NCBI GenBank assembly: GCA_018434685.1
Contig: JAHDOV010000018.1
Span: 1-38,634 of the forward strand
Length of the DNA: 38,634 nt
Source of the DNA: Deltaproteobacteria bacterium
GTDB taxonomy: Bacteria; Desulfobacterota; Desulfomonilia; UBA1062
Direction: 5' to 3'
In this document: piece by piece, positions 1 through 38,634 of the stretch
Position numbering within the stretch: the stretch's first letter is position 1
Layout: the number at the start of each line of letters is the position of its first letter
The notes under the pieces: generated by a model
Database searches by the model: none
What the model saw: the letters and a program-made list of their open reading frames with translations, nothing else
What the model was told of the DNA's origin: nothing
Program-made: the position numbers and the translations under genes

Positions 1-72
1 AAAGAACTGAAAAACCATTGCAATAAGGGTGTCTCCGATGAGGAATGCCTGCATGGAATACTGCACGAATGA
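1..72 (+). CDS. C-terminal fragment of an upstream protein (partial)
   Basis: Frame 1 is open from the window edge to a TGA at 70-72, giving about 23 residues that end in LHGILHE. The tail has two cysteines about nine residues apart (HC...EEC), loosely recalling the metal-binding C-terminal loop of MerR-family regulators. That resemblance is weak and is not an assignment. A GC hairpin follows directly, as expected at a gene end. An open frame this short could also occur by chance. Confidence 0.3.
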   Translation, partial: KELKNHCNKGVSDEECLHGILHE

Positions 73-75
73 GCC

Positions 76-100
76 GGGGCTGCTGCCCCCTTCTTTCCTC
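76..100 (+). terminator. Possible intrinsic terminator after the partial gene
   Basis: GGGGC (76-80) and GCCCC (85-89) form a short GC stem with a TGCT loop, followed by a pyrimidine-rich tail (CTTCTTTCCTC). It starts four bases after the stop at 72. The stem is only 5 bp and the T-run is interrupted. Confidence 0.35.
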
Positions 101-161
101 ATGTCTCTCTCGGGGTAAGCCGATCTCCTTAATGTTTCGATAGGTTTTGAACAATGATTAT

Positions 162-188
162 CAAGATATGGTTTTTAAGCGCCGATAT
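162..188 (+). promoter_or_regulatory. Sigma-28-like promoter candidate for the chemoreceptor gene
   Basis: CAAGATAT (162-169), an 11-base spacer and GCCGATAT (181-188) resemble the FliA consensus TAAAGTTT-N11-GCCGATAA. The -10 half matches 7 of 8 positions and the -35 half about 4 of 8. Chemoreceptor genes are often under the flagellar sigma factor, so the location fits. The leader to the start codon would be long, roughly 180 bases. Confidence 0.3.
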
Positions 189-378
189 GCAAGGAGTAAG
201 AAGGCGTATTCCCCCAGGGAGATTGCCCTTTAGCAGAAAAATGTCTGTCGTGAGATCAGACGGCCCACAGGCATCCGAGAAACGAAGGCAAGACTTGCTG
301 CTGAATGAACATTTCCGGACCTTTTTTTGTTAAACCAAGCCCGCTGTATACGTTCAATTTGTTGGGAGGCATGTGGCT

Positions 379-2061
379 ATGAAGAATGTTTTTAAAAAGT
401 TGAAGCTCAGCACAAAACTGGTGATGCTCATCGTAACTGCCATTGTCCTGGTTCTGGTCGTGGTTACCTCGGTATGTCTCGTAAACATGAACAAGGAATT
501 GAAACGAATCGCCATTGCCGATCAGGAGACCCGGATCCGGGTTTTCTGGGATCTGCTTCGACAGAAGGGCAGCGAATTCAAGATAGTCGATAATGTCCTG
601 ATGGTTGACGATTACGTTGTGAATGGCAATTTTGAGCTCCCGGACAAACTCAAAGAACTGTGCGATGGTACGGCCACGATATTTATGTTGGACGAAAGGG
701 TTTCAACCAATGTCATGCAAACGGATGGAACCCGGGCAGTGGGTACAAGGTTGCAGGGCGAGGCCTACAATGTGGTTTTTACCGGGATGCGCTCCTATCG
801 TGGCGAAGCAACGATCCTGGGGGAAAAGTATCTCACCGCGTATGATCCCATACGCAACAGTCAGGGAAAGATCATCGGTGTGCTCTACACAGGTATAAAA
901 AGGAGTGAATTTTTCGGATCGTTCGACAGACTGAAGATGTATATCATGCTCATTTCCCTGGGGAGTGCCCTGATGATCGGTCTGCTGGCGATTGTTATCC
1001 TTCGGAATATGATATCGAAACGGCTTGCGAGATTGATCAGTGTGATTGATGAGGGTGAGAACGATCTCACGATGAGGCTCGAGGTGACGACCAGTGACGA
1101 GATTTCCGCAATGGCACAATGGTTCAACAGGTTCAATGAAAAACTTGATAAGATCATCAGTTCAATACGAGTAACAACGGGTATCGTCACCAATGCAACG
1201 CACGAAGTCGCTGCAGGTTCGCAGGGGCTGTCGATGGCGACCCAGGAACAGGCAGCTGCCATCGAGGAGGTTGCCTCCACTATCGAGGAGATGACAGCCT
1301 CGATAAAGACCAATGCATCGAATGCAGAGGAGGGGAGGGCGAAGACCGCATCCATGGTGCACGTGGCCGGCTCCAGTGAGGCGGCCTCCCAGGAGCTCCT
1401 GAAGGCCATGGGTGAGATATCCGATGCCTCCAGGAAGGTCGGTGATATCATCGTCACGGTCAACGAGGTTGCCTTCCAGACGAATCTCCTTGCCTTGAAC
1501 GCGGCAGTTGAGGCTGCACGGGCCGGTGAACACGGGAAGGGGTTTGCCATTGTTGCCGAAGAGGTCCGGTCGTTAGCGCAGCGCTCGGCACAGGCTGCCA
1601 ACGAGATAAAGAATTTGATCGGGGATACCATTAACAAGGTGAATGCCGGCGATGAAATCGTGAAGAGATCGGTTGAGTCGCTCAAAGAGATCATATCCCA
1701 TATCAATGAGGTCTCCCAGACAATGGATGAGATCGCTGCGTCCTCGTCGGAACAGGCCGTCGGTATCGATGAGGTCAACAGGGCTATTACCCAGATTGAA
1801 AACACAACCCAGCAGAATGCCGCGACAGTGGAGCAGCTTGCAAATACTGCGGAAAGTCTCAGCATGGAGGCAAGTGATCTTGCCGAGAGCGTAAAACGGT
1901 TTGTCGTGTCAGAGTCGGCCGACAACAACTCGATGCGCAAGGCTGACCTGAAGATTCGACAGGCACATCCCCCGGTGACGGGGCCTCGTGCAATGAAACC
2001 CTGGAATGAGCCGTCGTCCACAAGGGGAAACGGGGTGTGTGACGGGTTCGAGGAATTCTGA
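379..2061 (+). CDS. Methyl-accepting chemotaxis protein with periplasmic Cache-type sensor
   Basis: This is a transmembrane chemoreceptor that senses a ligand outside the membrane and controls CheA through CheW. The first membrane segment is at about residues 14-36. A single-Cache-like periplasmic domain follows (about 40-185, with the typical [20 protein letters not shown] stretch), then a second membrane helix (about 188-210), a HAMP region and a long MCP signalling coiled coil. The hairpin tip is recognisable around residues 370-395 ([20 protein letters not shown]). The C-terminus ends in a flexible tail and GFEEF, resembling the aromatic-x-x-Phe CheR/CheB tethering pentapeptide. GTG at 373 is in frame, but ATG at 379 is better spaced from the GGGAGG at 364-369. 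No chemotaxis genes adjoin it, so its partners are elsewhere. Its ligand is unknown. Confidence 0.95.
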
Positions 2062-2222
2062 CCCGGGGAAGGGAATATCTTCACCGGGTCCGGGTATACA
2101 GGATCGCATGGAAATCTGCCATTGACTGGGGCTCTGCTGCGCTTATGCCAGGTGTTTGCCTCTGCGATCTCTCTGGAACCGGCATGGGCCGATGAATCCG
2201 GTAAGGGCTCGTGATGTGCGGC

Positions 2223-2261
2223 TGCGACTGCCCGTTACTGTCTCATGCACGGGCAATCGCA
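2223..2261. other. Intergenic hairpin between convergent genes
   Basis: TGCGA-c-TGCCCGT (2223-2235) pairs with ACGGGCA-a-TCGCA (2249-2261), a 12-bp stem with one mismatch and a 13-base loop. It lies between the ends of the chemoreceptor gene and the convergent Rho-N-like gene, so it may end transcription or protect 3' ends in either direction. Neither side has a T-run, so it is not a standard intrinsic terminator. Confidence 0.45.
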
Positions 2262-2285
2262 CCAGATACGTAAGCACAGGCATCC

Positions 2286-2651
2286 TCAGGCGATATTGCG
2301 GGTCTGCTTCTTCAATCTGCTGATGCGGCGCCTCAGTGCCTTGGCCATTTTCTTGTCGAGTGCCTCCTGCCCGGCCTTCTTCTCCTGACGGAGCGCCTTG
2401 AGCTTTTCCTTGATCTCGGCCTTGGTGAGGGCGATCTTCACGGCGACCTTTTTCTTCTTTCTGGCCGGTTCCTCATCGACAATTCCCCTGGCCTGTTTGA
2501 TAAATGCGATGAGCTCGTCCTTTTTCATATCGCTCACCGCGATCTGTGTGTGGTCATGGGGGATCTCGAGCGCTGCCTCTTTGAGTTCCTTCACGGTCAT
2601 TTTTCCCAGGGGTTTTTCTTCTTTCTGCTTCTTCTTGGTCTCTTCGGTCAT
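2286..2651 (-). CDS. Lysine-rich protein with Rho N-terminal-like domain
   Basis: This 121-residue basic protein begins MTEETKKKQKEEK. It carries a segment (about residues 16-60; KMTVKELKEAALEIP ... MKKDELIAFIKQARG) that resembles the small helical Rho_N/SAP-like fold at the N-terminus of transcription terminator Rho. The remainder is highly charged and probably helical, ending in an RRRISRLKKQ tail. The basic composition suggests nucleic-acid binding, which is inference. A longer in-frame start exists at 2750, but ATG at 2651 has a strong GGAGG nine bases upstream and better matches the domain start. It is not full Rho: there is no RNA-binding OB fold or ATPase. Its role is unknown. Confidence 0.75.
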   Translation of the reverse strand: MTEETKKKQKEEKPLGKMTVKELKEAALEIPHDHTQIAVSDMKKDELIAFIKQARGIVDEEPARKKKKVAVKIALTKAEIKEKLKALRQEKKAGQEALDKKMAKALRRRISRLKKQTRNIA

Positions 2652-2920
2652 GGATTCGTTTTCCTCCTTCCCTTTATAATCAGGTTCTCTCATAAGGATC
2701 GTATCCCTGGCGGCGAGGGGTTTCGCCTGCGGCACGATGCCATATTTCATAATATCTATTCATTCTATACAAATACGTGAGTTTGAACAACCCAAAACTG
2801 GAATGCACCCCAAGAGTTGATTCTTTGGAGAACCGCAGGAGTCCCGAGCCGGTGAGTGTCCTGAAGGCAAGAGAACCTGGCGGACATGAAGATCGTCTCC
2901 CACGGCACCCCGGTGAAGCA

Positions 2921-4264
2921 TCAGACGATCATGAGCAGCTGGACATCGCACACGTTCGTATTCGTGGGGCCGGTCATGAGAAGGCCGCCGGTCTTTTCAA
3001 AGAAGTGGTACGAGTCGTTGCTCTCGAGGAAGACAGACGGATTGAGCCCGAGCTGCGCGATCTTGTCTTTCATGTCGTAAGAGACAAACGCGCCTGCTGC
3101 GTCAGTGGGACCGTCATTCCCGTCCGTACCGCCGGAGAGGAACCAGATATTGGCGAAGTCGTCGTAGCTGTCCAGCAGGTCGATGAGGAACGCGAGCACC
3201 ATCTCCTGGTTTCGCCCGCCTTTGCCGCTGCCCCTGATGGTTACCGTGGTCTCTCCGCCGGCAACGATGAGCGCGGGTCTGGCAAGGTCCGAGGTGTTCC
3301 GGTCCACATCCTTTGCGATCGCGGCGAAGAACCGGGCGATATCCTTTGCCTCTCCCGAGAGAGAGGAGGTGAGGAAAAAGGCATTGTAGCCGAGCGCTGC
3401 CCCATAATCCCGGGCTGCCCTGCAGGCTGCCAGGTTGTTGCCGAGCAGGATATTCTCCACATTGGCAAACACCGGGTCTCCGTGCTTGGGTGTGTCGGGA
3501 ATCGCACCGTTGAGCCCTGCCTGTATGAGCGAGGTGATGGAAGCGGGCAGAGAGCTCTGAATACGGTACTTGTCGATGATGGCCTGTGCCTGTCCGAACG
3601 TGGTGTCATCCGCCACGGTGATACCGGAGGCAATGGTGTCGAGCCGGTCCCCGATCACATCGGAGAGGATGATGTTGATCATCCTGGCAGGATACGAGAC
3701 GCGGGCAAAATGACCTCCCTTGACGCGCGAGATGTGCTTGCGGATGCAGTTGATCTCCTTGATATCCGCCCCGCAGTCCAGGAGCACCCTGGTCATATCC
3801 TGGATGTCTTTCAGCGTGATGCCCTCGGCAGGGAGGCTGAACAGGGCTGAGCCTCCCCCTGAGACGAGATTGATGATGAGGGTTTTCTCATCGGCCTCCC
3901 GGGCGAGCCGGTAGAGTTCCCCCGCACCTTTGAGGCTGTTCTCGTCGGGGATGGGATGGGCTGCCTCCATCACCTGGATGATGCCGAGTTTCTCGCCATG
4001 ACCGTATTTTGTGATAACCGATCCTGCCGTTATTCTCCTGCCGAGGATATCTTCAATGGCCCTGCCCATCTTGGACGATGCCTTGCCGATCCCGAGGACC
4101 ACGATCCTGTCGTAGCGGTTCAGGTCTTCCCTGAGGTCCGTTCCGTTGTAGTGAATGACGAGGGTATCCCCTTCGATTGTCATGTTCCGGGTGATCATGA
4201 TGTAGGGATCCACCCGTTCAACCGCCCTGGAAAAGATCGCCTTGATATCGTCCCTGGGATTCAT
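2921..4264 (-). CDS. gckA: Glycerate 2-kinase (GckA/MOFRL family)
   Basis: This enzyme phosphorylates D-glycerate with ATP to 2-phosphoglycerate, feeding it into lower glycolysis. The 447-residue length is typical. The N-terminal DUF4147 domain shows the VLGIGKASSKMGRAI stretch near residues 56-70 and the NLVSGGGSALFSLP nucleotide/substrate loop near 147-160. The C-terminal MOFRL domain includes GGETTVTIRGSGKGGRNQEM and LSGGTDGNDGPTDAAGAF. Some databases label this family hydroxypyruvate reductase (TtuD), but the motifs match class II glycerate kinases. The start has GGAG five bases upstream. It lies 23 bases after the TPR gene and downstream of a GntP-type permease, so import and phosphorylation of glycerate by one locus is the likely reading. 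Confidence 0.93.
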   Translation of the reverse strand: MNPRDDIKAIFSRAVERVDPYIMITRNMTIEGDTLVIHYNGTDLREDLNRYDRIVVLGIGKASSKMGRAIEDILGRRITAGSVITKYGHGEKLGIIQVMEAAHPIPDENSLKGAGELYRLAREADEKTLIINLVSGGGSALFSLPAEGITLKDIQDMTRVLLDCGADIKEINCIRKHISRVKGGHFARVSYPARMINIILSDVIGDRLDTIASGITVADDTTFGQAQAIIDKYRIQSSLPASITSLIQAGLNGAIPDTPKHGDPVFANVENILLGNNLAACRAARDYGAALGYNAFFLTSSLSGEAKDIARFFAAIAKDVDRNTSDLARPALIVAGGETTVTIRGSGKGGRNQEMVLAFLIDLLDSYDDFANIWFLSGGTDGNDGPTDAAGAFVSYDMKDKIAQLGLNPSVFLESNDSYHFFEKTGGLLMTGPTNTNVCDVQLLMIV

Positions 4265-4287
4265 GTCCGCTCCTTTATTACTGTATC

Positions 4288-4959
4288 TTATGTCTTGTGC
4301 GTGTTTCCGGCCTCTTTGTCGATATGGAATTTTGCCTTTGCCAGGTTTCTCCTTATGATGGGCAGGTCAGAGTGTACGAGTGCCTTTTCAAAATAGATCT
4401 TCGCCTTCGCGTATGCCTTTTCGTGATTCAGTGAGATGACCCCCAGGTTGTTGTAGATGAGTGGATTGTCCTTGTCATAGCCGAGGGCCTGTTTGAAGAG
4501 CATCTGGGCCTTCAGCCACTGGTTGTTGTCGAGATGGGCAGAGGCCTGCTCGAAGATCTCGTGGGCCTTGAGCATGTTTGAATAGCGCGATGAATTGTTC
4601 GAAACGGCAATCCTGTCCCTGATCAATGCCTCCTCTTTCTCATCGGCGCAGTGCTCGAGGGCCTTTGTCAGGTACGATGCGGCAGAAGAGGGGTTGTTGC
4701 TCGTATAGTAGAGCTCCCCCAGGGCCTTGAGGATCTCGTAGCGTTCACCCGACAGGCCCAGTTCTTCGAGGAGATGTTTCTCTGCCAGGTCATACTGCCG
4801 TGCCCCGATCAGGCTCACGGCGTAATTGTAGTGAACCCCCCTGTCTCGAGGCCGCGCATCGACGACCTTCTTGAAATATTGGGATGCCTTTAAGTAGTTC
4901 TGCATGCCCAGCGCATTGAATGCAAAGCGTTCGTAGATCTTCTTCAGGATTCTTTTCAT
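4288..4959 (-). CDS. TPR-repeat protein
   Basis: A 223-residue soluble protein built from tetratricopeptide-like helix pairs: ASQYFKKVVDARP, YAVSLIGARQYDLAEKHLLEE, LGELYYTSNNPSSAASYLTKALEH and AQMLFKQALGYDKDNPLIYNNLGVISLNHEKAYAKAKIYFEKAL are visible in order. TPRs usually mediate protein-protein contacts, and no catalytic domain is present. An in-frame ATG at 5022 would add 21 unlikely residues (MPQEWCTGRHDPF...). ATG at 4959 starts a more natural MKRILKKIYERF and lies clear of the hairpin at 5027-5057, but its Shine-Dalgarno is weak. It sits between a GntP permease and glycerate kinase, yet the sequence does not show how it would serve them. Confidence 0.85.
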   Translation of the reverse strand: MKRILKKIYERFAFNALGMQNYLKASQYFKKVVDARPRDRGVHYNYAVSLIGARQYDLAEKHLLEELGLSGERYEILKALGELYYTSNNPSSAASYLTKALEHCADEKEEALIRDRIAVSNNSSRYSNMLKAHEIFEQASAHLDNNQWLKAQMLFKQALGYDKDNPLIYNNLGVISLNHEKAYAKAKIYFEKALVHSDLPIIRRNLAKAKFHIDKEAGNTHKT

Positions 4960-5026
4960 GCCCGTTTCGCTGTCCTTGTTGTGGAATGGGTCATGCCTGC
5001 CCGTGCACCACTCCTGGGGCATATGG

Positions 5027-5057
5027 ATGAGAAGGCAGGATAAACCTGCCTTCTCAT
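5027..5057. other. Perfect 13-bp hairpin between permease and TPR genes
   Basis: ATGAGAAGGCAGG (5027-5039) and its exact reverse complement (5045-5057) flank the loop ATAAA. On the minus strand it lies 24 bases after the permease stop and before the TPR start. It could lower read-through or protect the permease mRNA 3' end, so the downstream genes would be expressed differently. No T-run follows on either strand. Confidence 0.6.
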
Positions 5058-5081
5058 GCCCGGTCCGGTTCTCCGAGGCAA

Positions 5082-6413
5082 TCAGAAGAACAGAGACAGG
5101 ATTGCCACGGTGATGATTGCTACGATCCCCTCAACCAGCGTTGCAGAGGTATATGCCCGGTAGGCAACAGGGACCTCCATGTCCGAAAACTGTGAAACCA
5201 CCCAGAAGTACGAGTCGTTGGCGTGGGAAACGGTCATCGATCCCGCGCCGATAGCCAGCACGGTCAGGGCGGGAACCAGCCCCAGCGATTCCATGAGCGG
5301 AGCCATGATGGATGCCGTGGTGATGATGGCAACAGTGGATGATCCCTGGGCAGTCTTGAGTGCAGCGGCAATAACGAACGGGAGGAATATCCCCAGGTGG
5401 TACTGGGACAGGGTCGTTCCCAGGAATTCTCCCATGGGGGATGCCTTGAGTATCGCGCCAAAGGCCCCGCCTGCGCCGGTAATGGCAAGGATGAGCGCGG
5501 CATTTTTAACGCCCAGATCCATCCACGAACTGACAGCATCACGTTTCGATTCCTTCTTGACCAGCAACAGGGCAAACAGGACACCGATCAGCAGGGCGGT
5601 AACCGGGTCGCCGATAAAGCTCAGGAGTCTTGCAAGCCCTCCTTCGCCAAAGGGTTTCGTCGGGAAGTCCGCTATGGACTTGAAGAGGATCAGGACGATC
5701 GGTATGACAATCGGTGCAAATGACAGGGTCGTCGAGGGAAGTTTGCCGTATTTCTGCATGAGGGAGTCATAGGATTCTGCCAGCACGGCCTTTATCTCGT
5801 AGCGTTTGGCAAAACCAACGGCCCAGAGGTATCCTGCAAGCATTGCCGGGATCGATGCCACAAGGCCCAGCCCGATCACGAGACCGAGGTCGGCATTGAG
5901 GATACCGGCAGCGGCAATTGGGCCGGGTGTCGGCGGGACAAGACAGTGGGTCGAGTACAGGCCTGTTGCCAGGGCAACCGCCATGATGGCCATGGATTTG
6001 CCGGTTTCTTCAGACAGTGCCTTGTTCAGAGGGGTAAGAATAACATAGCCGGAGTCACAGAATACCGGGATCGAGACGACATATCCTGCAATGCTCATTG
6101 CAAGGGGAGAACGTTCCTTTCCCACGATTTTCAGGATCGCGTTTGTCATGGCAAGCGCAGCACCGGTCTTCTCGAGAATAGTACCGATGATCGTTCCTGC
6201 CACAATGACAATTCCGATGTACCCCAGCGTGCCCCCGAAACCGTTCCTGATCGTCTTGACGATATCAGGCAAAGGCATGCCGGCGAACAGACCATAGAGA
6301 AATGCCACGACAAGCAATACGACGAATGCATTCATGTGGTACTTGGCTGTCAGGTAGATGATGATCGCGATTGCTATGACGAGGTATATTAGGGCAATTC
6401 CTCCTGAAACCAT
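5082..6413 (-). CDS. GntP-family permease, probably for glycerate or a related sugar acid
   Basis: A hydrophobic 443-residue inner-membrane transporter of the gluconate:H+ symporter family. About 12-14 membrane segments alternate with family-typical motifs: FAGMPLPDIVKTIRNGFGG (about 45-65), IPVFCDSGYVILTPLNKALS (about 115-135), STHCLVPPTPGPIAAAGIL (about 155-175) and, near the C-terminus, LKTAQGSSTVAIITTASIM followed by SHANDSYFWVVSQFSDM. ATG at 6413 is chosen because GGAGG lies six bases upstream and the protein then starts at VSGGIALIYL. A start at 6455 would add 14 residues with no ribosome site. Gluconate is the classical substrate, but the downstream glycerate kinase makes D-glycerate more likely here. 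Confidence 0.92.
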   Translation of the reverse strand: MVSGGIALIYLVIAIAIIIYLTAKYHMNAFVVLLVVAFLYGLFAGMPLPDIVKTIRNGFGGTLGYIGIVIVAGTIIGTILEKTGAALAMTNAILKIVGKERSPLAMSIAGYVVSIPVFCDSGYVILTPLNKALSEETGKSMAIMAVALATGLYSTHCLVPPTPGPIAAAGILNADLGLVIGLGLVASIPAMLAGYLWAVGFAKRYEIKAVLAESYDSLMQKYGKLPSTTLSFAPIVIPIVLILFKSIADFPTKPFGEGGLARLLSFIGDPVTALLIGVLFALLLVKKESKRDAVSSWMDLGVKNAALILAITGAGGAFGAILKASPMGEFLGTTLSQYHLGIFLPFVIAAALKTAQGSSTVAIITTASIMAPLMESLGLVPALTVLAIGAGSMTVSHANDSYFWVVSQFSDMEVPVAYRAYTSATLVEGIVAIITVAILSLFF

Positions 6414-6769
6414 ACGACACCTCCTTTCTTGAAAACCCAAAAGACGTTCTCGCAATGCACTTTCAAAGCAATCAGTACATGATAGAGGATAGATACATGT
6501 TAACTAGTCTAATAAGCTGTATTTTGAGTAAGTCAAGTAGCTGTAATCCATTATGAAATTTTTTAATGATGACGGCTCTGCGCCGGAGCGGCGAAGAGCC
6601 GTGGACCCGAGAGCTTCATGGCGCAATCCCGGTGATTTCGTGTTCCGCAAGTATTCTCGAGGGTAGAACTGCTTGACATACAGGAAGATACGGGTGTTCA
6701 TTCACCTGATGAGGTGACGGATTCCCGTTAGCATGTATCGAAGGTGATTGAGGCAGCAGGAGGGCATGA
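6414..6769. other. Divergent intergenic region
   Basis: About 356 bases separate the minus-strand permease from the plus-strand hydrolase, so both promoters should lie here. The permease-proximal part (about 6470-6570) is AT-rich and suited to minus-strand promoters, but I could not fix a confident -35/-10 pair. The centre holds a strong hairpin described separately. I see no convincing ORF or RNA gene. Confidence 0.5.
6572..6602. other. Strong intergenic hairpin in divergent region
   Basis: ACGGCTCT (6572-6579) pairs with AGAGCCGT (6595-6602). An inner CGCCG/CGGCG stem (6581-6585/6589-6593) is closed by a GAG triloop, with one G-A mismatch between the two stems. Neither strand carries a following T-run, and it lies between divergent genes, so a terminator is unlikely. 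It may act in a 5' leader or as an operator. Confidence 0.55.
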
Positions 6770-7672
6770 ATGGAGAGAGTATTGCCGCAGCGCAAACAGG
6801 GCAGTGCCCGGTGCAATGGGATCGAGCTTGCCTATGAGACGTTCGGGGTGCAGACAGCGCAGCCGGTGCTGCTCATCATGGGGCTCGGGTCACAGATGAT
6901 CCTCTGGGAGGATGAATTCTGCGATCTGCTGGCTGCACGGGGGTTCCTGGTTATCCGTTTCGACAACCGGGATGTGGGTCTGTCCACGAAAACCGATACG
7001 CTCGGTATGCCCGATATCTATGCCCTCCTGGAGGGCAAGACCGTAGCGGTTCCCTATACCCTGCGAGATATGGCAGAGGATACCGTGGGGCTGTTGGATG
7101 CCCTGGATGTCGGTGCTGCCCACGTTGTCGGTGCCTCCATGGGCGGTATGATCGCTCAGGAAATAGCCATCAGCTATCCGCAGCGCCTGCACAGCCTCAC
7201 CTCGATCATGTCCACCACGGGCGATCCCCGGCTCCCCGGACCAAGGCCCGAGGCCCTCAACGTTCTGCTCAGGCCGTACCCCACCGAGAGGGAACGGTTT
7301 GTTCGAAGCTTTGTGGAAACATGGCAGGTTCTCGGCGGGGATCTCCATCCCATGGAGGAGAGCCGGGTCTTCAACCTGGCCGAGCGGTTTTTCGAGCGCG
7401 GGGTGTATCCCCCGGGCAGTGCACGGCAGCTGGCGGCTATCATCGCCTCGGGCAACAGGAGGGAGAGGCTGGCATCGGTGAGAGTCCCCACGCTGGTCAT
7501 CCATGGAAGTGACGATCCCCTCGTGCCTGTCGAGTGCGGGACTGCTACCGCTCAGAGCATACCCGGGGCACACCTGAAAATCATCCGGGGAATGGGGCAT
7601 GCCCTCCCGCCCAGCGTCTGGCCGGAGATCATCGATGCCCTTGCAGGCCATGCAGGCCGGTCAATGCTATGA
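6770..7672 (+). CDS. Alpha/beta hydrolase
   Basis: A 300-residue alpha/beta-hydrolase-fold enzyme, probably a cytoplasmic esterase or related hydrolase. Family landmarks are the oxyanion-loop region (LLIMGLGSQMILWED, about 34-48), the strand-turn FDNRDVGLST, and the nucleophile elbow GASMGGM (Ser about residue 124). The acid is in HGSDDPLVP and the catalytic His in GMGHALP near residue 280. The layout resembles RdmC/TAP-like methyl-esterase relatives, but the substrate cannot be told. AGGAGG at 6758-6763 sits six bases before the ATG. It appears to start a plus-strand unit. The next gene begins about 120 bases downstream and has no obvious functional link. Confidence 0.93.
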   Translation: MERVLPQRKQGSARCNGIELAYETFGVQTAQPVLLIMGLGSQMILWEDEFCDLLAARGFLVIRFDNRDVGLSTKTDTLGMPDIYALLEGKTVAVPYTLRDMAEDTVGLLDALDVGAAHVVGASMGGMIAQEIAISYPQRLHSLTSIMSTTGDPRLPGPRPEALNVLLRPYPTERERFVRSFVETWQVLGGDLHPMEESRVFNLAERFFERGVYPPGSARQLAAIIASGNRRERLASVRVPTLVIHGSDDPLVPVECGTATAQSIPGAHLKIIRGMGHALPPSVWPEIIDALAGHAGRSML

Positions 7673-7794
7673 ACGGTACTGTCCCGGCAGATCTTCCCGG
7701 GCACATTGCCGGAATGGTTTTCCGGGCCTTGATAACAGGACGTTTTTTCACTACTGAATGTGGTGGGAAGTACTATCCATAGAGGTTGATGGAG

Positions 7795-8328
7795 ATGGCA
7801 AAGATAAAGAGTACCCTCGATCTGGTCATGGAAAGGACCAGGAATCTCTCCATGACTCAGGAGGAACGGGAAAGGCTGCGGGCAAAAGAGGAGACCGAAA
7901 AGGTCAGGGCCTGGGTTCAGAAATATCTCCACGGAAGGGTGAATGAAGAGGAGATGAAGAGTGTACTGGATGAACGCAGTGATATCCCCTCTGCCGACCG
8001 TGAGATCCTCAGGAGCGAGCTGATAGACAACATCCGTCCCGATCAGGACAACACCCGGATCCTGCGTGCCCTGGAGCGCATATTCGATATTCCCTCGGAA
8101 TCCGTTGATGCTCTGCTGGGAAACCACCGCACCTATCTCGCCTCGCAGATGCCGTCGTATCTCGAGCAGTGCCGGGCAGACCTGAAGCAGCAGGGTTTCT
8201 CAGGTTCTTCGGTTGTCCCGAATCTGGCGCAAAGCAGAAGGTGGCAGGACTTTGCCCGGGAGGCACAGGAGGACCTGCGGCGACGGATCTCCTCGCTCAG
8301 AGGTAACGGAACCAGTAATCCTCGATGA
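7795..8328 (+). CDS. Hypothetical charged helical protein
   Basis: I do not recognise a named domain. From ATG 7795 the product has 177 residues and begins MAKIKSTLDLVMERTRNLSMTQEERERLRAKEE. It is rich in Glu, Arg and Lys and predicted almost wholly helical, with no signal peptide or membrane segment. Starts at TTG 7786 and ATG 7789 are also in frame. ATG 7795 has AGAGG nine bases upstream and gives the more natural N-terminus. The last 32 bases overlap the end of the convergent MBL-hydrolase gene. The N-terminal pattern recalls uncharacterised proteins of Deltaproteobacteria, but this is from memory only. Confidence 0.75.
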   Translation: MAKIKSTLDLVMERTRNLSMTQEERERLRAKEETEKVRAWVQKYLHGRVNEEEMKSVLDERSDIPSADREILRSELIDNIRPDQDNTRILRALERIFDIPSESVDALLGNHRTYLASQMPSYLEQCRADLKQQGFSGSSVVPNLAQSRRWQDFAREAQEDLRRRISSLRGNGTSNPR

Positions 8329-8944
8329 CGTGGAAGTTTTCCTGAACCGCTTTTTTTCCGGACATCATGCCGCCGTGACCGGTCAGGAGGTGCTCCACGT
8401 CGAGCCCCATGATCTTTCTGATGCTTTCCTTGAGATGGCTGCCGTTCCCGCCGGGCAGGTCTGCCCTGCCGATACCCTGTTGAAAGACCACATCGCCGGT
8501 AAACAGAGCCTTCCTCGCGCCCCAGTACAGGCAGATGGAACCGGGGGTATGTCCCGGCGCTTCTATGACCTCGAACTGCTCGTCCCCGATGGTGAGATCC
8601 CCCTGCCGGAGGTAGAAATCGGGTTCGGGAATCTTGTAATAGTCTCCGGCGAGATCGACGATATACTCGTACTCGCGCTGGTGCATGGTAAACTTTGTGG
8701 GGCTCTTGAAGAGGCTCACCGCCTCGAGATGATCGGGATGGCCATGTGTCGCCACGACGACATCGATCATGTCGAGCGATATATTGAGCGAATCCAGACC
8801 CTTTTGCACCAGTGGGAAGAGGTGTTTGTGCCCGGGGTCTATGAGGATCTTCTTTCCGGAGTCGATGAGATAGGAATTGCAGTTGTTCTGTGCATAATCC
8901 TGCCAGATAAAGGCATACAGGCCGTCAGCTACTTTCATCATCAT
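8297..8944 (-). CDS. MBL-fold metallo-hydrolase (glyoxalase II-like)
   Basis: A 215-residue metallo-beta-lactamase-fold hydrolase. The metal-binding signature THGHPDH (about residues 65-71) is intact. APGHTPGSICLYW near residue 130 supplies a further His, TGDVVF the bridging Asp, and LLTGHGGM the last His. This matches glyoxalase II-type dinuclear metal sites, but thioesterases, persulfide dioxygenases and others share the fold, so the substrate is open. Three consecutive ATGs start the ORF; the first has AAGGAG six bases upstream. It resembles the second MBL protein at 13222-13851, with which it shares the PGHxPGSICLYW and GRxDxPGGN stretches. Confidence 0.93.
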   Translation of the reverse strand: MMMKVADGLYAFIWQDYAQNNCNSYLIDSGKKILIDPGHKHLFPLVQKGLDSLNISLDMIDVVVATHGHPDHLEAVSLFKSPTKFTMHQREYEYIVDLAGDYYKIPEPDFYLRQGDLTIGDEQFEVIEAPGHTPGSICLYWGARKALFTGDVVFQQGIGRADLPGGNGSHLKESIRKIMGLDVEHLLTGHGGMMSGKKAVQENFHVIEDYWFRYL

Positions 8945-9065
8945 GGTATACTCCTTAGTCCTGAAAGATCTTCGATGATGTCACTGCATGCGAAGCATCA
9001 ACGTCTCATAACCTGTGATTGCTCAGTGGCACCGTCAGGGGAGACTGCCGGGCACGACGCGGCAG

Positions 9066-9650
9066 CTATTGCGGAACATCTCCCTTCAGGCCGATTTCTT
9101 CGGCTGCCTCGCGCATACCCATAATGGTGTCTTCTATGAGTTCCGATGGGTCAACCCCGAGCATATCGGCACCTTTTGTGATGATCGACCGGTCCACGCC
9201 GGCCGCGAATGCCGGGGATTTCCATTTCTTCTTCACGGATTTGGCCGTAAGATCCAGCACGCTCCTGGATGGACGAACCATGGCGCTTGCAGCCACGAGC
9301 CCGGTGAGTTCGTCGATGGTGTAGAGGGTCATTTCCAGCCTGGTCTTGGGCTCTACGTCGGAACATATCCCCCAGCCATGGGAAACGATCGCGCGGATGT
9401 ATTCCTGTGGCCAGCCACGATCTTTCAGGATCTCGCGGGTCTTGGTGCAGTGCTGCTCGGGAAACTGCTCATAGTCAAGATCGTGGACCAGGCCGATGAT
9501 GCCCCACATCTCCTCGTCTTCACCGTGCTTTCGAGCGATATGGCGCATGACTGCCTCGACAGAATACGCGTGCTTGCGCAGATTGTCTGTCTTGATATAC
9601 TCATGCAGGAGTTCCAGTGCCTCTTCGCGAGTCGGTACATGTTCCGCCAT
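9066..9650 (-). CDS. HD-domain protein, putative phosphohydrolase
   Basis: A 194-residue soluble protein with an HD-type metal site: H in NLRKHAYSVEAVM (about 26), the HD pair in GLVHDLDYEQFP (about 56-57) and further candidate ligands in IVSHGWGICSD (about 90). Small HD/HDIG proteins like this hydrolyse nucleotides or phosphate esters, and the substrate is unknown. A GAGGAGG lies six bases before the ATG. It is transcribed away from the small membrane-protein gene at 9945. The 294-base gap between them has short inverted repeats and AT-rich promoter-like sequence (9830-9890), but no ORF I trust. Confidence 0.9.
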   Translation of the reverse strand: MAEHVPTREEALELLHEYIKTDNLRKHAYSVEAVMRHIARKHGEDEEMWGIIGLVHDLDYEQFPEQHCTKTREILKDRGWPQEYIRAIVSHGWGICSDVEPKTRLEMTLYTIDELTGLVAASAMVRPSRSVLDLTAKSVKKKWKSPAFAAGVDRSIITKGADMLGVDPSELIEDTIMGMREAAEEIGLKGDVPQ

Positions 9651-9944
9651 AGCAGGCCTCCTCAGGGAATTTTCTCAAGTATCGTGATTTTTGCTGCGGG
9701 TGGCAAGCCCAAATTTACCGGGGAGCTATTACTTTATTTTCACACATTTGCCCGGAAAAAGAGAAAAATATTACCACAATGGTGGCATGAACACCATTCA
9801 AGGGATCTTCAAAATGAAGACAAGTATATGATATATCGATATAAATAGACAACGATATGATATGGCACGCCTCTTGAATATTATAGCATGGTTGCTTGGC
9901 TTACCTGGCAACTGTGACGCACCACCAGAGAAGAGGGTAAAAAC

Positions 9945-10262
9945 ATGAAAGCACCAATTTTTGGGGTTACAGTTATAATAGGTATCGTAGCTGTAACCCT
10001 TTTTTTTATGGTGGCGCAGGATAGCCAGGCACGGACCTCTATCGGTGATGTGCCGTACCATCTCTATAAATTACAGTATTCTCAGAACGGCAGGGTCTGG
10101 CATGATTTGATCGTAATCGAAAACGGAACCCTTTCCGACAATATCAAATATCTTCGCAGGCAGGGAGAGCTTCCGTATTTGCGCTACTGGTATTCATATC
10201 TCGATGAAGAGGGGATTAAGCGGGTTCAGTATATCCCCCTCACAATAGGAGGGAAGACCTGA
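9945..10262 (+). CDS. Small protein with N-terminal membrane anchor or signal
   Basis: I do not recognise this 105-residue product. Residues about 5-24 (IFGVTVIIGIVAVTLFFMVA) form one hydrophobic segment that could be a signal sequence or anchor. It is followed by a soluble, aromatic-rich part (YHLYKLQYSQNGRVWHDLIVI ... YLRYWYSYLDEEG) that would lie outside the membrane. AGAGGG sits about seven bases before the ATG. The gene appears monocistronic. Its last 23 bases overlap the end of a convergent 50-residue ORF. No lipobox cysteine is seen. Confidence 0.7.
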   Translation: MKAPIFGVTVIIGIVAVTLFFMVAQDSQARTSIGDVPYHLYKLQYSQNGRVWHDLIVIENGTLSDNIKYLRRQGELPYLRYWYSYLDEEGIKRVQYIPLTIGGKT

Positions 10263-10392
10263 TCGCGATGAACTCGTACCCGATGTCTTGTCGGTGTATG
10301 GTTTTGTATTCGATGAATCGCGGTATAGTAAGCATTAGCTGAACCAGGACGAACCACCAACGATACGATACAGACTCCTTTAGGGTAAACAT
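10240..10392 (-). CDS. Candidate 50-residue membrane protein
   Basis: ATG at 10392 opens a 50-codon frame ending in TGA at 10240. It has a full GGAGG (10401-10405) eight bases upstream. The product begins MFTLKESVSYRWW and has one hydrophobic stretch (about residues 12-27, WWFVLVQLMLTIPRFI) followed by a polar tail, so it could be a single-pass membrane peptide. The same frame is open upstream, but that part overlaps a 15-bp hairpin and has no ribosome site. It overlaps the convergent 105-residue gene by 23 bases. There is no homology support; the evidence is the ribosome site, composition and hairpin leader. Confidence 0.4.
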   Translation of the reverse strand: MFTLKESVSYRWWFVLVQLMLTIPRFIEYKTIHRQDIGYEFIAIRSSLLL

Positions 10393-10405
10393 ATCCAATT
10401 CCTCC

Positions 10406-10446
10406 TCAGGCCGCAGCCTCAGATGGAACCGGAGGCTGCGGCCTGA
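10406..10446 (-). promoter_or_regulatory. 15-bp hairpin abutting a ribosome binding site
   Basis: Arms at 10406-10420 and 10432-10446 are perfect reverse complements, with an 11-base loop. On the minus strand the 3' arm ends flush against the GGAGG ribosome site of the 50-residue ORF. No T-run follows, so it is more likely a 5' leader element or mRNA stabiliser than a terminator. Confidence 0.5.
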
Positions 10447-10669
10447 TCCCTCCCTCAATCCTGTCAGGCTGCGCAACTGGAATGCCGGTGTGCCGGGAAC
10501 ACGGCCGTACTCTTTCTGGAGAGCCACGGCCGGAAGAAATTTCATCAGAGATACAACAAGCATCTCGATCCGAATTTAACCGGTATTCCTATACACCTAC
10601 CTCAGGGAGCAGTGATTAAGCCTCGCCTGCCGGTGATTACGCCGGGACGGCATCGGGGGCGCATTGTCC

Positions 10670-11893
10670 CTACTCGATCACCTCGACCCGCAGAGCGAAC
10701 CTGGAGAGTGCCTCACACTTGTCTTTCTTGATGACGATGGGATTTTCATACCGGAATCCGATATCCTCTTCCGGGCAGGCATACTGCATGGCGCAGATGA
10801 GCACCTCGTTTTCCCGGTAGACGTGGTCCGGATTGGTCCAGAAGGCAAACGGGCCATCATTGGGGCCGATCCTCCATTCATCGCCGAGCATGCCGATGCC
10901 GTGTTCGAATCCCGGGACCATGTATTCGGCAAAACCCTTCTCTTCGGCAAAATCCATCATCTGCTCTCCGAGGCTCACGGGGGAGATGCCTGCACGGTAG
11001 GTCTTCAGGGTCAGGGAGACGATATCGATGAAATTCTGTGCATGCCAAAGTTGTCGGTCAGTGGCAGGTCCGATCAGGTAGTTGTGTGCATGGTCGCCCA
11101 AGGCGAGCTTGAACATGGCATGTATATCCACCATGAGCGGTTGTCCTGCCTGAAGTTTTCGGGTGGTCGGCGGTGTACAGGCTCCTCCTGCAAGGCCGGT
11201 GCGATAGCCGCTTGCTATCTCATTGCCGCCGGTAAAGGACCACTCCCAGACGCTGCCTGCCCTGCGCATGGCAAGGGCGGCGATGCCGGCTATTTCAGTC
11301 TCGGTCAGGTTTTTCCATCCCCCTTTTGAAATGGCCTCTTTCACGGCCTTGTGCCCCTCGTCTACGATTCTGGAAGCCTCGCGGAAGCGGTTGATGGTCC
11401 CCTCATCCTTGATGATGGCGAGTTCGTCTATGATATGGTGGGCATTCACGAACGTGCAGTCACTCAGGGCTCCCTTGAAGCTCTCGTATTCAAAGAGCGT
11501 CATGTTTCCCTCCGGCAGGTAATTGGATAACCCGCTCTCAAAACCGATGCGGCCTTTCTTTACGCCGAGCTCCTCTTTTATGAAATCCGATATCTGGGCA
11601 ATCTGATTCATGCCGCCCAGCGGGGCGTAACCGAGCACGTGATCTTCGTCCAGCCACGAGTCATCGGCAACCCGCGCGGCATCGATGACAAAGGTGAATG
11701 CCGTTGGAAGCCCCTCGGCAGGTATTATGATATAGCTCCGCCAGGGGCAGAAGGCATCGGTCACCCACGAGAGGGTCCGCAGCCGGGACCCGAGGTAGAC
11801 ATCGATATCCTCCTGCGCCATTTTTTCCTGTATCTGACTGACCCTCTTCGGGAAATCGATAAAGTAGGGATCTCTTTGAGGTTTCGTCGACAT
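10670..11893 (-). CDS. M24-family (creatinase/Xaa-Pro peptidase-like) protein
   Basis: A 407-residue protein with a creatinase-type N-terminal domain (about 14-150) and a pita-bread M24 domain (about 165-400). Canonical M24 metal ligands are two Asp, one His and two Glu. Here D256, D267 (11 apart, as in the family), H331 (FEHGIGM) and E383 (RYENP) are present. The IEPG position that normally supplies a Glu reads CAMQYACPE, so that ligand is missing. It may therefore be a creatinase-like hydrolase or another non-peptidase rather than a true aminopeptidase. The start has GGAGG seven bases upstream. It follows the SCP2-like gene by 12 bases, so the two are co-transcribed. Confidence 0.92.
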   Translation of the reverse strand: MSTKPQRDPYFIDFPKRVSQIQEKMAQEDIDVYLGSRLRTLSWVTDAFCPWRSYIIIPAEGLPTAFTFVIDAARVADDSWLDEDHVLGYAPLGGMNQIAQISDFIKEELGVKKGRIGFESGLSNYLPEGNMTLFEYESFKGALSDCTFVNAHHIIDELAIIKDEGTINRFREASRIVDEGHKAVKEAISKGGWKNLTETEIAGIAALAMRRAGSVWEWSFTGGNEIASGYRTGLAGGACTPPTTRKLQAGQPLMVDIHAMFKLALGDHAHNYLIGPATDRQLWHAQNFIDIVSLTLKTYRAGISPVSLGEQMMDFAEEKGFAEYMVPGFEHGIGMLGDEWRIGPNDGPFAFWTNPDHVYRENEVLICAMQYACPEEDIGFRYENPIVIKKDKCEALSRFALRVEVIE

Positions 11894-11905
11894 GATGGTA
11901 CCTCC

Positions 11906-12307
11906 TTAATACGTGGTGGGGATCTGCCCCATGATCCTGTTTAACCGATCGGCCAGAGAGGCAAGTTTCAATGCCTTGACCATGTTGCCCTTGAGCTTGA
12001 GCTTCCCGCTCATGAGTGCCCGGTGAGATTTGATGATCCCCTGGGTGATCTGTGCGAAGAGATCATAGTTGCCGGTTATAACGAACTCTGCCTGAGGAGG
12101 CTCTCCCTCGTCCACAAGCACATCTGTTACGGAGCCGTCCTCGCACTTGAAGTAGAGAAATTTGGCATTGCCGCCCGGACAGTTCGTGTAGTTGAATGCC
12201 ACCGATGTGGTAATGTGTTTCATCTGTTCTGGTGTAAGCTCTGATTTCAAGCGCTTCTCCACCTCGTCACGCCACTGGGAACTGAGATACGCGACCTTTT
12301 CTGTCAT
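11906..12307 (-). CDS. SCP2 sterol-carrier-like domain protein
   Basis: A 133-residue protein matching the SCP2 fold: a middle stretch FLYFKCEDGSVTDVLVDEGEPPQAEFVITGNYDLFAQI and the closing segment ALMSGKLKLKGNMVKALKLASLADRLNRIM are typical. SCP2 domains bind lipids or acyl-CoA-like molecules in a hydrophobic pocket; the ligand here is unknown. ATG at 12307 is preceded by GGGAGG six bases upstream, whereas an in-frame start at 12436 would add 43 implausible residues. The stop lies 12 bases before the M24-like gene, forming a two-gene operon. That pairing suggests action on a lipid-like or amide substrate, but this is only inference. Confidence 0.9.
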   Translation of the reverse strand: MTEKVAYLSSQWRDEVEKRLKSELTPEQMKHITTSVAFNYTNCPGGNAKFLYFKCEDGSVTDVLVDEGEPPQAEFVITGNYDLFAQITQGIIKSHRALMSGKLKLKGNMVKALKLASLADRLNRIMGQIPTTY

Positions 12308-12644
12308 GGTAACCCTCCCTGTATTGGATAAATTTGTCTCACCGGAGCCGGATCTGCGGGTGCAGTCCATGATTCTATAATAATAAGAAGGGATATAGCA
12401 TGAAATGGGATTGATGAACAATGAAGAAATGAACAATAAGTTTTAAAGTTCATTAAATATCATGAGTCGTTCATCACTTGGGCAGTCTGTTTTATCAGGG
12501 AGATTCTCCGGGTTCGGGTGCGGCCTTCGCCTGCCTTTCTGACCGGTACCGAGGGGTTCCTGGAGGAAAATGACTCCTCGGTGGCTGATCCTATTGCTCG
12601 TGCGACTGTGGGATGATGCCGCAGGGTGAAACGTCAAGCCGTGA
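12308..12644. other. Intergenic region with hairpin, no convincing gene
   Basis: About 337 bases between two minus-strand genes. The side nearest the SCP2 gene (about 12365-12460) is AT-rich and probably holds its promoter, though no confident pair was fixed. Farther away, ACCGAGG (12548-12554) and CCTCGGT (12576-12582) enclose a nested TTCCTGGAGGAA palindrome (12557-12568), a possible end structure for the phosphatase transcript. A 64-residue minus-strand ORF here (Pro/Arg/Ser-rich, no ribosome site) looks spurious. Confidence 0.5.
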
Positions 12645-13046
12645 TCATAACCGGGTTCTGATCTCTTTTATGGAGGCGATGAGGTCCGGGAGCAGGGAGA
12701 TCCCGGGTCGCATTGTTGCAACGTGCTCCACCGCGCGACCGAAGGAATATCCCAGGACCACACACAAAAAGGCAATCACCGCCGATGGCGATCTGCTGTT
12801 GCCTGTGTTGCAGAAGACCAGAACGCAGAGGCCCTCAGAGGTGGTTTTCCGGATCCATTCTATGGCCTCCAGCAGGAGAGCGGGCGGAACCGTCTGCATA
12901 TCCACAAGGGGGACCTTGCGATAGGGCAGGCGGGGGCTCCTGAGATCCCGCTCCTGCGCAACGCACAGCAGGGCAGTGATCCTGCCCGGAGGACTCACCG
13001 CCTCGTCATATTCTCCGATTGCGAGGTTTTCCAGGATAAAGTCCAT
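12645..13046 (-). CDS. Dual-specificity-type protein phosphatase
   Basis: A 133-residue compact phosphatase of the cysteine-based dual-specificity fold. The P-loop reads VFCNTGNSRSPS (about 77-88), giving the CX5R signature with catalytic Cys and Arg. The likely general acid is an Asp in VPLVDMQTVPP (about 48). It starts directly with the domain (MDFILENLAIGEYDEA), as in small archaeal and bacterial DSPs. AAGGAG lies very close to the ATG. Possible substrates are phosphoproteins, phosphoinositides or RNA 5' ends; none can be chosen. It is separated by about 175 bases from the upstream MBL gene and seems to be transcribed alone. Confidence 0.85.
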   Translation of the reverse strand: MDFILENLAIGEYDEAVSPPGRITALLCVAQERDLRSPRLPYRKVPLVDMQTVPPALLLEAIEWIRKTTSEGLCVLVFCNTGNSRSPSAVIAFLCVVLGYSFGRAVEHVATMRPGISLLPDLIASIKEIRTRL

Positions 13047-13221
13047 AGCTCCTTTCCCTCTATCCCCTATGGCCGGTGATCCCCTGCGCTATTACGAAAT
13101 ACGATATGCATGCATCGCCTTTCCCGGGTCGAACCGCGAGCCCGGGGCGATTCGATTGGTATGAGCATAGGGTAGGGGGCTGAGAAGTCAATGAGAAAGA
13201 CATGACGGCCGCCATCTCGGA

Positions 13222-13851
13222 TCAGTACATCTTTTCGACAACCCAGTTGAGGAACGAGCTCTCCTGGGCAAGGGTGGAGGAATACTTGTCCATATAGTAG
13301 TGGCCGGGCCAGACTTTCGTATCGGGCGGGAGCGCCAGGATCTTCTTGATGCTTTCTCTGAGAGTCAGGGCGTTGCCTCCGGGGATGTCTGTCCGGCCGA
13401 TGTTCCCGACAAACACCGTGTCCCCGGAGATCAGGTTGCCAGGCCAGTACAGGCATATGGAACCGGGAGAGTGCCCGGGGGTATGGATGACTTCAATGGA
13501 GGTATCACCAATGGGAATTGTGGTACCCTCTTCGAGGTCAAAGGAGATCTTGGGGGGAATTCTGGTGGTGTAGACGGATGACAGGACAGAGTGCATGGCG
13601 CGCATAATGAACCCGCTGTCACCACGGTGCGCCCTGATGGGAACCTTTCCCGCGAAGAAATGGTTTCCCATGGTATGATCCGGGTGAAGGTGGGTGTTGA
13701 TGACAGCCTTGATCTCCATGGCATAGGGGCGGATATGTGATCTGATGTCAGTGCAGGGATCGATGATGAGGCACTCCCCGGTATCAGAATCCTGGATCAC
13801 GTAACTGAGCAATGCAAAGGACGGTGTGGCGATCTGTTTCACGGTCAGCAT
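13222..13851 (-). CDS. MBL-fold metallo-hydrolase (glyoxalase II-like)
   Basis: A 210-residue metallo-beta-lactamase-fold hydrolase. THLHPDH (about 57-63) is the metal signature. HTPGHSPGSICLYW, SGDTVF and WPGHYYM supply the other ligands. It is a paralogue of the protein at 8297-8944, sharing the PGHxPGSICLYW and GRxDxPGGN stretches. ATG at 13851 is preferred: upstream codons in the same frame read through the ECF gene in another frame and give implausible protein. The ribosome site is weak (GAGG 11 bases upstream), consistent with coupling to the ECF gene, whose stop is 13 bases before. It is the last gene of the aconitase operon. The substrate is unknown. Confidence 0.93.
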   Translation of the reverse strand: MLTVKQIATPSFALLSYVIQDSDTGECLIIDPCTDIRSHIRPYAMEIKAVINTHLHPDHTMGNHFFAGKVPIRAHRGDSGFIMRAMHSVLSSVYTTRIPPKISFDLEEGTTIPIGDTSIEVIHTPGHSPGSICLYWPGNLISGDTVFVGNIGRTDIPGGNALTLRESIKKILALPPDTKVWPGHYYMDKYSSTLAQESSFLNWVVEKMY

Positions 13852-13864
13852 GGAGTGTCTTTCC

Positions 13865-14371
13865 TCATCCCCTCTGTGTAGTGATGATCCGGCTGAAGAT
13901 CGGAAACAGCAGTGATGCAAGCACGACACTGCCGAAGGCCTGCAGGATGTTTGCCGGCAGTTCTGCCAGGGCGGCCTTCTGATCGTACATGATGGTTTCA
14001 GCCAGGAAGTATCCCAGCACCATCCATGCGGTTGCAGCTGCAAAGCACAGGACGAGTTTCACACTTACTGTTTTCTTCTGTACGCGGATCAGGATGATCA
14101 GCCATGCCACGACAATGGCCTCGACGCCCTTGATGATAAGGGTCCACAGCGCCCACTGCGGATACCCCCCGAGGATGTCGGCGAGCGCTGATCCTATCCC
14201 TCCGGCGATAAATCCCCCCACAGGGCCGAAAAAGCTCGCCGAAAGGAGAACCATACTGTCACCGAGATTCATATAGCCGTTGGTCTGGGGAATCGGGACG
14301 CGTATGATCATGGTGGACACGGCAACCAGGGCGATAAAGAGCCCGAGCAGGGCGAATTCTTTCATCTTCAT
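13865..14371 (-). CDS. ECF transporter S component (substrate-binding membrane subunit)
   Basis: A 168-residue integral membrane protein with about five to six helices. YMNLGDSMVLLSASFFGPVGGFIAGGIGSALADILGG (about 33-69) is the hallmark of the DUF1393-like ECF S-component family. S components bind a vitamin or similar nutrient and pair with an energising module of two ATPases and EcfT, none of which is encoded here, suggesting a shared module elsewhere. The ligand cannot be told. The start ATG overlaps the gltX stop (ATGA), a sign of translational coupling, with GGAG eight bases upstream. A housekeeping operon is an odd place for it. Confidence 0.88.
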   Translation of the reverse strand: MKMKEFALLGLFIALVAVSTMIIRVPIPQTNGYMNLGDSMVLLSASFFGPVGGFIAGGIGSALADILGGYPQWALWTLIIKGVEAIVVAWLIILIRVQKKTVSVKLVLCFAAATAWMVLGYFLAETIMYDQKAALAELPANILQAFGSVVLASLLFPIFSRIITTQRG

Positions 14372-15771
14372 GTATTCTTCTCCATGAAATCCAATGCCTT
14401 GTTCAGCCGGGAGATAACCCGGTCTTTCCCGAGGGTGGCCATGATCTCGAATATCCCCGGGGAGACGGTTTTGCCTGTCAGGGCAACCCGCATGGGTTGT
14501 GCCAGTACTTTGAATTTTATGTCAAAATAATCCAGAAGGTTCTTGAGCGTCTCTTCTGTCTGGGCATGATCGCCGAGATTAACCGAATCGAGTCGTTCGA
14601 TGAGCGACCGAAAGACTGCTGAGAGCTCCGGTGTGAAGAATTTTTCTTTGAGCTCCTCGCTCGGGTCTATCTCTGCGAAGTAGAAGTCGCCGAAGTCGAC
14701 CATGTCCGCCAGGGTCTTTGTCCGTTCTCTCACGTCAATGACAACCTTCTCGAGATAGTCGCTGTCTGCAAGCGGATAGTCTTTTTTCTTGAGAAAGCCG
14801 GGAAGCAGCCCGGCGAGTCTGGCAGGATCGCCTGTCTTGATGTAGTGATGATTGAGCCACAGGAGCTTCTCCGGGTTGAAAACCGCGGCAGCCTTGCCGA
14901 CATCCGTGATGTCGAAGAGTTCGATAAGCTCGTCCCGGGTAAAGATCTCCTGGTCGCCATGAGACCACGACAGCCTGACCAGATAGTTCACCAGTGCCTC
15001 GGGCAGGTACCCCATCTCCTCGTACGCGGTAACCGAGGTAGCCCCGTGCCTCTTCGACAGCCTCGTCTTGTCGGAGCCGAGGATCATGGGGACATGGGCA
15101 AAATACGGGAGCTTGAATCCTAGTGCCTCGTAGATCTTGATCTGCCGGGGGGTGTTGTTCACATGGTCGTCGCCCCGTATGATATGGGTGATATTCATGG
15201 TGGCATCATCGATGACAACGGTAAAATTATACGTGGGCATGCCGTCGGAGCGAAGGAGGACAAGATCGTCGAGCTCGGAATTATCCACCGAGATCCTCCC
15301 CTTGATCATGTCGTCGAATGCGGTAATGCCTGTGGCCGGCATGGCAAATCTGACCACCCTGCCGGGACCGGGACCAAGGCCCTTGTTTTTGCAGGTGCCG
15401 TCATACTTGGGCTTGGTGCCGGTATCCATTGCGTGCTTCCTCCTGGCCTCAAGTTCCTCGGAGGTGCATTCGCACCAGTAGGCGTGACCCTTGTCAATGA
15501 GTTCCTGTACATAAGAGCGGTAGAGATCCAGCCGCTGTGACTGGTAGAACGGTCCTTCATCCCAGTCGAGGCCGAGCCATTCCATGGCCTCGAGGATCTG
15601 CTCGGTCGACGCTTCGGTGGAGCGCTGTGCATCGGTATCTTCCACCCTCAGGATGAACTTTCCCCCTTTGTTACGGGCATAGAGCCAGGAGAACAGGGCT
15701 GTGCGTGCGCCCCCGATATGGAGGTATCCCGTGGGTGATGGTGCAAATCGTGTTCTGATATCGTCTGACAT
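14368..15771 (-). CDS. gltX: Glutamyl-tRNA synthetase
   Basis: Charges tRNA(Glu) (or tRNA(Glx)) with glutamate. The 467-residue length is normal. The class I signature is FAPSPTGYLHIGGARTALF (about 10-28), the KMSKS-equivalent is KTRLSKRHGA (about 240-250), and the helical anticodon-binding region follows. ATG at 15771 has GAGG five bases upstream. A longer open frame reaching 16038 runs antisense through the aconitase end and is not real. The ATG lies one base after the aconitase TAA, and the stop overlaps the ECF gene start, so translation is tightly coupled. Many Deltaproteobacteria use non-discriminating GluRS with GatCAB, but specificity cannot be read here. Confidence 0.97.
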   Translation of the reverse strand: MSDDIRTRFAPSPTGYLHIGGARTALFSWLYARNKGGKFILRVEDTDAQRSTEASTEQILEAMEWLGLDWDEGPFYQSQRLDLYRSYVQELIDKGHAYWCECTSEELEARRKHAMDTGTKPKYDGTCKNKGLGPGPGRVVRFAMPATGITAFDDMIKGRISVDNSELDDLVLLRSDGMPTYNFTVVIDDATMNITHIIRGDDHVNNTPRQIKIYEALGFKLPYFAHVPMILGSDKTRLSKRHGATSVTAYEEMGYLPEALVNYLVRLSWSHGDQEIFTRDELIELFDITDVGKAAAVFNPEKLLWLNHHYIKTGDPARLAGLLPGFLKKKDYPLADSDYLEKVVIDVRERTKTLADMVDFGDFYFAEIDPSEELKEKFFTPELSAVFRSLIERLDSVNLGDHAQTEETLKNLLDYFDIKFKVLAQPMRVALTGKTVSPGIFEIMATLGKDRVISRLNKALDFMEKNT

Positions 15772-15772
15772 G

Positions 15773-17692
15773 TTAACCTCGTACTTTCGATTTGATATAG
15801 TTGAGCAGGCCGCCTTCCTTGAGGATCTCCCGTTCCCTCTCAGACAGCGAGATCGTGCAGTCGAGTTTCCTGCCGGTGAGGGTGTCGCGAGCATCGAGGG
15901 CCGCAGCCCCGTCGATGGCCGGGAGAATATGTTCAAGAACGATGCGTGCCCCGCGCTCAACAGCAGCATACGTTTCGCTGTCGATGATGATGGGCAGGAT
16001 GCCGAAGTTGATGAGATTCGATCGGTGAATCCTGGCAAACGACCGGGCCAGGACCGCCTTCACGCCCAGGTACATGGGGGCGAGGGCTGCATGCTCCCGC
16101 GAAGAGCCCTGGCCGTAGTTGTCCCGGGCAAGGATGCAGCCGCTCCGGGCTTCTTTGGCATGTGCGGAAAAATCAGGATCGATGCCGGAGAACACATAGT
16201 GCGATATGGCCTCGATGTTCGATCGAAGCGGCAGGATTTTGGCCCCTGCGGGCATGATGTCATCGGTGGTGATATTGTCCTGGAGCTTGAGCAGCACCTC
16301 GAGATCCATGGTGTCTTCCATGGGGCCTCGCTTGGGCAGGGGCTTGATGTTGGGGCCCCGCAGCACCTCCACAGAACCGGGATCTTTTGCAGGGGGAAGG
16401 ATCATCGAATCGTCGATGAGGAATGTGTCGGGAAGTGTAATGACCGGATAATCCCCGAGTTCGCGGGGATCGATAAAGTGGCCGCTCAGGGCGCACGCAA
16501 CAGCAACCTCAGGAGAGGTGAGGTAGACCTCGGCGCTCTTCGTTCCGGATCTGCCCTTGAAATTGCGGTTGAATGTCCTGACCGATACCGCATTGGTGCG
16601 CGGAGCTTGTCCCATGCCGATACACGGCCCGCAGGCACTCTCGAGGATCCGGGCCCCGGCTGAGATGATATCGGTCAGGGCCCCGTTTTCGGCAAGCATG
16701 GAGAGCACCTGCCTGGAGCCGGGAGCAATGCCGAAACTCGTATCGGGGTGGACGGTTCTGCCTCTGAGGACAGAGGCCACCATCATGAGGTCCTTAAGGG
16801 AGGAGTTCGTACACGAGCCAATGAGAACCTGGTCTACCTTCCTGCCGGCAAGCTCCTGGATCCGTACTATGTTATCAGGACTGTGGGGGCAGGCAGCCAG
16901 GGGTTCGAGCAGGGAGAGGTCGATCTCGATGACCTCGTTATACACGGCACCCTCGTCTGCTTCGAGGGGTTTCCAGTGGTGCTGTCTCCCCTGTGCCGCG
17001 AGGAAGGTCCGGGTGACATCGTCGCTGGGGAATATGGATGCAGTGGCACCGAGCTCGGCGCCCATGTTGGTGATGGTGGCCCGTTCGGGTACGCTCAAGG
17101 ACCGTACCCCGTCCCCGGTATATTCGAAGATCCTGCCGACCCCGCCCTTGACGGTAACTCTCCTGAGCACTTCGAGGATGATGTCCTTGGCGCTTACCCA
17201 TGGGGAAAGCTCTGATTTCAGGACAACACCTACAACCTTGGGCTTGGGGATACTGAAGGGCATGCCAGCCATGGCTGCGGCCACGTCGAGGCCGCCTGCG
17301 CCTATGGCGATCATCCCGATGCCGCCCCCGGTGGGGGTGTGGCTGTCCGATCCGAGCAGGGTCTTGCCGGGTATGCCGAAGCGCTCGAGATGCACCTGGT
17401 GGCAGATCCCATTGCCCGGTCTGGAATAATAGATCCCGTATTTTTTTGCGATGTCCTGGAGGAATCTGTGGTCATCGGCATTTTCAAATCCCGACTGGAG
17501 GGTGTTGTGGTCCACATAGCTTATGGACAGCTCGGTCTGTACCCTCTCAAGCCCTATTGCCTCGAATTCCAGATACGCCATAGTGCCAGTGGCATCCTGG
17601 GTGAGCGTCTGATCGATCTTCAGCGCGTATTCTTCGGGGGTTTCACAGGCGATGTGGTCCTCAAGTATCTTTTGTGTGAGTGTCTTAGGCAT
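15773..17692 (-). CDS. acn: Aconitate hydratase (short, Aquifex-type)
   Basis: Isomerises citrate and isocitrate through cis-aconitate with a [4Fe-4S] cluster. The 639-residue length fits the compact Aquifex-type aconitase rather than the roughly 900-residue AcnA. The N-terminal domain includes GSDSHTPTGGGIGMIAIGAGG (about 112-132). Cluster cysteines are in IGSCTNSS and ESACGPCIGMG. The swivel domain carries DNYGQGSSREHAALAP. ATG 17692 has GGGAG five bases upstream, whereas an in-frame start at 17719 adds nine residues without a better site. It is the first gene of the acn-gltX-ecfS-MBL unit. It could serve the oxidative or reductive TCA cycle or glutamate synthesis, which fits its pairing with GluRS only loosely. 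Confidence 0.97.
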   Translation of the reverse strand: MPKTLTQKILEDHIACETPEEYALKIDQTLTQDATGTMAYLEFEAIGLERVQTELSISYVDHNTLQSGFENADDHRFLQDIAKKYGIYYSRPGNGICHQVHLERFGIPGKTLLGSDSHTPTGGGIGMIAIGAGGLDVAAAMAGMPFSIPKPKVVGVVLKSELSPWVSAKDIILEVLRRVTVKGGVGRIFEYTGDGVRSLSVPERATITNMGAELGATASIFPSDDVTRTFLAAQGRQHHWKPLEADEGAVYNEVIEIDLSLLEPLAACPHSPDNIVRIQELAGRKVDQVLIGSCTNSSLKDLMMVASVLRGRTVHPDTSFGIAPGSRQVLSMLAENGALTDIISAGARILESACGPCIGMGQAPRTNAVSVRTFNRNFKGRSGTKSAEVYLTSPEVAVACALSGHFIDPRELGDYPVITLPDTFLIDDSMILPPAKDPGSVEVLRGPNIKPLPKRGPMEDTMDLEVLLKLQDNITTDDIMPAGAKILPLRSNIEAISHYVFSGIDPDFSAHAKEARSGCILARDNYGQGSSREHAALAPMYLGVKAVLARSFARIHRSNLINFGILPIIIDSETYAAVERGARIVLEHILPAIDGAAALDARDTLTGRKLDCTISLSEREREILKEGGLLNYIKSKVRG

Positions 17693-18056
17693 TTGATCTC
17701 CCTTATTCCATTGTGTCACCTATGTCTAATGTAAGTGGGACACAGTAGTCAATAGCCCCTGTCAGGGGAATGGGTTTGTCCTCATCTGATTTTCAATGAT
17801 AAAGGTACACATCGTATATCCGATAAACAAGGGGCTTGTGTCCTTTTGCGGGGCTGCACACGTGATATCGGGGCTTGTCGGGGAGCAACCGCCGAAGGTC
17901 CAGGATAGGTTCTAGCACTTTCCCGCCTCTCTGACGATACACAAGGTGCGTTTCTCGGGTAAGTGTCGGATAGCGCTGAAATAATATTAAAGATCCGACC
18001 TCATTGTTGCCGATATCCTAGAGGATATGAACGAGTATGTACGGGGGGGGAACATA
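17693..18056. other. Divergent regulatory region between acn and the PilT-like gene
   Basis: About 364 bases with no ORF. On the minus strand TTGACT lies upstream of acn, with TTAGAC after 17 bases (or TAGACA after 18), a candidate promoter. CCCCT/AGGGG with a three-base loop lies near 17757-17769. Toward the plus-strand gene, GTCGGAT (17965-17971) and ATCCGAC (17993-17999) form an inverted repeat around an AT-rich core (GAAATAATATTAAAG). This could be an operator or hairpin at the PilT-like gene promoter. Confidence 0.5.
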
Positions 18057-19604
18057 ATGACAAACAAGCGGCGCATGGGAGAAGTATTAGTAGAACTGGG
18101 GCTGATTGACGAGCACAGGCTCAGGCATGCGTTGGAAGTTTCCAAAAAACAGAATACAAAGCTCGGCGAAACCCTTATCCGTCTGGCATACTTAGGCGAG
18201 GACCAGGTGTTGGGTATCCTGAAGAATCTCACGGGAGTCCCCACGCTGGATATGAATGAGGGGATCATCAGGAAGGATGCCCAGAAGATAATGCCGCCTG
18301 AGCGTATGCGGGATATGGATGTTGTCCCGATAGCGGTGAAGGAAAAGTATGCCATAGTTGCCTTTGCAGACCCCCTCAACTATGTCACGGTGGAGAACGT
18401 GAAGTTTCTTATCAATAAGGAAGTCACCCCGGTTCTGGCATCACTCGCCCAGGTGGAAGATATCCTGAACCATCTCGACCGGGAAGGGTATGGCCTGAAA
18501 CAGCTGCGTCTCTCTGCGGTGCGCAGGAGCATCCCAACCATCTCAACCCAGGAAATGAGTACCTCGAATATCCTCAGGCTTCTTGATGATCCTGAGTGCA
18601 CGGATCTGCATATGTCGCTCGGTACGGCCCCTGGGGTGCGGACTGGCGGGGAGTTCAGGCGGATCGGCATGCCCATTATCACGAGCGATATACTCAATGC
18701 ATTCTTGAGAGACGTTCTCCCCGACGAGCAGGGCAGGGAGCTGGAGGATAAGAAAGAGGTGGAGTTTACCTATACAAAGCCGGGTGTCGGGCGATACCGG
18801 ATGAACATCTACCACCAGAAGTGCGGGGAGAAAACACTGGCCATCAAGAAGTTGGTCGAGGACATCCCGTCATTGTCCTCCATGGGGGTCCCTCAGTCGC
18901 TCACTTCACTCCTGGACAAGCGGGGGCTCCTGATAGTGAGTTCTGCGCGGGGACAGGGAAAGGACACGACCATTGCGGCACTGGTGGATCATATCAATTC
19001 CACGAAGAGCTGCAACATCATAACGTTTGAAGATCCCATTGAGTATATTCATCATCACAAGTTATCCAATGTGAATCAGCGGGAGCTGGGAAGGGATACC
19101 GACAGGAACCTTTCCGATGTCTTCGACCATGTAATGAACCATGATCCGGATGTCCTGGTTATCTCAAACATCAAGGATAAATACATGGTGGACACAGCGG
19201 TTCTGGCGGCGCAGAAGGGCATCCTGGTCATCGCAGGGCTCAATGCCATCGATGTGTTCAGCGCCATTGAGCAGTTGATCTCCACGCTGTCCGATGACTA
19301 CATGAAGTCGTTGTTCGCCCGTTCCCTCCTTGTTGCCTTTGCCCAGCGTCTCGTGTGGTCCAAGGTCGCCCAGAAGAGGATCCTCCTGTGGGAACAGCTC
19401 ATTGCGACACCGAGAATCCGGAAATACATAACCGATGACAAGGTATATTATATCAAGGGGCAGGCCCCTTCGCTCAGAGAGGAATATTTTCCCATAGAAG
19501 AAAGCCTTGCCCGGGCAATGAAATCAGGGCTGATCAGAGAGAACAATTTCGCTCAGGAACCGTGGATAAATCAGGATGTCTTGAGGGCGTACATCGAGCG
19601 CTGA
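18057..19604 (+). CDS. MshEN-PilT-like protein with degenerate ATPase site
   Basis: A 515-residue relative of type IV pilus retraction/secretion ATPases. The N-terminus (about 5-68; RMGEVLVELGLIDEHRLRHAL, then KLGETLIRLAYLGEDQV) is an MshEN/T2SSE-N domain, a family that can bind cyclic di-GMP. A PilT-like core follows. Walker A reads SSARGQGKDT (about 295-304): the Lys is kept, but the Ser/Thr is Asp. The Asp box (IITFEDPIEYI) is intact. Walker B reads DPDVLVISNIKD, so the usual Glu is Asn. The His box reads AGLNA instead of TLHT. It is therefore probably hexameric but catalytically weak or dead. ATG 18057 is preferred over 18027 because the MshEN domain begins there and a run of Gs precedes it. 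No pilus genes adjoin. Confidence 0.92.
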   Translation: MTNKRRMGEVLVELGLIDEHRLRHALEVSKKQNTKLGETLIRLAYLGEDQVLGILKNLTGVPTLDMNEGIIRKDAQKIMPPERMRDMDVVPIAVKEKYAIVAFADPLNYVTVENVKFLINKEVTPVLASLAQVEDILNHLDREGYGLKQLRLSAVRRSIPTISTQEMSTSNILRLLDDPECTDLHMSLGTAPGVRTGGEFRRIGMPIITSDILNAFLRDVLPDEQGRELEDKKEVEFTYTKPGVGRYRMNIYHQKCGEKTLAIKKLVEDIPSLSSMGVPQSLTSLLDKRGLLIVSSARGQGKDTTIAALVDHINSTKSCNIITFEDPIEYIHHHKLSNVNQRELGRDTDRNLSDVFDHVMNHDPDVLVISNIKDKYMVDTAVLAAQKGILVIAGLNAIDVFSAIEQLISTLSDDYMKSLFARSLLVAFAQRLVWSKVAQKRILLWEQLIATPRIRKYITDDKVYYIKGQAPSLREEYFPIEESLARAMKSGLIRENNFAQEPWINQDVLRAYIER

Positions 19605-19617
19605 TCAGGCATTCCGT

Positions 19618-19660
19618 GCCCTCTGCCAGAAAAACGAGGGCTCATTCAATGCAAATTTTT
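19618..19660 (+). terminator. Possible terminator after the PilT-like gene
   Basis: GCCCTC (19618-19623) and GAGGGC (19636-19641) form a 6-bp stem with a 12-base loop soon after the stop. The tail becomes T-rich only about 15 bases later, so efficiency is uncertain. Confidence 0.35.
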
Positions 19661-19662
19661 GC

Positions 19663-19691
19663 TTGCATCGCCTACCCCAATAGTGTATTAA
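19663..19691 (+). promoter_or_regulatory. Sigma-70-type promoter for atpE
   Basis: TTGCAT (19663-19668), a 17-base spacer and TATTAA (19686-19691) form a good housekeeping promoter about 60 bases before the atpE ATG. This supports atpE having its own transcript. Confidence 0.6.
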
Positions 19692-19752
19692 ATGAACCGT
19701 GATTCAGAATAATGCTCTGAATTCATAAATAAAAAACTCTAAGGAGTGTGCG

Positions 19753-20115
19753 ATGAGCAGATTAAAGACCTTTGTTTGTGTTGCCTTTATGTTATGTGCT
19801 GTATCTAGTGTTGCGTTTGCCTCTGAAGTAGCAACGGCAGGGTATGTTGACTGGGCCAAGGTGATCTTTGTTGCAGCCTCTCTTGTTGCTGCAGGGCTCT
19901 GTATGGGACTCGGTGCAATCGGTGCAGGTGCCGGTATGGGTAATGCAACATCCGGTGCAACCGAGGCCGTTGGTCGTAATCCGAATGCTCAGGGAAAGAT
20001 CATGCTCACACTCATGGTCGGTCTTGCAATGACTGAATCCATTGCAATCTACGCGCTCGTTGTAACCCTTATCATCCTTTACGCTAATCCTTTCAAGGCA
20101 ATTATCCTGGGCTAG
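19753..20115 (+). CDS. atpE: F-type ATP synthase subunit c with N-terminal signal-like extension
   Basis: The proteolipid c subunit forms the rotor ring of F0. The first ~23 residues (MSRLKTFVCVAFMLCAVSSVAFA) look like a signal peptide, unlike the bare c subunits of E. coli. Two helices follow: GLGAIGAGAGMGNATSGATEAVGR with the polar loop RNP (75-77), then GLAMTESIAIYALVVTLIILYANPF with the ion-carrying E95. Aligned to Na+-type Ilyobacter c, the Gln position is M62 while Glu-Ser (E95-S96) and Y100 remain, so ion choice is uncertain and H+ is somewhat more likely. AAGGAG lies six bases before ATG. No other ATP synthase gene adjoins; atpB and the F1 genes must be elsewhere. Confidence 0.96.
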   Translation: MSRLKTFVCVAFMLCAVSSVAFASEVATAGYVDWAKVIFVAASLVAAGLCMGLGAIGAGAGMGNATSGATEAVGRNPNAQGKIMLTLMVGLAMTESIAIYALVVTLIILYANPFKAIILG

Positions 20116-20131
20116 TAAGATCAGGAGATAT

Positions 20132-20284
20132 ATGATTTCAAACAGGCTGCAACAGCATACCTCATTGTTGAAGAGAGAAAAAGATGCATTGCGCCGGACG
20201 TGTGTTTGTGAGAAATCATGGGGGGTTAGTTCCAGGGTGAACTGTGAGGTTAACGGGTTATCGATATACAAGCGGTTTGTATAA
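20132..20284 (+). CDS. Possible 50-residue ORF after atpE
   Basis: ATG 20132 opens a 50-codon frame (MISNRLQQHTSLLKREKDALRR...) ending at 20284. AGGAG sits four bases upstream, and the ORF begins 16 bases after the atpE stop. The product is basic, with three cysteines and no membrane segment. Codon choice looks less typical than neighbouring genes, and there is no family recognition, so it may be chance. Confidence 0.22.
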   Translation: MISNRLQQHTSLLKREKDALRRTCVCEKSWGVSSRVNCEVNGLSIYKRFV

Positions 20285-20302
20285 GACGGTCAGGAGATTG
20301 AT

Positions 20303-21607
20303 ATGGATCAGGAAGCAAAGACTAATTTTAGTTTTGCCAGTATTGCCGTAAGTTTCTTCATCCTCATAGTGCTTCCCCTTACCATTACCGGAGTCATTAT
20401 CAGCAAGGGTGTGGTCAAAGTAGGTGAGGAGGCAACACAGGCAAACTTGCGAATTCTCGACGATAGTCAGAAGCAATCCATAGGGGGTCGAGCCCAAACT
20501 GTGGCTGATGCCGTTGCTCAGTTTCTCTCGGAAAGGGAGAAGGATATACGCATAGCCACGATACTTCCTCGGGATGAGAATTCCTATACTACCTTTATAC
20601 GATCCAATACGAGAGGGGCGATCAGATCATCCCAGGTGGGTGTGGTCAAGATTCCCATTCCTTTGTACCGGGAGATCACCTTTCTGGATAAGCAGGGGAT
20701 GGAAGTACTGAAGGTGACCAATGATGGCGTTGTTCCGAAAGAAAGACTCAGGGATATGTCCAGCCCTGCCAACGGCGAATATGGCGACGAGGAATACTTC
20801 TCTCAGGCCAGGGGCATGGCCCCGGGGGAATTCTATATGGGGCCTGTTGTGGGGCGCCATGTGAGCAAGACTGAGTTCGAGGCCGGCAAGAACTTTGACG
20901 GCATTATCCGTATGGCAGCCCCGGTATTTGATTCAAGCGGGTTCGCCGGTGTTGTGGAACTTGCCTTGGAATATGTCCATCTCATGGAATTCACCGACCA
21001 TATCATACCCACCGAACCGGGGATGTTCTTTGCCTCGGTCAATGTGGATGATATGAATTATGCATTCATGGTCGGCCGGGATGGCTTTATCATCTCCCAT
21101 CCTTCGGACTACCTCATCAGGGGGCTCGATGCGAACATGAAGCCGGTCCCGGTGATGAATGAAGAAAATTATCAGACACTGTCCAAGGATGGAACCGGTG
21201 CGATGAATGTCCGGGAGATGGGTTTCCTCGATGAAAACCTGCCGAGAATCGATGCCCTTGCATCGGAAGGCAAGTCGGGTTCATTTACCTATACAATCGA
21301 TGATAAGAGGATCTTTGCCGCCTATGCCAACATACCGTACTATGGCGATGGGTTCAGCAAGCCTGAAGGCTTTGGCTGGATAGGGATGATCGTCGATATT
21401 GACAAGTATCACAACCTGAGCCAGGAAAAGGTGAAAGAAATCCAGCAGAAGGTTCAGCGGTGGCAGAAATCCAGCATCGTTGTTGTATTCGTCTCACTCA
21501 TCCTCCTCTTTATCATAGCGCTCATACTGGCGCGCGGACTGTACCGCTCCATCCAGAGCGCACGGAGGCCTGAAGAGTCGACCCCGCTGCAAGACGACGA
21601 AGACTAA
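20303..21607 (+). CDS. Membrane-anchored dCache-domain protein lacking an output domain
   Basis: A 434-residue protein. Residues about 12-34 form a first membrane helix, about 35-385 a large extracytoplasmic double-Cache sensor, and about 388-410 a second helix (SSIVVVFVSLILLFIIALILARGLY). Cache features include ITFLDKQGMEVLKVTNDG, YFSQARGMAPGEFYMGPVVGRH, AAPVFDSSGFAGVVELALEY and a second module with FMVGRDGFIISHPSD. After the second helix only about 24 residues remain, ending LQDDED. No HAMP, kinase, MCP or cyclase domain follows, so signalling would need a partner. AGGAG sits six bases before the ATG. A strong terminator follows. The ligand is unknown; Cache domains commonly bind small organic acids or amino acids. 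Confidence 0.92.
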   Translation: MDQEAKTNFSFASIAVSFFILIVLPLTITGVIISKGVVKVGEEATQANLRILDDSQKQSIGGRAQTVADAVAQFLSEREKDIRIATILPRDENSYTTFIRSNTRGAIRSSQVGVVKIPIPLYREITFLDKQGMEVLKVTNDGVVPKERLRDMSSPANGEYGDEEYFSQARGMAPGEFYMGPVVGRHVSKTEFEAGKNFDGIIRMAAPVFDSSGFAGVVELALEYVHLMEFTDHIIPTEPGMFFASVNVDDMNYAFMVGRDGFIISHPSDYLIRGLDANMKPVPVMNEENYQTLSKDGTGAMNVREMGFLDENLPRIDALASEGKSGSFTYTIDDKRIFAAYANIPYYGDGFSKPEGFGWIGMIVDIDKYHNLSQEKVKEIQQKVQRWQKSSIVVVFVSLILLFIIALILARGLYRSIQSARRPEESTPLQDDED

Positions 21608-21627
21608 GTCGGGATACCTTATTAATT

Positions 21628-21671
21628 AAGGGGGTGCTGGTCCTTCGTGCTGAGGGCTGCACCCCTTTTTT
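21628..21671 (+). terminator. Intrinsic terminator after the Cache gene
   Basis: GGGGTGC (21631-21637) pairs with GCACCCC (21659-21665), extended by AAG/TTT pairing and an inner CCT/AGG. Six Ts (21666-21671) follow. This is the clearest factor-independent terminator in the window. Confidence 0.85.
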
Positions 21672-22048
21672 ATATGGGAATAAAGTCAGCATATATTAAA
21701 GATGAGCTTACAGGCTCCGATCCGGTGTCTTATATGATTTGTAAGATATTCGAGGAGCGGTGCAACTCCCTGGTCGAACACCTCAAGGTCCTGCCTGCTC
21801 ATCTCGGGAAGAGCCATTCCTACAACCATACGTCACAAGATATACAGCGGGAATAGTGTGGATCGTGATCAGGGGAACAGACCATGAAAATCTGGGCCGG
21901 AGTGGTGTCAGAATATGTCCTACAATGAGGGCTCATTCATGTTATGCATAATATTAAATGAGATCGATTAGTTATAAACAAGCGCTTGACAGGTATATGA
22001 ATATTTGATTAGGTGCTTGCGTTCTAAACATGCGGGAGGCATGCATAT
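21672..22048 (+). promoter_or_regulatory. Leader and promoter region of the rnf operon
   Basis: A 377-base gap without a trustworthy gene; a 60-codon frame from 21674 has no ribosome site and begins inside the terminator tail. A perfect TTGACA lies at 21986-21991, overlapped by the palindrome AAGCGCTT (21980-21987). At 17-18 bases the -10 candidates are weak (TTAGGT or TAGGTG), so an activator may help. The AT-rich stretch before it could also hold regulatory sites. Confidence 0.5.
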
Positions 22049-22624
22049 ATGTATTACATTCTACTCATCGTAGGCGCAGCATTGGTGAACAACTTTGTGC
22101 TGTCACGGTTTCTCGGCATCTGTCCCTTCATGGGAGTTTCCAAGAGCATCGACACGGCCATAGGCATGAGTATGGCCGTGATCTTTGTGATGACGCTGGC
22201 TTCCTTTGTGACCTGGCTCATCAATGGTTACCTCCTCATCCCCTTTGGGCTCCAGTATCTTCAGACCATTGCCTTCATCCTGGTCATAGCATCACTGGTG
22301 CAGCTCGTGGAGATGATCATTCAGCGCGTGAGTCCGCCTCTGTATCAGGCATTGGGAATCTTTCTTCCGCTCATCACTACCAACTGCGCTGTCCTTGGTG
22401 TGGCAATCCTGAACATCCAGCTCAAGTACAATCTGCTCGATTCGTGCATTTTTGCAGCCGGGGCCGCGCTCGGCTTCGGTCTTGCGCTGGTGATCTTTGC
22501 CGGTATCCGTGAAGAGTTCGAGCTGAACAATCTACCCAGGGCATTTCGAGGCACTCCCATTGCCTTGATTACCGCGGGAATCCTTTCCCTGGCTTTCATG
22601 GGATTTTCAGGGCTGGTGAAATAG
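22049..22624 (+). CDS. rnfA: Rnf complex subunit A
   Basis: An integral membrane subunit of the Rnf ferredoxin:NAD+ oxidoreductase, which couples electron flow to Na+ or H+ transport. The 191 residues form about six helices. Family stretches include [20 protein letters not shown] (about 13-32) and [19 protein letters not shown] (about 102-120), each with a conserved Cys. In known Rnf structures, RnfA and RnfE share a membrane-embedded Fe-S site between such cysteines. GGGAGG lies nine bases before ATG. It opens an ABCDGE-order operon as in Proteobacteria rather than the clostridial CDGEAB order. Assignment as A rather than the homologous E rests on position before rnfB. Confidence 0.95.
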
Positions 22625-22625
22625 T

Positions 22626-23600
22626 ATGATAAGCGCAATCTTAATGGTAGGTGGAATAGGGTTTGTGGCAGCCCTCATCCTGGGGATCTCTGCAGTTACC
22701 TTCGCAGTGGAAATGGACCCCCGTGAGAAGGCTGTCCTTGATCAGCTCCCCGGGGCAAATTGCGGGGCATGCGGTTTTGCGGGGTGTGCAGCGTTTGCCC
22801 ACGAGATAACCGAGAATCCGGAAGCGGAAATGGCTTGCCCTGCGGTAAACGAGGCAGCGCTCAACGCGATGTCGGAAATTCTCGGCCGAGATCTCGGCGG
22901 GGGTGCCGCTTTCGTCGCATTTATCAGGTGTAAGGGTACCCCTGATCAGACAGAGACGAGATATAATTATGTCGGGCCAAAAGACTGCAGGGCGGCACAG
23001 CTGGTGGCCGGGGGGTCAAAGGCGTGCCAGTTCGGCTGTCTCGGCCTCGGGACCTGTGTTGATGTGTGTCCCTTTGGCGCCATGTACATGGGCGAAGACA
23101 GTCTGCCGCACGTCATCGAAAGCAAGTGCACCGGTTGCGGCAAGTGTATCCAGGCATGTCCCCGCGGTATCGTCCAGCTGATACCCTCCAGCGGCAATTT
23201 CTGTGTCGGCTGCATATCCAGCGACATTTCGAAGGACATGAAACAGCTCTGCAAGGTGGGGTGCATCAAGTGCGGAATATGCGCTGATGTCTGTCCGTTC
23301 GATGCCATATCGGTAGCCAAGGACAAGGCGGCGCAGATCGATCAGGCCAAGTGCCAGACCTGCGGGTTGTGTGTGAGCGTGTGTCCGACCAGCGTGATCG
23401 GGTTCGTTCATACCCCGGTGAAGGTTCATGTCATCGATGAAAAATGCAAGGGCTGCGGGATATGCGCTTCGGTCTGCCCCGTGGACGCCATCTCGGGCAT
23501 AATCAAGCAGCCGTACACCGTAAACCAGAGCAGGTGCATCGGTTGTGGCATGTGCATCGACATGTGCCCTGCAGACGCTATAGAGAGGAACATTTCATGA
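22626..23600 (+). CDS. rnfB: Rnf complex subunit B, polyferredoxin
   Basis: The electron-entry subunit that accepts electrons from reduced ferredoxin. An N-terminal membrane anchor (about 1-26) is followed by a 4Fe-4S domain (GANCGACGFAGCAAFA ... MACP, about 44-75). A long C-terminal part then holds repeated CxxCxxC...CP motifs: CTGCGKCIQACP, CIKCGICADVCP, CQTCGLCVSVCP, CKGCGICASVCP and CIGCGMCIDMCP. The protein carries 33 cysteines, enough for about seven or eight clusters, far more than the three of the E. coli-type RnfB/RsxB and like the long acetogen form. The start follows the rnfA stop by one base. The stop overlaps rnfC in ATGA. Confidence 0.96.
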   Translation: MISAILMVGGIGFVAALILGISAVTFAVEMDPREKAVLDQLPGANCGACGFAGCAAFAHEITENPEAEMACPAVNEAALNAMSEILGRDLGGGAAFVAFIRCKGTPDQTETRYNYVGPKDCRAAQLVAGGSKACQFGCLGLGTCVDVCPFGAMYMGEDSLPHVIESKCTGCGKCIQACPRGIVQLIPSSGNFCVGCISSDISKDMKQLCKVGCIKCGICADVCPFDAISVAKDKAAQIDQAKCQTCGLCVSVCPTSVIGFVHTPVKVHVIDEKCKGCGICASVCPVDAISGIIKQPYTVNQSRCIGCGMCIDMCPADAIERNIS

Positions 23601-24916
23601 AGACGTTTAAGGGTGGCATTCATCCTCCAGAGGAAAAGGATCTTGTCAAAAACAATCCCATTGTCGATTTGCCCTTGAGCTCGGTCTTTTATGTGCTTGT
23701 TCAGCAGCACCTGGGTGCACCTGCAAAACCCATAGTGAAGCCCGGGGATGAGGTAAAGAAAGGCCAGCCACTCTCTGAGCCCCTGGGATTTGTCTCTGCG
23801 CCGGTACATGCCCCGACATCGGGCAAGGTAACGGCCATCGCCAAAAGGGTTCATCCGGTAACAGGGCTTCTGGCGCCCTGCATTGTTATCGAGGCGGACG
23901 GCAAGGATGAGTGGGTCGAGGGGCTGCCGCTGAATCGAGATCCTTTTACCATGAAGAAAGAGGAGCTCATGGGGGCCATTCAATCGGCAGGGATCGTTGG
24001 GATGGGCGGGGCGACATTCCCGACCCATGTCAAGCTGTCTCCCCCCAAAGAGAAGACCATAGATACCTTTATCGTCAATGGTGCAGAGTGCGAGCCATAT
24101 CTCTCCTCTGACCACAGGCTCATGCTCGAACAACCCGAGCGGGTGCTCAACGGTATGCGGATCGCCATGGGTATCCTCGGACTGAACAAGGGCATCCTGG
24201 CAATAGAAGCGAACAAGCCCGACGTCATAAAGATTATGGAGGAGAAGGCGCCGCCGGAGATCATGGTTGAACCGCTGAAGGTGAAATATCCTCAGGGCGC
24301 AGAAAAACAGCTCATCAACGCCATCACGGGGCGGGAAGTACCCTCCGGGGGCCTGCCCATGGATGTGGGTGCGGTTGTCCAGAATGCCGGGACATGTGCC
24401 GCGATATGGGATGCCTGTGCACATGGTATTCCCCTTATCGAGCGCATTACCTCGGTGACGGGCCGGGGCATCAAACACCCGAAGAACATACGTGTACGGG
24501 TGGGAACGCCGATACAGGAGGTCATTGATTTCTGTGGCGGGCTTACCGAAGCTGCAAAGATCATTTACGGCGGTCCCATGATGGGTATAGCCCAGTTCTC
24601 GGACCAGATCTCCATTATGAAGGGGACCTCCGGGGTGCTCGTCCTCACCGAGAAGGACACCAACATCTCCTGGTATTCGGGCTGTATATCCTGCGGGCGA
24701 TGTGTAGAGGCATGTCCCATGTGCCTGATCCCGTCGACATTGAGCAAGCTCGGAGAGAAGAGCATGTGGGAAATGGCGCTGGGTAATGATCTGCTGGATT
24801 GTGTCGAGTGCGGCAGCTGCACGTATGTGTGTCCTGCCAACCGGCCCATAGTCCATTTTGTCAAACATCTCAAAGCACTGCAACGCGCAGCGAATGCCAA
24901 GAAAAAAGGGGCATGA
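23597..24916 (+). CDS. rnfC: Rnf complex subunit C, NADH/FMN-binding
   Basis: The peripheral subunit carrying the NADH and FMN site, where ferredoxin electrons reach NAD+. The 439 residues start MKTFKGGIHPPEEKDL. Landmarks are the biotinyl/lipoyl-like segment (VSAPVHAPTSGKVTAI), a Rossmann-like region with GIVGMGGATFPTHVKL (about 131-147) and NGAECEPYLSSDHRLM, and GAEKQLINAITGREVPSGGLP. Two C-terminal [4Fe-4S] motifs follow (CISCGRCVEACP and CVECGSCTYVCP). An upstream in-frame extension to 23444 overlaps rnfB in another frame and is not real. ATG 23597 overlaps the rnfB TGA, with AGAGGA seven bases upstream. Confidence 0.97.
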   Translation: MKTFKGGIHPPEEKDLVKNNPIVDLPLSSVFYVLVQQHLGAPAKPIVKPGDEVKKGQPLSEPLGFVSAPVHAPTSGKVTAIAKRVHPVTGLLAPCIVIEADGKDEWVEGLPLNRDPFTMKKEELMGAIQSAGIVGMGGATFPTHVKLSPPKEKTIDTFIVNGAECEPYLSSDHRLMLEQPERVLNGMRIAMGILGLNKGILAIEANKPDVIKIMEEKAPPEIMVEPLKVKYPQGAEKQLINAITGREVPSGGLPMDVGAVVQNAGTCAAIWDACAHGIPLIERITSVTGRGIKHPKNIRVRVGTPIQEVIDFCGGLTEAAKIIYGGPMMGIAQFSDQISIMKGTSGVLVLTEKDTNISWYSGCISCGRCVEACPMCLIPSTLSKLGEKSMWEMALGNDLLDCVECGSCTYVCPANRPIVHFVKHLKALQRAANAKKKGA

Positions 24917-24917
24917 A

Positions 24918-25895
24918 ATGAAGGACCTATTTGTTTCCAGCTCTCCGCATATTCATTCACCCGAGGATACGCCATGGATAATGCGTCAGGTTATCTATGC
25001 GTTGATTCCGGGCGCACTTATCGGAGTGTATTTTTTTGGAATACCCGCTGTTACGGTAATCGCCGTAGCGGTTGTTTCCTGCGTGGTGGTGGAAGCCCTC
25101 TGGCAGAAGCTTACCGGGAAGGATATCACCATAGCCGACGGATCAGCCGTACTGACCGGCCTGCTCCTGGCGATGAATCTGCCCTCGGGTTCACCGTGGT
25201 GGCTTGTCTGCCTGGGTTCGCTCATTGCGATCATCGTCGGCAAACAGGTGTACGGGGGCCTCGGGAATAATCCGTTCAATCCGGCTCTGGTAGCCCGGGT
25301 GTTCCTCCTGATCTCATTCCCCGTACAGATGACGACGTGGCCTCAGCCGCGGTCGTTCTTCAGCCAGGCCGCCGACACGGTTACCGGGGCAACACCCCTG
25401 GGCGCCTTGAAGACTGCCATCTTTGAACACGGAACGGTCACTGCGGCCCCGCACCTCAACCTCATGGACCCCTTCCTCGGGAATATCGGCGGTTCGCTGG
25501 GAGAGATCTCAGCACTCGCATTGATCCTCGGGGGGATCTACCTGATCGTCAGAAAGGTCATCAGTTGGCATATCCCGGTGTGCTATATCGGTTCTGTTGC
25601 TGTCATGACCGGTATTTTCTGGTTCATTAATCCGAACATGTACGCAGACCCAGCCTTTCACCTCATTTCCGGTGGATTGATGCTGGGAGCATTCTTCATG
25701 GCAACCGATATGGTTACCACTCCCATCACGAACAAGGGAAAGATCGTGTTCGCCATCGGCTGCGGCGTGATAACCGTTATCATTAGGCTCTGGGGTGGAT
25801 ATCCTGAGGGTGTCTCGTTTGCAATTCTCATCATGAACGCCCTGGTCCCATTGATCAACAAGGCAACAAAGCCAGGGAAGTTTGGAGCTGTATGA
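24918..25895 (+). CDS. rnfD: Rnf complex subunit D, flavinylated membrane subunit
   Basis: A membrane subunit of 325 residues with about eight to ten helices, carrying a covalently bound FMN. The flavinylation site is visible as TVTGATPLG (about residues 150-158), the Thr in SGAT-type motifs being the attachment point. Other landmarks are ITIADGSAVLTGLLLAMNLP (about 69-88) and the GNNPFNPALVARVFLL stretch (about 115-130). ATG 24918 is one base after the rnfC stop, with an AAAAAAGGGG purine run upstream. The frame open to 24858 overlaps rnfC and is rejected. The stop overlaps the rnfG start. Confidence 0.96.
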   Translation: MKDLFVSSSPHIHSPEDTPWIMRQVIYALIPGALIGVYFFGIPAVTVIAVAVVSCVVVEALWQKLTGKDITIADGSAVLTGLLLAMNLPSGSPWWLVCLGSLIAIIVGKQVYGGLGNNPFNPALVARVFLLISFPVQMTTWPQPRSFFSQAADTVTGATPLGALKTAIFEHGTVTAAPHLNLMDPFLGNIGGSLGEISALALILGGIYLIVRKVISWHIPVCYIGSVAVMTGIFWFINPNMYADPAFHLISGGLMLGAFFMATDMVTTPITNKGKIVFAIGCGVITVIIRLWGGYPEGVSFAILIMNALVPLINKATKPGKFGAV

Positions 25896-26470
25896 TGAAA
25901 GAGATCATAAGACTTACAGTGGTGCTGACGTTTGTGTGCATGGTGGCCGGGCTCATTCTTTCCTATGTGAATTCAGCAACCATGGAGGCGCGGGCATACC
26001 AGGACAGGCTGGAGCTTCTCAATGCCCTGAACATGGTCCTGCCCGAACACGACAATGAGGCCGACAAGGACGTGGTGGATGTGGCCGGGACAACCTATTA
26101 TCTCGCGAAGAAAGACGGGGTCATCAATGGCGTGGCCTTCAAGACCTCTACAGAAAAGGGCTACAGCGGGTTGATCGAGATTATCGTCGGCGTGGAAAAT
26201 GACGGAAAGATCATAGGCATAGGAATCCTTTCCCAGAAAGAGACCCCGGGTCTGGGTTCAAAGATCGACGAGGGGTGGTTTAAAGACCAGTACAAGGGCA
26301 AAACCCTGGAAAGTGCCAAGTGGGCGGTCAAGAAAGATGGCGGCGACTTTGATCAGATCTCAGGCGCGACCATATCGCCCAGGGCTGTAACCGGTGCAGT
26401 CAAAGATGGCTTGACCATGTATGCACAGAACAAGGTGCAGATACTTGGAGGCAGCAATGTCGTTCAGTAA
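25892..26470 (+). CDS. rnfG: Rnf complex subunit G, flavinylated
   Basis: A 192-residue subunit with one N-terminal membrane helix (about 6-27) and an extracytoplasmic FMN-binding domain. The covalent FMN site is SGATISPRAVTGAV (about 154-167). The region GIGILSQKETPGLGSKID (about 108-125) is typical. FMN here is attached by the flavin transferase ApbE; no apbE gene lies in this window. The first ATG (25892) overlaps the rnfD stop and a second ATG follows at 25895; either could be used. The 3' end overlaps rnfE by 14 bases, indicating coupled translation. Confidence 0.95.
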   Translation: MMKEIIRLTVVLTFVCMVAGLILSYVNSATMEARAYQDRLELLNALNMVLPEHDNEADKDVVDVAGTTYYLAKKDGVINGVAFKTSTEKGYSGLIEIIVGVENDGKIIGIGILSQKETPGLGSKIDEGWFKDQYKGKTLESAKWAVKKDGGDFDQISGATISPRAVTGAVKDGLTMYAQNKVQILGGSNVVQ

Positions 26471-27044
26471 GGAACTCGTAAAAGGGATTTGGAGAGAGAA
26501 CCCGGTTTTTATCCTCGTGCTCGGGATGTGTCCTGTGCTCGCTGTCAGCACGTCGGCAATGAACGGACTCGGTATGGGTGTGGCTGCCACGTTCGTGCTG
26601 CTGTGCTCCAATGCCGTCATATCGCTCATCCGGTCCGTTGTGCCTGACCGCGTGAGGATTCCCGTATTCATAGTGGTTATCGCCTCGTTCGTGACCGTGG
26701 TCGATCTGGTCATGAGCGGTTATTTCAGGAGCCTTCACCACTCGTTGGGGCTTTTCATCCCGCTGATCGTGGTGAACTGTATCATCCTCGGCAGGGCAGA
26801 AGCCTTTGCATCCAAGAATTCGATATTCCACTCCATTGCGGACGGAATCGGCATGGGTGCCGGTTTCACCCTTGCGCTGGTCATTCTCGGCAGCATCAGG
26901 GAACTCTTTGGAAACGGGACTATCTTCAATCTGCCGTTGCTTGGGGCTGGTTATGAACCTATTCTCGTCATGATCCTCCCGCCCGGAGCGTTCTTGACTC
27001 TCGGCCTTCTGACCGGGGTTTTCGCAGCTTTAGAGAAAAAATAG
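26457..27044 (+). CDS. rnfE: Rnf complex subunit E
   Basis: An integral membrane subunit homologous to RnfA and paired with it in the membrane. The 195 residues begin MSFSKELVKGIWRENPVFILVLGMCPVLAVSTSA, the standard RnfE N-terminus with the conserved Cys. A matching GLFIPLIVVNCIILGRAEAFASKNS motif (about 98-122) and DGIGMGAGFTLAL follow. GGAGG lies five bases before ATG 26457, which is internal to the end of rnfG. A frame open from 26421 is rejected for lack of a site. It closes the six-gene rnf set. The gap to nfnA is only 20 bases, so transcription probably continues. Confidence 0.96.
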   Translation: MSFSKELVKGIWRENPVFILVLGMCPVLAVSTSAMNGLGMGVAATFVLLCSNAVISLIRSVVPDRVRIPVFIVVIASFVTVVDLVMSGYFRSLHHSLGLFIPLIVVNCIILGRAEAFASKNSIFHSIADGIGMGAGFTLALVILGSIRELFGNGTIFNLPLLGAGYEPILVMILPPGAFLTLGLLTGVFAALEKK

Positions 27045-27064
27045 ATCGAAAGGATGGATAAAGT

Positions 27065-27919
27065 ATGTCAGCCAGGATCTTAGAAAAAGAACAATTATCA
27101 GACAATGTGTTTAAACTGGTCTTAGATACCCCTAAGATCGCGAAGAAACGTAAAGCTGGCCAGTTTGTCGTGCTCAGGATCCATGAGGAAGGTGAGCGAG
27201 TCCCTCTGACCATCGCCGATGCCGATGCTGAAAAGGGTACTCTGACCATCATCTTCCAGGTGGTTGGGAAAAGTACGACACATCTGTCCGAGATGAACGT
27301 TGGTGACGAACTGCTGGACCTCGTAGGCCCATTGGGGAAGGCCACTCACGTCGATAAGCTCGGCACCGTGGCATGCATCGGCGGTGGTGTCGGTGTTGCC
27401 CCTGTCTATCCCATTACCGAGGCCATGAAACATGCCGGGAATCACATCATCTCCATCATCGGTGCACGGGACAAGAACCTCATCATCATGGAAGACGAGA
27501 TGAAGGCCGTCTCCGACGAGATCATCGTGACCACGGATGACGGGTCATACGGCTTTCATGGTTTTGTGAGTCAGGCACTCGAAGAGAAATATCTCCTGCC
27601 GGGCAAGAAGATCGACCTGGTCGTGGCAATTGGGCCGGTTCCCATGATGAGGGCCGTTTGTGACGTTACGAAGAAATACAACATCCCCACCGTTGTATCC
27701 CTGAATTCCATCATGGTGGATGCAACCGGGATGTGTGGTGCGTGCCGTGTCTCTGTCGGCGGAAAGACAAAGTTCGTCTGCGTGGATGGTCCGGAATTTG
27801 ACGGCCACCAGGTCGATTTCAGAGAGCTTATAGACAGGCAGCGCATTTATTTGACCGAAGAGAAAGAATGTATGAACCACTTCTGTACCTGCAAACAACA
27901 CGGAAAGGGGGCACTCTAA
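27065..27919 (+). CDS. nfnA: NfnA-type transhydrogenase small subunit (FAD, 2Fe-2S)
   Basis: The small subunit of NADH-dependent ferredoxin:NADP+ oxidoreductase (NfnAB), also annotated as sulfide dehydrogenase or dihydroorotate-dehydrogenase electron-transfer type. The 284 residues comprise an FAD domain (RVPLTIADAD, about 45-54), an NAD domain (CIGGGVGVAPVYPITEAM, about 105-122) and a C-terminal [2Fe-2S] site (VDATGMCGACRVSVGGKTKFVCVDGPEF, about 218-245) with the Asp/Cys ligand pattern of NfnA. It is predicted soluble. AAGGATGG precedes ATG. With the next gene it forms the bifurcating enzyme linking NADH, NADPH and ferredoxin. Sulfide dehydrogenase activity remains an alternative. Confidence 0.94.
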   Translation: MSARILEKEQLSDNVFKLVLDTPKIAKKRKAGQFVVLRIHEEGERVPLTIADADAEKGTLTIIFQVVGKSTTHLSEMNVGDELLDLVGPLGKATHVDKLGTVACIGGGVGVAPVYPITEAMKHAGNHIISIIGARDKNLIIMEDEMKAVSDEIIVTTDDGSYGFHGFVSQALEEKYLLPGKKIDLVVAIGPVPMMRAVCDVTKKYNIPTVVSLNSIMVDATGMCGACRVSVGGKTKFVCVDGPEFDGHQVDFRELIDRQRIYLTEEKECMNHFCTCKQHGKGAL

Positions 27920-27920
27920 T

Positions 27921-29324
27921 ATGGAAATGAAAGAAAGACTGAAGATTCCTCGCCAGCCGATGCCTGAACAGGAAGCCAAGGTACGGGCACGCAACTTTGA
28001 GGAGGTTCCTCTTGGATATACACCGGAAACTGCAAAGCTGGAGGCGCTCAGGTGCATTCAGTGCAAGACCCCTGCCTGTGTTGAAGGGTGTCCGGTGGAA
28101 ATCGATATCCCCGGTTTCATCGCCCTGGTTGCCGAGGGGGATTTTATCGGAGCTGCTAAGAAGATAAAGGAAACCAATGCACTGCCTGCGGTATGCGGCA
28201 GGGTGTGCCCCCAGGAAAGCCAGTGCGAAATACTGTGCGTACGCGGCAAGAAGGCAGAACCCGTTGCCGTCGGCCGGCTCGAACGGTTTGTCGCCGATTA
28301 TGAGAGAGCCCAGGGAGCGGTTTCCATTCCCAAGATCGCTGCATCTACCGGGAAAAAGATCGCCATTGTCGGGTCTGGACCTGCCGGTCTCGCGGTTGCC
28401 GGCGATCTTATCAAACTCGGCCATGACGTGACGATATTTGAGGCGCTGCATAAAACCGGCGGAGTTCTGGTTTATGGAATTCCTGAATTCAGGCTCCCCA
28501 AGTCCATTGTTGAGGCTGAGGTTGATTATCTCAAGAAGATGGGGGTTAAGGTTGCTACCTCTCACGTGATCGGGAAGATAGCCACGGTTGATGAGCTCTT
28601 CGAAGAGGGGTTTGATGCCATTTTCCTCGGTACCGGTGCAGGAGCACCCTCCTTCATGAACATCCCCGGCGAGAATCTCAATGGCGTCTATTCAGCGAAC
28701 GAGTACCTTACCAGGTCGAACCTCATGAAGGCCTACCGGTTCCCTGAGTACGATACACCCATTGTCAGGGGCAAGAACGTGGCAGTTGTCGGAGGCGGCA
28801 ATGTGGCCATGGATGCAGCGCGAACGGCTATGAGACTCGGCGCAGACAACGTCTACCTGGTCTACAGACGTTCACGGCAGGAGATGCCTGCCAGGATCGA
28901 AGAGGTCCATCATGCCGAGGAAGAGGGCATTCAGCTCAATCTCCTCACGACCCCCATCAAGTACATCGGAGATGAGAAGGGCTGGGTAAAGGCCATGGAA
29001 TGCCTGCGCATGGAGCTCGGCGAGCCCGATGCCTCGGGGAGAAGACGGCCGGTTCCTGTCGAAGGCAGCGAGTTCATCTGGGATGTGGATACCGTGGTCG
29101 TGGCCATCGGTTCCGGAGCCAATCCCCTTGTTCAGGAGACGACGCCCGGTCTTGCGACCAACAAGTGGAACAACATCGTGGCCGACGAAGAGACCGGACA
29201 GACATCACGTGAAGGCGTCTTTGCCGGTGGCGATATTGTCACTGGTGCTGCCACGGTCATCCTTGCCATGGGGGCAGGTCGTAAAGCTGCGAAGGCGATG
29301 CATGAATATGTGATGTCCAAGTAG
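27921..29324 (+). CDS. nfnB: NfnB-type transhydrogenase large subunit (GltD-like)
   Basis: The large flavoprotein subunit of NfnAB, related to the small subunit of glutamate synthase and often called gltA. The 467 residues include N-terminal [4Fe-4S] motifs (CIQCKTPACVEGCP, about 45-58; CGRVCPQESQCEILC, about 92-106), an FAD Rossmann motif (IVGSGPAGLAVAGDL, about 148-162) and an NADPH Rossmann motif (VVGGGNVAMDAARTA, about 288-302). It closes with AGGDIVTGAATVILAMGAGR. It starts one base after nfnA and has a G-rich ribosome site. Its partner being nfnA rather than a glutamate synthase large subunit argues for Nfn function. Confidence 0.95.
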   Translation: MEMKERLKIPRQPMPEQEAKVRARNFEEVPLGYTPETAKLEALRCIQCKTPACVEGCPVEIDIPGFIALVAEGDFIGAAKKIKETNALPAVCGRVCPQESQCEILCVRGKKAEPVAVGRLERFVADYERAQGAVSIPKIAASTGKKIAIVGSGPAGLAVAGDLIKLGHDVTIFEALHKTGGVLVYGIPEFRLPKSIVEAEVDYLKKMGVKVATSHVIGKIATVDELFEEGFDAIFLGTGAGAPSFMNIPGENLNGVYSANEYLTRSNLMKAYRFPEYDTPIVRGKNVAVVGGGNVAMDAARTAMRLGADNVYLVYRRSRQEMPARIEEVHHAEEEGIQLNLLTTPIKYIGDEKGWVKAMECLRMELGEPDASGRRRPVPVEGSEFIWDVDTVVVAIGSGANPLVQETTPGLATNKWNNIVADEETGQTSREGVFAGGDIVTGAATVILAMGAGRKAAKAMHEYVMSK

Positions 29325-29352
29325 TATAGAGTATGATAGTAAAGGAGAACAT

Positions 29353-29718
29353 ATGACCCTCGCAGAGATTAAGAATCTTTTGGATGCAGATGTGATCGTT
29401 GGAGACGACATGCTGGGCATGGAACTCGAGGCCGGGTTCGCCGCAGATCTCATGAGCGATGTACTCGCATTCGCAAAAGAGGGGTCAATTCTCCTGACAG
29501 GACTCACAAACCCGCTGGTTATCCGAACAGCCGAGACGCTGGATCTCAGAGCGATTATCTTCGTGCGGGGGAAACGTCCGTCGGCTGATGCGGTAAAACT
29601 TGCACGGGAAAAGAACATCGCCCTTTTGGGGACGAGATATATCCTGTTTGAATCCTGCGGCAGGCTCTTCAGCGCAGGAATGAGGGGTTCGATACAGAAG
29701 GTGGGTGAAGCATCCTAA
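29353..29718 (+). CDS. DRTGG-domain-like protein
   Basis: A 121-residue soluble protein resembling the stand-alone DRTGG-domain proteins found near hydrogenase and electron-bifurcation genes of anaerobes. Its pattern is MTLAEIKNLLDADVIVGDD, GFAADLMSDVLAFAKEGSILLTG and LRAIIFVRGKRPSADAVKLAREKNIALLGTRYILFESCGRLFSAGM. The literal DRTGG tetrad is not seen; the match is to the overall pattern, recognised from memory. Its role is unknown, perhaps regulatory, since the domain also occurs with CBS domains and HprK-like proteins. AAAGGAG lies five bases before ATG, 28 bases after nfnB. It ends the rnf-nfn operon and its stop codon lies in a strong hairpin. Confidence 0.8.
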   Translation: MTLAEIKNLLDADVIVGDDMLGMELEAGFAADLMSDVLAFAKEGSILLTGLTNPLVIRTAETLDLRAIIFVRGKRPSADAVKLAREKNIALLGTRYILFESCGRLFSAGMRGSIQKVGEAS

Positions 29719-29738
29719 AGGGGATGATTCACCCACCC
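29700..29738 (+). terminator. Hairpin spanning the end of the rnf-nfn operon
   Basis: GGTGGGTGAA (29700-29709) pairs with TTCACCCACC (29728-29737), with an inner CATCC/GGATG stem after one G-A mismatch. The TAA stop (29716-29718) lies in the loop. The following tract (CATCTTCCTTCATG) is pyrimidine-rich but not a clean T-run, so it may terminate or mainly protect the mRNA 3' end. Confidence 0.6.
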
Positions 29739-29832
29739 ATCTTCCTTCATGTCTTCACATCCGATGCAGGGACACTCTCTGCATCGGTTCTATCCGATTC
29801 AACTCTAACCGAGATCTCCGTTCCTTCTCTGT

Positions 29833-29861
29833 TTGCAAATTAAAGCTTAAGTTGGTATACT
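29833..29861 (+). promoter_or_regulatory. Sigma-70-type promoter of the flagellar accessory operon
   Basis: TTGCAA (29833-29838), a 17-base spacer and TATACT (29856-29861) form a strong housekeeping promoter about 33 bases before the first gene. No sigma-28 or sigma-54 signature was seen here. Confidence 0.65.
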
Positions 29862-29894
29862 GCAGGGACGATAAGAAAGGGCAGAGGTGTATGA

Positions 29895-30203
29895 ATGGCA
29901 GGGGCATCGGATATATCGACCATACTATCCCAGGCCGGCAGGATTGAGAAGATCAATCAGAGCCCTTTTGTTCAGTCCGAAGTGACGAAACAGATCCTCA
30001 CGGAAGAGGAAGCACGGGAAAGGCTCCGGAAGAACAGGGAAGTGAATGAGTCGAAAAAGACACAGGAAACAGCGATAAAAGACCGGGAGAAGGGAAGCGC
30101 CAGGCAGGAGAGACGACGTGCGCCACATGACCAGCAACGCACCTCTCCGGAAGATGATCAGGGCACAACAGGAATAAAGCACATCATCGATGTGGTGGTA
30201 TAG
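29895..30203 (+). CDS. Small hydrophilic hypothetical protein
   Basis: An unrecognised 102-residue protein. The N-terminus (MAGASDISTILSQAGRIEKINQS) is followed by a very charged, Arg/Lys/Glu/Gln-rich stretch that is probably helical or disordered, ending GTTGIKHIIDVVV. GAGG lies seven bases before ATG 29895. It is first in a four-gene unit with DUF2802-like, FliK-like and FlhB-C-like genes and is separated from the second only by CAT after its stop, so a flagellar or export-related role is plausible by context alone. Confidence 0.7.
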   Translation: MAGASDISTILSQAGRIEKINQSPFVQSEVTKQILTEEEARERLRKNREVNESKKTQETAIKDREKGSARQERRRAPHDQQRTSPEDDQGTTGIKHIIDVVV

Positions 30204-30206
30204 GCA

Positions 30207-30635
30207 TTGGATCCAACAAAGACTCTGCTGATTGTCCAGGTAGCTGTGCAGATCATTCTGCTCGGGTTTGTCGCATTTTTCATCGTGCTTGAAAAAAAAC
30301 GGAAGCTCCCCACATCCGTACTGGATGAACTCAAGAATGTAGTCAGGGAAACCCAGAACCTCTCCGAGAGTTTTCATGAACAGGTGGAGAAGAAGATCGA
30401 GATCGTCTCGAAGATAATGAGCGAACTCGATGCGAAGATCCATGATGCGGAAAGAGCGATCAGCGGAATTGAAAAGTCTTTTCTGAAAACCTCCCAGTCC
30501 CGGGCCTATACACAGGAAGATGTGCTGAAACTCGACAGGGGGGGATTCGACCCCATTGATATCTCCCGGATTACCGGTATTCCCGTCGGGGAAATTCAAC
30601 TCATGATCAAGGTGAAAGACCACGATAAGCCCTGA
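30207..30635 (+). CDS. DUF2802-like membrane-anchored coiled-coil protein
   Basis: A 142-residue protein starting at TTG 30207, since no in-frame ATG occurs until residue 71 and the upstream stop ends at 30203. A single N-terminal membrane helix (LIVQVAVQIILLGFVAFFIVL, about 8-28) is followed by a long charged helix (about 38-95). A C-terminal segment (LDRGGFDPIDISRITGIPVGEIQLMIKV) resembles a helix-turn-helix-like motif typical of DUF2802 proteins near flagellar genes. The GGTGGT upstream is a weak ribosome site, so translation may be coupled. Its function is unknown. The pairing with FliK- and FlhB-like genes suggests flagellum-related work at the membrane. Confidence 0.75.
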   Translation: MDPTKTLLIVQVAVQIILLGFVAFFIVLEKKRKLPTSVLDELKNVVRETQNLSESFHEQVEKKIEIVSKIMSELDAKIHDAERAISGIEKSFLKTSQSRAYTQEDVLKLDRGGFDPIDISRITGIPVGEIQLMIKVKDHDKP

Positions 30636-30640
30636 TTTCA

Positions 30641-31402
30641 ATGCAGATAATACCCGGAGTGATCACCTCAGACAGTATCGTCGTAAGTCAAAAGGTCCCC
30701 GCTGTCTCTGTCGGGAGCACCCTGATAGCGACGGTCCTGTCCAGGCCAAAGGGCGGTTTCGTCTTCGTGTCGCTGTTTGGCAGGCGCGTTCTCGTTGAAA
30801 CGAGCCTGTCTCTGCAGAAAGGGCAGGTGCTCAATCTGAAGGTTCATGCATTGAACCCGAAGATCGTCCTGAAACCCGTCGAGCAGGGAGGGGAAACCAG
30901 GGTGCCCTCAATCAAAATGGGGGACCTTGTTCAGGGCCTTGTGGGATCACTGGGCAAGGGACCTCTGGAGTCGTTCACAGCCGGGGAGATTATCAGGGCG
31001 CTGGTCGAGCACGCTCCTCAGGAGGAGGCATTGCCCCAGTTCATCTCAGCGCTCATGGAGCAGGTGCATAACCATCCCCAGGCCCTCGCCTATTTCTTCG
31101 TGCCCTTTGTGGAAAGAGATTCCCAGGGACATGCCCGGGTTTCAATCGACAGGCAGGATGATACCTACACCATCAGTTTCGAGATTTCTACCGATCACCT
31201 CGGGGAGATCGAATGCACGGCACGGCTCCAGGAAAAGATCGATGTCGAGTTGAGAACCTCTTCTGAAGAAACGGCAGGATTCCTTCGGGAACATATCCAG
31301 GATCTGAGCGCCGGCCTCGAGCACTTCGGGGTTCGCTCGTGCGAGGTGATTGTGAGCAGGCTCGGCGACCCTGCCCTTAAGGGTGTGGATGTGCTGGTAT
31401 GA
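30641..31402 (+). CDS. FliK-like (hook-length control C-domain) protein
   Basis: A 253-residue protein. The last ~90 residues match the flagellar hook-length control C-terminal fold: DTYTISFEISTDHLGEIECTARLQ, then VELRTSSEETAGFLREHIQDLSAGLEHFGVRSCEVIV. The first ~75 residues look beta-rich (VGSTLIATVLSRPKGGFVFVSLFGRRVLVETSLSL). It is shorter than true FliK, which has a long N-terminal ruler, so it probably does not measure hook length. It resembles the YlqG-type proteins encoded beside an FlhB C-domain gene in Bacillus. The ribosome site is weak. The stop overlaps the next ATG (ATGA). Confidence 0.82.
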   Translation: MQIIPGVITSDSIVVSQKVPAVSVGSTLIATVLSRPKGGFVFVSLFGRRVLVETSLSLQKGQVLNLKVHALNPKIVLKPVEQGGETRVPSIKMGDLVQGLVGSLGKGPLESFTAGEIIRALVEHAPQEEALPQFISALMEQVHNHPQALAYFFVPFVERDSQGHARVSIDRQDDTYTISFEISTDHLGEIECTARLQEKIDVELRTSSEETAGFLREHIQDLSAGLEHFGVRSCEVIVSRLGDPALKGVDVLV

Positions 31403-31674
31403 GAAAGAAAGACGATACACCAAAGGCAGTAGCGCTGCAGTACAGACGCGGTCAGGACAGGGCACCAAGGGTGACCGCACGGGGCAGGGGTGCCCTCGCG
31501 GAAAAGATCCTGGCCCTCGCGCGCGAGCACCGTATCCCCGTACAACAGGACCGGGAACTGCTCGATGCGCTGTACCGCCTGGAGATAAATGAAGAGATCC
31601 CCGAGGAGCTCTACCGGGTCGTGGCAGAGATCCTCGCCTTCGTGTACCGGATGAACAAGCTCAAAGGTGCCTGA
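31399..31674 (+). CDS. FlhB C-terminal-domain homologue (YlqH-like)
   Basis: A 91-residue protein equal to the cytoplasmic C-domain of the flagellar export switch FlhB without its membrane part. KAVALQYRRGQDRAPRVTARGRG and IPVQQDRELLDALYRLEINEEIPEELYRVVAEILAFVYRMN match FlhB closely. The autocleavage motif NPTH is absent, because the protein begins after that point. It therefore could mimic or replace the cleaved C-fragment, or modulate export specificity; this is inference. The ATG overlaps the FliK-like stop. Stand-alone FlhB-C proteins are known in Bacillus (YlqH), also beside a FliK-like gene. Confidence 0.9.
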   Translation: MRKKDDTPKAVALQYRRGQDRAPRVTARGRGALAEKILALAREHRIPVQQDRELLDALYRLEINEEIPEELYRVVAEILAFVYRMNKLKGA

Positions 31675-31820
31675 CCCGGTTCGTGGCTGTGTCTTCATGC
31701 GCTCAGAGGGATATCATCTTCTTTCTGGGCCGCGCAGGAAAACCAGTTGCGATAAGGATGCGAGACGACTCCATGTCCGGGTAATTCTCCCCAGGAGAGC
31801 AGGGACCTCATGGAGGTGCT

Positions 31821-32912
31821 TTACCGGAAATGAATGACTACGATGTCCTGATCTCTCAGGACAAAGTCTTTTCCTTCGGTGAGAACCGCCCCGGCCTCTT
31901 TTGCCCCGGCAAGGCCCCTGTGAGCGAGAAAGTCCGGAAGCGCCACGACATCGGCCTTGATGAAACCCTTCTGGATATCGGTATGTATGAGCCCTGCCGC
32001 CTCATACATGGTGCTGCCTCTCTTGAGTGTCCATGCGGTAAGTACATTCCCGACCGGCGTATAAAAGGTGAGCAGATCGAGGAGTGCATAACAGGTGCTG
32101 ATAAGGATCTCGGTTCCGGATTGAGATATTCCTACTGATTCTAGAAATTCCCTGCGTTCCTCATCCTCGAGTTCGGAGGCCTCGAGCTCGAATTTGGTGC
32201 AAACGGGTAACACCGGAATCCCTCGGGCTTCCCCCCAGGTCAGAAGAGCCTGAAATTCCGTCGAAGCAGCGTTGATGTCGTCTTCACTGATGTTGGCCAC
32301 TACGACATAGGGTTTTGCCGTAAGGATTCCCCATGCCTTCATGAGGGTCTGATCGCTGCTGATATCGGTATCGATGATACACTGTCCGTTGGAAAGGGCG
32401 TTGTGCAATGCCTCGAGCAGGTCCAGCTCCGCGGTGGTGGTGTCTTTTCTGCCGAGTCGGAGCCCCTTTCTGACAGAATCCAGCCTCCGGGAAACGATCT
32501 CGAGATCTGCCATGACAAGTTCTGTCAGGATGATCTCAATATCCCCTACCGGGTTTATCTCATTGTAGACATGGGCGATATTCGTATTCTGGAAACAACG
32601 TACCACGTGGATGATGGCATCGACACCCCTGATCTGGCCCAGGAACTGGTTGCCGAGGCCTTCTCCCTTGTAAGCACCTTTGACCAGTCCGGCAATATCG
32701 AAGAGTTTCAGGGTGGTCGGGGTGATCTTGTCGGGTTTGATGATCCCGGCAATCTTGGAGAGGTTGTCATCGGGGACAGTGACGATGCCGATGTTGGGAT
32801 CAATGGTGCAGAAGGGGTAATTCTCGGCCGGCGCATTGGCCTTTGTCACGAGATTGAAGAGGGTTGATTTCCCCGTATTGGGGAGGCCCACAATACCACA
32901 GTTAAAACCCAT
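31821..32912 (-). CDS. ychF: Ribosome-associated ATPase YchF (Obg-related)
   Basis: A 363-residue Obg-family P-loop protein that in YchF prefers ATP and binds ribosomes. G1 is GLPNTGKST (about 9-17; usual form NVGKST), G3 is DIAGLVKGAYKGEGLGNQFL (about 72-91), a coiled-coil insert follows, and the G4 equivalent is VVANISEDD (about 206). A C-terminal TGS domain contains RGSTMYEAAGLIHTDIQKGFIKADV. Length and layout are normal. No Shine-Dalgarno precedes ATG; instead a perfect TATAAT ends seven bases upstream, suggesting a leaderless transcript. It lies eight bases after the GAF gene's stop and could also be read from that gene's transcript. Confidence 0.96.
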   Translation of the reverse strand: MGFNCGIVGLPNTGKSTLFNLVTKANAPAENYPFCTIDPNIGIVTVPDDNLSKIAGIIKPDKITPTTLKLFDIAGLVKGAYKGEGLGNQFLGQIRGVDAIIHVVRCFQNTNIAHVYNEINPVGDIEIILTELVMADLEIVSRRLDSVRKGLRLGRKDTTTAELDLLEALHNALSNGQCIIDTDISSDQTLMKAWGILTAKPYVVVANISEDDINAASTEFQALLTWGEARGIPVLPVCTKFELEASELEDEERREFLESVGISQSGTEILISTCYALLDLLTFYTPVGNVLTAWTLKRGSTMYEAAGLIHTDIQKGFIKADVVALPDFLAHRGLAGAKEAGAVLTEGKDFVLRDQDIVVIHFR

Positions 32913-32919
32913 GGAGGTT

Positions 32920-32949
32920 ATTATACTGCAATCAGGTCGATTCGTGCAA
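32920..32949 (-). promoter_or_regulatory. Promoter abutting the ychF start codon
   Basis: On the minus strand TTGCAC (32949-32944), an 18-base spacer and TATAAT (32925-32920) lie inside the end of the GAF gene. Only seven bases (AACCTCC) separate the -10 box from the ychF ATG, so initiation would fall at or next to the start codon. Confidence 0.6.
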
Positions 32950-33418
32950 GCAGAGCTCCCAAGAGTTCACTGATAATCGAGGCGATGAGCATGTCATCCT
33001 TTCTGAATCCACCTCCCGGCTTGTCTGCGAGATTCAGCACGCCCTTGGTGTCGCCTCCGTGTTTTATCAGGATACACATGAAGGACTTCGTATCGTATTT
33101 CTCCTTGTTCTGGAGACCGATCTCTTCTTCTATGTCGCGGATAATGAGAGATGCGTTGCGGGCGAGAACCAGATTCATGACGCTTTCCTGTTCCGAGGCC
33201 ACATGGATGAAGGGATCTTCACCGATATCTGAATGATTATGGGCTTTTATCTCAAGATCACCCGAAGCGGAATTCTTGATAAAGAGGGAACAGTACTGTG
33301 CACCGAGAACCTTTGGGAGATGATTTACGACTGCCTCGAGTACACCCGGTACATCATCGGCAGTATTGAGTTCTTTTGCAAGATCATAGAGCATTGCAAG
33401 GTAGGAGCTATCCATCAT
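32921..33418 (-). CDS. GAF-domain protein
   Basis: A 165-residue protein consisting almost only of one GAF domain (about 10-160): an N-terminal helix (LYDLAKELNTADDVPGVLEAVVNHLPKVLGAQYCSLFI), central strands (DLEIKAHNHSDI), and the closing CILIKHGGDTKGVLNLADKPGGGFRKDDMLIASIISELLGALLARI. GAF domains bind small molecules or make dimers; ligand and output are unknown, since no effector domain is present. ATG at 33418 is two bases from GGAGG and ATG 33415 five bases, so the second may be used. It precedes ychF on the same strand. Confidence 0.88.
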   Translation of the reverse strand: MMDSSYLAMLYDLAKELNTADDVPGVLEAVVNHLPKVLGAQYCSLFIKNSASGDLEIKAHNHSDIGEDPFIHVASEQESVMNLVLARNASLIIRDIEEEIGLQNKEKYDTKSFMCILIKHGGDTKGVLNLADKPGGGFRKDDMLIASIISELLGALLARIDLIAV

Positions 33419-33580
33419 AACCTCCGTTATTGTTCGTTCTCATACTTATCGGCGAACAGGGGAATATGTATGAGTTGTAACGAAATCTCATATTCATCTA
33501 TCAGGCGGGCACAGGCTTTTTCATCGTCAGGTTGTGAATTCGGACTTGAAGAACCCTGGAATTCCTTATGAATTAGATGC

Positions 33581-33611
33581 TTGACTTGAGTAGGTAAACT
33601 AGATGTATAAT
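33581..33611 (+). promoter_or_regulatory. Promoter abutting the zapB start codon
   Basis: TATAAT (33606-33611) is perfect and ends eight bases before the zapB ATG. TTGACT (33581-33586) lies 19 bases upstream, slightly far, so the -35 may be imperfect. The predicted start point is next to the ATG, giving a leaderless or nearly leaderless mRNA. Confidence 0.5.
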
Positions 33612-33619
33612 CACAAGAG

Positions 33620-33850
33620 ATGACTAAGGAGTCTTTATTGGAAAATCTAGACATACTGGAAAACAAGATATTGGCCTTGTTGGAACTGGTTGGCGCACTC
33701 AAAAAGGACAATGAGGGGTTAACCATGAAGCTTATAGAAAAGGAGGAAGAGGTTAACGGGTTGAAACAGGAGATGGAAAGTCTCTTGGGAGAGAAGGAAC
33801 AGGTAAAACAGAAGGTTGCACACCTGATTAAGTGTGTAGAAACGTTCTAA
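33620..33850 (+). CDS. zapB: ZapB-like cell-division coiled-coil protein
   Basis: A 76-residue protein that is one continuous coiled coil (LLENLDILENKILALLELVGALKKDNEGL ... EVNGLKQEMESLLGEKEQVKQKVAHLIKCV). Leu/Ile heptads and the position directly before zapA indicate a ZapB-type Z-ring associated factor. Sequence identity in such coiled coils is low, so the name rests on length, heptads and the neighbour. Only a weak purine run (AAGAG) precedes the ATG. A TATAAT lies eight bases upstream. It is followed by zapA after four bases. Confidence 0.82.
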   Translation: MTKESLLENLDILENKILALLELVGALKKDNEGLTMKLIEKEEEVNGLKQEMESLLGEKEQVKQKVAHLIKCVETF

Positions 33851-33854
33851 CATT

Positions 33855-34136
33855 TTGAACGACACAGTTAAAATAAGAATATTAGGACAGGAATATAAGG
33901 TTAAGTCTGGGGGAGATGAAGAGCGCGTTCAGTCATTATCGAGATATATCAGCGAGAAGATACTCGACGTTCAGCACAGCGGAGCGGCGGTCTCAACTAT
34001 GGAACTCGTTGCCATGGTGATGTTGAATATGGCTGATGATGTGGCCAAGGCTAAAACAGAACTGCAAACATATAAAGAAACAGTAGCTGAAAGAATAGAA
34101 CAATTAATAGATCAAATAGATGTGAGATCAAGATAG
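33855..34136 (+). CDS. zapA: Cell division protein ZapA
   Basis: A 93-residue FtsZ-binding protein that bundles Z-ring filaments. The N-terminal domain reads VKIRILGQEYKVKSGGDEERVQSLSRYISEKILDVQ, typical of ZapA, and is followed by a C-terminal coiled coil (ELVAMVMLNMADDVAKAKTELQTYKETVAERIEQLIDQID). The start is TTG at 33855, because the next in-frame Met is far inside. No Shine-Dalgarno is visible, so translation is likely coupled to zapB, whose stop is four bases upstream. Next comes a 229-base noncoding gap before fau, where many bacteria place the 6S RNA gene. Confidence 0.93.
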   Translation: MNDTVKIRILGQEYKVKSGGDEERVQSLSRYISEKILDVQHSGAAVSTMELVAMVMLNMADDVAKAKTELQTYKETVAERIEQLIDQIDVRSR

Positions 34137-34139
34137 ATG

Positions 34140-34350
34140 CCCGTGGGGTATATGTGGATCTTATGCTCCTTTTTGAGGCAACACGAGACGAGAAGCGGTC
34201 CTGTTTTAAGCTGTTGTGAACATGTTCTCCTCGGAGAGAAAAGTCTTCTGGGCTGCTCCGTTGGTCCCTGCCTGATAGATGTATCAGGCTTGTGAAGCAC
34301 CGGATGGCTGTATCATCGGGGGCGACTCTCCTGTTCCTGCATTCCTGCCT
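34140..34350 (+). ncRNA. ssrS: Probable 6S RNA between zapA and fau
   Basis: The 229-base gap between zapA and fau lacks a convincing ORF. In many Proteobacteria this spot holds ssrS, whose 6S RNA binds the housekeeping RNA polymerase. The sequence can fold into a long imperfect rod: an apical GCCTGATA/TATCAGGC hairpin (34270-34289) and an outer GGAGAG/CTCTCC closing pairing (near 34234-34239/34326-34331), with internal loops between. A GTTTTAAGC stretch (34203-34211) is complementary to the TTAAAAC-containing arm known from E. coli 6S. The ends are approximate, and strand is taken from the co-directional layout. I could not check it against a covariance model. Confidence 0.45.
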
Positions 34351-34365
34351 GAAATTTCTTGACAC

Positions 34366-34929
34366 GTGGAGATGCTGAATAAATCCGCAATACGAAAGAT
34401 GATGCTTGCGAGGCGTCAGGCTATATCGCAAGAGGATAAGAGGCTGTTTGAGGCCTCCATAATACATCACATCGTCTCCATGCCGTTTTTTCAGCAGGCA
34501 GATGTAATCGCCCTGTATGTGCCGGTTCGGGGGGAGGTTGATCTGCTGTCTCTGTGGCATTCAAGTAACAAGGTGGTGCTTTTTCCCAAGGTGTGCGGTG
34601 ATGAGCTGGCCTTTTACCCTGCCGTGTGCATGGATGATTTTGAGAAGGGATGCTTTGGGATTCTTGAGCCCTCATGTGCAGATGCCTTTGATGTGGGAAA
34701 GGTCGACATGATCATTGTCCCGGGCCTTGTCTTTGACCGCGGCGGCTACCGGTTGGGCTATGGCAAGGGTTATTACGACAGGCTGATGAAGGATCACCCG
34801 GGGATACGGACCCTGGGTGTGTGCTTTGATGAATTTTATATTGAACGTTTACCTGTGGATCCCTGGGATGCAAATGTGGAATTAGTGGTAACGCAGACAG
34901 GAGTTTTTAGATCGGAAGGCGAGGTGTGA
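34366..34929 (+). CDS. fau: 5-formyltetrahydrofolate cyclo-ligase
   Basis: Converts 5-formyl-THF with ATP to 5,10-methenyl-THF, a folate salvage step; also called ygfA or MTHFS. About 187 residues, of usual length. The basic N-terminus ([15 protein letters not shown]) contributes to nucleotide binding. [11 protein letters not shown] (about 47-57) and the signature [24 protein letters not shown] (about 119-142) are present. The start is GTG at 34366 or ATG at 34372; neither has a clear ribosome site, GGAG touching the ATG. The stop overlaps the rny start region. The zapA-6S-fau order is widely conserved. Confidence 0.94.
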
Positions 34930-36482
34930 TGATGGAGATTACCTTAATTATTATCGCCGTATTCGCCGGTTTGGCAGCCGGATACGGATTCAATATCTAT
35001 ATCAGCAAGAAGAAAGAGAAAGATGCGGAAGATACATCCAGAAAGATGATTGAAGAGGCCAAGAAAGAGGCATCGAATATCATTGCCGATGCACATCTCG
35101 AGGCAAAGGAGATCATCTTTGCAGCAAAGAGCCAGAGTGATACAGAGGCAAAGGAGCGTCTCAAGGAGGTCTCTGCTGCAGAGAAGAGAATCCACCAGCG
35201 GGAAGAAATGTTCGACAACAAGCTGGCCCTGCTCGACAAGCGTGAGCAGGAGGTGAAAAAGAGTGAGCAGTCACTGAGCGATAAATCCCGCCATGTGGAA
35301 GCCATGAAGATCGAGGTGGAAACCCTGCACAAGGAGCAGATCGCAAAACTTGAGCAGATCAGCGGCATGGATTCGAAACAGGCGAAGAAAGAACTCATGG
35401 ACTCTCTCGAAAGCGAGGCCAGGCATGAAGCAGCAAAGCTTCTGAAGCAGATTGCCGATGAGGCCGAGGCCGAGGCCGATAAAAAGGCCAAGCGGATCCT
35501 CGCAACAGCTATCCAGCGATATTCCGCAGACGTAGTCAGCGCCCGTACCGTATCGGTCGTCAACCTGCCCGGAGAGGAAATGAAGGGGAGGATCATCGGC
35601 AGAGAAGGGCGGAATATCAGGTCCATTGAGGCTGTCACCGGGGTCGACCTCATCATTGACGATACACCCGATGCGGTGATCCTCTCGAGTTTTGACCCGA
35701 TAAAACGGGAGATCGCCCGGCTATCACTCGAGACCCTGGTCATCGACGGCAGGATTCATCCTACCCGGATCGAGGAAGTTGTTGAGAAGGTAACCAAAGA
35801 GATCAACGACGGGATCTGGGAATCCGGCCAGCAGGCAACATTCGAGGTCGGTGTTCACGGAATCAGTCCCGAACTCATCAAGCATGTCGGGAGGCTCAAA
35901 TACCGGACGAGCTTCTCGCAGAATGTTTTTCAGCACTCCCTGGAGGTCGCTCACCTCTGCGGGATTATCGCCGCAGAACTGGGGGTGAACCAGAAGATCG
36001 CCAAGCGGATCGGGCTGCTGCATGACATCGGCAAGGCGGTCGACCACGAGGTTGAAGGATCTCACGCGATTATCGGTGCGGAGATCGCAAAGCGCTATGG
36101 CGAATCCAGCAAGGTTGTCGAGGCGATAGCATCGCACCACAACGAGGCGCCCATCAGTTCGGTCTATGGCTTCCTGGTCCAGGCTGCAGATTCCGTTTCC
36201 GCGGCGCGGCCCGGAGCACGACGTGAGATGCTCGAGAATTATATCAAGCGGCTCACCGACCTGGAAAATATCGCGAGCTCGTTCGACGGTGTATCAAAGG
36301 CCTATGCAGTCCAGGCCGGCCGGGAAGTGCGGGTCATGGTTGATGTGGACAAGATCAGCGATGAGGATGCTGATCTTCTGGCAAAAGATCTTACGAAGCA
36401 GATAGAAGAAAAGCTTACCTATCCTGGGCAGATACGGGTGGTTGTGATACGCGAAACCCGTGCCGTTCAGTATGCAAAATAA
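34929..36482 (+). CDS. rny: Ribonuclease Y
   Basis: A membrane-bound endoribonuclease that starts mRNA decay. Starting with ATG 34929 it has 517 residues (ATG 34932 is also possible). An N-terminal membrane helix ([18 protein letters not shown], about 4-21) is followed by a long coiled coil (about 28-200), a KH domain ([21 protein letters not shown], about 218-238) and an HD domain with [19 protein letters not shown] (about 362-380). GAGG lies 4-7 bases before the ATGs, and the start overlaps the fau TGA. Expected in bacteria lacking RNase E as the main decay enzyme. TyrRS follows on the same transcript. Confidence 0.97.
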
Positions 36483-36497
36483 CCTCTGGGGGTTGTG

Positions 36498-37685
36498 GTG
36501 ATCGAGCAACAGCTGAAAGAACTCAAACGCGGTATCGTTGACATCGTTTCTGAAGAAGAGTTTCTCGCAAAGTTGAAGAAGGGGAGGCCCCTGCGGGTAA
36601 AGGTGGGATTTGACCCCACGGCGCCGGATATACATCTGGGGCATACGGTGGTGCTGCAGAAAATGCGGCAGTTCCAGGATGCAGGCCATGACGTGGTCTG
36701 CCTCATCGGTGATTTCACCGGAATGATCGGTGATCCCACCGGGAGGAGTTCGACCCGGCCCCCGCTTACCCGGGAGCAGGTGCTCGAGAATGCCAGGACG
36801 TACCAGGAACAGGTCATCAAGGTGCTCGACCCTCGACGCACCACCATGGCATTCAATTCCCAGTGGATGGACAACATGGTGGTTTCCGAGTTCATAAAGC
36901 TTACCTCTGTCCAGACGGTAGCCCGCATACTCGAACGGGATGATTTCAAGAAACGCTTTACGAACCAGCACCCCATTAGTATCCACGAGTTCCTCTATCC
37001 TTTTATACAGGGGTATGATTCCGTTGCCTTGAAGGCAGATATCGAACTGGGGGGGACGGACCAGATCTTCAACCTGCTCATGGGCAGGGAGGTCCAGAAG
37101 GCATACGGTCAGGAGCCCCAGGTGGTCATGACACTGCCGCTTCTCGAGGGTACGGACGGTATCCAGAAGATGAGCAAGTCGTACAACAATTATATAGGGG
37201 TGGATGATGAGCCCTCCGATATGTTCGGCAAGGTCATGTCCATCTCGGATGATCTCATGTGGCGCTATTACGAGCTGCTCAGCTCCAGGACGATACCCGA
37301 AATAGATCAGATGAAGCAGGACGTGGAGACCGGTTTCCTCCACCCTATGGAAGCGAAAATGAGGTTTGCCCATGAAATGGTGAAGCGGTTCCACGGTCTT
37401 GAGCAGGCCGAGGCGGCAAGGGGCGGGTTTGAGAAGGTCTTTCAGTCCAGATCCTTGCCCGACGATATGCCGGACGTGGTGGTGTCTCTGGAAAAGCCCT
37501 GGATCTGTGCGGTCCTTAAGGAGGCTGGCCTGACCAGTGGCACCTCTGAGGCAAAACGGCTCGTTGACCAGGGTGCTGTACGGATCAATGACGAGAAGGT
37601 CGCAGACCATGAGCAGGTCCTGGAGAAGGGAACCTATATTATCAAGGTCGGGAAAAGACGTTTTGCCCGGGTAGAGGTTAGGTAG
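36498..37685 (+). CDS. tyrS: Tyrosyl-tRNA synthetase
   Basis: Charges tRNA(Tyr). It is about 395 residues, the larger TyrS subtype. The class I HIGH-type motif is [14 protein letters not shown] (about 41-54), followed by [25 protein letters not shown] appears intact in [13 protein letters not shown] (about 225). The C-terminal S4 RNA-binding domain ([42 protein letters not shown]) closes it. GTG at 36498 is five bases from a GGGGG ribosome site; GTG at 36495 is also in frame, giving one more residue. It follows rny by 15 bases. No T-box or leader element is seen, consistent with operon expression. Confidence 0.97.
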
Positions 37686-37771
37686 ATTATTTTAAAATAT
37701 GGTGTAGCTTCATGCTTATAACTGTATGAAAATGTTCAGAATAAAATCATCAAATAAGGCAAAGTTAAGGC

Positions 37772-37800
37772 TTGACAGAACAGGCGATTTACCGTAGAAG
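37772..37800 (+). promoter_or_regulatory. Most upstream rrn promoter (P0)
   Basis: TTGACA (37772-37777), a 17-base spacer and TAGAAG (37795-37800). The -35 is perfect and the -10 weak, the same pattern as the repeat-borne promoters. The predicted start point would fall at or inside the boxA-like element at 37806. Confidence 0.5.
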
Positions 37801-37805
37801 GGGCA

Positions 37806-37818
37806 TGCTCTTTAACAA
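37806..37818 (+). promoter_or_regulatory. boxA-like antitermination element upstream of the array
   Basis: TGCTCTTTAACAA is identical to the boxA element of E. coli rrn leaders as I know it, which binds NusB-NusE and prevents Rho termination. It lies about 580 bases before 16S and upstream of the repeat array, so only transcripts from P0 or from tyrS read-through could carry it. Confidence 0.65.
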
Positions 37819-37852
37819 TGAAAAACATCGAGAACGAGATTACATTATCTAA

Positions 37853-38281
37853 TTGACATATCCGAGTCACTCTATTAGATATGCAACCCGCAGCAGTAAC
37901 AAGGGTTGGAAAAGATAATTGATTTTGGTTAAATTATCTTGTTGACATATCCGGGTCACTCTATTAGATATGCAACCCGCAACGGTAACAAGGGTTGGAA
38001 AAGATAATTGATTTTGGTTAAATTATCTTGTTGACATATTCGAGTCACTCTATTAGATATGCAACCCGCAACGGTAACAAGGGTTGGAAAAAGATAATTG
38101 ATTTTGGTTAAATTATCTTGTTGACATATCCGGGTCACTCTATTAGATATGCAACCCGTAACGGTAACAAGGGTTGGAAAAGATAATTGATTTTGGTTAA
38201 ATTATCTTGTTGACATATCCGAGTCACTCTATTAGATATGCAACGCGCAAGGCAGCAGGGATAAGAAACATCATTTTCCTG
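37853..38281 (+). repeat. Tandem array of 89-90-base promoter-like repeats
   Basis: Units start with TTGACA at 37853, 37942, 38031, 38121 and 38210: four nearly identical full units (89, 89, 90, 89 bases) and a fifth that diverges after about 33 bases. Each has TTGACA-N17-TAGATA, a GC-rich segment (GCAACCCGC), an inverted repeat CAACCC/GGGTTG, and an AT-rich inverted repeat (AAGATAATT/AATTATCTT) just before the next TTGACA, where an UP element would lie. Copies differ by few bases (CCGAG or CCGGG alternating). The units read as tandem rrn promoters, probably amplified by unequal recombination. There is no CRISPR-like spacer diversity. Confidence 0.9.
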
Positions 38282-38311
38282 TTGACAAGATTCGCAGAGT
38301 ATGGTGATAAT
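38282..38311 (+). promoter_or_regulatory. 16S-proximal rrn promoter
   Basis: TTGACA (38282-38287), an 18-base spacer and GATAAT (38306-38311), the best -10 of the series. The start point would lie about 80 bases before the mature 16S 5' end. It follows the last, partial repeat by 72 bases (TTGACA to TTGACA). Confidence 0.7.
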
Positions 38312-38334
38312 GTAAAATTGGGTTTTGTATCGAT

Positions 38335-38348
38335 TGATCTTTGAAAAC
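38335..38348 (+). promoter_or_regulatory. boxA-like element in the 16S leader
   Basis: TGATCTTTGAAAAC closely resembles boxA in Gram-positive rrn leaders (TGTTCTTTGAAAAC type). It is correctly placed between the last promoter and 16S, so NusB-dependent antitermination is likely. Confidence 0.6.
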
Positions 38349-38396
38349 TGAATAGTGGAAGGCGAAATAAGCGTGTTTTACGCGTTTAACGAGATT

Positions 38397-38634
<238 letters not shown>

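Follow-up and report, generated by a model that had tools for sequence, protein, structure and literature searches.

A five-copy tandem array of a putative rRNA promoter upstream of a 16S rRNA gene in a deltaproteobacterial genome

Why is the hexamer TTGACA crowded sevenfold into the leader of one rRNA operon, and do the boxes represent one promoter repeated or several promoters side by side? The question is raised by the end of a 38,634-nucleotide contig (the window, by which we mean the whole stretch of DNA analyzed), contig 55 of a 4.29-Mb assembly in 58 contigs. Direct reading bore out every position and spacing given for these boxes in the first-pass annotation: they begin at 37772, 37853, 37942, 38031, 38121, 38210 and 38282, spaced 81, 89, 89, 90, 89 and 72 bases, and all precede the 16S rRNA gene. 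Tandem Repeats Finder agrees with the further claim that five of them form a tandem array of period 89, reporting a repeat at 37840-38250 with 4.6 copies and 95% matches, and it found no second tandem repeat in the whole 38.6-kb window. The assembly contains a single copy of the array. Seven TTGACA were observed within the 800 bases that precede boxA, compared to about 0.29 expected from Markov resampling. Over the whole window the hexamer is not enriched (17 observed, 19.5 expected), and it is thus the local clustering that is unusual.

Promoter classes and landmarks between tyrS and 16S

All features described here lie on the forward strand. The region begins after an open reading frame (36495-37685) that we take to be tyrS, encoding tyrosyl-tRNA synthetase, the conserved upstream neighbor of the rRNA operon in this family. 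Thirteen relatives match it near full length at 67-85% and two more match in part; the rrn leader lies just downstream of tyrS in 12 of the tyrS-matched relatives, the named ones being metagenome assemblies called Deltaproteobacteria or Syntrophaceae. The 5′ part of 16S (38397-38634; Rfam RF00177, 152.6 bits) starts at about 38397-38404 and is cut where the contig stops, at 38634. Between the last promoter and 16S lies GATCTTTGAAAACTGAATAG (38336-38355), presumably a boxA-type antitermination sequence, which is exact in all 11 family genomes with a 16S start found, the window's own included. No terminator-like site was detected between tyrS and 16S, and a search of 37600-38420 against Rfam at a permissive threshold gave no match, so no known leader RNA was recognized there. 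Judged by sequence, more than one sigma-70-type promoter precedes 16S on the same strand.

The seven boxes are three classes of putative promoter, namely one P1, five copies of P2 and one P3. The earlier treatment of all seven as a single class stands for the middle five, which share TTGACA-N17-TAGATA-TGCAAC, and fails for those at 37772 and 38282, which belong to different promoters. Within the P2 array (37840-38250, period 89-90, delimited by Tandem Repeats Finder and by ranking with a P2 profile), unit 1 spans 37853-37881 (-35 at 37853, -10 at 37876), unit 2 37942-37970 (-10 at 37965), unit 3 38031-38059 (-10 at 38054), unit 4 38121-38149 (-10 at 38144) and unit 5 38210-38238 (-10 at 38233), the -35 of units 2-5 starting at 37942, 38031, 38121 and 38210. 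Unit 1 is the left edge of the array since its upstream flank is the P1 leader, and unit 5 is the right edge. All five units have a perfect -35 and an identical -10 within variable flanks. When a good -35, a suboptimal -10 and a GC-rich discriminator were looked for, the array units read TTGACA-N17-TAGATA-TGCAACC and P1 read TAGAAG-GGGC. The -10 TAGATA matches TATAAT at three of six positions and lacks the last T, and the five units therefore escape a generic sigma-70 scan; this failure counts against reading them as promoters. A -10 lacking its last T, together with a GC-rich start region, is seen in promoters with unstable open complexes.

Direct reading and folding also revealed an AT-rich inverted repeat, AAGATAATT...AATTATCTT, which adjoins the -35 of units 2-5 on the upstream side (first copy at 37912-37940). 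It is possibly an UP-like tract; it is not kept in the units of the sister species, although their -35 and -10 are. A hairpin CAACCC...GGGTTG after each -10 was considered as a part of the unit and rejected, being weak, absent from unit 5 and little conserved in the sister.

P1 (37772-37800) reads TTGACA-N17-TAGAAG with the GC-rich discriminator GGGC, and most family members have at this position TTGACA-N17-TAGA(A/G/T)N and then GC-rich sequence. P3 (38282-38311) reads TTGACA-N18-GATAAT, with 11 of 12 consensus matches, and is the only near-consensus promoter that the generic scan finds in the region. A TTGACA 53-62 bases before the boxA-like site is present in nine of the ten boxA-bearing relatives of the same family, G003 being the exception. 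The P1 leader contains TGCTCTTTAACAA (37806-37818, by direct reading), which we call boxA-like by its resemblance to the E. coli boxA; it is identical in the sister genomes G001 and G002 and lies far from the main boxA at 38336. A similar stretch, GCTCTTTGAA/GCTCTTTCAA, is found downstream of P2 in several other genera (L005, L007-L010). With boxA-like stretches after both P1 and P2, a separate antitermination site may serve each promoter.

The number of rrn operons was also considered. The assembly holds one 5S gene and one 16S start, which suggests a single rrn operon in this genome. The sole 5S gene found (G000:C9:337-453, L278) sits at the start of another contig and is probably the other end of the broken rrn operon. 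Full-length 16S and 23S models gave no match in the genome, so the rest of the operon is absent from the assembly and the count of one operon is provisional.

Family layout and copy number in sister species

Comparison with 12 genomes of the same family shows the usual order to be tyrS, P1, P2, P3, boxA and 16S. Family P1 promoters read TTGACA-N17-TAGAAA or TAGAAG with a GC-rich start, and P2 is typically TTGACA-N17-TAGAAA located about 116-131 bases upstream of boxA. Relative to boxA, the window has P1 at -564, P2 units at -483, -394, -305, -215 and -126, and P3 at -54. The array is a five-copy tandem expansion of the putative promoter P2 between a single P1 and a single P3, which makes the first and last boxes other promoters. 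We scored the region with a profile of nine P2 promoters from other genera in which the -35 hexamer did not count, and the five units came out as the top five positions of 37687-38404; in the rest of the window, on both strands, only 3, 1, 9, 1 and 22 of 75,254 positions equal or beat units 1 to 5, respectively. These comparisons with related genomes lend support to two proposals of the first-pass annotation, that the boxes are rrn promoters and that one promoter has been amplified in tandem.

In G002, which belongs to the same genus, there are two live units with a spacing of 89 bases, the first of which sits 170 bases (81 + 89) from P1. The missing position aligns in exact register with unit 1 of the window, but its -35 is lost. 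G001 has the same 170-base distance, and its contig ends within its first live unit. A decayed first P2 unit, in exact register and without its -35, is present in both sister species (L003 and L006). Copy number in the array had been proposed to vary between related genomes; it does differ between species, with five units in the window and, in G002, two live units plus a remnant. From the 170-base distance and the in-register remnant, the array is most likely older than the divergence of the window species and its sisters, and the number of live units would have changed since.

Units 2-5 are 95% identical to each other, whereas units of the window and of G002 are 65% identical on average, which indicates that copies have been homogenised or renewed within the species. 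Between the window units and the two live G002 units, identity is 100% in the -35 and 92% in the -10, compared to 59% in the spacer, 57% in the upstream 30 bases and 62% in the following 16 bases. Keeping the -35 and -10 while the flanks drift is the pattern expected under selection on these candidate promoter elements. A plasmid collection gave no match, and the exact pattern of the unit core gave none in a genome contig collection from which the genome's own and close records were possibly left out. Elsewhere in the family, in another genus, it is P1 and not P2 that is duplicated, at 77-78 bases (L009, L010). In two relatives, L008 and L014, the spacer of P1 itself ends in TTGACA, giving two -35 boxes 17 bases apart.

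Promoter duplication upstream of 16S across the phylum

We surveyed 142 regions upstream of 16S from the whole phylum, the family of the window included; the assemblies are fragmented and kinship was left uncorrected. Within 800 bases, 6 regions have no TTGACA, 41 have one, 58 two, 23 three, 12 four and 2 seven, the last being the region in the window and L260 from another family. In 13 regions a 60-base stretch is duplicated with a likeness that none of 426 shuffles reached, and 11 of these, from six families including that of the window, have TTGACA in both copies. The clear cases are L002, L010, L219 and L260; the weakest (38-40 of 60) may be partly due to shared promoter elements. Across the phylum, duplications of putative promoters ahead of rrn recur, and the seven-box array is rare. 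The array had been called unusual, which holds for the number of boxes (2 of 142 regions) and less so for the duplication of a promoter, which recurs in six families.

Successive TTGACA gaps in the survey (n = 146) are almost never below 50 bases, with none of 20-50, and their mode is 70-80. The footprint of RNA polymerase is about 75 bases, and the distribution fits promoters that must not overlap when occupied. We also considered whether genomes with fewer rrn operons have more promoters; genomes with a single 16S start and those with several showed no difference in TTGACA number (p 0.53, with copy counts that are poor because the assemblies are fragmented), and such a general rule is unsupported in this sample.

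Individual regions differ in form. L260 (G153:C5:335674-336613) has its own array of approximately four to five units of 112 bases, unlike that of the window in sequence, and by this comparison the two putative arrays are independent. After most of its units comes a hairpin, GTTCGGGA...TCCCGAAC, whose two arms both vary from unit to unit (TTCAGG...CCTGAA and TTCGGG...CCCGAA). In L146, L148 and L149, from one family, three promoter units 125-135 bases apart are followed by a fourth promoter and 16S, and the units viewed read TTGACA-N17-TATAAG/TATAAA-GCGC. L219 (G392:C25:19964-20903) has a 154-base duplication with a TTGACA promoter-like site, in which the best stretch is identical at 60 of 60 positions.

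Proposed function, alternatives and known systems

We consider it likely that the P2 array serves the rrn operon as five co-loading promoters whose outputs are summed and which are controlled by initiation factors. Each P2 unit would start transcription, and the spacing of 89-90 bases would allow polymerases on neighboring units simultaneously. Unit transcripts would read through P3 into the boxA leader, and their sum would raise the ceiling of rRNA synthesis from an apparently single operon. The weak -10 and GC-rich start would keep the units dependent on DksA/ppGpp and on a CarD/CdnL-type protein, while the near-consensus P3 may supply a basal level. The higher polymerase loading and the growth-rate or ppGpp control proposed in the first-pass annotation are thus predictions from sequence. 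Profile searches found two PF02559 matches over cut-off in the genome, one in an open frame of 1133 residues, the size of Mfd, and one in a frame of 175 residues, the size of CarD; PF01258 also matched over cut-off, in DksA-type zinc-finger proteins. CarD, which is known from deltaproteobacteria, works at the rRNA promoters of Mycobacterium and Thermus (PMC4593161). With tandem core-tac promoters in E. coli, expression rises stepwise up to five copies, about 4.4-fold (PMC3293061). In a mycobacterial tandem pair, P1 was suggested to be partly occluded (PMC10218544), and since upstream promoters may be occluded, the activities of the units may not add up.

Neutral tandem duplication is an unlikely alternative, in which slippage or unequal recombination expanded P2, the extra units add little and P3 sets the rate. 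It would account for the decayed unit 1 of the sisters, whose lost -35 indicates that copies can be lost, for P3 alone being near consensus, and for homogenised copies, as recombination between repeats predicts. However, all five units retain a perfect -35 and an identical -10 despite their variable flanks, TTGACA is kept in both copies of 11 of the 13 phylum duplications although neutral ones need not include a promoter, and this is the sole tandem repeat of the window. A second alternative, that the upstream units hold or recycle RNA polymerase near P3 and make few full-length transcripts, appears very unlikely. Homogenised repeated promoters do resemble the rDNA spacer promoters of Xenopus and Drosophila (PMC5765358), but nothing terminator-like separates the units from 16S, so unit transcripts should run on. 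We know of no bacterial counterpart of such a polymerase antenna.

That repeats were collapsed or expanded by a fragmented assembly is highly improbable, even though the contig ends 384 bases past the array, inside 16S, and that of G001 within a unit. The units differ from each other at several positions, G002 repeats this unit with an identical period, and other families have independent arrays, so the artefact that was said to be able to overturn the array is unlikely. The exact number of units may still be wrong, since in this group assemblies are interrupted within 16S and at repeats. Finally, a protein-binding array or a repeated-peptide coding sequence with incidental TTGACA is barely credible: the inverted repeat in the linker of units 2-5 would suit it, but the sister units lack that repeat and yet keep -35 and -10, the single-copy orthologues in other genera are promoter-shaped, and periods of 89, 89, 90 and 89 break a reading frame.

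Returning to the five-copy promoter array, a broader reading, which we put forward tentatively and hold to be somewhat doubtful, is that tandem amplification of a single promoter has happened repeatedly and independently in the rrn operons of this phylum and that the copies are homogenised within a species, such that promoter copy number would let evolution adjust the rRNA output of each operon, either instead of operon number or alongside it. The usual account of rRNA output invokes the number of operons along with the strength and control of their promoters. A set of near-identical promoters whose copy number varies between close species would add a third quantity possibly under selection, a view supported by likely independent counterparts in five other families. 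Promoter arrays tend to be broken or collapsed in short-read assemblies.

Several known systems resemble parts of this arrangement. E. coli rrn P1-P2 also places tandem sigma-70-type promoters before a boxA leader, and in the window, too, a GC-rich class lies upstream and another class closer to the gene. Unlike the window, where one promoter occurs five times between two others, each E. coli operon has two unlike promoters (PMC5179076). In mycobacteria, several promoters precede an operon in a species-dependent number, Mycobacterium chelonae rrnA has five in a hypervariable multiple promoter region, and tyrS precedes one of the mycobacterial rrn types as well; this lineage is unrelated, and near-identical units of constant period are not described in the sections of that source consulted (PMC10218544). 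Halobacterium cutirubrum has five promoters of unequal strength before one rRNA operon, at least one of them growth-rate-dependent (Dennis 1985, cited in PMC4983044), but the promoters and polymerase system there are archaeal. The rDNA of Xenopus and Drosophila likewise has the rRNA promoter repeated ahead of the gene promoter, whereas RNA polymerase I is used there, the spacer promoters are parts of enhancers and there is no homology (PMC5765358). Synthetic core-tac clusters have identical core promoters in series and, in contrast, are man-made, strong and free of rrn-type control (PMC3293061). A natural bacterial rrn promoter array this regular was not found in the open literature, subscription journals being mostly uncovered. 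Taken together, the array is real, yet it is an extension of known tandem rrn promoter arrangements.
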